From a virus: a DNA stretch of 38,008 nt. Below are positions 1 to 38,008 of the stretch, piece after piece (positions within the stretch are counted from its first letter, which is position 1; every line of letters starts with the position of its first letter). Both the position numbers and the translations under genes were made by a program. The notes beneath the pieces were generated by a model that worked only from the letters and a program-made list of their open reading frames with translations, was not told the origin of the DNA and did not search any database. The stretch is taken from positions 1 through 38,008 of the IMG/VR virus record IMGVR_UViG_3300048672_000439, one strand, 5' to 3'.

Positions 1-48
1 CATGGAAGAACCCAAAATGTTATACCTCTCTTTTTCCACCGAAGCCGC
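1..48. repeat. Left copy of 48-bp terminal direct repeat
   Basis: Bases 1-48 match 37961-38008 except for T at 18 versus G at 37978. An open reading frame running off the right end continues in frame through this copy, so the two ends overlap in a circular or circularly permuted molecule. The mismatch (Cys versus Gly codon) may be an assembly error, a population variant or divergence between true terminal repeats. The glycine form fits the surrounding motif better. Confidence 0.9.
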
Positions 49-308
49 AGACGGAAGGCGCGTCAGTAGTACGTCGTTCACCGGCCGCGATTACCAAGGC
101 CATGGAAACGAAGGCGGCCAACATTGAAAAGGCACAGGACAACAAGGCAGAGAACATCAAGATTTCCTCTACCATGCGTGACGCGGTCCTGATTACCGTA
201 TCTGAAGCACAGCATGATGCAACTGTAGATTACGGCGAACGAATTAAGTACTGGCGTGCGTGGTTGTGGAAGCAGTGGGACGATACCAGTGGGTTGCCAC
301 CGTTTTAG
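1..308 (+). CDS. C-terminal part of junction-spanning early protein (164 aa when circularised)
   Basis: The frame is open from the first base and ends at TAG 306-308. It continues the protein that starts at 37774. After removing one copy of the 48-bp repeat, the joined gene is 495 nt, encoding 164 residues. An internal ATG at 102 would give only 68 residues and is not the natural start. The C-terminal part is rich in charged residues, likely helical, and ends in a Trp-rich tail (YWRAWLWKQWDD). I do not recognise the family. The N-terminal half, ending in a WKNPKGY..LFPPKP stretch, could be a small beta fold such as an OB fold, which would suit an early single-strand-binding role, but that is a guess. 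Confidence 0.8.
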   Translation, partial: WKNPKCYTSLFPPKPQTEGASVVRRSPAAITKAMETKAANIEKAQDNKAENIKISSTMRDAVLITVSEAQHDATVDYGERIKYWRAWLWKQWDDTSGLPPF

Positions 309-424
309 TAGGTTGAGATGGGGGCGCAAAATGCTTTTATTGGCCTCTAAACGCCCCCAGGCGCCTCGCAGACTGAATTTCCGTAGTCGGCTACGAAACC
401 CCCTTATAAACGCAAATAACCCCC
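309..424 (+). other. Short intergenic region with strong hairpins in the early operon
   Basis: GGGGGCG at 320-326 is exactly complementary to CGCCCCC at 352-358 across a 25-nt loop. CGTAG 382-386 pairs with CTACG 391-395. Two more C5 runs (399-403 and 420-424) could compete for the G5 run. The loop holds ATGCTTTTATT (331-341), which recurs exactly at 36460-36470 in the second structured RNA region. There is no clear U tract, so this is probably not a classical terminator. An mRNA structure or small RNA domain is possible. Confidence 0.45.
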
Positions 425-595
425 ATGTTTAAGAAATCACTAGATGTACTCGGAATGTTGGTTGTCGGCTACCTCGGCTTCTTCTTTCTTTGGCTCATGC
501 TTGCTACCGCTTGTGTCGCGCAGTACGAGCGGTGTGGAGATGACGTAATGACAAAGATTGTTCGTGTGATTTATCCAATAAACTTCCTTCGATGA
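425..595 (+). CDS. Small membrane protein, 56 aa
   Basis: ATG 425 to TGA 593-595. The protein starts MFKKSLDVLG and has one strongly hydrophobic segment (about residues 8-31), followed by a short tail with two cysteines (TACVAQYERCGDD). Its TGA overlaps the ATG of the HNH gene (ATGA at 592-595), which supports co-translation. No recognisable family. A short membrane protein in an early operon could affect the host envelope or superinfection, but nothing in the sequence shows that. Confidence 0.65.
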   Translation: MFKKSLDVLGMLVVGYLGFFFLWLMLATACVAQYERCGDDVMTKIVRVIYPINFLR

Positions 596-1137
596 CATAC
601 GATAAAGACGCGGCCCGTCGGAGATTTATAAGTAAGAACAAGGCATTTCACCAGCATACTCATAGACAAGCGAGAACGCTAGAACAACAGAAAGAGAGGA
701 TAAAGAAGTTTATAACGTTGTGGAATGACACAAACACGTATCCTTTTGTGCGTGATGTTGAGGTCGCCATGCTTCCTGACGCGCTGAATGCCTCAATGTT
801 TGCCACACAGCTTCGTAAATTAGGCATTCCATTAAACGATAGAAAAATCACTGGGCTTCTTTCTTTGGCCGCTAGAGCATTACTAGAATCAGAAGAACTT
901 AAAAAAACCTATATCTATCGTAGGAAAAAACTATTTGCAGCAAGACTTAAGAAGTCGTGTCTAGAAAAAGATAATTATCGCTGTGTTAAGTGTGGCTCTG
1001 TTGTAAACCTTGAAGTAGACCACATTCAAGAAATTATTGATGGTGGCGATAATTCTATCAGTAACTTACAAACCCTCTGTCATATTTGTCATTTAGAAAA
1101 AACAATAGAACAGCGCAAATTGCGAACAAAAAAATGA
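592..1137 (+). CDS. HNH endonuclease, 181 aa
   Basis: The C-terminal domain (about residues 123-170) is a typical zinc-stabilised HNH nuclease: RCVKC (Cys131, Cys134), VDHI (His144), a GGDNSISNLQ segment and LCHICH (Cys163, Cys166, His167). The N-terminal 120 residues are basic and helical with no recognised domain and may bind DNA. The start overlaps the upstream stop by 4 nt, and its own TGA overlaps the ATG at 1134. It is the first of three HNH proteins within 3.2 kb, so it could be a free-standing homing endonuclease or a functional replication/recombination nuclease. Confidence 0.85.
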   Translation: MTYDKDAARRRFISKNKAFHQHTHRQARTLEQQKERIKKFITLWNDTNTYPFVRDVEVAMLPDALNASMFATQLRKLGIPLNDRKITGLLSLAARALLESEELKKTYIYRRKKLFAARLKKSCLEKDNYRCVKCGSVVNLEVDHIQEIIDGGDNSISNLQTLCHICHLEKTIEQRKLRTKK

Positions 1138-1880
1138 TAAAGGGTGGATATTACATTAAAGCGAGGAAAATACAGGAAAGCGAAATTGCACACGCTGCTC
1201 CTTCGGTGCGGGAGATTTGGGATTGGCTTCTACGTGAAGCGAATCATAAGGACAACAAAGGCATAGCCCGTGGCTCAATGGTGCGGACTTATCGGGATAT
1301 ACAGGAGGGACTTTCTTGGTATTGTGGGTGGAGGAAAATGACATATAACGGCTATGATTGCGAAAATGCCATGAAGTGGTTGACGAAGCATACAATGATT
1401 ACTACACGGAAAACCACACGCGGATTGGTAATAAACATAGTAAACTACGACTTATATCAGAATCCTAAGAACTACGAAAGCCACACCGAAAGCTATAGGA
1501 CTACCACAAGACTACCACAGACTACGGACACTATAAACAAGAATGATAAGAATGATAAGAATGAGATACTACCAACGGAAACCGTTGGGGTAGACATACC
1601 AGTAATTATTGAATCTTTTAAGGAAGTAAACCCTGCTTTTAAGAAATGGTTTGCCCGGCCACCTATGAGGGACGCCTGTTCTCGTCTCCTGGCACTCCAC
1701 GGTAAAGACAAATTACTACAGGTTATCGCCCTCCTACCAAAAACGAATAAGATGCCCTATTTCCCAAGCATAATGACCCCGATGCAGTTAGAAGATAAAT
1801 GGTCGAGCTTAGAAGCGCAGTTTATACGCAAAAAGGAAGCATTAGAAGCTAAAGATTGGAGAAAAAATGTCATCTTGTAA
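1134..1880 (+). CDS. Putative replication protein with N-terminal winged helix, 248 aa
   Basis: I start at ATG 1134 (MIKGGYYIKARK) because it overlaps the HNH stop as ATGA; an upstream in-frame ATG at 1086 would overlap the HNH gene by 52 nt. The N-terminal ~110 residues look like the winged-helix domain of phage replisome-organiser proteins: a WDWLLREANHKDN helix, a RTYRDIQEGLSW helix and the strand TRGLVINIVNYDLYQ. A Thr/Asn/Lys-rich linker follows, then a helical C-terminal domain ending in a long charged helix. By architecture and position beside NinB-like and nuclease genes it probably recruits the host replication machinery. No helicase or polymerase motif is present. Confidence 0.65.
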   Translation: MIKGGYYIKARKIQESEIAHAAPSVREIWDWLLREANHKDNKGIARGSMVRTYRDIQEGLSWYCGWRKMTYNGYDCENAMKWLTKHTMITTRKTTRGLVINIVNYDLYQNPKNYESHTESYRTTTRLPQTTDTINKNDKNDKNEILPTETVGVDIPVIIESFKEVNPAFKKWFARPPMRDACSRLLALHGKDKLLQVIALLPKTNKMPYFPSIMTPMQLEDKWSSLEAQFIRKKEALEAKDWRKNVIL

Positions 1881-2190
1881 ATATTTCAAAGTGTGGATTG
1901 GGTATGAGAAGTTTATTCCCATTGACGAAGAAGAATTACCGCGAGCTATAGCGGCACAGATTACAGGAAAGATAGTCACGCTAAAGAATGGGCAAGTGCG
2001 CGGGTCTGCTGTTACGGTCATTGAACCCGATTATCACCGTGCTATGGGTTGGAACGACGGTTACAAACTCGGCCCGGAAGACCATTCTGAAATATCAAAA
2101 TACTGCGGAGATTATCGTGGCTATATTGGAAAAATCAAAGAGGAAGTACACGCAGCACTGAATGCAGGGGATGCTAAATTATTAACATGA
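1867..2190 (+). CDS. Hypothetical early protein, 107 aa
   Basis: ATG 1867 lies inside the previous gene (14-nt overlap), and its end overlaps the next start at 2187. Acidic, mixed alpha/beta, with no cysteine motif beyond isolated residues. It contains ITGKIVTLKNGQVRGSAVTVIEP, consistent with a small beta sheet. Family not recognised. Position within the replication operon is the only functional hint. Confidence 0.7.
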   Translation: MSSCKYFKVWIGYEKFIPIDEEELPRAIAAQITGKIVTLKNGQVRGSAVTVIEPDYHRAMGWNDGYKLGPEDHSEISKYCGDYRGYIGKIKEEVHAALNAGDAKLLT

Positions 2191-2603
2191 GATTCAGCGC
2201 CCTTGTAAAAAAAGACGGCACCCTAGACTGGGAGTCCCAGGGTATGCGGTTCCGTTGGTTGTCGTGGTGTGAATCCAATCACGGAAAGCCTGTTGTCTTG
2301 GAACACAAGAAAGGGAAGCGTTCACTGCAAGCAAACTCTCTCTACTGGGTATGGCTGACGATTGTAGCGGCAGACACAGGAAACAGTGAAGACGATTTGC
2401 ACAGACTTTTCAAGGGTCGCTTCCTGACACCAAAAATCATAACGATAGGCGGGAAAGAATATAAGCTCGCCCGGTCTACTACCGAACTTACTACTTCCGA
2501 GTTCGCAGACTATCTCACAAAGGTCGCCGCAGAAATAGCACAGCTTGGAATTATTCTCCCGACGAAGTGGGACGCGGATAGAGTGAGCATTAACGCTCTA
2601 TGA
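2187..2603 (+). CDS. NinB-like recombination/replication protein, 138 aa
   Basis: The pattern KRSLQANSLYWVWLTIVA, then a RLFKGRFLTP segment, STTELTTSEFADYLTKV and a final GIILPTKWDA resembles the NinB (lambda Orf) family and related phage proteins, which bind single-stranded DNA and help recombination. Length (138) fits the family (~140). It overlaps both neighbours by 4 nt, and the next gene encodes an HNH-like nuclease, much as ninB sits near ninG in lambdoid phages. Assignment is by motif recall, not alignment. Confidence 0.6.
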   Translation: MRFSALVKKDGTLDWESQGMRFRWLSWCESNHGKPVVLEHKKGKRSLQANSLYWVWLTIVAADTGNSEDDLHRLFKGRFLTPKIITIGGKEYKLARSTTELTTSEFADYLTKVAAEIAQLGIILPTKWDADRVSINAL

Positions 2604-2920
2604 GGAAAATCCCCGAAAAACAAAGGGCTACAATGGCACAGGACGCTTTTTATAAACGCTGTTGTTATCCTTGGTCGCATAATTGCGGCGGGAAAATAGA
2701 GTTTCATCACAACCTGATATTCGGAGGTCGTCAGAGCAACATCATGGAAACGATACTCCCCGTATGTCAGAACATTCACGACCAAGCCAGGAACACGGAA
2801 GTAAAAGAAAAAATGGATTTGATAATGCTCCGCAGAATGACACCAGCACAAATCCTTTCAATCAGTAAAGCAATAAATTATAAACTAAGACTCCAGTATC
2901 TTGAAAACAAATATTCTTGA
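2600..2920 (+). CDS. HNH-like (NinG-type) nuclease, 106 aa
   Basis: Residues 21-60 carry CC..W.HNCGGKIEFHHNLIFGGRQ and VCQNIHDQ. The FHH pair (His36, His37), the Asn in the following loop and His60 fit a compact HNH/beta-beta-alpha-metal site, with cysteines 21, 22, 29 and 56 as possible zinc ligands. No other domain is present. It is coupled to the NinB-like gene by ATGA. A Holliday-junction or branch-cleaving role would match the neighbours but is inferred. Confidence 0.65.
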   Translation: MRKIPEKQRATMAQDAFYKRCCYPWSHNCGGKIEFHHNLIFGGRQSNIMETILPVCQNIHDQARNTEVKEKMDLIMLRRMTPAQILSISKAINYKLRLQYLENKYS

Positions 2921-3227
2921 AAAAGACATTCAGCGCGCAATTTGCGATTACCTAGCCCTGCGTCGATATTTTTTTTACCGCAACAACAACACGCCAATTT
3001 ATGATGTGACTAGGAAAACATTTCGTGCAATGCCAAAATATACACCGCGTGGAATTTGTGATATTATTATCATAGCAAAAGGCGGAAAATATATTGGTTT
3101 AGAAGTAAAGACTAAAACAGGGACACAATCTGAACCACAAATTATTTTTGAACAAAATGTAAAAAAAGCAGGAGGTGAATATCATATAGTAAGAAGTTTA
3201 GAAGATGTACAAAAAATTGGATTATGA
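2901..3227 (+). CDS. VRR-NUC domain nuclease, 108 aa
   Basis: TTG 2901 is the only sensible start; no in-frame ATG precedes the conserved part. The whole protein is a VRR-NUC domain (PD-D/ExK superfamily): Glu7 in the first helix, a G-CDIIII strand with Asp54, GLEVK with Glu68 and Lys70, then QS..Q. Length ~100 is typical of free-standing phage members, which are structure-specific endonucleases. It overlaps the previous gene by 20 nt and the next by 4 nt. With the NinB-like and HNH neighbours it forms a recombination set. Confidence 0.85.
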   Translation: MKTNILEKDIQRAICDYLALRRYFFYRNNNTPIYDVTRKTFRAMPKYTPRGICDIIIIAKGGKYIGLEVKTKTGTQSEPQIIFEQNVKKAGGEYHIVRSLEDVQKIGL

Positions 3228-3805
3228 GTGGGACATACATTAGGACAAAAGAATTTAGGGAACGAGCAAGACTAAAAAGTCTTGGCAACCAAAATCGACT
3301 TGGCGCGGTTTTATCAGAAGAAACAAAGAAGAAAATTGCTGATGGTAATAGAGGTAAATTCGTTTCTCTTGAAACAAGGAAAAAACACAGCGAAGCAACC
3401 AAAGGAAAATCAAACCGAGGGGCTTTTAAAAAAGGAAATAAAATGAGATTGGGTTGTAAATCTCCTTTTCTGATTGAAAGAAACAAGTCGGCCTTTATGA
3501 GGGAGAGAGTCACTGGTAAAAATAACTGGAGGTGGAAAGGTGGCATTACTCCAGTTAATGAAAAAATAAGAAAATCTACTCAATGTAAGGTGTGGCGTAA
3601 AGCAGTTTATGAACGAGATAATTACACTTGTGTTTGGTGTGGGCAGAAAGGGACTGGGAGAAATCTTAATGCTGACCATATCAAGCCATTCGCTTTATTT
3701 CCTGAATTAAGATTTGAAATTGATAACGGTAGGACTTTGTGTGTAGATTGTCATAAAAAGACAGATACTTATGGTTGGAAAACATATCATAAACTACGGC
3801 TATAG
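3224..3805 (+). CDS. HNH homing-type endonuclease with NUMOD3-like repeats, 193 aa
   Basis: The N-terminal part has two NUMOD3-like motifs (SEETKKKIADGNRGK at 31-45 and TRKKHSEATKGKS around 51-63), which help homing nucleases bind DNA. NWRWKGGITP (101-110) is common just upstream of phage HNH domains. The HNH domain is at 125-180: CVWC (136, 139), ADHI (His152), CVDCH (173, 176, His177). The stretch is visibly more AT-rich than the late genes, as expected for a mobile nuclease gene. It is the last gene before the early promoter at 3836. Confidence 0.9.
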   Translation: MSGTYIRTKEFRERARLKSLGNQNRLGAVLSEETKKKIADGNRGKFVSLETRKKHSEATKGKSNRGAFKKGNKMRLGCKSPFLIERNKSAFMRERVTGKNNWRWKGGITPVNEKIRKSTQCKVWRKAVYERDNYTCVWCGQKGTGRNLNADHIKPFALFPELRFEIDNGRTLCVDCHKKTDTYGWKTYHKLRL

Positions 3806-3835
3806 TTAGCCACCGTTCACTATCCACAGGTCGGC

Positions 3836-3863
3836 TTGCACGTTCCGTACCGTATGCTATACT
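3836..3863 (+). promoter_or_regulatory. Early-type promoter 1 with spacer operator
   Basis: -35 TTGCAC (3836-3841), 16-bp spacer, extended -10 TGcTATACT with hexamer 3858-3863. The spacer carries CGTACCGTATG at 3846-3856, a near-palindrome that recurs at exactly the same offset in the promoters at 4493 and 37306. Predicted start of transcription is about 3870, giving a ~38-nt leader before ATG 3908. Confidence 0.8.
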
Positions 3864-3907
3864 TGTAATGTCAGTGGCGCATGACGATTAACCAATAAGT
3901 AAATCAC

Positions 3908-4477
3908 ATGCAAAAAGTAAACAAAGTAATCATCAACGACACGAACACAGGCAAGAAGCACGTCTGGTACATGGGTGGACGTTTGCGTGACAGGATAGGC
4001 CGCTACGCAGTAGAGAAAACAGAAAAAGGTTTCTCACTCGTTCAGAGAATTGAAATGTGGTGCTGGGCCATGGCAAAGAAGTGGCTGTTCTACCCTTTTA
4101 TTCTTGCGTCCCTTCTTGCTATCGGCATATGCGTTACAGGTGGTTATGGGTTCAATGCCTACGCAAACGCACAGATTCCAAAAATACACATTATCGAAAA
4201 AGAAGTCCCGGTTCGTGAAATCTCACCTATCCTCAAAAGGGTTGCGAAATGTGAGTCAGGATTGAAACAATTTCGTGCCGATGGGCGGGTATTGCGCGGA
4301 AAGGTCGAACCATCAGACATAGGCATTCTGCAACTGAACGAAACAATTTGGAACGACAAGGCCCGTGAGCTTGGCTTCGACATTTACACGGAAGATGGTA
4401 ACTGGAAAATGGGGCAGTGGATATTCGATAACTTCGGGAGTTCTCCCTGGTCGGCAAGTTCCAAGTGTTGGCGGTAA
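3908..4477 (+). CDS. Membrane-anchored lysozyme/transglycosylase-like protein, 189 aa
   Basis: A basic cytoplasmic N-terminus (1-57) is followed by one transmembrane segment (about 60-80) and a C-terminal domain of the lysozyme-like/SLT fold: AKCESG with likely catalytic Glu116, SDIGILQLNE (136-145), a GFDIYT..NWKMGQWIFDNFG stretch and PWSASSKCW. Cys115 and Cys187 could form a disulfide. This C-terminal pattern resembles short peptidoglycan lytic domains I associate with Patescibacteria. It is transcribed from an early-type promoter and lies far from the endolysin/holin pair, so it is unlikely to be the lysis enzyme. Local wall remodelling or exclusion of other phages is possible. Confidence 0.75.
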   Translation: MQKVNKVIINDTNTGKKHVWYMGGRLRDRIGRYAVEKTEKGFSLVQRIEMWCWAMAKKWLFYPFILASLLAIGICVTGGYGFNAYANAQIPKIHIIEKEVPVREISPILKRVAKCESGLKQFRADGRVLRGKVEPSDIGILQLNETIWNDKARELGFDIYTEDGNWKMGQWIFDNFGSSPWSASSKCWR

Positions 4478-4492
4478 CTGTGGACAACTCAA

Positions 4493-4520
4493 TTTACAAG
4501 CTCATACCGTATGGTAAAAT
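4493..4520 (+). promoter_or_regulatory. Early-type promoter 2 with spacer operator
   Basis: -35 TTTACA (4493-4498), 16-bp spacer, extended -10 TGgTAAAAT with hexamer 4515-4520. The perfect palindrome CATAC-C-GTATG occupies 4503-4513, two bases from the -10, as in the sister promoters. The ATG at 4527 starts 7 bases after the -10, so the message would be leaderless. Confidence 0.8.
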
Positions 4521-4526
4521 AGACAC

Positions 4527-4742
4527 ATGAAGAAAGGAAAGAATAATGAGTTAATGTTAGCACTCGATTCGATGCAGGAGTATGGCGTGTTAATGGACCT
4601 AACACATAGTTATCAAGAAAGTATTACTTACGCCGGAATCCCATTGGAAATCTCTTATTCCGCAGAACAGAAAATATTAAAAGTAGACCTGTGGCGATGG
4701 TTTACGGAACAGCTAGACAAGAAAGATAAACTAAAAATATGA
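4527..4742 (+). CDS. Small hypothetical protein, 71 aa
   Basis: First gene after early promoter 2. ATG 4527 coincides with the expected transcription start; a later in-frame ATG at 4554 would shorten it by nine residues. Charged with mixed composition (LDSMQEYGVLMDLTHSYQESI). Stop TGA overlaps the next ATG (4739). Family not recognised. Confidence 0.65.
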   Translation: MKKGKNNELMLALDSMQEYGVLMDLTHSYQESITYAGIPLEISYSAEQKILKVDLWRWFTEQLDKKDKLKI

Positions 4743-4906
4743 AGAAACTAACAGTACAGACAATCAGTGACGTAATGCGGCACATCGCAATCAACCGTCA
4801 CAAGAACCTCACGCCGGAAGAAAAAGAAAAACGCGACGCGCACCTGAAGAAGATAGGGAAGGCTGGGGCAAAGAAGCGTTGGGTAGGTAAAGAAATAACA
4901 CCATGA
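4739..4906 (+). CDS. Small basic protein, 55 aa
   Basis: ATG 4739 to TGA 4904-4906, overlapping both neighbours as ATGA. The protein begins MKKLTVQTISDVMRHIAI and has a strongly basic C-terminal half (LTPEEKEKRDAHLKKIGKAG, then AKKRW). Probably a nucleic-acid-binding or host-interacting small protein. No family recognised. Confidence 0.65.
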   Translation: MKKLTVQTISDVMRHIAINRHKNLTPEEKEKRDAHLKKIGKAGAKKRWVGKEITP

Positions 4907-5115
4907 CCAACAGATGCAAATATTGTTATGTGATACTGGACTTTGATAGTATTCGTGGCACAGACAAATTTAATTTAGCCACCAACGACAGATTGCTAAC
5001 CTGTGATTGGTGTATGGAACATAAAACGTGTGAGGGCGAGTTTCAAATTGTGTGGTTCAAACGCGTCTGGTGGAAGTTTGTGTTGCGACGCGAATGGTGT
5101 GAGAAAGTAAGATAA
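4903..5115 (+). CDS. Small zinc-binding-type protein, 70 aa
   Basis: Two CxxC knuckles (RCKYC near residue 5 and TCDWC near residue 34), with further cysteines in KTCEGEF and EWCEKV, make this a likely zinc ribbon. The C-terminus is aromatic and basic (VWFKRVWWKFVLRR). It is coupled to the previous gene by ATGA. It is the last gene before the long structured non-coding region, which may therefore be transcribed from early promoter 2. Confidence 0.65.
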   Translation: MTNRCKYCYVILDFDSIRGTDKFNLATNDRLLTCDWCMEHKTCEGEFQIVWFKRVWWKFVLRREWCEKVR

Positions 5116-5316
5116 TAACACTGCAGCTCTTTAACAACTCGGACGGTGACCAGGGTAAATGGATTATTTCTATGGCGGGGCTAGTACTGGTCCTAAATTA
5201 CTTTAGTGTAAGCATATAGATAACGTTTACCCTATCCGCCGTCTGAACAATAGTGTGGTGGGACGGCGGGGCAACCCGCTGGTGCATCCGTTGTTCACAA
5301 TGAACAATGCCGACGC

Positions 5317-5397
5317 GGATTGAAGGATTGGCGGTACAGGAATGTACTGCTCCAACGATTCTATAGAGAATTGTGCGTATAAAAATCCATTCAATCC
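5317..5397 (+). repeat. Junction module, copy 1, inside the large RNA
   Basis: GGATTGAAGGATTGG (5317-5331) and TCCATTCAATCC (5386-5397) form an 11-bp stem with a bulged A. The stem closes a three-way junction with hairpins at 5331-5350 (GGAA loop) and 5356-5373. Both flanking strings recur exactly in copy 2 while the enclosed hairpins differ in sequence. Confidence 0.85.
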
Positions 5398-5651
5398 TCG
5401 CCGCCCCACCATACACATAGTTACTCGATTCCCGCTGAGTGAGGTTCCCCACGGTGCTACACACATCTAAGGACGTAAGGAATACATACGCCTCATTCAC
5501 GGGCATCGGGTAATTATGAGATAGTCGGTACTGGGGGGCCCGTGGGAAATGCCAACAATCGGGGGGAGGAAAATACCACTAAGCCGCAAGGCAAAAGGCT
5601 AGGGCCAGGTCCCCCTAGTGCCGATTATCAAGATAGCGAGTCGAATGGTGT

Positions 5652-5729
5652 GGATTGAAGGATTGGAGCCATCGTAAGTTGGTTCCTTCACTTCCAAAAT
5701 GGAAGTCAGCAAATGGGTCCATTCAATCC
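5652..5729 (+). repeat. Junction module, copy 2, inside the large RNA
   Basis: The same 15-nt and 12-nt strings as copy 1 lie at 5652-5666 and 5718-5729. They form the same bulged 11-bp stem, here lengthened by GGTG/CACC (5647-5650/5730-5733). The enclosed hairpins are 5665-5686 and 5690-5706. Conserved stem with divergent hairpins indicates an ancient internal duplication or a repeated interaction surface. Confidence 0.85.
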
Positions 5730-5927
5730 CACCGCTTGGCTCACTATCACAACTTCATACGTGGAGCTCTGGGGTGGTTGGAAACTATACGCCCTCTACA
5801 TAGTAAGGGGGAAAATCTATGACAACCAATGTGGGAAAACTAAATTCATGATAGACAAATTTTCCCCTCTGTTCTATCCCCCAGACCCCCGCGCGTGAAG
5901 TAGTCGGATTAGTAATAGGAAATAACC

Positions 5928-6137
5928 ATGTACAAATCAAGAGAGGAAGTAGCGAAAAGGTTTATAACAGAGTTCTCGCACACGAATGAATACACTGAAC
6001 TTATCAACGAAATCCGCCTCTCCGACCTAGCAGCGGTGCGGGAGTGGGCGAAGGAAAATACACACCTTGATACGGACGCCATTGACCTCAATCACCTCCT
6101 CTCCTTTATCACCTCATGCGAAGCGAAACTGAAATGA
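5928..6137 (+). CDS. Small acidic helical protein, 69 aa
   Basis: First gene after the large RNA. ATG 5928, with GGAAATAACC just upstream as a weak ribosome site. Almost all helix-forming (SREEVAKRFITEF, LINEIRLSDLAAVREWAK). Stop overlaps the ATG at 6134. Family not recognised. It opens the run of small accessory genes. Confidence 0.65.
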   Translation: MYKSREEVAKRFITEFSHTNEYTELINEIRLSDLAAVREWAKENTHLDTDAIDLNHLLSFITSCEAKLK

Positions 6138-6556
6138 CCTACGAATATAAAAACGAGAGCGGCGGTTGGCCGATAGAACGCAACCCCATGACAAACACAC
6201 CCAAAGAGGCGACGGATGAGGGGTTGGAATGGAAACAGTGGAGAGATAACTTTTTACAGCATCTTGATTCTTGGAGCTCAATTACTGCATACGACGAGTT
6301 AGAAAAAATGAAAGACATCATCGAACAAGGGGCAGTGCCTCGTGCATATTCAAACGGGTATACAAAGGGCCACGCCGCAGGATACGCCGCAGGGCAGAGG
6401 GAGGAACGAGAGAAGTGTGTACAGACGATTGAGGCGGCATTTAATACCTATCTAGCAGGATTTAGTATTGACCGCCCACCAGAACCAGCACATATTCGCT
6501 TGTACCTTCTTAAGTTCTTAGTAAATAATATATCTAACCCACAATCACATGAGTAA
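6134..6556 (+). CDS. Accessory protein with GHAAGYAAGQRE module, 140 aa
   Basis: ATG 6134 overlaps the previous TGA. The middle contains GYTKGHAAGYAAGQREERE, a Gly/Ala-rich helical repeat shared with the protein at 7829; the DNA of that part (6374-6404) is nearly identical to 8009-8039. Both proteins end in SNPQSHE, and both overlap the next gene by 8 nt through an identical 22-nt junction. This is one member of a duplicated cassette family. Such modules are common in small phage proteins of unknown function. Confidence 0.7.
   Translation: MTYEYKNESGGWPIERNPMTNTPKEATDEGLEWKQWRDNFLQHLDSWSSITAYDELEKMKDIIEQGAVPRAYSNGYTKGHAAGYAAGQREEREKCVQTIEAAFNTYLAGFSIDRPPEPAHIRLYLLKFLVNNISNPQSHE
6534..6555 (+). 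repeat. 22-nt gene-boundary repeat, copy 1
   Basis: A 22-base string covering the last codons of one gene (NPQSHE) and the first codons of the next (start ATGAGTA) is identical to 8175-8196. The downstream genes are otherwise unrelated, so the boundary marks a recombination joint. Confidence 0.85.
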
Positions 6557-6734
6557 AGATATAAAACCAGTACAAGGAGTGTCTTGTCAGAATAAACGAG
6601 GCGAATGGGTGCCAGCAATAGAAGAACCCTATTATTTTCGTTTCGCTGGAATGAAGTGTCGTTGCGGAATTATTTTTTGGACACGTAACCGTTACGAGGA
6701 ACATTATTCACATAAGCATATCTTAGGTCTATGA
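6549..6734 (+). CDS. Small Cys/His protein, 61 aa
   Basis: Starts within the 3' end of the preceding gene (8-nt overlap). It has MKCRCGIIFWTRNRYEEHYSHKH: two Cys in CxC plus three histidines, arranged like a short zinc finger (C-x-C...H-x3-H). Ends as ATGA with the next gene. Likely a small zinc-binding protein; function unknown. Confidence 0.65.
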   Translation: MSKDIKPVQGVSCQNKRGEWVPAIEEPYYFRFAGMKCRCGIIFWTRNRYEEHYSHKHILGL

Positions 6735-6991
6735 CCAAACCACTCGCCGAGAAGTTTGAGGAAATAGTCGAGAGCATAGTGATACGGCTTACAAGAATCG
6801 CGCACCCCCAAGACCTAGGTAAACCCACATCTGATTTAGAGGTTGCTATTCGTGATGCTTTTCACGCCGCCGAAACAGAGATACGGGCTGACGAAAGAGC
6901 GAGGATAAGAAACGTCGCAGAGGAAATATTAGAGGACACCATACGTGAAAACACCTTCCTCTCCTTTCTAGCTAAAGAGAACACACAATGA
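6731..6991 (+). CDS. Cassette protein MTKPLAEKFEE family, copy 1, 86 aa
   Basis: Its start (ATGACCAAACCACTCGCCGA) is identical to 8575-8594. The centre (AAETEIRADERARI, DNA 6867-6885) matches 8675-8693, and the end (FLSFLAKEN) also matches the paralogue at 8575. The parts between are unrelated, so the pair diverged or recombined in segments. Mostly helical and acidic. Function unknown. Confidence 0.7.
   Translation: MTKPLAEKFEEIVESIVIRLTRIAHPQDLGKPTSDLEVAIRDAFHAAETEIRADERARIRNVAEEILEDTIRENTFLSFLAKENTQ
6965..6983 (+). repeat. 19-nt gene linker repeat, copy 1
   Basis: TTTCTAGCTAAAGAGAACA precedes ATG 6988. It also occurs at 7577-7595 and 8872-8890, each time ending a few bases before an ATG. 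The AAAGAG within it can serve as a ribosome site. In copies 1 and 3 it also encodes FLAKEN. Confidence 0.85.
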
Positions 6992-7587
6992 AAGTATTAG
7001 TCGCTTGTGAAGAAAGTCAGACGGTGTGCAAGGCGTTTCGTGCAAAAGGCCATGAAGCGTTTTCCTGCGACATACTTCCCTGTAGTGGCGGACACCCCGA
7101 ATGGCATATACAGGATGACGTATTGAAACATCTACACGACGGCTGGGATATGATGATTGCACATCCACCATGTACTTACCTGACGAACGCCGGAGCAAGA
7201 CACCTTTATCCAAAAGGAAAACTGGATGAAAAAAGAAAAAGATTAGGTCTTCGTGCTGCTGATTTTTTCTATCAACTGTGGGATGCCAGGTTTATACACA
7301 AACGCTGTATTGAAAATCCTACGCCGAGCAAGATTTTTGGATTACCGCCGTGTAATCAGATTATACAGCCGTTTATGTTCGGCCACCCGGTAAGTAAAAG
7401 AACCCAGTTATGGATTGATGGGGTGCCATTATTAAAACCAACCAACTTAGTACCAAGTATCGAGAGTACCAAACTCGCAGGGAACTGGTTTAATAAGGGA
7501 GGCATAGATAGACAGAAAAATCGTAGTAAAACCTTTCAGGGCATAGCAGATGCTATGGCAGACCAGTGGGGCAGTATTTCTAGCTAA
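6988..7587 (+). CDS. Small cytosine methyltransferase-like protein, 199 aa
   Basis: The N-terminus KVLVACEESQTVCKAFRAKGHEAFSCDI is a SAM-binding motif I/II pattern. HPPCTYLTNAGARHLY (residues 59-74) carries the Pro-Pro-Cys catalytic motif with Cys62. CIENPTPSKIFGLP (108-121) contains the ENP motif. This matches the short 'DNA cytosine methyltransferase-like' phage family rather than full-length C5 enzymes (over 300 aa), because no large target-recognition domain is present. It could modify phage DNA to avoid restriction. Its last codons (SISS) fall inside linker copy 2 read in another frame. Confidence 0.75.
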   Translation: MKVLVACEESQTVCKAFRAKGHEAFSCDILPCSGGHPEWHIQDDVLKHLHDGWDMMIAHPPCTYLTNAGARHLYPKGKLDEKRKRLGLRAADFFYQLWDARFIHKRCIENPTPSKIFGLPPCNQIIQPFMFGHPVSKRTQLWIDGVPLLKPTNLVPSIESTKLAGNWFNKGGIDRQKNRSKTFQGIADAMADQWGSISS

Positions 7588-7595
7588 AGAGAACA
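7577..7595 (+). repeat. 19-nt gene linker repeat, copy 2
   Basis: Same 19 bases as 6965-6983, one base before ATG 7597. Here the upstream gene reads through it in a different frame and stops at its TAA, so the conservation is not due to the encoded peptide. Confidence 0.85.
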
Positions 7596-7596
7596 A

Positions 7597-7836
7597 ATGA
7601 TAACCGCTGACACTAAAGGAAGCAAGTGTGGAAAGTGTGGAATGTGGAAAGGTGGCAGTTATGGAATGAATGGTGCAGGAGAGCAAACCAAACACATCTG
7701 TAAAAACAAAACCGATAGTCCCACATGGAGTGCGGTAAAACTTGCTTACGAAAAAGGCAAACATGACGGTCGGGAAGAAATGTCCAAAGAACTGCGAGCA
7801 TTATTAGAGGAAGGTAAACCAGACGAGGATGAATAA
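7597..7836 (+). CDS. Small accessory protein with one CxxC, 79 aa
   Basis: Starts directly after linker copy 2. GSKCGKCGMWKGG near the N-terminus and HICKN further on give three to four possible metal ligands. The C-terminal half is an acidic helix (REEMSKELRALLEEGKPDEDE). Overlaps the next ATG by 8 nt. Family not recognised. Confidence 0.65.
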   Translation: MITADTKGSKCGKCGMWKGGSYGMNGAGEQTKHICKNKTDSPTWSAVKLAYEKGKHDGREEMSKELRALLEEGKPDEDE

Positions 7837-8197
7837 CAAAACCGATGAGGCGTTGGTGGAGTTGGGAACATGTCACAGAAAGGAACCACAGCCTGATGAT
7901 GAGTTATTCAATGAACTGTGGGAGAAACACCACTACTTGAAAGCACTTGACCGCGTAGGATACATAAAAGTTTTTAACGATTTCCGCACTGCTCTCTCCC
8001 GCTCCCACGCCGCAGGACACGCCGCAGGGCAGAGGGAGGTACTGCAAATCGTGGATTCCGTTGTAGGAGAAGATGAAATGGTGCCAACGATAGCCGACGA
8101 CAGTGTGTGGCCGATACACGTTGAAGCAATAAACACAGAACGTGCCCGTATTAGAAAGTTACTTGCGCCCCTCTCTAACCCACAATCACATGAGTAG
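7829..8197 (+). CDS. Accessory protein with HAAGHAAGQRE module, 122 aa
   Basis: Paralogue of the protein at 6134: shares the SHAAGHAAGQREV block and the LSNPQSHE ending but has a different N-terminal part (ELFNELWEKHHYLKALDRVGYIKVF). Its start lies 8 nt inside the preceding gene. Function unknown. Confidence 0.7.
   Translation: MNNKTDEALVELGTCHRKEPQPDDELFNELWEKHHYLKALDRVGYIKVFNDFRTALSRSHAAGHAAGQREVLQIVDSVVGEDEMVPTIADDSVWPIHVEAINTERARIRKLLAPLSNPQSHE
8175..8196 (+). repeat. 22-nt gene-boundary repeat, copy 2
   Basis: Identical to 6534-6555 and again spans the end of a GHAAG-family gene and the start codon of the next. Confidence 0.85.
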
Positions 8198-8597
8198 AAT
8201 ACTTTGTTGGATTTTAGGTCATAAAGTAGGGAGTTTGTCCGTCGGTTTGAGCCAAGCGATATGCGGTAGATGTGGTCGTAAATACCGAGTGTCATACGAT
8301 ATGAGTTATGGAGGCACTGTTTTTCACGAAGAAGTCAAAACGCCCACTGTAAAACCTCACGATATTGACACGCAGTTATACGAAACACGAACGCTTGTGT
8401 TCTTGGAAACTGCGCCGCAGTCGAACACCTACAACCAAGTTCTGCTTGATTCTGACACGTTCAAGAAAATGACTGACGTGATTAGTGTGTCGCTAGGCAG
8501 GGCTGTGAATGGAATAGAGGATAGGAGCATTACAAGTTCGGAGGAAGAGTACAAGTTACCAGATTTACAATCCTATGACCAAACCACTCGCCGATAG
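8190..8597 (+). CDS. Hypothetical zinc-type protein, 135 aa
   Basis: I choose ATG 8190 (MSRILCWILGHKVG), at the same position in the boundary repeat as the ATG at 6549. ICGRCGRKYRV offers a CxxC, and the early CWILGHK Cys/His could complete a site. This N-terminal CWILGHK...CxRCG pattern is frequent in small phage proteins. The rest (TPTVKPHDIDTQLYETRTLVFLET) looks like a beta domain. The 3' end runs 23 nt into the next gene. Confidence 0.65.
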   Translation: MSRILCWILGHKVGSLSVGLSQAICGRCGRKYRVSYDMSYGGTVFHEEVKTPTVKPHDIDTQLYETRTLVFLETAPQSNTYNQVLLDSDTFKKMTDVISVSLGRAVNGIEDRSITSSEEEYKLPDLQSYDQTTRR

Positions 8598-8895
8598 GTT
8601 TGAGGAGAAGTTTGGCGATACTGGTGATAATCGCGCAGACGCACTTATACAGGTGTGTGCTGACTGGCTCCGCACCGCCGAAACAGAGATACGTGTTGAC
8701 GAGGGGGCGAGGGTGGCGGAGTATAAAGATGTGGTTGACCGTGCAGTTAGTTTGTTTTCACTTATTCGTTATCGTGGTGGCATAAAAAACTGGGGGACAA
8801 TGGGAATGTGCGAAAAATACGAAGTCGACGAGGCGATAGGAAAACTTGCGAAACTATCCGATGTCCTCTCCTTTCTAGCTAAAGAGAACAAATGA
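8575..8895 (+). CDS. Cassette protein MTKPLADRFEE family, copy 2, 106 aa
   Basis: Paralogue of the gene at 6731, with identical first 20 bases, the conserved TAETEIRVDEGAR centre and the LSFLAKEN end. An extra ~30 residues (RAVSLFSLIRYRGGIKNWG) lie between centre and end. The end forms linker copy 3 before the next ATG. Function unknown. Confidence 0.7.
   Translation: MTKPLADRFEEKFGDTGDNRADALIQVCADWLRTAETEIRVDEGARVAEYKDVVDRAVSLFSLIRYRGGIKNWGTMGMCEKYEVDEAIGKLAKLSDVLSFLAKENK
8872..8890 (+). repeat. 19-nt gene linker repeat, copy 3
   Basis: Identical to 6965-6983 and one base before ATG 8892. Confidence 0.85.
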
Positions 8896-8954
8896 GCTAC
8901 ACCCTAAAACTCGGCACCACCGCCTCCCTACGGTTTGAGAACGATAACAAGTAA
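8892..8954 (+). pseudogene. Truncated 20-aa copy of the gene at 9158
   Basis: ATG 8892 gives a 20-residue product, MSYTLKLGTTASLRFENDNK. It matches the N-terminus of the 91-residue protein at 9158 (LPLGKTASLRFENAINE) and stops directly after the shared block. This looks like the remnant of a second copy cut at its 5' end by cassette recombination, though a functional peptide is not excluded. Confidence 0.5.
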
Positions 8955-8965
8955 TAAATAAAGAT

Positions 8966-9139
8966 ATGAAAACAACAAAAAACACAATTAGAGCAAGACT
9001 TTCAGTATATGGAATGAGTGGGCTAACCAACAGACAATTAAAAGCACTTAAAAAGTGGGTTGAAATGTTGGCAAAAGAAATGGGCGAGTTAGAACCAAGG
9101 GCATATACAAAGAATCCAAGGTTTACGCTTTACAAGTAA
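8966..9139 (+). CDS. Small basic protein, 57 aa
   Basis: ATG 8966 to TAA 9137-9139, not coupled to its neighbours. Basic and helical: TIRARLSVYGMSGLTNRQLK then LKKWVEMLAKEMGELEP. The middle may form a small helical DNA- or protein-binding unit. More A-rich than its neighbours. Family not recognised. Confidence 0.6.
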   Translation: MKTTKNTIRARLSVYGMSGLTNRQLKALKKWVEMLAKEMGELEPRAYTKNPRFTLYK

Positions 9140-9157
9140 CCCCCCAAAGATAACGCC

Positions 9158-9433
9158 ATGATACACCTCCCCCTCGGTAAAACAGCATCATTAAGGTTTG
9201 AGAACGCTATAAACGAAAGCCAAGCCCTAGAGCAGTTAAAGAGTGCGTTTCCTGGGTTGTGGCGTGGTGTGTTGAAGGAGAAAGGGTGGCGAGAATTATC
9301 AGAAGCAGAGATAGTTGAAATTGTAGACCAGAACCGCGAAGCAGAAGTGACGTTTGTTAATGGAAGAGCGAACATCCGCGACGAATCAAAAGACGTTTAT
9401 CACGAACCAGAGATTAAGTTAATAGAGCGATGA
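9158..9433 (+). CDS. Hypothetical acidic protein, 91 aa
   Basis: ATG 9158. N-terminal block LPLGKTASLRFEN is shared with the truncated copy at 8892. The rest is helical (ESQALEQLKSAFPGLWRGVL) then acidic. The last residues EPEIKLIER are encoded by a 15-nt string (9406-9420) that recurs at 9567-9581 in the next gene. Stop overlaps ATG 9430. Confidence 0.65.
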   Translation: MIHLPLGKTASLRFENAINESQALEQLKSAFPGLWRGVLKEKGWRELSEAEIVEIVDQNREAEVTFVNGRANIRDESKDVYHEPEIKLIER

Positions 9434-9609
9434 GCAATAAATTAACAGCAGAAGAAATTAGAAAGGCGGTTGATTTCCTTAAAGCAAATCCAATACCACC
9501 AGACAAGATAGATTGGTGGCTCACAGAAAAATGTGCGGAGATAAAAAGAAGAATGGATGACTATAAACCAGAGATTAAGTTGGGTGAATATAACGATAGA
9601 AGATGTTAA
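9430..9609 (+). CDS. Small helical protein, 59 aa
   Basis: ATG 9430 (overlapping the previous TGA) to TAA 9607-9609. Contains LTAEEIRKAVDFLKANPIPP then a WWLTEKCAEIKRRMDDY helix and PEIKLGEYNDRRC. The shared PEIKL block with the previous protein again shows segmental duplication. Function unknown. Confidence 0.6.
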   Translation: MSNKLTAEEIRKAVDFLKANPIPPDKIDWWLTEKCAEIKRRMDDYKPEIKLGEYNDRRC

Positions 9610-9615
9610 TCCCAA

Positions 9616-9644
9616 TAGCACTACGCAGGGAAACGCGGTATAAT
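9616..9644 (+). promoter_or_regulatory. Candidate promoter before small gene at 9659
   Basis: -10 TATAAT at 9639-9644 with a weak -35 TAGCAC at 9616-9621 (17-bp spacer). A ribosome site AGGAG lies at 9647-9651, right where transcription would begin, so the shortest transcript might lack part of it. The early operator is not present. Confidence 0.5.
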
Positions 9645-9658
9645 ACAGGAGATAAAAT

Positions 9659-9847
9659 ATGGAGATAGACGACTACATTCGTGATTGCAGACGTAAAGGA
9701 GCTTGGTCAAAGCATGGCACACATACTGTGATACGGCCCAAAGAAACGCGAACTGCGGACATAACATATATACTCTCCAACGGATACACTATCAACGACG
9801 CGAACGAAGACCCTATATTTCTAGGTGCAGTAGTATATTGGGAGTAA
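9659..9847 (+). CDS. Small hypothetical protein, 62 aa
   Basis: ATG 9659 with AGGAG 7 bases upstream. Starts MEIDDYIRDCRRKGAWSKHG; the second half is beta-like (YILSNGYTINDANEDPIFLG). Acidic overall. No family recognised. Confidence 0.6.
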   Translation: MEIDDYIRDCRRKGAWSKHGTHTVIRPKETRTADITYILSNGYTINDANEDPIFLGAVVYWE

Positions 9848-9866
9848 AATTATAGTCAAATGACAA

Positions 9867-9872
9867 TATAAT
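9867..9872 (+). promoter_or_regulatory. Candidate -10 element for a leaderless message
   Basis: TATAAT at 9867-9872 lies 8 bases before ATG 9881, in the gap after the previous gene. No convincing -35 is seen. The spacing would place transcription start at or beside the ATG, as at 4527, 11855 and 21507. Confidence 0.4.
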
Positions 9873-9880
9873 ATAGTTCG

Positions 9881-10090
9881 ATGATAAAACGTTGTTACGT
9901 TATTTATAGCACTTGGGGAGGACGACACGCTACAGATTGGCACCCTAGTATTTTACTGTCAACTACACTAGACCATTTCCCTGTTTTTAATACAAAAAAG
10001 GAGGCAGAACAATATATCTATAACCAAAGAGCCTATCCGGGCTTCGACGATAAGATTAAAATAAAACGTGTATTGATGCTAACACTATGA
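9881..10090 (+). CDS. Small hypothetical protein, 69 aa
   Basis: ATG 9881 (MIKRCYVIYSTWGGRHATDW). Beta strands plus a KKEAEQYIYNQ helix suggest a small alpha/beta fold; this layout is common in short proteins with a YVIY...A..YI pattern. Stop overlaps the terminase small subunit ATG. Function unknown. Confidence 0.6.
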   Translation: MIKRCYVIYSTWGGRHATDWHPSILLSTTLDHFPVFNTKKEAEQYIYNQRAYPGFDDKIKIKRVLMLTL

Positions 10091-10464
10091 GAATAGATAA
10101 AGGCGGCAGACCAACGGTAATGAACAAGTATGTTCTAACAGCACTAGAGCAGGCATTTTCCTGGGATTCTACCGTTGATGAGGCTTGCGCACATGCCGGT
10201 ATATCCCGAAACACATTTTATGAATATCTGAAGAAGAATCCAGAGTATGAGGACAAAGTTGACACACTACGCCAGCACCCTACTCTTTTGGCAAGAGAAA
10301 CAGTAATAAAAGCAATCAAGACAGACGCGAATCATGCTTTTAAATACTTAGAGAGAAAGCGGAGAAAGGAGTTTGGACCGAACGTAGATATAACAAGTGA
10401 CGGTAAAGCATTACCAACGCCTATAATCCCACTAGTGTTATCTGATGAAAACAAAGAAAGTTAG
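10087..10464 (+). CDS. Terminase small subunit-like protein, 125 aa
   Basis: It begins RIDKGGRPTVMNKYVLTALEQAF, followed by a helix-turn-helix, TVDEACAHAGISRNTFYEYLKKNPEY (about 33-58). It continues with DKVDTLRQHPTLLARETVIKAI and ALKYLERK-like AFKYLERKRRKEFG. This is the usual order in DNA-recognition subunits of phage terminases, which bind the packaging site and pass DNA to the large subunit. The large terminase lies one small gene downstream. The ORF overlaps the next gene by 20 nt. Confidence 0.8.
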   Translation: MRIDKGGRPTVMNKYVLTALEQAFSWDSTVDEACAHAGISRNTFYEYLKKNPEYEDKVDTLRQHPTLLARETVIKAIKTDANHAFKYLERKRRKEFGPNVDITSDGKALPTPIIPLVLSDENKES

Positions 10465-10624
10465 ATATGAATATAGAACATTGAACGATTATCCAAATCA
10501 TGGTGTCAGTTTTGACTTGGATGATATAAACAAATTAGGTAGTGAAGGTTTTAGAGTGGTCGGCTGGGTATGCAATGATGGTGGATATGAGGGAATGATT
10601 TTTGAGAGGCGTATAGAAGAATAG
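10445..10624 (+). CDS. DUF4177-like small protein, 59 aa
   Basis: ATG 10445 to TAG 10622-10624, starting inside the small terminase gene and ending one base before the large terminase. The pattern VRYEYRTLNDY...DLDDINKLGSEGFRVVGWVCNDGGYEGMIFERR resembles DUF4177-type proteins (YEY.. start, LN-LG-EGW core, final strand). Its role between the terminase subunits is unknown. Confidence 0.65.
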   Translation: MKTKKVRYEYRTLNDYPNHGVSFDLDDINKLGSEGFRVVGWVCNDGGYEGMIFERRIEE

Positions 10625-11812
10625 ATGCAATACTCGGAAACCACAGCGACCAAAAAGATAGCGGCACTGAATAAGAAGATTCGTATCGTTCAGGGCGGGA
10701 CGAGTGCCAGCAAGACAATAAGCATATTGTTGTACCTTATTGCCCGCGCCCAGATGGATACTTCGCCAACTATGACTTCAATCGTAGCGGAGTCCATACC
10801 CCATTTGAAGAAAGGTGCACTCCGTGATTTTAAGAACATACTCAAAGCTCACAACTACTGGAAAGAAGACCTTTGGGCTGAAACAGATAAGATATACACC
10901 TTCGAAACAGGCTCACAGATAGAGTTCTTCGGCGCAGACCAGGCAGAGAAGCTCCGTGGTGGCCGCCGGGATAGGTGTTTTATGAATGAGGCAAACAACC
11001 TCACACTGGGAGCCTTTGATGAATTGGAAGTCCGTACCAAGGAGTTCTTGTTTATAGACTACAACCCTACCAATGAGTTCTGGGTGCAGGAGGAGATTAT
11101 ACCAAACCGACAAGACGTTGATTTTATTATTCTCACCTACAAGGATAACGAGGCGTGCCCGGAAGAAATCGTCGCGTCTATTGAAGCCCGCAAGAATCGC
11201 AAAGGCTGGTATCAGGTGTATGGCCTCGGTCAGTTAGGTGAAGTAGAGGGCAAGATATACAAAGACTGGCAGGTTATAGACGATGTGCCGCATGAAGCAC
11301 GACTGGAGCGCGTAGGGCTCGACTTCGGCTACACAAACGACCCGACGGCCATTGTCGCAATCTACTACTGGAACGGTGCCTATATCCTCGATGAGTTAGT
11401 TTTCCAGAAAGGTATGTCAAATAAACAGATAGCCGACACACTGATAAATATAAAGTCAGTTCTTGTAGTGGCAGACAGCGCGGAGCCAAAGAGCATAGAC
11501 GAGATACGTTCGTTTGGTATCAACATCATGCCGACCCTTAAAGGTGCTGATTCAGTGCGTCAAGGTATTCAGCAGGTGCAAGACCAGCGTATCTTTGTAA
11601 CGAAGCGTAGTGTGAACGTGCTTAAAGAATATCGCAACTACTTATGGGAAACGGACAGGGATGGCCGGGTACTGAATACGCCCGAACACCAGTGGAGTCA
11701 CAGTATGGATTCAATCCGCTATGGGATGACGTCACTCGTATCAGTAATCCGTGCCAATGAAATGCTCCCGGTTCCTGCGTGGAAAGCAAAGCCAAGTAAC
11801 CCGGCACGATAA
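10625..11812 (+). CDS. terL: Terminase large subunit, 395 aa
   Basis: ATPase plus nuclease that packages DNA into the prohead. Walker A is GGTSASKT at 24-31, a variant lacking the usual Gly before Lys. A Walker-B-like RDRCFMNEAN occupies about 115-124, with Glu122 as the likely catalytic carboxylate. The RNase H-like nuclease has LDFGYTNDPTAIV (Asp233), VVADSAEP (Asp284) and HSMDSIRYG (His359, Asp362). Length 395 is in the normal range for compact terminases of this type. It starts right after the preceding stop. The protein is complete, with both activities apparently intact. A late promoter lies at its 3' end. Confidence 0.95.
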   Translation: MQYSETTATKKIAALNKKIRIVQGGTSASKTISILLYLIARAQMDTSPTMTSIVAESIPHLKKGALRDFKNILKAHNYWKEDLWAETDKIYTFETGSQIEFFGADQAEKLRGGRRDRCFMNEANNLTLGAFDELEVRTKEFLFIDYNPTNEFWVQEEIIPNRQDVDFIILTYKDNEACPEEIVASIEARKNRKGWYQVYGLGQLGEVEGKIYKDWQVIDDVPHEARLERVGLDFGYTNDPTAIVAIYYWNGAYILDELVFQKGMSNKQIADTLINIKSVLVVADSAEPKSIDEIRSFGINIMPTLKGADSVRQGIQQVQDQRIFVTKRSVNVLKEYRNYLWETDRDGRVLNTPEHQWSHSMDSIRYGMTSLVSVIRANEMLPVPAWKAKPSNPAR

Positions 11813-11846
11813 GTCCACAAAGACACTCTTGCTTGCGTGTTATAAT
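11811..11846 (+). promoter_or_regulatory. Late-type promoter A
   Basis: The box AAGTCCACAAAGA (11811-11823) precedes TGTTATAAT (hexamer TATAAT 11841-11846), with exactly 14 bases between. The same arrangement is found at 24895-24930 and, more loosely, at 21464-21499. The region is not TTGACA-like. ATG 11855 lies 9 bases after the -10. Confidence 0.75.
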
Positions 11847-11854
11847 TGTGTGTA

Positions 11855-12124
11855 ATGAAGAAAGCAAAGCCGAAAGCTGAAGGCTATTCTGTTATTCTTA
11901 CTATAGGTGCAGAGGTGTTTTCTGCTGCTGGTGCGACCTTGCTCGATGCTTTGAATGAAATCAAACCGCGCGGCGTTGTAAAAGCTATCGGTAAACTTGA
12001 AGTCACGAATGGTGCTAGAGCATTGAAGATGCCTTTGCACCTAAACAAGACTAAAATCGAACGGCTGTTTTACAAACCTTTAGAGCTTGCACTCTTTGCC
12101 AAGCGTATAACAGGAATGCTATGA
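11855..12124 (+). CDS. Small protein before portal, 89 aa
   Basis: I prefer ATG 11855 (MKKAKPKAEGYSVILTIGAEVF) because it follows late promoter A by 9 bases, so the message would be leaderless. Its basic tail-rich start precedes an alternating hydrophobic beta pattern; a helix with KTKIERLFYKPLELALFAKR ends it. Stop overlaps the portal ATG. Function unknown; it could be a head-associated protein. Confidence 0.65.
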   Translation: MKKAKPKAEGYSVILTIGAEVFSAAGATLLDALNEIKPRGVVKAIGKLEVTNGARALKMPLHLNKTKIERLFYKPLELALFAKRITGML

Positions 12125-13950
12125 GATATAAGGACATTTACGACTATGTGACTATTAAGGAGAACGAGTACGCGCAAGCCATAGATATAAATGGTTGGCA
12201 GTGGTCTATGGTTGACCATATCAAGACCTCTTTCTACTACCAGCATGGCCGCCTACTGAATGGAAACGACGAGGATACCCCGGTAATAAACATTACCCGG
12301 CCTCTTACTGGCCTTCAGATGCGGGCTGAAAACATAGACGTAAAGGATATTACAATCTACGTTGACGAACCTGATTCCGCTCACCTATCTTTCCTGATTA
12401 AGAAGTACCACGACGATGTATTTGTTGTGGAGAACGATATTGACACGTTCCTGAATGAGGTAAACGAGTCAAAGGTCGTCTATGGTGGTGGTTTGGCAAA
12501 GAAGATGGACCGTGCCCGCCCGGAAGTCATACCACTGCAATCCATAGCGTTCTGCGACCAAACTAATCTACTGGGTGCTCCTGTCGGTTTCAAGCATGAC
12601 TATAACCCTGATGAACTCCTGCAAATGGCTGATATGGGCTGGGGGCAGGAATCGAACGGCGCAAACATCACCCTTCAACAGCTCGTAGACCTTGCAGATG
12701 AGTCAAAGGTTATTGACAAGATGACAGGTATGCCGGTGAAGTCCACAACAAAGACTATCAAGGTATACGAGATACACGGTTCGCTCCCCGTTGCATTTCT
12801 TGACGACTCTGATAACTACAGCAAGTTCAAGTATCAACTGCACATTGTAGCTTTCTACCACACATCTGACGGCAAACAGCAGGGCGTTACGTTGTTCCGC
12901 AAGGCGCAGAAAGAGGGTAACTTGAAGTTACTTCTCCGAGACAAGATTTACAACCGTGCTCTTGGTTTTGGTGGTGCAGAAGAACTCTTTGAACAGCAAG
13001 TATGGTCTACCTGGAGCGTGATTCAGCAGAAGAACATGCTTGAGGCTGCATCAAAGGTTATTCTCAAGAGTACCGACCCGACCCTCTCCGCAAAGCACCC
13101 CACAGGACTCAAGGGCCTCGATAACCTGTCAATCCTCAATCTCCAGCAGGGAGCGGATATGACCCAGGTTGATACGACACCCCGCGCCTATCAGTTATTC
13201 ACCAACTTTGAAAGTGCGCTCCGCGAATCAGCACAGACCACTTCAGGTGCCACTGATGCTCTACTTGGAAAGAATCCGTCCTCCGGCACCCCGTTCAAAC
13301 TTCAAGACCTCGTTACACAAGAAGGCCAGGGGCAGCATGAATACCGCCGTATGCCCTACGCGAAGTTCATCGAATCGGTCTACATGGATTGGTTGTTTCC
13401 CTATATCGTCAATGAGATTACTAAAGGTACGCAGTTCATGTCAGAGCTGTCTGTGGAGGAAATGCAGTATGTGGTTAGTTGCGTGGTTCGGAACGCTTCA
13501 AAGCAATACGTCTATGAGCAGATTGTAAGCGGTAAGGACTTTAATCCTGATGAAGTAAAAGCGTTTGAGGCGCGTATTAAAGAGGAGTTCATGCAGGGTG
13601 GCAACAAGAGGTTCCTTGAAACACTGGCGGGTGAGTTCAAGAACAAGCCTCTTAAAGTTAAGGTAAACGTTGCAGGCAAACAAAAGAACCTTTCCGCTAT
13701 GACCGACAAGCTCGTCAATATCTTCCGTATGATATTTGCCAACCCCCAGGGCTTCCAGGCCGCTCTACAGATACCAGGCATGGCCAAGAACTGGAACGAG
13801 ATACTCGAATATTCTGGTCTTACGCCCGGTGACTTCTCGTTGGCGTATCAGCAGGCAGTTCCTTCCCCTATCCAACAGCAGCAGCTTGCGGCCCCTGGGG
13901 GGCAAACGAGTGTGCCGCAGTTGGACTTAACAGCAGAAGCTAAACAATAA
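12121..13950 (+). CDS. Portal protein, 609 aa
   Basis: Identified from position (next large gene after the terminase, before scaffold and capsid), length (podovirus portals are often 500-730 aa) and composition. It has an N-terminal mixed domain, a long central region and KFIESVYMDWLFPYIVNEI followed by helical segments. The C-terminus is Gln-rich (SPIQQQQLAAPGGQ), as in portals with flexible tails. Portals form the dodecameric ring for DNA entry and exit. It is coupled to the preceding gene by 4 nt. Sequence motifs for portals are weak, so the call rests mainly on synteny. Confidence 0.85.
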   Translation: MRYKDIYDYVTIKENEYAQAIDINGWQWSMVDHIKTSFYYQHGRLLNGNDEDTPVINITRPLTGLQMRAENIDVKDITIYVDEPDSAHLSFLIKKYHDDVFVVENDIDTFLNEVNESKVVYGGGLAKKMDRARPEVIPLQSIAFCDQTNLLGAPVGFKHDYNPDELLQMADMGWGQESNGANITLQQLVDLADESKVIDKMTGMPVKSTTKTIKVYEIHGSLPVAFLDDSDNYSKFKYQLHIVAFYHTSDGKQQGVTLFRKAQKEGNLKLLLRDKIYNRALGFGGAEELFEQQVWSTWSVIQQKNMLEAASKVILKSTDPTLSAKHPTGLKGLDNLSILNLQQGADMTQVDTTPRAYQLFTNFESALRESAQTTSGATDALLGKNPSSGTPFKLQDLVTQEGQGQHEYRRMPYAKFIESVYMDWLFPYIVNEITKGTQFMSELSVEEMQYVVSCVVRNASKQYVYEQIVSGKDFNPDEVKAFEARIKEEFMQGGNKRFLETLAGEFKNKPLKVKVNVAGKQKNLSAMTDKLVNIFRMIFANPQGFQAALQIPGMAKNWNEILEYSGLTPGDFSLAYQQAVPSPIQQQQLAAPGGQTSVPQLDLTAEAKQ

Positions 13951-13952
13951 TC

Positions 13953-14294
13953 ATGGATACCCCGTACTTGTCGGATATTGAGCAGCAGAAAGTAACCTCG
14001 TTTCTTAATGACGCTATTCTCGTGGAGGCGGTTAAGAAGGTGTTGTTTCGGCCTATTTACAGTGAGGGAGTGCTTGCAGCAGATAAGTCCCCTAACGCCC
14101 TTATGAACTTCGCACTCAACGTCTATAAGACCAGTCACGACGGCTCAAACGAGATGTATTCAGACGAGGAGTTGGGGAGACTTACGAAAGTGCGACGCTT
14201 GGCAATTGAGTTAGTGATAACAGCATTCCGCGAGCTTGAACAGCTACGGAAGGTCGAGGGAGCAGTATTAGAAAGTAAAAATAAAGCACGTTAA
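13953..14294 (+). CDS. Hypothetical head-module protein, 113 aa
   Basis: Starts 3 nt after the portal. Mostly helical: SDIEQQKVTSFLNDAILVEAV, LGRLTKVRRLAIELVITAF, then a charged tail ESKNKAR. Many phages carry a small helical protein of this size after the portal. Function unknown. Confidence 0.75.
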   Translation: MDTPYLSDIEQQKVTSFLNDAILVEAVKKVLFRPIYSEGVLAADKSPNALMNFALNVYKTSHDGSNEMYSDEELGRLTKVRRLAIELVITAFRELEQLRKVEGAVLESKNKAR

Positions 14295-14705
14295 ATGAAA
14301 ACGATTACTAAAATTGAGATTATTGTAGCGGTACTAGGAGTCTTCTGTGCCGTCTATGTCTACGGATTAGTTTCGCAACCGCAGGTCGTATTTGGTGGTG
14401 CACCTTCAGGTTTGCAAGCAACCGTATCAACTACTTCACCCGCAGCAGTGGGGCCGCAATACGCTGCAACGATTATCGCAACCACAACCTGTGCCGCCAG
14501 AATCATTACTACGTTTGCACAGCCTATTACACTGACATTCTCCGACCGAGGTACTACATCAACTGAAATGCCTGGGGCGTTGTATGGTCATCTGCAGTTA
14601 GGAAGTACAACGGTAGTATATGACGCAGAGCAGTTCGGTTGTGGCTTGGTTCGAGCGTTTGGTTTTGGGGCTTCCACAACCATAACGATAACGAATACGA
14701 AGTAG
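14295..14705 (+). CDS. Membrane-anchored beta-rich protein, 136 aa
   Basis: ATG directly follows the previous stop. The N-terminal hydrophobic segment (about 8-26, IIVAVLGVFCAVYVYGLV) is a signal anchor. The rest is Thr/Ser/Ala-rich with beta character (TTSTEMPGALYGHLQLGSTT) and ends in TTITITNTK. Two cysteines (SerThrCys near 68 and FGCG near 115) could pair outside the membrane. Position with the head genes suggests a virion-associated or assembly protein. Confidence 0.7.
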   Translation: MKTITKIEIIVAVLGVFCAVYVYGLVSQPQVVFGGAPSGLQATVSTTSPAAVGPQYAATIIATTTCAARIITTFAQPITLTFSDRGTTSTEMPGALYGHLQLGSTTVVYDAEQFGCGLVRAFGFGASTTITITNTK

Positions 14706-14726
14706 TTTATTAGTAGTATTACGAGT

Positions 14727-14864
14727 ATGAGTCTAAAGAATGCCCGGCTCGCCTCTCTACGGGACAAATTAGAGAGCAAAGAAGTGAAGGAGGTTATCAG
14801 TGAACAGCTTGCAGAGGTTACAGAGAAAAAGGTCGAAATTAAAAGCAAAAAATCTACAAAGTAA
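14727..14864 (+). CDS. Small charged coiled-coil protein, 45 aa
   Basis: ATG 14727 to TAA 14862-14864. MSLKNARLASLRDKLESKEV continues as a charged helix with heptad-like leucines and a Lys-rich end. One-base overlap with the next ATG (14864) supports co-translation. Function unknown. Confidence 0.6.
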   Translation: MSLKNARLASLRDKLESKEVKEVISEQLAEVTEKKVEIKSKKSTK

Positions 14865-15397
14865 TGTTAAAATCAATTATTGCAAGTGTCGTTGCTTCTG
14901 TGGTCGTAGTCGCGGTGATTATGGTTGCATTTCCTTCGACACAGACTGTCATAGAGCGCGTTGGTGCAAACCCTGGCCCGGAATTCTACTCACACTTGTT
15001 TGCAAAGCAGGGTGTTACAGCGGGTGGCTACGTCGCAACGACAACTGATTACGTTACGGTATCGTATACCACACAGGCCAAGGACTTCGCTTCCTTGCCG
15101 ACGGTATTCAGTATCCTTCCGAACATCAACACCACGATTACGCTTGATGCTTCCTCAACCTTGGCGATGATTCCTGTAGTCGGCGATGCAACAACGATAT
15201 ATGTTCGTAACGCTTCAACGACCGCAGGTGCAACCATTACCTTTGCCGCAAAGAACAGTTCGCTTGACCTGCAATTCGCAGAGGCAACAGGTGGTGACTT
15301 GGTATTGTCAGGGCTTGATTGGGCGAAAGTGACGTTCATTCGCACAGCGGCTCTCACGGTGACGGTTATCTTCGACGAAATGACGGAGGCAGACTAA
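14864..15397 (+). CDS. Membrane-anchored beta-sandwich-like protein, 177 aa
   Basis: A hydrophobic segment at about 4-24 (SIIASVVASVVVVAVIMVAF) is followed by a beta-rich domain with repeated TTITLDASSTLA, ATTIYVRNASTTAGATITF and DLVLSGLDWAKVTFIR strands. The latter resembles small beta proteins encoded beside capsid genes, possibly decoration proteins. The membrane segment is unusual for a capsid component. Function not proven. Confidence 0.7.
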   Translation: MLKSIIASVVASVVVVAVIMVAFPSTQTVIERVGANPGPEFYSHLFAKQGVTAGGYVATTTDYVTVSYTTQAKDFASLPTVFSILPNINTTITLDASSTLAMIPVVGDATTIYVRNASTTAGATITFAAKNSSLDLQFAEATGGDLVLSGLDWAKVTFIRTAALTVTVIFDEMTEAD

Positions 15398-15433
15398 TAG
15401 CACATAGGTTAGCGCACCTAAACAAAAGGGCTT

Positions 15434-15439
15434 TATAAT
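15434..15439 (+). promoter_or_regulatory. Candidate -10 for the scaffold/capsid transcript
   Basis: TATAAT at 15434-15439 in the gap before the scaffold gene. No convincing -35, and the late box at the expected -30 position is not conserved (sequence at 15404-15416 does not match). Transcription would begin near 15446, inside a palindrome. Confidence 0.5.
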
Positions 15440-15441
15440 TC

Positions 15442-15490
15442 TCACTTATACAAGTGACACAAACGGCTCTCACTCCCCGCGAAAGAGTGA
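15442..15490 (+). promoter_or_regulatory. Tandem stem-loops in the scaffold/capsid leader
   Basis: TCACTT-ATAC-AAGTGA (15442-15457) and TCACTC-9 nt-GAGTGA (15470-15490) are two perfect 6-bp hairpins with almost the same stem. The first overlaps the expected transcription start and could instead be an operator. The second lies 17 bases before ATG 15507 and may stabilise or control the mRNA. Confidence 0.55.
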
Positions 15491-15506
15491 CTAACCATTC
15501 TCATTT

Positions 15507-16055
15507 ATGGAACCAAATGAAACGAAGACAGAAGGTACTGAACAGGTAGTAACTGAAACGAAGACGGACACTACGGTTCAGGACGAGGGTACACAGGAAA
15601 CTGAAAAGCCGACTGAAACCCTAGAAGCACGACGCGCTCGGCTCACTCGTGAATTGAAACAGGTTTCTAAGAAACTTGGTATCGAGGACGAGAAGCCAGC
15701 AAAAAAGCAAAAGCAGTCAGGTGAATTGGATTGGGGACAGAAAGCGTATCTAAAAGCTAGCGGCATTGAACCAACTTATTTTGGATTTGTGCAGCAGGAA
15801 CTTGAAGATAGCGGACATGACCTGGAAACATTACTTGAATCAGGATATTTCAAATCACGACTTGAAACCGAAAAAGGTAACAATGACGCTTTGAAAGCAG
15901 CTTCCATTAAAGGGACACGAACATCAACAGAACCCGCCACCTCAAAGGTTGAGTACTGGATAGCAAAAGGTAAACTGCCTGATGACCCTGAACTTCGGAT
16001 TCAAGTAGTCAATCGGAAGATAGAAATTGAACGGTCAGCTCGCGGACGCTACTAA
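15507..16055 (+). CDS. Scaffold-like protein, 182 aa
   Basis: Immediately upstream of the major capsid gene. The N-terminal ~40 residues are Glu/Thr-rich and disordered, followed by a helix rich in Arg, Leu and Lys (ARRARLTRELKQVSKKLGI). A charged helical centre and a basic C-terminus (NRKIEIERSARGRY) follow. This acidic-start, basic-end layout fits scaffolding proteins, which bind capsid subunits through the C-terminus during prohead assembly. Size is typical for short scaffolds. Confidence 0.75.
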   Translation: MEPNETKTEGTEQVVTETKTDTTVQDEGTQETEKPTETLEARRARLTRELKQVSKKLGIEDEKPAKKQKQSGELDWGQKAYLKASGIEPTYFGFVQQELEDSGHDLETLLESGYFKSRLETEKGNNDALKAASIKGTRTSTEPATSKVEYWIAKGKLPDDPELRIQVVNRKIEIERSARGRY

Positions 16056-16080
16056 GCCAACCGATTTACCTGGGATTAAA

Positions 16081-16101
16081 GGTTAATTACAGGTAATTAC
16101 A
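16081..16101 (+). repeat. Direct repeat directly before the capsid start
   Basis: GGTTAATTACA (16081-16091) is followed by GGTAATTACA (16092-16101), ending at ATG 16102. The repeat leaves no purine-rich ribosome site except the short AGG. It may be a translation enhancer or a relic of slippage. Confidence 0.6.
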
Positions 16102-16980
16102 ATGGCTAACACTATGGACACCCCGTCGGACGTAGGGGTATATAAACTGGATTTCGAGGCGAAGCTCCAGGAACGTCTTAACAAGCCCGCAACATGGAAG
16201 GAAGTATGCGATGTCCGATTCTCATCGGCCTACGCAATCAATCTCCCTTACATGAGTACGGAGTTTGTCGCGCAGACTGGAACCCGTGGCACCGCTTACG
16301 GTTTCTCGGATTTCACGCTCGCAAACGAACAGCTCAACATCGCAACGTACAAGACTGTTCCGGTATTCGCTGATGAAGCGGATTTCGCGCAGTGCTCGTA
16401 CATCGACCAGATGGATATTGCCGACCGCTCTGGCAAGCTCCTTTCTGACCAGATTGAAACGGCTGTTCTCGCAGACCACGCCGCGTGGACCAACGTTGGT
16501 GATTCATCGGGAACCATCACGTCCGGTGTCACGACTGCTATCACGGTCACCGCAACGAACATTGATGACGTAGTGCGCGGTATTCGCCGCATCGCTACGG
16601 TTGCAAACGGTTCAGACCTTATGTCTACGAACGGTTTGTTCTTCGTATGGCGACCTGCAGACTTTGAGGCACTTGAGCAGTTCGCTCAGGCCAATGGTTA
16701 TAACCTCGCAGACGCCGCTCTCAAAAACGGTATCGACCGCGGTTACTTCCTTATGGGTGCATACCACTACGTTTCCAACAGTCACGCGACTGGTGGCCAC
16801 GTATTCGCTGGTGTGAAGCGCATTCACAAGGTCGGCGTTCTTCGCCAGACTTGGGGCAAGTTGAAGGTTACGGAAGACCCTGGCCTCCAGTCAGGTAAGG
16901 GCTTCATCACGCGTGCAGACTTCGGTGTCAAGACCCCCACGGGCCTTGCAACGATTCTTTACGATGTGAACGTCGCGTAA
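16102..16980 (+). CDS. Major capsid protein, 292 aa
   Basis: The position after portal and scaffold, the length and the composition fit a HK97-type major capsid protein. Features include a helical start, a long beta-rich middle (TAYGFSDFTLANEQLNIATYKTV), the helix DIADRSGKLLSDQIETAV, and the region DDVVRGIRRIATVANGSDLMS followed by GLFFVWRPADFEALEQ. A C-terminal segment includes KGFITRADFGVKTPTGLATILYDV. GC content and codon choice are visibly higher than in nearby accessory genes (many -ggc, -acc, -cgc codons), as expected for a highly expressed gene. Confidence 0.85.
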   Translation: MANTMDTPSDVGVYKLDFEAKLQERLNKPATWKEVCDVRFSSAYAINLPYMSTEFVAQTGTRGTAYGFSDFTLANEQLNIATYKTVPVFADEADFAQCSYIDQMDIADRSGKLLSDQIETAVLADHAAWTNVGDSSGTITSGVTTAITVTATNIDDVVRGIRRIATVANGSDLMSTNGLFFVWRPADFEALEQFAQANGYNLADAALKNGIDRGYFLMGAYHYVSNSHATGGHVFAGVKRIHKVGVLRQTWGKLKVTEDPGLQSGKGFITRADFGVKTPTGLATILYDVNVA

Positions 16981-16982
16981 AT

Positions 16983-17029
16983 GGCTCTGTAGAGCCTTGC
17001 TTCTACACTCTACCCCTTTATTGGGGTAG
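16983..17029 (+). terminator. Two hairpins after the capsid gene
   Basis: GGCTC-TGTA-GAGCC (16983-16996) is followed by TTGCTTC, a weak intrinsic-terminator form. CTACCCC-TTTATT-GGGGTAG (17010-17029) lies 4 bases before the GTG start at 17034 and has no U tract. They may partly end the abundant capsid message or limit translation of the next gene. Confidence 0.5.
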
Positions 17030-17033
17030 CGAT

Positions 17034-17609
17034 GTGGACACAAATAAACCCAAAATAATGCTCGGTCTGTTGTCAAATCGTGGTTTCAAGAACCAGACTG
17101 TTATGTCCTTGCTCCACATGGTTAATAACTCCCGTGAGATTGAGTGGTTTCCTGTCATGTCACCTACCTGTTACTCCATTTCAGAGCATAGGAACTGGCT
17201 TGCGGCGCAATCAGTGAAACGTGAGTGTGATTACCTCATGATGGTTGATGATGACATGGTATTCCCGCCTGAAACTGCATCTGTATTGCTCTCTCGTAAC
17301 AAGGATATTATCTCGGTGCCGTATCACACGAAGAAGTTTCCGAAATGCCTCAACGTTTTAGTGTTAGAACCTACGGACAATGCAGAGGAAAAGTTTGTCG
17401 AAGTATCAGCCGTTGGAACTGGGATTATTCTGATAAAGACATCTGTATTTCAAACAGTGTCCCAACCGTGGTTTGACATAGACAAGGAGCCTAATGGATT
17501 TACCACTATGGGTGAGGATTTCTGGTTCTGCCGGAAGGCACGCGAGAATGGTATTAAGATTTGGTCTGAACCTTTAGAAATCGGTCATTTAGGAGATTAT
17601 CTTTATTAA
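17034..17609 (+). CDS. Glycosyltransferase-like protein (GT-A fold), 191 aa
   Basis: GTG 17034 is the only start that keeps the full domain; ATG 17032 is in another frame and quickly stops. Start KPKIMLGLLSNRGFKNQTVMSLL is a first beta strand and helix. YLMMVDDDMVFPPE (68-80) holds the DxD metal motif of GT-A enzymes. TTMGEDFWFCRKARENGIKIW (158-178) is the usual acceptor-side motif, and IGHLGD supplies a final His185. Short single-domain enzymes of this kind transfer a sugar from a nucleotide sugar. The setting between capsid and connector genes suggests a virion protein as substrate, but that is inference. Confidence 0.75.
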   Translation: MDTNKPKIMLGLLSNRGFKNQTVMSLLHMVNNSREIEWFPVMSPTCYSISEHRNWLAAQSVKRECDYLMMVDDDMVFPPETASVLLSRNKDIISVPYHTKKFPKCLNVLVLEPTDNAEEKFVEVSAVGTGIILIKTSVFQTVSQPWFDIDKEPNGFTTMGEDFWFCRKARENGIKIWSEPLEIGHLGDYLY

Positions 17610-17615
17610 CATACT

Positions 17616-18317
17616 ATGACTATCGCAGACTGCTACAGTGAAATAAGACTACTTTGTGACGCGACGTCTACAAGCTACACTGACGCGAATATCTTGCGTC
17701 GGTTCAATGCTGCCCAAGAGGAATTTACCGTTGAAATATCAAAAGCAGTTGGGAAAGCACAGTTTGATGACCTTAACTGGACTGACCTTCCCGTTGGCAC
17801 AATCACATTACAAGAGGGCGTCAGTAAATATACTATCGCTGACAGGTTCTTGGGGTACGATAGGTTCTCCGTATTAGACGCTGGTGGAAAATGGCAACCG
17901 CTTGAAAATATTGACCCGCGCGATTTCGTCGGAAGCGAAATTGAACAGGCTTTTGCCGCGACAGGACTCCCTACACATATTGATAAGCTCGAAAACACCA
18001 TTAAGCTCTATCCAGCTCCAACTGCTACAGCAGTAACCCTGGCGGCTGGGTTGAAATTCCGTCTATTGCGTACCTCATACACGATTAGCTCTGGCGAAGC
18101 GACCACCGGCACGCTTGTACCAGGTATTGCCACCCCGTTTCACATGACACTGTGCAAGATGACCGCACTTCCTTATTGTAAATCGTATAAACCTGAACGT
18201 GTCGTTACTTTGACGAATGATATAAACGCTGATAAAGCAAAGGCAATTGAATTTTACAGTATGCGTGATAAGACGGAACCTGAAAGGATGACGATGGCAA
18301 CCATAAAACATCGCTAA
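17616..18317 (+). CDS. Head-tail connector / tail tube A-like protein, 233 aa
   Basis: Start MTIADCYSEIRLLCDATSTSYTDANILRRFNAAQEEF is a helical pattern typical of podovirus adaptor (gp11/gp4-like) proteins. The middle is beta-rich (LNWTDLPVGTITLQEGVSKYTIADRF) and the end helical. Order (capsid, adaptor, large beta tail protein) fits a short-tailed phage. Exact homology not testable here. Confidence 0.7.
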   Translation: MTIADCYSEIRLLCDATSTSYTDANILRRFNAAQEEFTVEISKAVGKAQFDDLNWTDLPVGTITLQEGVSKYTIADRFLGYDRFSVLDAGGKWQPLENIDPRDFVGSEIEQAFAATGLPTHIDKLENTIKLYPAPTATAVTLAAGLKFRLLRTSYTISSGEATTGTLVPGIATPFHMTLCKMTALPYCKSYKPERVVTLTNDINADKAKAIEFYSMRDKTEPERMTMATIKHR

Positions 18318-18506
18318 ATGACAGTATCAATCACAAACGAATCAAAAAATACGGTATCGCTTTCATTGGAGAGCAGGGTAACGTCTTTGACGTGGGGAGA
18401 AGCTAGCTTTCCGTCGAGTCAGGCAGCAGGAACATGGGGTAACCCCGGTAGTAACGTTATAGAGGAATCAAAGAATACAGTATCAGTAACATTAGAAAGC
18501 CGATGA
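18318..18506 (+). CDS. Small protein with internal repeat, 62 aa
   Basis: ATG follows the previous stop directly. The block NESKNTVSLSLESR at residues 7-20 recurs as EESKNTVSVTLESR at the C-terminus, with a TWGEA/TWGNPG pair between. Stop overlaps ATG 18503. Similar short repeat proteins occur in phage tail operons. Function unknown. Confidence 0.7.
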   Translation: MTVSITNESKNTVSLSLESRVTSLTWGEASFPSSQAAGTWGNPGSNVIEESKNTVSVTLESR

Positions 18507-19633
18507 AATACATATTAAGCATCATTTTATCTTCCGTTCTCTCGCTTCTTCTTATTGTCACCGCATGGTTGCAAGTTCCTATTAAGTGGGTGAGCGCACC
18601 GACTACACTTGGTTCAACGGTCACGACCATTTCAAGCTCCGACACTATGTCTGACTTCCCGACCTCATATAACGCAACAATTAACTCCCTCAACAATACC
18701 AAGCTGGAGATTTCTGCATTCGCCGCAACTACTTCTAACAAGAACCTTGCAGAAGTTGGTACGATTACTACAGGGACATGGAATGCCTCGACGATTCAAC
18801 CCGCATACGGAGGCACCGGCTCAACAACCCTTCAGCAGTACGCAGTCCTGCTCGGTTCCTCTACAAACCCTATCCACGCGGTCAGTGGGCTTGGTAGTTC
18901 GGGACAGGTACTTGTGTCAAATGGAATTGGTTTGAAACCGTCGTGGCAGTCTGTATCGGTCAACCAGTCTCTCGACTATACATGGTCTGGGTATCATATT
19001 TTTAGTTATGGGCTCTTTGCGACAAGAGCTTCGACAACCCACGCGACAACGACTACACTCTCTGTAAATGGTGTGAACTACCGTTGGCCGTCATCAAATA
19101 ATGCATCTTCAACAGTATTATCGAATGACGGAAGCGGTAACTTGTTGTGGATTCTGCCAGAGTGGAGGCTTATTACCGCAACGACTACAACTGTTTCATT
19201 GAATACTGCAACGGTAACGTTACCTTTCTCTTCGCGGTTCTATAAAGTATATGTGTCTGTTGCCAGCAGCACAAACCTTGCTACGCAATTCTATTTCAAC
19301 GGTGACCATTCAGCTTCCTATGGATATAGTTATTATGAAAATACTACTCGTGCCATTGGCAGCAGCGCAACCGAGATATCTATGTTTGCGACTGGCACAA
19401 CGTCACCACTATTCTTTGATTTTGATATTGACAACAGCGGTGCAAATGGCGCAGGACGGAGAACATTCGTAACATGGAAAGGATTAGGTTCAGTCGGTGC
19501 GATGTATCCAGTTGATTTTCATGGTTCAGGTGTCTACGCAAACACAAGTCCTATCACTTCGATTCAATTCATTTCTTCAGGTGGTTCATACGGAGCAGGA
19601 ACAATATTTCAAGTATATGGTTCAAATAACTAG
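18503..19633 (+). CDS. Fibre-like protein with N-terminal membrane segment, 376 aa
   Basis: N-terminal hydrophobic segment (4-22, ILSIILSSVLSLLLIVTAW). The middle carries LAEVGTITTGTWNASTIQPAYGGTGSTT, the repeat widespread in tail-fibre and adhesin proteins. Ser/Thr/Gly-rich beta strands follow to a C-terminal domain (FYFNGDHSASYGYSYYE, TFVTWKGLGSVGAMYPVDFHGSG) that may be a carbohydrate-binding jelly roll. The presence of a signal anchor on a fibre is unusual. Probably a receptor-binding or surface protein. Confidence 0.75.
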   Translation: MKYILSIILSSVLSLLLIVTAWLQVPIKWVSAPTTLGSTVTTISSSDTMSDFPTSYNATINSLNNTKLEISAFAATTSNKNLAEVGTITTGTWNASTIQPAYGGTGSTTLQQYAVLLGSSTNPIHAVSGLGSSGQVLVSNGIGLKPSWQSVSVNQSLDYTWSGYHIFSYGLFATRASTTHATTTTLSVNGVNYRWPSSNNASSTVLSNDGSGNLLWILPEWRLITATTTTVSLNTATVTLPFSSRFYKVYVSVASSTNLATQFYFNGDHSASYGYSYYENTTRAIGSSATEISMFATGTTSPLFFDFDIDNSGANGAGRRTFVTWKGLGSVGAMYPVDFHGSGVYANTSPITSIQFISSGGSYGAGTIFQVYGSNN

Positions 19634-19644
19634 CTAAATCCATA

Positions 19645-21147
19645 ATGTCTATACCATTCAAAATTGACCGATTCGACCTTGGTATGACGAATAACATTCG
19701 TGATACGTTTGGTATGTCACCAATAACTAAAAACTTCGATACCATCTCCAAAAAGAATGCCCTCATTCCATACAGACAGTCTGAAACTGGCGACGATACC
19801 GCTTCTACCAGGCAGATTACACAAATGGTGCAATACGATGACGTTTCGGGGAACACCTATGTATACGGATTAGGAAAAGACCCCTCGAATGAGTATGTAA
19901 AGATATTCAAAAAGTCAGATTTTACCGACGCAACCTGGTCAGCGCCAGCGAACGGTGCCTCGGCGTCCGGAAACCGTGAGCAAAACGTATTAGTTGAATA
20001 TCACGGATTTCTTTACGGTTTGCGCGCTGGTACGTCTGTATGGAAGGCCGATGTCGCTGCGGCGAGCGCATTTACAGAGGCGGATGCAGCTATTACTTAC
20101 ACATCAGCAGCACAAGGACTAGTACATTCACGAGATGATATTCTGTATATCCCCTATTATGATTCAGCGACAGGAAATGCGGCTATAGCTAAAAACAATA
20201 GCGGCGCGTGGACTGCTACTGCATTACAATTACCGAAATTCAAAATTCCTATAGGGCTCTGCGAAGATGGAAACTATCTTGGGTGTGGTGCCCGTCCTGC
20301 GTCAGGTATCGGTAGGTCAACCTACTATCTGTGGGATAGGGATAGCTCACTCACGACGCTATCGGATAAGATAGATTTTGGTTATGGGAGTCTGCAAGTT
20401 ATCGAAAAAATAGACGGTGTTACTTTCGGGGTATCTGTCGTTGGAGACTCAACCAATGGTTCTAAATACAGAATGATTGTTCGATATTGGGATGGGTCAG
20501 GTTCAGAGGCACAGTTTATGGCGCAATTTGATTTTGATGGTGTCCCAACAGTCTATGGAAAACAGAAAGTAGACAAAAAGATACTTTTCTCCGTAATTGG
20601 AACTATTAACGGTGAGGTTATGGACGGGCTCTGGGCTATTTCAAAAAATAAGAATGGGACATATGCCGTGACCTTTGACCGGTTGGTAAATAACGATACG
20701 GGGCTGACGTCGAGCAAATTTATAAAAGGATTTTTCCAGCTTGGAGATATTGTTTTCATTAGTTATCAAAGTAGCGGCACCTTTGGCATGTCAAAGACTG
20801 ACGACCAAGCTACCTACAACTCAACATCAATATATGAAACTACCGTATTCGATGCGGGAGATAAGAGGAACAGGAAAGACCTTATCGGAATTACTGTAAC
20901 GACAGAACCCCTGCCGACGAACGGCTCGTATACTATTAAATATAAGGCTGATGCTGATTCGTCGTGGACGACCATCTTTACCGAATCAACTGACAATTCC
21001 ATCTCCCACTCTGCAATCAATATCGAGAGCACAGGGGCGCAACTTCCCAGCGGAAAAGAACTCCGTTTTCGTATTGAATCAACTGGGGGAGCGGTCATCA
21101 CTAGTCTCTACGGTGAGGTCGGTGTTGCAAAGGACGATTTATACTAA
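19645..21147 (+). CDS. Large beta-propeller-like tail protein, 500 aa
   Basis: Start MSIPFKIDRFDLGMTNNIRD resembles the opening of tail proteins that plug the portal. The body has blade-like units: QNVLVEYHGFLYGLRAGTSV, DDILYIPYYDSATGNA, YLWDRDSSLTTLSDK, KILFSVIGTINGEVMDGLW and DIVFISYQSSGTF. The C-terminal part is a fibronectin-like domain. Equivalent by position to tail tubular protein B in podoviruses, which forms the nozzle. No signal sequence. Confidence 0.7.
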   Translation: MSIPFKIDRFDLGMTNNIRDTFGMSPITKNFDTISKKNALIPYRQSETGDDTASTRQITQMVQYDDVSGNTYVYGLGKDPSNEYVKIFKKSDFTDATWSAPANGASASGNREQNVLVEYHGFLYGLRAGTSVWKADVAAASAFTEADAAITYTSAAQGLVHSRDDILYIPYYDSATGNAAIAKNNSGAWTATALQLPKFKIPIGLCEDGNYLGCGARPASGIGRSTYYLWDRDSSLTTLSDKIDFGYGSLQVIEKIDGVTFGVSVVGDSTNGSKYRMIVRYWDGSGSEAQFMAQFDFDGVPTVYGKQKVDKKILFSVIGTINGEVMDGLWAISKNKNGTYAVTFDRLVNNDTGLTSSKFIKGFFQLGDIVFISYQSSGTFGMSKTDDQATYNSTSIYETTVFDAGDKRNRKDLIGITVTTEPLPTNGSYTIKYKADADSSWTTIFTESTDNSISHSAINIESTGAQLPSGKELRFRIESTGGAVITSLYGEVGVAKDDLY

Positions 21148-21151
21148 CTAT

Positions 21152-21466
21152 ATGGATATAAACGAATTAGACAGGCGGGTAACTTTAATAGAGAAACAAC
21201 TCTCTGACTTTATCGCTTCTGATAAGTATATTTTTGAAAAGCACCTACAGATGTTCGATGGTAAAGGAATACAAACTGGTAGAACTACGGGGACTCGTAT
21301 TGCGACAGCGTCTGACCAGTTACTTGGTTTCTATGGGCTCTCTCCTGTCGACCAGCCCGCAGCGGTTCCTTACCCAACAGGTGGGGGAACGGTTGACGCT
21401 GATGCACGACAGGCAGTCCAACGTGTCATTGACCGGCTTCGTGAACTCGGTTTGATAGCGACATAG
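21152..21466 (+). CDS. Small fibre-adaptor-type protein, 104 aa
   Basis: ATG 21152 starts MDINELDRRVTLIEKQLSDF, a short trimeric coiled coil. Then TTGTRIATASDQLLGFYGLSPVDQPAAV resembles the 'GTxIGTA...QKLGFYGxTPVxQP' repeat found in many phage head or tail fibres, followed by a helix DARQAVQRVIDRLRELGLI. It is a complete single module. Late promoter B begins inside its stop region. Confidence 0.75.
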   Translation: MDINELDRRVTLIEKQLSDFIASDKYIFEKHLQMFDGKGIQTGRTTGTRIATASDQLLGFYGLSPVDQPAAVPYPTGGGTVDADARQAVQRVIDRLRELGLIAT

Positions 21467-21499
21467 TACACATAAATCTATTTATTCGCGTGTTATAAT
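21464..21499 (+). promoter_or_regulatory. Late-type promoter B
   Basis: TAGTACACATAAA at 21464-21476 is a 9/13 match to the late box. TGTTATAAT (hexamer 21494-21499) follows at exactly the same distance. ATG 21507 is 7 bases past the -10, again leaderless. Confidence 0.7.
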
Positions 21500-21506
21500 A
21501 ACTAAA

Positions 21507-23186
21507 ATGGCTACTGGACAAACATATAAAAACGCAGCAGGACAGACGATTGATACGTCCACTGGCCTCCCTGTCGGACAGATACAGCCAGGATTGGAAT
21601 CTACAAGTGTACCAGCAATCAATTCGTCCACGCTTCAATCAGTTTCCTCCACTCCGCAGTTTGAAGCACCTGCACCGATAGCAGTCCCAGACGTTTCTCA
21701 AATTGGCGTTTCTACTGGTTCGCCGACTCCACAATTAAGTACCGCAGAACAGCAAGCACAAGATTTGTTTACTCGTTCTATGGGTCTTGAGTCCGATTTA
21801 CTTGGCCGTGGTGCAGCACAGACAGAAGCAGAAAAGGCACAAGGTATTGCCGCCAAACAACAGGCATTGACTGATGCAGAAGCTGCTATGAACCTGTTGA
21901 GAACACGAGCTACTGCTATTCCTTTGGAGTTGCAACAACAAGCGACTGGCCGTGGTATTACCGCAGGTGGACTTGCTCCGATTCAGACCGCCGCACTACG
22001 TTCAAACGCTATCGAGGCACTTTATGCTGGTGCACAGCTTGAAGCGGCTCGCGGGAACCTTACCACCGCACAGAACCTCGCTGATAGAGCAGTAGAGCAG
22101 GTCTTTGGGCCAAAGAAGGCCGCGCTAGAAGCGAATGACCGCAATCTTGCCCGTATCATGGCTTCCCCCGCTTACACCGAGGCACAGAAGGCACGCGCAC
22201 AGGCGCAGACGGCTGCTAATGCGAAAGAAGCAAGGAATATCGCAAAACAGGAAGCAGATTTGACCGCAGTTCAGAATATGGCTATTACGGCCCGTAAGTA
22301 CGGCGCTTCAGATGATGTTGTAAGGGCAATTACCGCAGAAACTGACCCGATGAAAGCACTTGTAATTGCTGGTCAGTCATTAACTGACCCCGCCGCCAAG
22401 GTAGAACTGGAAGGTAAGAAACTTGATTTGCTTCTAAAGAACGCACAAATTGACGCCGCCAAGGCGGGTGCTGCACAGACACGCAGAGAAACAGAGTTGC
22501 TTGGTCAAGAAACGCCTGCTCAACGCGCTGCTCGTATAGCAAGTGAGGCCGTAATTTCCGATAAAAAACGTATTGCAGATGCTGCATTCAATCAAAACAA
22601 GTCAGATTTAATAACGTCCAATGACGCAAAGGTAGCAGAAATACAAGGTATTCTTGACCCTAAAATGATGAAGGCACTTGATTCGGTGGTACACACTACT
22701 GCGTCGGGCAAGTTACTCGAAGGATTTGCAAAAATACCAGTTTTGGGCGTACCAGCATTACCTAAAGTCATCGGTCGCGCGTACCAATCCTACACTGGAG
22801 GGAGCCAAAAAATTATCAGTGCGGTTGAACAACTAACCAGTCAAAAGACGCTGGCCACTTTGCTTGCACTTAAAACGGCTGGCGGAACGCTTGGCGCGTT
22901 AAGTGAGGGAGAAAGGGTAATGCTAGACCGTGCCGGTTCTCAGATTACTTCATGGAGAGTAACCGATAACGGAAAACCTGATGGAAAGGTGATTGGCTAT
23001 GATATTGACCCCGCAACTTTCAAAGCTGAATTAGAAAAAATGCAGAAAGTCATTGAAGACACAACGAAGCGTGCGCTGGCCGTGGTGTTTATGCCGGAAG
23101 AAAGTTCGGCAATCACAAATTACTACGACAGTATTCCGCTAAATGAAGGTGCCCCTACTGATGCCTCCGCTTATTTCTCTAATTAA
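21507..23186 (+). CDS. Ejection/internal virion protein candidate 1, 559 aa
   Basis: Start is a low-complexity Thr/Pro/Ser segment (to ~95). Then long Ala/Gln/Glu-rich helices (AEQQAQDLFTRSMGLESDLLGRG, ALTDAEAAMNLLRTRA, AQKARAQAQTAANAKEARN) fill most of the rest. The C-terminus has a glycine-rich segment (KIPVLGVPALPKVIGRAYQSYTGG). Large, Ala-rich, coiled-coil proteins encoded after the tail nozzle are typical ejection proteins of podoviruses that enter the host with the DNA. First gene after late promoter B. Confidence 0.7.
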   Translation: MATGQTYKNAAGQTIDTSTGLPVGQIQPGLESTSVPAINSSTLQSVSSTPQFEAPAPIAVPDVSQIGVSTGSPTPQLSTAEQQAQDLFTRSMGLESDLLGRGAAQTEAEKAQGIAAKQQALTDAEAAMNLLRTRATAIPLELQQQATGRGITAGGLAPIQTAALRSNAIEALYAGAQLEAARGNLTTAQNLADRAVEQVFGPKKAALEANDRNLARIMASPAYTEAQKARAQAQTAANAKEARNIAKQEADLTAVQNMAITARKYGASDDVVRAITAETDPMKALVIAGQSLTDPAAKVELEGKKLDLLLKNAQIDAAKAGAAQTRRETELLGQETPAQRAARIASEAVISDKKRIADAAFNQNKSDLITSNDAKVAEIQGILDPKMMKALDSVVHTTASGKLLEGFAKIPVLGVPALPKVIGRAYQSYTGGSQKIISAVEQLTSQKTLATLLALKTAGGTLGALSEGERVMLDRAGSQITSWRVTDNGKPDGKVIGYDIDPATFKAELEKMQKVIEDTTKRALAVVFMPEESSAITNYYDSIPLNEGAPTDASAYFSN

Positions 23187-23191
23187 ATACT

Positions 23192-24892
23192 ATGGCTTTC
23201 ACCGAACTAGAAAAGAACATCATTATATACGGGCAAAAGAACGGCAAGACCGAATCGCAGGTGCGTGAAGCCATTGCGCGTGCCCGGTTGGGCCTTCCCG
23301 CGCAGCAGGCACCCGCACCGGCGGCTCCCGTTGAGCCCGTTCCGCTTGCTAATAAGATTACTGATACTCTTGGGCTGAAAGGAACGACCGATTATTTAGG
23401 TAAAGTGCTATCCTTTGCTCCCGGTATGCACCAGCAGGGTACGGAGCAAAATTTAGAAAAGCCGACAACTATGGAAGCTATCGGGGCAGGGCTACAAGTT
23501 GGCTCGCTTCTATTACCGGCAGGAAAGGTTCCTGGTTTACCACAAGCAACTAATTTTATAGGCAGACTTGCTACGGGGGCGGTGACTGGTTTTGGTTCAG
23601 GAGCATTATATGGTCAAGGTAAAACACTCGCTGAAGGCGGGACCGTTGCAGAAGCTGGGAAAGCAGGACTTGTTAGCGGTATCGTCGGTGCACCTATTGG
23701 GGCAACCGCAGAGGGTGTGTTGGGTGGTGTTTTAGGTCCCGCTACCAATAAACCAGCCCAAGTTGTTCAAAAAGAATCGTCAATATTGGCTGACGCCGCC
23801 CAAACCGAAGGAAAAAATCTACGAAATGAACTCCAGGTGGTACTTGGTAAGCGAAATGCAAACCCTCAATTGGAGTCGGCCGCGACCCGTCTCAGCAGTA
23901 CAGAAAATCCTTCGTTTTTGAAGGGTACACAAAGACTATCTGACCCTGTTGCAAGTTATGACCAGTATCTAGCACAATCGAAGAAAGCCATTACTGATAT
24001 AAAAGTTGACCCGGCGATTTCACAAGTAGGCGAGAAAATTGGTAATGCTTTCGATGCTGTCGTCGCACAGCGTCGTGCCGTTGGTGAAGTCATGGGTTCG
24101 GAACTAAAGAAGATTGGTGGAGTACAGACCAAAATAGATGAATCTATACAGTTACTAGCAAGTAGTCTGAAAGATAGCGGTGTGGAATATGATGCGGCCA
24201 AGCATGCCCTGGTAGCTGGTAAGACATCTAAGTTCGCCGCTGAAGATATAGATTTACTCACTCAATACCTGCGCGAACTTGACTCACTTGGCTCTAACCC
24301 CACAATCGCGGAACTCGACGGTTTCCTTTCCCGCACCGCAGGTCTGGTTGATAACTTTAAGTCAGGCAAAGGCATCGTCAATACTACGAATGGCGAACGC
24401 ATTATCAAACAGAGTCAGGCGAGTTTGCGTGACCAATTCAGCCCAACCAAAACTGGGAACCCTGAATTACAGGCGTACTACGACGCTCGCAAAGCGTATT
24501 CTGACTTGTCAAACTTCTTAGACGAGGGTGGTTCGTTCTTAGGTAAAAAGACTGCATCGGGCGATTATGCTCGTGACGCTTCTTTGGCTAAGAGTTCAGT
24601 GCAGTCGGTTCTGAATAACGGTAAAAAAGACTGGTTGGTTAAACTTGAACAACTCACTGGTTACCCCGCACTTGATGACTCTGTTCTTGCGCTACAGGCG
24701 ATGAAAGATGCCGGAGACTTCAGAGGGCAGTCACTTTTACAACTTATGTCGGAAGGTAGTGTTCCTACCAACACCCGTGGGTTTACCCAGAAATTGCTTG
24801 ACGCGGCTATTGAGAAAGGCAGTGAGATTGTTGGTGGTAAACCAGAAGAACGCACCCGTGCTTATCTACAATCTTTAATGAAAGGCAAATAA
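23192..24892 (+). CDS. Ejection/internal virion protein candidate 2, 566 aa
   Basis: N-terminal helix with TESQVREAIARARLGLPAQQ and a Pro/Ala linker. Residues ~95-185 are Gly/Ala-rich and hydrophobic (AIGAGLQVGSLLLPAG, RLATGAVTGFGSGALYGQG, AGLVSGIVGAPIGATAEG), a glycine-zipper-like membrane-inserting region. The remaining ~370 residues are helical. Such regions occur in ejection proteins that build the trans-envelope channel. No lytic or protease motif seen. Starts 5 nt after the preceding stop. Confidence 0.7.
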   Translation: MAFTELEKNIIIYGQKNGKTESQVREAIARARLGLPAQQAPAPAAPVEPVPLANKITDTLGLKGTTDYLGKVLSFAPGMHQQGTEQNLEKPTTMEAIGAGLQVGSLLLPAGKVPGLPQATNFIGRLATGAVTGFGSGALYGQGKTLAEGGTVAEAGKAGLVSGIVGAPIGATAEGVLGGVLGPATNKPAQVVQKESSILADAAQTEGKNLRNELQVVLGKRNANPQLESAATRLSSTENPSFLKGTQRLSDPVASYDQYLAQSKKAITDIKVDPAISQVGEKIGNAFDAVVAQRRAVGEVMGSELKKIGGVQTKIDESIQLLASSLKDSGVEYDAAKHALVAGKTSKFAAEDIDLLTQYLRELDSLGSNPTIAELDGFLSRTAGLVDNFKSGKGIVNTTNGERIIKQSQASLRDQFSPTKTGNPELQAYYDARKAYSDLSNFLDEGGSFLGKKTASGDYARDASLAKSSVQSVLNNGKKDWLVKLEQLTGYPALDDSVLALQAMKDAGDFRGQSLLQLMSEGSVPTNTRGFTQKLLDAAIEKGSEIVGGKPEERTRAYLQSLMKGK

Positions 24893-24894
24893 GT

Positions 24895-24930
24895 AAGTCC
24901 ACAAAGAGTCAACCAAAGAAGTGTTATAAT
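24895..24930 (+). promoter_or_regulatory. Late-type promoter C
   Basis: AAGTCCACAAAGA at 24895-24907 is identical over 13 bases to promoter A. TGTTATAAT (hexamer 24925-24930) follows at the same 14-base distance. Predicted start ~24937 gives a ~24-nt leader with no clear Shine-Dalgarno before ATG 24961. Confidence 0.8.
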
Positions 24931-24960
24931 GCAGTGAAACGTCGGTAAACAACTAAATAC

Positions 24961-25758
24961 ATGGACAGTAAAAAACTAGAAAAGTTCCAAAGAGTCTGGA
25001 AAGATGTAACGGAGTCTATTACCCGTGAGGAGTTTGTTCTTGCGTTCAAAGTATTAAATGAATTTGTTAAAAAGGTACACAATGAATTGTCAGCAGAAGA
25101 CAAAAATAACCTTGCACAGATACAAACCCTTGCTTCTACTTTAGCGAAAGACACCAAAGAAAACCTACAGAACATCAAAGGACAGATTGCTTCTCAAATG
25201 GAGTCTGTGCGGAAGTCTGTAATGACAAAAATGCAGGAAGTAGATGATAAATTGGCCACCGTACAGAACGGTGAGGATGCTGACGAGGAACTGATAGTAG
25301 AGAAAGTCCTTGGGAAGATAGAGATTCCTGATGCTAATACACTATTCGAGAACCTACCAGCACAAGGACGACTTATCCGTGATGGCCTCGAACTCTTGAG
25401 TGGTGACGAGCGACTTGATAAGTCAGCCATCAAAGGACTGGACTCTATCGAGGAAGATATAAAGACACTCAAATCTACTTCTTCTACGGGTAGTCGCGGC
25501 GGTGGCGTTTCAGCAATCGGTGTCAGGCAGGCATTTAAGTATATCGCTCATACGGAAGCTCCTACCGGAGATATAAACGGTGTAAACACCACATACACAG
25601 TTAAAAACGACATCTTCTTTGTCTTTGGGTTCACCCTGAACGGTGAACAGATAGCGGAATTACCGAACTTCACCTATAAGGGAAAGACCTTGACCTTTTC
25701 AACAGCACTACCGACGGCATATTCGGGAAAAGATTTTGAGATAAAATATATCGGTTAA
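24961..25758 (+). CDS. Tail/fibre adaptor with coiled coil, 265 aa
   Basis: Residues 1-100 are charged helices (SKKLEKFQRVWKDVTESI, NLAQIQTLASTLAKDTKEN), consistent with a trimeric coiled coil. A disordered, Ser/Gly-rich linker (STSSTGSRGGGVSAIG) leads to a ~75-residue beta domain (HTEAPTGDINGVNTTYTVKN, then FVFGFTLNGEQIAELPNFTY). This C-terminal domain is common in phage tail proteins. Likely links fibres to the tail. First gene of the fibre operon. Confidence 0.7.
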   Translation: MDSKKLEKFQRVWKDVTESITREEFVLAFKVLNEFVKKVHNELSAEDKNNLAQIQTLASTLAKDTKENLQNIKGQIASQMESVRKSVMTKMQEVDDKLATVQNGEDADEELIVEKVLGKIEIPDANTLFENLPAQGRLIRDGLELLSGDERLDKSAIKGLDSIEEDIKTLKSTSSTGSRGGGVSAIGVRQAFKYIAHTEAPTGDINGVNTTYTVKNDIFFVFGFTLNGEQIAELPNFTYKGKTLTFSTALPTAYSGKDFEIKYIG

Positions 25759-25762
25759 TTAT

Positions 25763-28420
25763 ATGGACATGACTAAAATACTTAAAATCATTATCCCGGT
25801 TGTTGCGCTCAGTCTCGGCGCGATTGTTGGAACGCTTGTATTTAATAAAACGTCTACACCAGAACTATCACTAGGTTCGTTCAGCGACCCGTTCATCTCT
25901 TTGCAACTTGCTACCGGTCCAGCAAATGGGAACTGTCTGATTACAGACGGGACGAATAACACATGGGGTAGCTGTTCAGGAGTCGCCGGTAGCAACACGA
26001 ACGACTGGAACAAACAGACTAACTTCGGCACTCTCACTCTCACTCCCTCAACTACTATCCCGGTGTGGATTAAAGATGCGCTCTATGCGTCCTCGACTGT
26101 CACCGTGGGGACAGTGAATGACTCTGTTCTTCTCAAAAGTGACAGACTTGATGCAAGCGGAGAATTTTACGTTGCGGGAGGTGCCATAAGCGGCCCGACA
26201 CTGAATCTCTTTAACGGATACATTGGTCTTGGATTTTCAGCCGGAGGTTCGTCGGTAAACATTTCCGACGACATAACATCAAACGGGTTGCAATTGTATG
26301 GCTACGGTGGAGCAGAGTATGCCAATCTCATCATCACTGGTGCCCTCGATGCCAACCCAGGCTTTGTTGGTATCGGTACGACATCTCCATATGCCCGGCT
26401 CTCTGTTGCTGGTAACGTAGTAGCAGACGCTTTTAGGGCCACCTCAACGAGTGTTGTCTCTATTTTACAGCAGCTCACTGCAACAAAAGCCACGACGACA
26501 TCTCTCGCTGTCACCTCTATCACTAGTACGCTCCTGAAAACAAACTCAACAGGCGGTATTATCCCTGCGCTTTCGGGGACTGACTACCAGGCCGCTGGAA
26601 GTTACGCATTACAGGCAACTGCAATAAACACAACCTATCCGTTTTTAGGTGGTGGTGACTTGTCTGGTTCCCGCACCCTCTCTATTGCATGGGTTCATCC
26701 GACAACTACCGCGAACAACTGGGCGACGGGGCAGATGTTTTATGGTTCGACGACATTTAATAATGCAACTTCTACGATATTCTATGCCCAAAGTGCATCA
26801 TTCCGTAACGCAACGACTTCTTCGCTCCAGGTGACAGGAACCGCTACTTCGACATTTCAAAACGGTGTCAACCTTACTACTGGCTGTTTTGCCATAGGGA
26901 ATGTGTGTGTATCGGGAGGAGGTGGCACGACCTATGACTACTCTGTTTCTACGACCTGGGCGACCACTTCCCCGTACAGTGGGGTGATTAACCTCTATCC
27001 GCTCAACCCGAATGCGGTCGTATCGCTCTCATCTTCTGCCACTACGTCTGCGACTCTTTGGGTTGACCCACCGAACGCGACTGTTAATCTCGGTGGTTCG
27101 GGTTCTGAAACGGGCCGTATCTCGTCTACATCATCATGGCTGGCATCGAGTTTTGGTATTGGAACATCAACCCCAAACTCTAAACTATCCGTCGGAGGCT
27201 CAACGTGGCTTGGCGGTAACACGGTAGCAACGGGAACACTAAACGTGTGGAGTGATACGACGCTTGCACGCGCAACCTCCACAGGTTTTGCTGTCACTGG
27301 TCTTACGAACTGCGACACAATTGATACGGACGGGTCGGGTAACTTGAAGTGTGGTACAGACTCGTCTGGGTCTGGTGGTGGAGCAGGAAGTGTCGGGACA
27401 TCATCTGTCCCCGTTCTTGGCAATCTCGCTTTTTGGACGAACACGGGACCAACAACGGCACTTCTTGGAACGGTAGCAACTTCCGCACTGACAGCGACGG
27501 CCCCGGTTGCTTTGAGTCAACCAGTTTCCATAATCGGCAGTGCCTCATCTGTTCTCACCTGCGCTGACGCAAGCGTGAGCGCGAAGGGATGTATCACCAC
27601 AACAGACTGGACGCGGTTCAACGACAGCGTGGCCAGTACCTCTATTGATACGTCCGCAGAATTGCGCGCGTTGCTGACTGATGAAGTTGGAACAGGCTTT
27701 GCTGTATTCAATGCGAGCCCAAACTTCACTGGTAATGTAGGCATCGGAACGACCACTGCAAACTGGGCACTCCAAGTTGCTGGTACTGCGCCGTATTTCG
27801 CAATCACCGATACGGATGCAGGCACAAACGCGAAGCATATCATCCTCTCGAATATTGACGGAATATTCCGAATTGGGACATCGAGTGACAACTATTCCGC
27901 GACATCGAGTGCTTTCGTCCTCAACCCGCTCGGTCCGGCGAGTCTATCGGTTGGCAGCTCAACCCCCTCAAAGACGATTACCCTCGTCGGGACGATGGCC
28001 GTGTCGGGACTCACGGTTGCTGCGGGCACGCCCTCATCACTCTGTCTCAATGGCACAGAAGTCACCTCGAACGCTGCTCTTACCTGTACAGTGTCCTCGC
28101 GCCGGTTCAAGCACGATATTCTTGACCTACCCGTATCCGGCATTGAGACAATTCAAAAGATTGAGCCCGTGCAATTCGTGTATAACGACAGCACGCGTGC
28201 CCGTTGGGGTTTCATCGCCGAAGATTTGAAAGCCGTGTTCCCGGAGCTTGCTGATGCTTACGAGGCAGATGGAGAACCGCGCTCTATCGACCAAAATGCG
28301 ATACTGGCTACTGTTGTGAAGGCGGTCAAAGAAATCATTGGTTGGAATAACAACCAGGATGAAAGGATAAAAGAATTAGAAAAGCGTCTTAACACACTAG
28401 AGCTATCATGCAAAAAGTAA
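25763..28420 (+). CDS. Tail fibre/adhesin with C-terminal peptidase S74 chaperone, 885 aa
   Basis: A membrane segment at 6-27 (LKIIIPVVALSLGAIVGTLV) is followed by long Ser/Thr-rich beta repeats containing GIGTTSPYARLSVAG, GIGTSTPNSKLSVGG and VGIGTTTANWALQVAG. The C-terminus (~778-885) is an S74 intramolecular chaperone: SSRRFKHDI with catalytic Ser/Lys, GFIAEDLKAVFPELA, IDQNAILATVVKAVKEI and a final coiled coil. S74 domains cut themselves off after trimer folding. The N-terminal NDWNKQTNF..LTPSTTIPVWIKDALYAS block is shared with the next protein. The repeat style is frequent in Patescibacteria and environmental fibre proteins. Confidence 0.9.
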   Translation: MDMTKILKIIIPVVALSLGAIVGTLVFNKTSTPELSLGSFSDPFISLQLATGPANGNCLITDGTNNTWGSCSGVAGSNTNDWNKQTNFGTLTLTPSTTIPVWIKDALYASSTVTVGTVNDSVLLKSDRLDASGEFYVAGGAISGPTLNLFNGYIGLGFSAGGSSVNISDDITSNGLQLYGYGGAEYANLIITGALDANPGFVGIGTTSPYARLSVAGNVVADAFRATSTSVVSILQQLTATKATTTSLAVTSITSTLLKTNSTGGIIPALSGTDYQAAGSYALQATAINTTYPFLGGGDLSGSRTLSIAWVHPTTTANNWATGQMFYGSTTFNNATSTIFYAQSASFRNATTSSLQVTGTATSTFQNGVNLTTGCFAIGNVCVSGGGGTTYDYSVSTTWATTSPYSGVINLYPLNPNAVVSLSSSATTSATLWVDPPNATVNLGGSGSETGRISSTSSWLASSFGIGTSTPNSKLSVGGSTWLGGNTVATGTLNVWSDTTLARATSTGFAVTGLTNCDTIDTDGSGNLKCGTDSSGSGGGAGSVGTSSVPVLGNLAFWTNTGPTTALLGTVATSALTATAPVALSQPVSIIGSASSVLTCADASVSAKGCITTTDWTRFNDSVASTSIDTSAELRALLTDEVGTGFAVFNASPNFTGNVGIGTTTANWALQVAGTAPYFAITDTDAGTNAKHIILSNIDGIFRIGTSSDNYSATSSAFVLNPLGPASLSVGSSTPSKTITLVGTMAVSGLTVAAGTPSSLCLNGTEVTSNAALTCTVSSRRFKHDILDLPVSGIETIQKIEPVQFVYNDSTRARWGFIAEDLKAVFPELADAYEADGEPRSIDQNAILATVVKAVKEIIGWNNNQDERIKELEKRLNTLELSCKK

Positions 28421-29610
28421 AGTATCTCATTATAGGGTTGGTTCTTGCGACAGGCTTCAGCGCCTACGGGGCTTCACTTTTTGGTGGCATTTTGTGGTAT
28501 GACGAGCAGGCCGGAAATCTTGGGATAAACGTAACAAATCCCGATGATACGTTGGACGTAGGAGGAAACGTTCAAATTACGGGGAATCTAAAAATTGCAA
28601 CATCGTCCTGCACCGAAGCCCTTGAGACGGACTCCAATGGGGTAATTATATGCGGGACAGACGCCACAGGAGCAGGAGGCAGTAGTGTCTCTGACTGGAT
28701 AAAGCAAACGACGTACAACATTCTATCGCTCACACCATCAACGACGATTCCTGTCTGGCTCAAGAGCAATCTGTTTGCATCGTCGAGTGCTATCGTCGAT
28801 GGGACGGTAAGCATCGGCACCGTCTCTACTGCCAGCAAATTGAATGTCGCAGGACGTGCGAACAGCGCACTCATGTTCTCATGTCTTATCCCCTGGGTGT
28901 CAAACACTGCGGTAACTGCCGACCTTCTTGGTTCTGCGACTGTCAACCCGTTTCCGTGCGGAAATCAAATGTTCTTCGATATTAACACTGACGGGACGAT
29001 TCTAGCCCAGACAACACTTGAGGGAACGATGGCATCGGGTACACCTCTCATGCAGAGTATGGTGGCTGGAAACGCTGCTGCCTCCGGTGCGGCCAACAGT
29101 TTGGCAGTGCTAAAATCGGTTATCGTTGGCTCTGCGACTTCAACGGGTGGCCTTGCGTTTGAATCATGGCTGCAAACTCCAAACGTAGGTACGGTATCGT
29201 TAAGCTCCGCGACCACTTCAGTCTCTTACGGCTTTGGTTTCTCTAATGTGACCTCTGCATCAATTTCAACACACGATGCGATGTTCAAACCTACAAATGG
29301 AGTATTCTTTGTCGCATCTTCCACAGCAGTATGGAACCTTGTAGCTTGGAGAAACGGCGTACCGTATATCGCCGCATCTACCCACTCGACCTCTACAACG
29401 CCGTTCAAGGCCCTCCTTGTAGTGGACGGGGTGAACGGAGCGAATGTGTATATCAATGATAGTGCCGTGTCCGCTGCGACTATACCGTATGCGAATCTTC
29501 CGACAGTGTATATACGCGCCTTTATTGGGGTTGCCCGTTCAGCTGCCGGGACTCCCGCCTTTGCCAAGTTGAATGTCGGACGGTTTAAGGTGTGGGGCGG
29601 TACATACTAA
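28408..29610 (+). CDS. Fibre/adhesin-like protein with signal sequence, 400 aa
   Basis: Starts inside the S74 gene end (13-nt overlap). N-terminal hydrophobic core at 6-22 (YLIIGLVLATGFSAYGA) looks like a signal peptide. Then NPDDTLDVGGNVQITGNLK and SDWIKQTTYNILSLTPSTTI, PVWLKSNLFASSS match the paralogous block in the previous protein. The C-terminal ~220 residues form a beta domain with ALLVVDGVNGANVYINDS, like a lectin-type jelly roll. No S74 domain. Probably an alternative receptor-binding or surface protein. Confidence 0.75.
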   Translation: MQKVKYLIIGLVLATGFSAYGASLFGGILWYDEQAGNLGINVTNPDDTLDVGGNVQITGNLKIATSSCTEALETDSNGVIICGTDATGAGGSSVSDWIKQTTYNILSLTPSTTIPVWLKSNLFASSSAIVDGTVSIGTVSTASKLNVAGRANSALMFSCLIPWVSNTAVTADLLGSATVNPFPCGNQMFFDINTDGTILAQTTLEGTMASGTPLMQSMVAGNAAASGAANSLAVLKSVIVGSATSTGGLAFESWLQTPNVGTVSLSSATTSVSYGFGFSNVTSASISTHDAMFKPTNGVFFVASSTAVWNLVAWRNGVPYIAASTHSTSTTPFKALLVVDGVNGANVYINDSAVSAATIPYANLPTVYIRAFIGVARSAAGTPAFAKLNVGRFKVWGGTY

Positions 29611-30875
29611 TGAAAACACCAAAGAAAATTGCCGTCGGGTTTGCAGCCGCCTCTATCTTGGTTGGAGGCGGTGCTGTGACTGATGCACAAATCAACCCTT
29701 ACACAGACAAGCAGGCATACCAGGAGCTTTCAATTCGTGCAGACGTTCAACAGGGCGAAAGAGTAGAGATAGCAAAAGACAAGGCGCAGATGGACTTGGT
29801 GGGCTGGAATGATGAGTATCGAATCTCGATAAAGCCGCAGATACCTACCACGCTGCTTGGTGGTGCTGAAAAAGACTTTGTCTCGACCGCCAATCGACCC
29901 TTTCTATCGAAACGAATGGAATATAAAAGCGGTGATGTGACCGCCTTCATTGAGCCCAAAGACGGGACGGAGAATGAGTTTGACATTGACTTCACGCTCG
30001 ATAGCAAACCTGATACCAATATCTTTACTTACAAAATAGACGGGGCAGAGGAGTTTGACTTCTTCTACCAGCCCGAACTCACGGCCGAGGAGATAGCCGA
30101 AGGTGCGTCACGTCCTGACAATGTGGTGGGCAGCTATGCTGTCTATCACAAGACAAAAGCCAATCATCGTGTCGGCTCTACCAACTACGCAACAGGCAAG
30201 GCGTTTCACATCTACCGACCAAAAGCCACTGATGCGAACGGTATTGAAGTGTGGGCTGAACTTTCGTATACGAGCGGTGTGCTGTCTGTCACCGTCCCGC
30301 AGAAGTTTCTTGATGATGCGGTTTATCCTGTGAGGGTTGACCCGACGTTTGGGTATACCACGATTGGTGGTAGTTCGGGTCTATTAGCTGAAGGGGTTTC
30401 CAGAGGTGGAGAAAATTCATCGTCGCCAGCTTCTAACGGCACAGTTGACAGTGTTTCGGTTTATCTTGAAGATAATGGTTCGGGTGGCGATTATTGTGCT
30501 AAAGGTGCGGTATATGACACGTCGGGCAATCGTGCCGCATACCATGACACCAACGAAACTTGTGAGACAGGTACAGACCCACTCTGGATAACTACAACCG
30601 CCGATAACGGTTCAGTTGTCAATTCCACCAGCTACTTTCCATTTGCTAAGACCAGTTTCCAGACTACTTGGAGATGGGATGTTTTGGGAGGCACGGCGAA
30701 ATCTTTTACCAACGCTTATGCGACAGGCTGGCCCTCCACAACAACTTTTACAAATGGTTCAGACCGTAATTATTCCATCTACGCCACCTACACCGCCTCA
30801 AGTGTAGCCGCCTCCTCAACTCGTCTCTTTATAAATTCCTCCGTTAATGTGACCGGGTCAGTTGTAATACCATGA
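29610..30875 (+). CDS. Secreted adhesin-like protein, 421 aa
   Basis: ATG 29610 shares one base with the previous stop; an upstream in-frame ATG at 29592 would overlap more. N-terminus KKIAVGFAAASILVGGGAVTDAQ is a clear signal peptide, likely cut near DAQ. The next ~250 residues (EYRISIKPQIPTTLLGGAE, RMEYKSGDVTAFIEPKDGTE, FDIDFTLDSKPDTNIFTYKI, YPVRVDPTFGYTTIG) form a long beta domain I recall from environmental phage and Patescibacteria surface proteins. The C-terminal part is a beta sandwich with paired cysteines (DYCAKG, ETCETG). Confidence 0.75.
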   Translation: MKTPKKIAVGFAAASILVGGGAVTDAQINPYTDKQAYQELSIRADVQQGERVEIAKDKAQMDLVGWNDEYRISIKPQIPTTLLGGAEKDFVSTANRPFLSKRMEYKSGDVTAFIEPKDGTENEFDIDFTLDSKPDTNIFTYKIDGAEEFDFFYQPELTAEEIAEGASRPDNVVGSYAVYHKTKANHRVGSTNYATGKAFHIYRPKATDANGIEVWAELSYTSGVLSVTVPQKFLDDAVYPVRVDPTFGYTTIGGSSGLLAEGVSRGGENSSSPASNGTVDSVSVYLEDNGSGGDYCAKGAVYDTSGNRAAYHDTNETCETGTDPLWITTTADNGSVVNSTSYFPFAKTSFQTTWRWDVLGGTAKSFTNAYATGWPSTTTFTNGSDRNYSIYATYTASSVAASSTRLFINSSVNVTGSVVIP

Positions 30876-31282
30876 AACAAACTATCATCGCCGCGCTTCT
30901 CGCCTTCGCCGCTATCGCCGTTACAATTGCGACAGGTGTCCAGGACGGTACCCCTGCAAACGCAACCTCTACGGCAGAGCGTATGTTAAAACTTGACGCG
31001 CTGAATAATTCCGTTGAGACTGAAAACTATATCGGAATGGCAGTAGATTTACTGAAAAATGACCAGGAAAATAGCAAGATAAATCTATCAAAATACGCCC
31101 ATATAGAGCCATATACGTTCAATAAGAACGGAGGGTTATTCACAGTTTGGGTTGACGAAACCGACACAGGTGGTCTAAAAGGGTATATAATTAACATCAG
31201 ATTCGATGTCGAGGGTTACTCGTTTTCCCGCGAAATCGTAGGCGGTTTTACTCCTTATGCGACATCAACACCATGGGAATAG
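30872..31282 (+). CDS. Secreted or membrane-anchored small protein, 136 aa
   Basis: Signal-like N-terminus (KQTIIAALLAFAAIAVTIATG) followed by a helical region with STAERMLKLDALNNS and a small beta part (GGLFTVWVDETDTGGLKGYI). No cysteines. ATGA coupling to the previous gene. Family unknown. Likely works with its secreted neighbours. Confidence 0.7.
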   Translation: MKQTIIAALLAFAAIAVTIATGVQDGTPANATSTAERMLKLDALNNSVETENYIGMAVDLLKNDQENSKINLSKYAHIEPYTFNKNGGLFTVWVDETDTGGLKGYIINIRFDVEGYSFSREIVGGFTPYATSTPWE

Positions 31283-31431
31283 AAACTATTATCATCGTCG
31301 GGGTCGCAACTCTTTTAGCTGGTATAACGTGGGCTATCGCAATTTTTATTGTCGCTCGTCACGAATACAACTCGCGGGAGAAGTCTGACGGTTCGCTTGA
31401 AAAGGGTTCTCATATTCACCGCCACCTATGA
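31273..31431 (+). CDS. Small single-span membrane protein, 52 aa
   Basis: ATG 31273 to TGA 31429-31431, overlapping both neighbours. One transmembrane helix (about 5-28, TIIIVGVATLLAGITWAIAIFIV) then a charged tail (RHEYNSREKSDGSLEKGSHI). Size and layout would also fit a holin-like or anchor protein, but it lies in the adhesin block. Function unknown. Confidence 0.65.
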   Translation: MGIETIIIVGVATLLAGITWAIAIFIVARHEYNSREKSDGSLEKGSHIHRHL

Positions 31432-32288
31432 AACGTATTGTCGCCACCATTGTCTCACTCGTTCTGACCTTCCTTCCTTTCGAGGCGTTGGCGACTAATA
31501 CCTATACCACCTCTCTTGCGAAAGCGTCGTCGCAAGAGTTTACAGGTGGGGACATCATTGACGGGCTCTCGGCGTTCACGATAGAACAGTGGGTTAAACC
31601 TGCGAGCGTGAACACGGGTGACTTGATGCACATTACCAGTAAAATGACGAGCACGGCAGGCACCCAAGTATGGCGGCTTGTATTTTCTGATGACGATGCA
31701 AACGGTGTGTGGGACACAATTTACTGGCAGATGCGTCCTTCAGGTGGTGGGACATTTAACTCCTGCAACTCTGCCGCCTCAACGTTCTCAACGGGAACTT
31801 GGTATCACATCTCTGTTACCTGGGACGGGGCTGCGTCTCTCGGTTCACGGTGTAAAATCTACGTCAATGGTTCTCCCGTTACTGTGGCAGCTGACAACAC
31901 GACTGCCACAATGAACGACAGTGCTGTTGCCTTCGAGGTCGGGTACCAGAACGGTGCGCCCGCATCAAGATACTACGATGGACAGATTGACGACATACGT
32001 TCCTGGAACATTGCCCGCACTTCCTCTGATATTTCCACGACGTACAATTGCAAGATTTCCAATACGACGACGGGGTTGACTCACAACTGGCTCTTTGAAA
32101 ACAATGCAACCGACGAGGTATCAGGTGGGGTTACATTGACTGCCGTAAACTCTCCGACCTATCAAAACTCGTCACTGCCGTACACAGATGATTGTGGGGG
32201 CGGGGCAATCGTTGCTGCTACTTCCACGACGTTAAAAGTATTTAATACCACATTAAAAGTAACGAACGGGACGCTTATTATTCATTAA
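31428..32288 (+). CDS. LamG-domain secreted adhesin, 286 aa
   Basis: Signal peptide MKRIVATIVSLVLTFLPFEA with a textbook ALA cleavage site. The mature protein is a LamG/concanavalin-like sandwich: FTIEQWVKP (50-58), WYHISVTWDGAASLGSRCKIYVNGSPV, AVAFEVGYQNG, YYDGQIDDIRSWNIARTSSDI. A Thr/Val-rich repeat tail (TTLKVFNTTLKVTNGTLIIH) follows. Two cysteine pairs may form disulfides outside the cell. LamG domains bind sugars or proteins. A secreted form in a phage late operon suggests either a virion lectin with unusual assembly or a surface display protein. Confidence 0.85.
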   Translation: MKRIVATIVSLVLTFLPFEALATNTYTTSLAKASSQEFTGGDIIDGLSAFTIEQWVKPASVNTGDLMHITSKMTSTAGTQVWRLVFSDDDANGVWDTIYWQMRPSGGGTFNSCNSAASTFSTGTWYHISVTWDGAASLGSRCKIYVNGSPVTVAADNTTATMNDSAVAFEVGYQNGAPASRYYDGQIDDIRSWNIARTSSDISTTYNCKISNTTTGLTHNWLFENNATDEVSGGVTLTAVNSPTYQNSSLPYTDDCGGGAIVAATSTTLKVFNTTLKVTNGTLIIH

Positions 32289-32294
32289 ACGAAG

Positions 32295-32576
32295 ATGAAG
32301 TTTTTACGAAACATCAGAGGCGCAATAACAATCCCAACGCTGGTCGGTGCGGCGGGACTTATCACGTTTCTCCTTACTCCAGTAGTTGCTTTCTACACAT
32401 CGAAGTTACAAACAACGCAAGCGGTGGCAACTGTTGATTCAAAAGTGGAATCTCTCGATACAAGAGAGGCGGCACATTTTGGAGAAGTATTGAGGTCTTT
32501 AGATAGAATCGAAGCTAAATTAGGCACCCGTCCTGAACGGGCAAGTATACCAAATGAACAAACAACAAATCACTGA
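32295..32576 (+). CDS. Membrane protein with coiled-coil tail, 93 aa
   Basis: One hydrophobic segment (about 12-34, TIPTLVGAAGLITFLLTPVVAFY) then a coiled coil (VDSKVESLDTREAAHFGEVLRSLDRIEAKL). This resembles haemolysin-XhlA-like or spanin-like membrane proteins and could belong to the lysis set, although it lies 3.5 kb before the endolysin. Ends 22 nt inside the next gene. Confidence 0.6.
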   Translation: MKFLRNIRGAITIPTLVGAAGLITFLLTPVVAFYTSKLQTTQAVATVDSKVESLDTREAAHFGEVLRSLDRIEAKLGTRPERASIPNEQTTNH

Positions 32577-33681
32577 TTTGATTCGTTCAAGCAACCATTT
32601 ATCACACGCTGAATTAGCACAACTGACGGGCATGAGTATCGGAGCGATAGAGCACCGCCGGAGGAGAATGGGGATTCGTAATCTGACTATAAATAACAAC
32701 CTCGGTCCCGCAACCCAACCACTACAGTTTCTTGCAAAAGGCAGAACAAGGCAGGAAATCATAGCGACGTATGGGTCTGATTCGTGTCTTGCAAAAGAAT
32801 ACGAAGGGTATCACCTATTTGAACAGAAAAACCGTTTCAATGAATCGGTTTTTATTTTGCTCCCTGAAATCAAACAGGAATGGAAGCTACAGAAGCGCGA
32901 CCACGCAGTATACAGCGCACCAAAGACCGATGGTCCCTACATCATGGCGCAGCTGCCGAAGTTCAAAGGACAGATACTCATAGCCCCGCTCTTTGACATT
33001 CACTATGGGCACTCCGCACACCGCCACGACAAGTTTCTTTCCTACATTCGCTGGATAGAGGAGACACCGAACGTCTACTGTATATGGGGCGGGGACATGA
33101 TGGAGAACGCCCTGGACGACGGTAGGGGCATGTCGTATGACCAGGTAGCCAATCCGCACACGCAACTCGACGACATGACTGCGATTCTCGCACGGGTGGC
33201 GCACAAGACATTGGGAGCAACGACCGGGAACCACGAATGGCGTAGTTACAAAAAGACAGGCATTGACATCATGCAACTTCTCTGCGAACGCCTACAGGTT
33301 CCTTACTTCGACGGACCCTTTGTCATGTCGGTTCTCGCCAACTCCCATATATGGAACTTCCATGTTCAGCACGGATTCGGGAACGCCCAGACGAAAGGGG
33401 GGAAAATGAACATGGCATCGCGCCCGCAGAAGTTTACCTCTGACATTCATTTCTTCTTGTCCGGGCATGTCCATGACCTCGTTGTACAGCCTGAAACGTC
33501 GCTCTCAATTGATTATATGCACGCTAGACTGACTGAAATCACTCAATATACGGTGGTATGTCCACCTTTCCTAGGGTACTGGAATACATACGCATATCGT
33601 GCAGGCTACCCGCCACCCGCGCACGGAGGCGTTTCTATCGAATTAGACGCTAATGGCGATTACCGCGCCCGACTCACATGA
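32554..33681 (+). CDS. Calcineurin-like metallophosphoesterase with N-terminal HTH, 375 aa
   Basis: Residues 1-45 (QITDLIRSSNHLSHAELAQLTGMSIGAIEHRRRRMGI) are a helix-turn-helix. The catalytic domain from ~140 has all metal motifs: FDIHYGH (Asp148, His150), WGGDMMENA (Asp181), TGNHEWR (Asn226, His227), VQHGFG (His273) and SGHVHD (His305, His307). Such phage enzymes may be nucleases or phosphatases. The fused DNA-binding domain points to nucleic acid as substrate or to autoregulation. Its place in the late region between adhesins and lysis genes is unusual. Confidence 0.85.
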   Translation: MNKQQITDLIRSSNHLSHAELAQLTGMSIGAIEHRRRRMGIRNLTINNNLGPATQPLQFLAKGRTRQEIIATYGSDSCLAKEYEGYHLFEQKNRFNESVFILLPEIKQEWKLQKRDHAVYSAPKTDGPYIMAQLPKFKGQILIAPLFDIHYGHSAHRHDKFLSYIRWIEETPNVYCIWGGDMMENALDDGRGMSYDQVANPHTQLDDMTAILARVAHKTLGATTGNHEWRSYKKTGIDIMQLLCERLQVPYFDGPFVMSVLANSHIWNFHVQHGFGNAQTKGGKMNMASRPQKFTSDIHFFLSGHVHDLVVQPETSLSIDYMHARLTEITQYTVVCPPFLGYWNTYAYRAGYPPPAHGGVSIELDANGDYRARLT

Positions 33682-34010
33682 CACAGGGACTGACACAGGA
33701 ACAATTCTTTTCTGCACTGGAACAAATATACGCCCGGAACGTATCAATTAGCAGAATGAAAAATGCCGACTACGCGAGTGGCGCTGACCCATTTCAGAAC
33801 TTCCGTGTGTGTGATGCCATGACTGGCGGTGCCATATCTGTTGAAATGGGCATCTTCGTCCGATTGTGTGACAAATTCCAACGCGCTGCAAACTTACTCC
33901 AACGAAACGCGAAGGTTTCAGACGAGAGCATCCAAGACACGCTTGCGGATTTGTGTAATTACTCCGCAATTCTATCTATCTATTTATCAGAGCAGCGTAA
34001 AGTGGTATAA
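33678..34010 (+). CDS. Nmad1/DUF1599-like protein, 110 aa
   Basis: SRMKNADYASGADPFQNFRVCDAMTGGAISVEMGIFVRLCDKFQRAANLL and DESIQDTLADLCNYSAIL match the all-helical nucleotide-modification-associated (Nmad1, DUF1599) family as I recall it. The KNxDYA..xDPF.NF start, the RxxDK and the DTLxDLxNY end are its hallmarks, related to MazG-type NTP pyrophosphatases. Probable role is nucleotide handling or protection of modified DNA. Coupled to the metallophosphoesterase by ATGA. Confidence 0.75.
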   Translation: MTQGLTQEQFFSALEQIYARNVSISRMKNADYASGADPFQNFRVCDAMTGGAISVEMGIFVRLCDKFQRAANLLQRNAKVSDESIQDTLADLCNYSAILSIYLSEQRKVV

Positions 34011-34011
34011 T

Positions 34012-34116
34012 ATGAGCTACCGATGCGACGAGTGCGGGGCAAAGACGGGACAAGTGTATCGTGTTGGAGAGGAATGGTTATGCGAGGACTGTTACTTAAA
34101 CACTGAAGATGAATAG
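34012..34116 (+). CDS. Tiny zinc-ribbon protein, 34 aa
   Basis: ATG 34012 to TAG 34114-34116. YRCDECGAKTG and WLCEDCYLN give two CxxC knuckles 17 residues apart, so it is one complete zinc ribbon. The ATG is immediately after a TATAAT (34006-34011), which may serve the downstream peptidase gene. Its end overlaps ATG 34109 by 8 nt. Function unknown. Confidence 0.65.
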   Translation: MSYRCDECGAKTGQVYRVGEEWLCEDCYLNTEDE

Positions 34117-34927
34117 AGGACTTGACCTATCACATCGTTTTGATGCACGGAAACCGGAAGACTGGATTTTCGGTGCTGCTCTCCCAACTGACACATTACA
34201 AGAGAACGGGTCGTGGGTAATGTTCCTTCCTGAATATGAAATACAGCACCCGTACAGTTACGAAGTAAGCGCGTGTGCATCATTCGGAAGTCTGAATTGT
34301 ATCGAAACACTTATCTTTCAACAGTATGGAATCAAAGAAAATTGGAGTGACAGGTTTCTTGCTGCGGCCTCTGGGACGACTTCTTCGGGCAACAGCCCCC
34401 AGACTGTGTGTGAAACAATACGCAAGGTTGGCCTCGTCCTTGAAAGCGCATATCCATATACTCCTGATATTGATACATTCGAGAAGTATTACGGACCCAT
34501 ACCACCGAAGCTCTACGAGGTCGCGCGAGAATTTCTAGCGAAGTACGACTTCAAACACGAATACGTCACGCCGACAAAAGAGGCGATACTGGCTGCTCTG
34601 AAAACTTCTCCCTTGGGTATGTCAGTGTACGCGTGGAACAAACAGGGAGACAGGTATGTATCACTCCCCGATGCAGATAATCACTGGGTAATGTTGGTGG
34701 AAGCGAACGACGACCACATGCTTATCTTCGATACCTACGACGACGATGGTTCACTCTTAAAGAAAGTTGCGTGGTTCACACCTGCGATTGTGAAGCGTTA
34801 CTATGTCAAAAAAAAAGTCTACACCATCGAAAAAGGAAACTGGCTCACTGATTTAATGGCTCGGTGTGGCCGTTTTATCGCCGACCTGTGGACAACTGCC
34901 TTTAACAAAATCGTGAGAGGTATATAA
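34109..34927 (+). CDS. Papain-like (C1-type) cysteine peptidase, 272 aa
   Basis: EVSACASFGSLNCIETL (52-68) contains the catalytic Cys56 in a papain-type context. SAYPYTPDI is the usual following turn, and DADNHWVMLVEAN (188-200) supplies His192. The third catalytic residue, normally Asn in a NSWG-like motif, falls at MLIFDTYDDDG, where Asp208 stands in its place. No signal peptide or propeptide. It could act on host proteins, on virion proteins or on cell-wall peptides. The fold is clear, while activity is uncertain because of the Asn to Asp change. Confidence 0.75.
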   Translation: MNRGLDLSHRFDARKPEDWIFGAALPTDTLQENGSWVMFLPEYEIQHPYSYEVSACASFGSLNCIETLIFQQYGIKENWSDRFLAAASGTTSSGNSPQTVCETIRKVGLVLESAYPYTPDIDTFEKYYGPIPPKLYEVAREFLAKYDFKHEYVTPTKEAILAALKTSPLGMSVYAWNKQGDRYVSLPDADNHWVMLVEANDDHMLIFDTYDDDGSLLKKVAWFTPAIVKRYYVKKKVYTIEKGNWLTDLMARCGRFIADLWTTAFNKIVRGI

Positions 34928-34938
34928 TTACCACGAAG

Positions 34939-35373
34939 ATGAGAAGCGGTGAATCTTTTGTTTTCAAAGGTCAGAACAACGCTGCGGGCGCGGCGGCACT
35001 TGAAAAAATGAAAGTGTACTTTATCAAAGAGGTCGGTGACCTGCATATCGCAAAGATATTTAAGTGTCACCACACTACGGTACGATACTGGCGTGCGAAG
35101 TTTGGGTTTCCGTCATCATCAAAGATTCTCAAAGAAAAACGAAAGCAGATTAAAAAAGCAAAAGAAGCTCTTGAACTTGCGAACCTCATGCCAGCCAAAC
35201 TAAACAAAACTGACAAGCCGGTTGACTATTGTACAGCCCCGTCACACCGCGCCCCGACCTGCTATAAGGATTTTCTTAAAATAGCCAGTGCAAAGGCTCC
35301 TGAAATGTGGAAGCCATTTTATCAGAGAAGGATACAAAGCCATATCCACGACTTAAAAGAAACTTTTGTATGA
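34939..35373 (+). CDS. Helix-turn-helix protein before endolysin, 144 aa
   Basis: After AALEKMKVYFIKEV, the segment GDLHIAKIFKCHHTTVRYWRAKFGF (about 37-61) is a helix-turn-helix of the resolvase/invertase or sigma-like type. A basic coiled helix (KEKRKQIKKAKEALEL) and a C-terminal part without known domain (CTAPSHRAPTCYKDFLKIA) follow. It could be a late regulator, for example of the conserved late box. Stop overlaps the endolysin ATG (35370). A TATAAT lies at 34923-34928, inside the end of the previous gene. Confidence 0.65.
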   Translation: MRSGESFVFKGQNNAAGAAALEKMKVYFIKEVGDLHIAKIFKCHHTTVRYWRAKFGFPSSSKILKEKRKQIKKAKEALELANLMPAKLNKTDKPVDYCTAPSHRAPTCYKDFLKIASAKAPEMWKPFYQRRIQSHIHDLKETFV

Positions 35374-36005
35374 GTACACTACGTTTTATTTGTCCGCATC
35401 ATGCAGGCCCTATAGGTTCCGACCCCTATAGCTCATCACAGGGACTCCTCCTCTCACAGATTGACTCCGCTCACGCCGCCCGTGATTTTGATAAATCGTC
35501 AATGGGGTACTTCGTCGGATATAACTTCGTTATCCCGCCCAATGGAAAGCCAGTCCAATGCCGCGCACTCGGTTCCATTACTTGCGCTCAAAAGGGGCAC
35601 AACGGGGATACTGTCTCAATTTGTACACTGGGGAACTTCACAACGAAACCAAACGGACTCCCCGTTGATATAATGACGCAATCTCAACGTATGGAGTTTG
35701 TGCAGTTGTGTATGAATCTCATGCACGGTCAGACCGCCCAGTACGAGGTTGTACCGGGCACACAGTTTGATTTCAACCTGTCCCGCATCCTCCCACACCG
35801 TGTTCTCCAGCCGAATCATACTGACTGTTATGGAAACTACTACTCTGATAGCTGGGCCCGCGACCTTATCGCTGTCCGTATGACCGACGAGCTGGGAATC
35901 CTCAAGGCTGCACTCTTGACCCTCCTTGAGCGTGTTAAAATACTACTAGCTCCCCGGTCGGTGGGAGGTTCCGATTATTCTTGTGATGGACATCTCGAAA
36001 TATGA
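35370..36005 (+). CDS. N-acetylmuramoyl-L-alanine amidase endolysin, 211 aa
   Basis: I use ATG 35370 because it overlaps the previous stop and begins the domain directly. RFICPHHAGP supplies the first zinc ligand (His10 or His11), and ILPHRVLQPNHTDCYGNYY the other two (His143, Cys153). FVGYNFVIPPNGKPVQCR and GDTVSICTLGNF are the conserved strands of the amidase-2/PGRP fold. It cuts the bond between muramic acid and the stem peptide. The C-terminal ~45 residues may form a helix for wall or membrane contact. No signal peptide, so it needs the downstream holin. Overlaps holin by 4 nt. Confidence 0.85.
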   Translation: MSTLRFICPHHAGPIGSDPYSSSQGLLLSQIDSAHAARDFDKSSMGYFVGYNFVIPPNGKPVQCRALGSITCAQKGHNGDTVSICTLGNFTTKPNGLPVDIMTQSQRMEFVQLCMNLMHGQTAQYEVVPGTQFDFNLSRILPHRVLQPNHTDCYGNYYSDSWARDLIAVRMTDELGILKAALLTLLERVKILLAPRSVGGSDYSCDGHLEI

Positions 36006-36196
36006 ACGTATCAACCACAATTTTAGCAGTCGCGGTGCAGATTTTAGCTGTTGCACTTCCCAAAATGGGCATCGTCGTCGGTTCTGAAGCTCTCACGACG
36101 ACCGTCTCGACTCTTGCAGTAGTTGTATCAGGTTTGTGGATTTGGTGGAGGCGCTACCAGACTGGTGACGTTTCTCCCCTCGGTTTCCGTAAGTAG
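36002..36196 (+). CDS. Holin candidate, 64 aa
   Basis: Two hydrophobic segments (about 5-22 and 28-49: ILAVAVQILAVALPKMGIVV and TTTVSTLAVVVSGLWIWW) and a charged tail (RRYQTGDVSPLGFRK). Small size, double span and ATGA coupling to the endolysin fit a class II holin. Confidence 0.75.
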   Translation: MNVSTTILAVAVQILAVALPKMGIVVGSEALTTTVSTLAVVVSGLWIWWRRYQTGDVSPLGFRK

Positions 36197-36216
36197 TCCT
36201 TTGTCATCTTCCCCGT

Positions 36217-36497
36217 CGCGTACCACTCGCCTGTTTGAAGGTGAGGGCGGCAAACATTTATATATGCGCAAACCTCTATCGGCGGCAGGTTAGTGGTATG
36301 CGGTGGGGAAGGTGCTTTCCGGCTCGCTCTGAACAGAGCGAAAAGACTCACAACGAAGTTACGCTAACTTCGACGAGATTGGCCCGTCATGGCGGGCCGG
36401 AGAGTAGTTCTTTGAAAATTGGTGGTGAGTTGGGGGCTGATAAGAGCCGGACTACAACGATGCTTTTATTTAGGCGGGTGTTCCGGCTGTGTTGTAG
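36217..36497 (+). ncRNA. Second structured RNA region with predicted pseudoknot
   Basis: The 372-nt gap 36197-36568 has no gene but strong structure. An 11-bp helix (36217-36227/36292-36302) closes a three-way junction with hairpins 36232-36237/36251-36256 and 36271-36275/36287-36291. Three hairpins follow: 36325-36340 (CGCTCT/AGAGCG), 36354-36372 (8 bp) and 36381-36398 (GGCCCG/CGGGCC). Then AGCCGGA (36445-36451) pairs with TCCGGCT (36482-36488) while CTACAAC (36452-36458) pairs with GTTGTAG (36491-36497), an H-type pseudoknot. Whether it is a separate RNA, a 3' UTR or a leader for 36569 is unknown. Confidence 0.7.
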
Positions 36498-36568
36498 CAG
36501 GACCGACACCGAAAGCCTAAACTGTTTTGTCAGTTGCCCCATTTCACCATCAACAAAAAGGAGAAGGT

Positions 36569-36787
36569 ATGCGCTGTCCGGTACATGTGTACTACACAGC
36601 GAGCCACATGCCGCTGTGGGAGTGTTTCTATTGTAACCTCATATGGGAAAGGAGTTGTTATGAAGCAAAGGTTCGTTCTATCCACTGGAATCGACAGGTG
36701 GAGCGACACCGCTCCCACCCTGAAGAAACAGGTCAAAGTTTTAAGAATCGTGCGTCCCAGACCGCCTGGTATGCCCCTCTATTCTAA
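36569..36787 (+). CDS. Small Cys/His protein, 72 aa
   Basis: ATG 36569 has a good ribosome site (AAAGGAG 36557-36563). MRCPVHVYYTASHMPLWECF then YCNLIWERSC gives CPVH and CFYC pairs, a likely zinc site. Its last 128 nt overlap the next gene in another frame, so only the first ~35 residues are free of a second constraint. The tail (RQVERHRSHPEETGQSFKNR) may be translated by default. The N-terminal part is probably real, but the overlap lowers confidence. Confidence 0.55.
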   Translation: MRCPVHVYYTASHMPLWECFYCNLIWERSCYEAKVRSIHWNRQVERHRSHPEETGQSFKNRASQTAWYAPLF

Positions 36788-36884
36788 ATCGGTCATTCTC
36801 AACAATGAGCCGCCCAATCGTGCGTTCGAGATTGCCTGTCACCACATCGGAGATAAGTGGGTATACGTCGGGAGGTGTGTATGA
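36660..36884 (+). CDS. Small basic early protein, 74 aa
   Basis: ATG 36660 follows AAAGGAG (36648-36654) with a 5-nt gap, a strong start; an upstream in-frame ATG at 36534 has no such site. MKQRFVLSTGIDRWSDTAPT and VKVLRIVRPRPPGMP are basic; the end is RAFEIACHHIGDKWVYVGRCV. Stop overlaps the next ATG. Family not recognised. Confidence 0.65.
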   Translation: MKQRFVLSTGIDRWSDTAPTLKKQVKVLRIVRPRPPGMPLYSKSVILNNEPPNRAFEIACHHIGDKWVYVGRCV

Positions 36885-37081
36885 AACAACGCCTCCACCA
36901 GTATCTACTCACCTGTGACCGCTGTGACAAGAAGACGATTGTTCTTCACACATTTGATAGACCATATCCTGAAGGGTGGATTGAGATTAACAATCTTGAT
37001 TCCCCCGAAGAACCGTTTGACTACTGCCCGGTGTGCGCGGTAAAATTGAAAGGAGGTGAATCAGATGAAGAAGCAGCCTAA
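36881..37081 (+). CDS. Zinc-ribbon protein, 66 aa
   Basis: ATG 36881 overlaps the previous TGA and follows GGGAGG. TCDRCDKKTIV and YCPVCAVKLKGG are two CxxC knuckles 37 residues apart, the usual treble-clef or ribbon spacing. Short, acidic end (GGESDEEAA). The next gene's ribosome site and ATG lie inside its last codons. Likely a small protein- or nucleic-acid-binding factor. Confidence 0.7.
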   Translation: MKQRLHQYLLTCDRCDKKTIVLHTFDRPYPEGWIEINNLDSPEEPFDYCPVCAVKLKGGESDEEAA

Positions 37082-37190
37082 AGTCCGTAAGTCTTTTTTG
37101 CTTACGAATAGAGTCGCCTACAAGCGACCGCGAAATCTCCGTCGGTTTCTCCGAATACTCGAACAGGCATCCGCGCCATTCGAGAACTAA
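37065..37190 (+). CDS. Tiny basic protein, 41 aa
   Basis: ATG 37065 follows AAAGGAGGTGA (37049-37059), the best ribosome site in the window, so this short gene is probably translated strongly. MKKQPKVRKSFLLTNRVAYK and RPRNLRRFLRILEQ make it highly basic. It may bind nucleic acid or a host protein. The terminator follows. Confidence 0.65.
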   Translation: MKKQPKVRKSFLLTNRVAYKRPRNLRRFLRILEQASAPFEN

Positions 37191-37226
37191 CTGCACGCGG
37201 AACGGTGAGCGAGAGCCCACCACTTC

Positions 37227-37260
37227 AGCCGCTCGTTTATCGGGCGGCTTTCTTGCCTTT
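37227..37260 (+). terminator. Intrinsic terminator
   Basis: AGCCGCTCG (37227-37235) pairs with CGGGCGGCT (37241-37249) with one G-U pair and a 5-nt loop, followed by TTCTTGCCTTT. It separates the small-gene cluster from the next early promoter. Confidence 0.8.
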
Positions 37261-37305
37261 ATACAGGGCCGTTAATCGCTTGGTAGAGTTATCCCCAAGT
37301 GACCA

Positions 37306-37333
37306 TTGACCGCTCCATACCGTATGCTAGTAT
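37306..37333 (+). promoter_or_regulatory. Early-type promoter 3 with spacer operator
   Basis: -35 TTGACC (37306-37311), 16-bp spacer, extended -10 TGcTAGTAT with hexamer 37328-37333. CATAC-C-GTATG at 37316-37326 lies at the same offset as in promoters 1 and 2. Transcription would begin near 37340 and give a ~20-nt leader before ATG 37360. It probably drives the whole operon through the junction to ~3.8 kb. Confidence 0.85.
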
Positions 37334-37359
37334 GTATCTGTATCAGTAACAAACAATTT

Positions 37360-37443
37360 ATGGCAACATACGACGGAAGCGACGAGGCGTATGAGGACAA
37401 GGTAGACCGCGAGAGTGACCCTGTAGAATTAACCAATGAATAA
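37360..37443 (+). CDS. Tiny acidic protein, 27 aa
   Basis: First ATG after early promoter 3. MATYDGSDEAYEDKVDRESD is followed by PVELTNE. Extremely acidic. Its end overlaps ATG 37436 by 8 nt, so it may act as a leader that couples translation. A short product with its own role (for example a DNA mimic) cannot be excluded. Confidence 0.5.
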   Translation: MATYDGSDEAYEDKVDRESDPVELTNE

Positions 37444-37642
37444 AATGAAACCACCTTTTGAAATCGACGGAATCACCTGCACCGTGTTCTACAACGACGA
37501 GTACGGAGCATTACAAAGTTTCTCGGCGAATGATTCGATGGTCGATGGTGTCATTATGAAGCTCGCGCAGATTGACCGTAAATTAGCAGCCCTCAAACTC
37601 TCCTATGAATCAGCAAGTGCTATTGGAACGGTCGCGCTCTAA
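37436..37642 (+). CDS. Small early protein, 68 aa
   Basis: ATG 37436, probably translated by coupling from the 27-residue frame; no ribosome site seen. Beta-like start (PPFEIDGITCTVFYNDEYGALQ) then a helix (IMKLAQIDRKLAALKLSY). Overlaps the next gene by 38 nt. Family unknown. Confidence 0.6.
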   Translation: MNKMKPPFEIDGITCTVFYNDEYGALQSFSANDSMVDGVIMKLAQIDRKLAALKLSYESASAIGTVAL

Positions 37643-37766
37643 GGTCGAGGAACGGCTCGCGGTGCCGGGCGGCGACAAGGTTGCAAAGATTATGCTCGCC
37701 CGTGATTGCGGAATTGACTTCGATAACAAGTGGGACGACGTAGACCCCGGTGACGAAGCTAAATAA
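37605..37766 (+). CDS. Small early protein, 53 aa
   Basis: ATG 37605 to TAA 37764-37766. MNQQVLLERSRSKVEERLAV then GGDKVAKIMLARDCGIDFDN and an acidic end (KWDDVDPGDEAK). Short and helical. It ends 7 nt before the junction-spanning gene. Family unknown. Confidence 0.6.
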   Translation: MNQQVLLERSRSKVEERLAVPGGDKVAKIMLARDCGIDFDNKWDDVDPGDEAK

Positions 37767-37773
37767 TAAAAAC

Positions 37774-38008
37774 ATGCTATACACACTCTCAAACGTAGAA
37801 TTGCGACCCGAAGGCCCTTACGGTCCGACCATTTCTTGCTCTGCAACTGGTGTAGACGGTACAAGTATCGAAAAGGCAACCATTTACAAGAAACAAAAAG
37901 ACGGCACCGAGTTCCCTAACTTTGAGAAGTTGGCGGAGGGGTACAAGTTAGAGGCGAACGCATGGAAGAACCCAAAAGGTTATACCTCTCTTTTTCCACC
38001 GAAGCCGC
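37774..38008 (+). CDS. N-terminal part of junction-spanning early protein
   Basis: ATG 37774 (MLYTLSNVELRPEGPYGPTI). Open to the window edge and, through the repeated ends, on to the stop at 308, giving 164 residues. The first ~78 residues look like a small beta fold: YTLSNVELRPEGPYGPTISC, YKKQKDG, then LEANAWKNPKGYTSLFPPKP. The gene is a standard member of the early operon begun at promoter 3. Identity is unknown; an OB-fold single-strand DNA-binding protein is one possibility. Confidence 0.75.
   Translation, partial: MLYTLSNVELRPEGPYGPTISCSATGVDGTSIEKATIYKKQKDGTEFPNFEKLAEGYKLEANAWKNPKGYTSLFPPKP
37961..38008. repeat. Right copy of 48-bp terminal direct repeat
   Basis: Matches 1-48 with one mismatch (G37978). 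See the left copy. This version encodes NPKGYTS, more plausible than the cysteine form at the left end. Confidence 0.9.

Follow-up and report, generated by a model that had tools for sequence, protein, structure and literature searches.

A six-domain structured RNA of a phage genome, its duplicated three-way-junction module, and a possible scaffold role

Background

To our knowledge, very few RNA classes match the size and complexity of the RNA described here, and those linked to phages have no known function. GOLLD and ROOL, both large, are encoded by phages and prophages, frequently close to tRNA islands; their function is unknown, and they form RNA nanocages; many GOLLD RNAs exceed 800 nt, and their 3' region is universally conserved (PMC12286853). 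A catalogue of candidate structures from the human microbiome includes phage-associated ones (PMC8040213). Among the papers searched, none joins the terms relevant to our RNA, with the proviso that the supplementary tables of that catalogue may contain an unnamed candidate.

The sequence analysed here (the window, used at its full length) is a virus record of 38,008 bases that carries genes for a terminase, an HNH protein, a DnaD-like helicase loader, tail proteins and other phage functions, apparently all on the + strand. No tRNA genes were found within it. Its two ends, 1-48 and 37961-38008, when read directly, agree over 48 bases but for a single mismatch; a circular or permuted genome is therefore probable, and with it a record that is close to complete. 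A Shine-Dalgarno-like site is seen for 4 of the 45 window genes, which points to a host that seldom uses such sites; the nearest terminases from isolates, at 43%, are those of Flavobacterium phages. A block of small genes is apparently duplicated (6370-6983 and 8005-8890), with repeats of 34-38 nt at 87-95% identity plus exact repeats of 27 and 23 nt.

A strand-specific fold in a gap between genes

An earlier note, made from the sequence alone, had placed a large, ornately structured phage RNA in the gap 5116-5927, which it held to lack a credible gene. Inspection of the open reading frames agrees about the gap: the longest ORFs, 102 aa on the - strand and 61 aa on the + strand, both run across helices. 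A coding origin was considered and dismissed, since these ORFs are not credible and a module of the region recurs as RNA in other phages. The large structured RNA itself, here called RNA1, is borne out by its folding energy and by covariation of that module among homologues. RNA1 and the genes that serve to place it are as follows.

4903-5115, + strand: a 70-aa gene with CxxC pairs and no family match, ending 23 nt before RNA1
5139-5893, + strand: RNA1, a structured noncoding RNA of six back-to-back domains (from z-scores, pair probabilities, and the absence of a gene and of an Rfam match)
5928-6137, + strand: a 69-aa gene downstream of RNA1, with no significant family match
10625-11812, + strand: the terminase large subunit (PHROG E 1e-32), a syntenic landmark 5 kb downstream of RNA1

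The borders of RNA1 are approximate and give a length of about 755 nt. Folded as the + strand, 5110-5930 has a minimum free energy (MFE) of -337 kcal/mol and z = -11.0 against dinucleotide shuffles, compared with z = -5.3 for the - strand; trimming to 5139-5893 moves these values to -13.9 and -4.3. The + fold includes 28 G-U pairs and three A.C single mismatches, the - fold 19 G-U pairs and 15 A.C mismatches. This asymmetry points to the + strand as the folded molecule under selection, and it counts against a DNA hairpin element. The MFE structure has 26 helices of at least 5 bp, the majority with P > 0.9.

A sliding fold scan of the window ranks 36201-36400 best and windows of 5101-5600 next, and the RNA1 region and 36205-36565 are the window's two strongest structural anomalies. 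The latter is a second ornate RNA-like region on the + strand, with three adjacent domains of which the first is closed by 23 contiguous pairs (z = -7.9 on + versus -5.5 on -). It has no Rfam match above chance, and the module described below is absent from it.

By MFE and pair probabilities, the domains of RNA1 are spaced 1-11 nt apart, each with a long closing helix.

5139-5246, + strand: D1, closed by 10 bp + 10 bp, with a branched top (helix P 0.98-0.99)
5253-5414, + strand: D2, closed by 10 bp, 5253-5262/5405-5414 (P = 1.00); contains module copy M1
5416-5518, + strand: D3, closed by 14 bp + 10 bp (pair probabilities)
5520-5629, + strand: D4, closed by 19 contiguous pairs (P = 0.96, stem scan)
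5632-5748, + strand: D5, outer stem of 5+7+5 bp (P 0.99-1.00); contains module copy M2
5760-5893, + strand: D6, closed by 5 bp + 7 bp, branched, its interior less certain (pair probabilities)

The closing helix of D4 (5520-5538/5611-5629) is exactly the run of 19 contiguous pairs that had been listed as the strongest in the gap, with a mean pair probability of 0.96. A second helix, listed with 17 pairs, is correct as a long stem but not in its 17-pair form: the D3 stem is longer and interrupted, with 14 pairs (5416-5429/5505-5518), a short helix, and then 10 pairs (5436-5445/5490-5499). Two hairpins listed as GNRA-capped are present in the predicted fold, with the loops GGAA (5339-5342) and GUAA (inside 5672-5679).

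A duplicated three-way-junction module

D2 and D5 each contain a copy of a module of about 80 nt made of a helix P1, a variable P2, a variable P3 and an A-rich linker (E-values from the covariance model R2, see below).

5317-5397, + strand: M1, P1 with a bulged A, P2 with the GGAA loop, P3, A-rich linker (E 1.8e-15)
5652-5729, + strand: M2, P1 sequence as in M1, with a different P2, P3 and outer stem and the GUAA loop (E 1.6e-12)

M2 sits 335 nt after M1. The two have the P1 sequence in common; their P2, P3 and outer stems differ, yet all are paired. The invariant core of P1 is UUGAAGGA / UCC-A-UUCAA. In M1, GGAUUGAA-GGAUU pairs with AAUCC-A-UUCAAUCC, leaving the A bulged, and M2 reads GGUCC where M1 reads AAUCC. 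Joiners measure 2-3 nt between P2 and P3 and 8-9 nt, A-rich, between P3 and P1; in the nomenclature of three-way junctions, family C is the layout in which the P3-P1 joiner is long and the P2-P3 joiner short. A reading of the P1 strand as a mimic of the tRNA T-loop (UUCRANY) agrees with some copies but not with those of record G005 and loci L139 and L134, and was rejected.

Scanning IMG/VR for the P1 word gave one true relative, record G001 (locus L003), where blastn confirms the module at 76% over 81 nt (E 5e-8). No window protein matches G001 by tblastn at 1e-3, and ORF-against-ORF comparison gives a single match, at 31%. A covariance model, R1, built from three module copies only, finds the module in G005 (E 5e-4 in 1.26 Mb), a record chosen for a terminase 68% identical to the window's, the RNA having played no part in the choice. 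The G005 copy revealed the constant part of P1, and two further pattern scans add L139 (E 9e-9), L136, L132, L208 (E 1e-6) and L134 (R2 E 6.6e-5); the E-values of the module models rest on short calibrations. Pattern and covariance-model searches together find the module in the window plus seven other IMG/VR phages, eight carriers being a small sample, and a second covariance model, R2, run over 50 phage records returns just these known carriers.

Most other pattern hits lie inside genes or lack the fold and were rejected, as was L002, where homology is confined to the pattern itself. Weak R2 scores at L162, L188, L202, L147, L137 and L131 were treated as chance (the L131 match is inside a 383-aa ORF, and those at L137, L147, L162 and L202 have poor or different folds). 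R2 gave no match in 296 Bacteroidota genomes, a negative of little weight because the search had no positive control. By BLAST, RNA1 has no match among INPHARED phages and plasmids, and the RNA regions of the relatives have tRNA-arm or chance matches only; a bait search with two products of the neighbourhood, a portal-like 609-aa protein and a 146-aa gene, found no relatives. Hits in Saprospiraceae and other genomes proved to be chance matches or tandem-repeat hairpins that have a 17-nt word in common with P1 and no junction. Genomes of this kind, MAGs of Saprospiraceae and other Bacteroidota, contain many perfect hairpins of AGGATTGR octamers that have these 17 nt of P1 and lack the junction (L106, L107, L110, L111, L114-L117, L119, L122-L124).

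Covariation

The eight-row module alignment, itself fitted to the covariance model, has standard pairs in 92.9% of its pair cells, and 17 of its 30 pairs have changed on both sides (39 cells); 0/500 shuffles reach either number. Sliding the registers by 1-3 columns leaves at most six double-changed pairs. Double changes affect 8 of 9 pairs in P2 and 6 of 8 in P3, and P1 is nearly invariant. Because the alignment was fitted to the model, we added a test of the outer stem that is independent of both model and pattern, taking from each of nine copies the 24-nt arms that flank the P1 core. Arms fold with their own partners at a mean of -27.0 kcal/mol versus -14.6 with swapped ones, and 0/20,000 permutations equal the observed sum; the outer stem of L134 is weak (-11.1). 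All the features of the proposed module family (P1, P2, P3, outer stem, covariation) occur in both window copies and in the seven phages.

The earlier note had staked its reading on covariation among homologues, and covariation is there, for the module only. No homologues were found of D1, D3, D4 and D6, for which the evidence is folding energy alone, and RNA1 without its modules has z = -6.0. The conserved part of RNA1 is the module only; the remaining domains are idiosyncratic, and the array style recurs in relatives. We are nearly certain that RNA1 represents a real new family of structured RNAs.

Genome context of the carriers

The place of the module upstream of the terminase gene recurs: six of the eight carriers (the window, G005, G055, G056, G057 and G058; G001 and G054 differ) have it on the terminase strand, 1.2-5.8 kb before that gene, the terminase of L208 having been identified by reading its sequence. 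The carriers are loosely related phages, the genes adjacent to the module vary among them, and no gene common to all was found.

The setting of the module ranges from arrays to single elements. The array of G054 (L132) consists of three adjacent domains and ends with the module (z -10.4). G005 has two large domains (z -6.8), and a long helix encloses the module together with a tRNA-like fold directly before it (Rfam tRNA 25.2 bits, the gathering score being 29). G001 has a hairpin array (z -6.7), then a 71-aa CxxC gene, then the module. The sense strand folds better in all arrays examined (window, G054, G005, G001). At L208 the module is a stand-alone element of about 110 nt between tRNA-Leu and tRNA-Ile, and at L136 it again stands alone as a short element of about 110 nt, so the large array is not required in every carrier. 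The modules of G001 and L136 sit in a short gap between small genes.

Other observations were made in these records. A gene of about 70 aa with CxxC immediately precedes the structured region or module both at L003 (681-896, - strand) and in the window (4903-5115), similarity of sequence between the two not being established. G001 encodes a GroEL-like chaperonin (37370-38968, or L085 17370-18968; PHROG E 4e-115). In G005, an inverted repeat of 18 bp at 8915-9048 (L089) lets a portion of a tRNA-Leu gene (8870-8965) pair with downstream sequence, and is perhaps the trace of an attachment site.

Among terminase relatives, strongly folded sense-strand windows (below -3.5) account for about 0.2-1.0% upstream of the terminase, and for 0-0.4% in the first 3 kb from the terminase start. 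Several of the folded units upstream are branched with long stems and others are plain terminators, so this enrichment is suggestive only. The module was not found in most of the terminase relatives searched. In phages without the module, branched units of 90-150 nt closed by long helices lie upstream of the terminase at L064, L061, L051, L013, L017 and L040; they are possibly further classes in the same style.

Proposed role and alternatives

As the best explanation of the whole we propose, with a probability of about 0.5, a new family of phage RNAs acting in trans as a scaffold, with the module as its docking site. The scaffold or docking role, taken by itself, is offered tentatively. RNA1 would be transcribed along with phage genes during infection and would then work in trans; its variable long stems may be spacers that hold the arms out, and the module may dock a protein or, via its GNRA loop, another copy of the RNA; the putative contact surface is the invariant P1 together with its bulged A. 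The invariance of the P1 sequence amid variable helices points to such a contact site. Two modules per RNA1 molecule could make binding two-fold in the window phage.

Put more generally, this may be a new large modular RNA class, a portable docking module set on phage-specific arrays of arms, with one to several RNAs per genome, that could act as an assembled machine or scaffold while uncultured hosts are being infected; we regard this as a possibility somewhat short of even odds. The family offers a simpler entry to large phage RNAs, as it has a recognisable core of 80 nt, a covariance model with which members can be found, and a repeated genomic position. Natural variants range from the 110-nt stand-alone module to the 755-nt six-arm array; the small versions lend themselves to probing, to folding and to use as bait, the large one to tests of assembly.

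Action in cis is the alternative that survives best. On this view the arms would govern processing, stability or translation from within the untranslated parts of a long phage mRNA (likened to RNase III sites or tRNA spacers), with no separate RNA. No promoter or terminator signal above chance was found around RNA1 on the + strand, so RNA1 may be no more than a segment of a longer mRNA, and for this reason, together with the stand-alone modules, the cis reading keeps some weight. It also accords with neighbouring genes on the same strand as RNA1, with modules squeezed between two tRNA genes (L208) or into short gaps between small genes (G001, L136), and with the similar hairpin units that many relatives have ahead of the terminase gene. 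Against it, a six-arm array of 755 nt with two identical module cores exceeds the needs of a processing site, and the adjacent genes vary among carriers. The size of RNA1, its doubled module and the change of neighbours between carriers lead us to prefer action in trans; we consider action in cis unlikely, if well worth keeping in mind.

We judge it improbable that RNA1 serves as a decoy or counters host defence by sequestering a nuclease, a helicase or a defence protein that senses RNA. Such a role would suit the phage context and an RNA in which many long, individually different duplexes with G-U pairs surround one constant element, but nothing ties the module to a defence system.

A packaging RNA acting with the terminase, like the pRNA of phi29-type phages, would explain why six of eight carriers have the module upstream of that gene on the same strand. 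G001 and G054 lack this placement, however; several kb of other genes separate module and terminase, most terminase relatives searched have no module, and the Rfam pRNA family is unmatched, all of which makes the idea very improbable.

The earlier note had left the choice between a divergent member of GOLLD or ROOL and a new class. For the former speak the size, the phage setting, the tRNA neighbours at L208 and the tRNA-like fold in G005. The Rfam check that the note called for gives RNA1 no family of Rfam 15 at its gathering score and chance-level matches only at E<=10; GOLLD, ROOL, OLE, HEARO / IscB guide RNA, group I/II introns and phage pRNA are all unmatched. The GOLLD and ROOL models likewise find no match at E<=1 in three relatives (L215, L219, L220). 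Since neither model matches RNA1 or these relatives, a divergent GOLLD or ROOL is not supported and is highly unlikely; the new class gains support because Rfam 15 has no match.

That the hairpins function as DNA, be it as mobile inverted repeats, as attC-like sites or as an origin, is scarcely credible: inverted repeats are visible on both strands and the Saprospiraceae hairpins have the 17-nt GGATTGAAGGATTGGAG in common with the module, but the strand asymmetry, with G-U pairs on + and few A.C mismatches, the better folding of the sense strand in all arrays, the three-way junction with GNRA loops and the strand conserved relative to the terminase in most carriers argue for RNA.

Comparison with known RNA classes

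The pRNA of phi29-type phages is about 170 nt long. RNA1 resembles it as a phage RNA near packaging genes and differs in its 755 nt and in the unmatched model. OLE and HEARO are bacterial RNAs that resemble RNA1 in being large and ornate; their models do not match it. ROOL is large, branched and phage-borne, as RNA1 is, and is often near tRNA islands (PMC12286853); it is described as a single complex fold with multiple pseudoknots, whereas RNA1 is a series of independent arms. With GOLLD, RNA1 has in common its size class, a highly branched fold and a phage or prophage setting, being encoded in a virus record with terminase and tail genes. As to tRNA genes, two flank the module at L208, G005 has a tRNA-like fold below threshold, and the window has none. 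GOLLD keeps a conserved 3' region; in the family described here, by contrast, conservation is confined to a module of 80 nt, which may be present twice and occurs either on its own or within an array.
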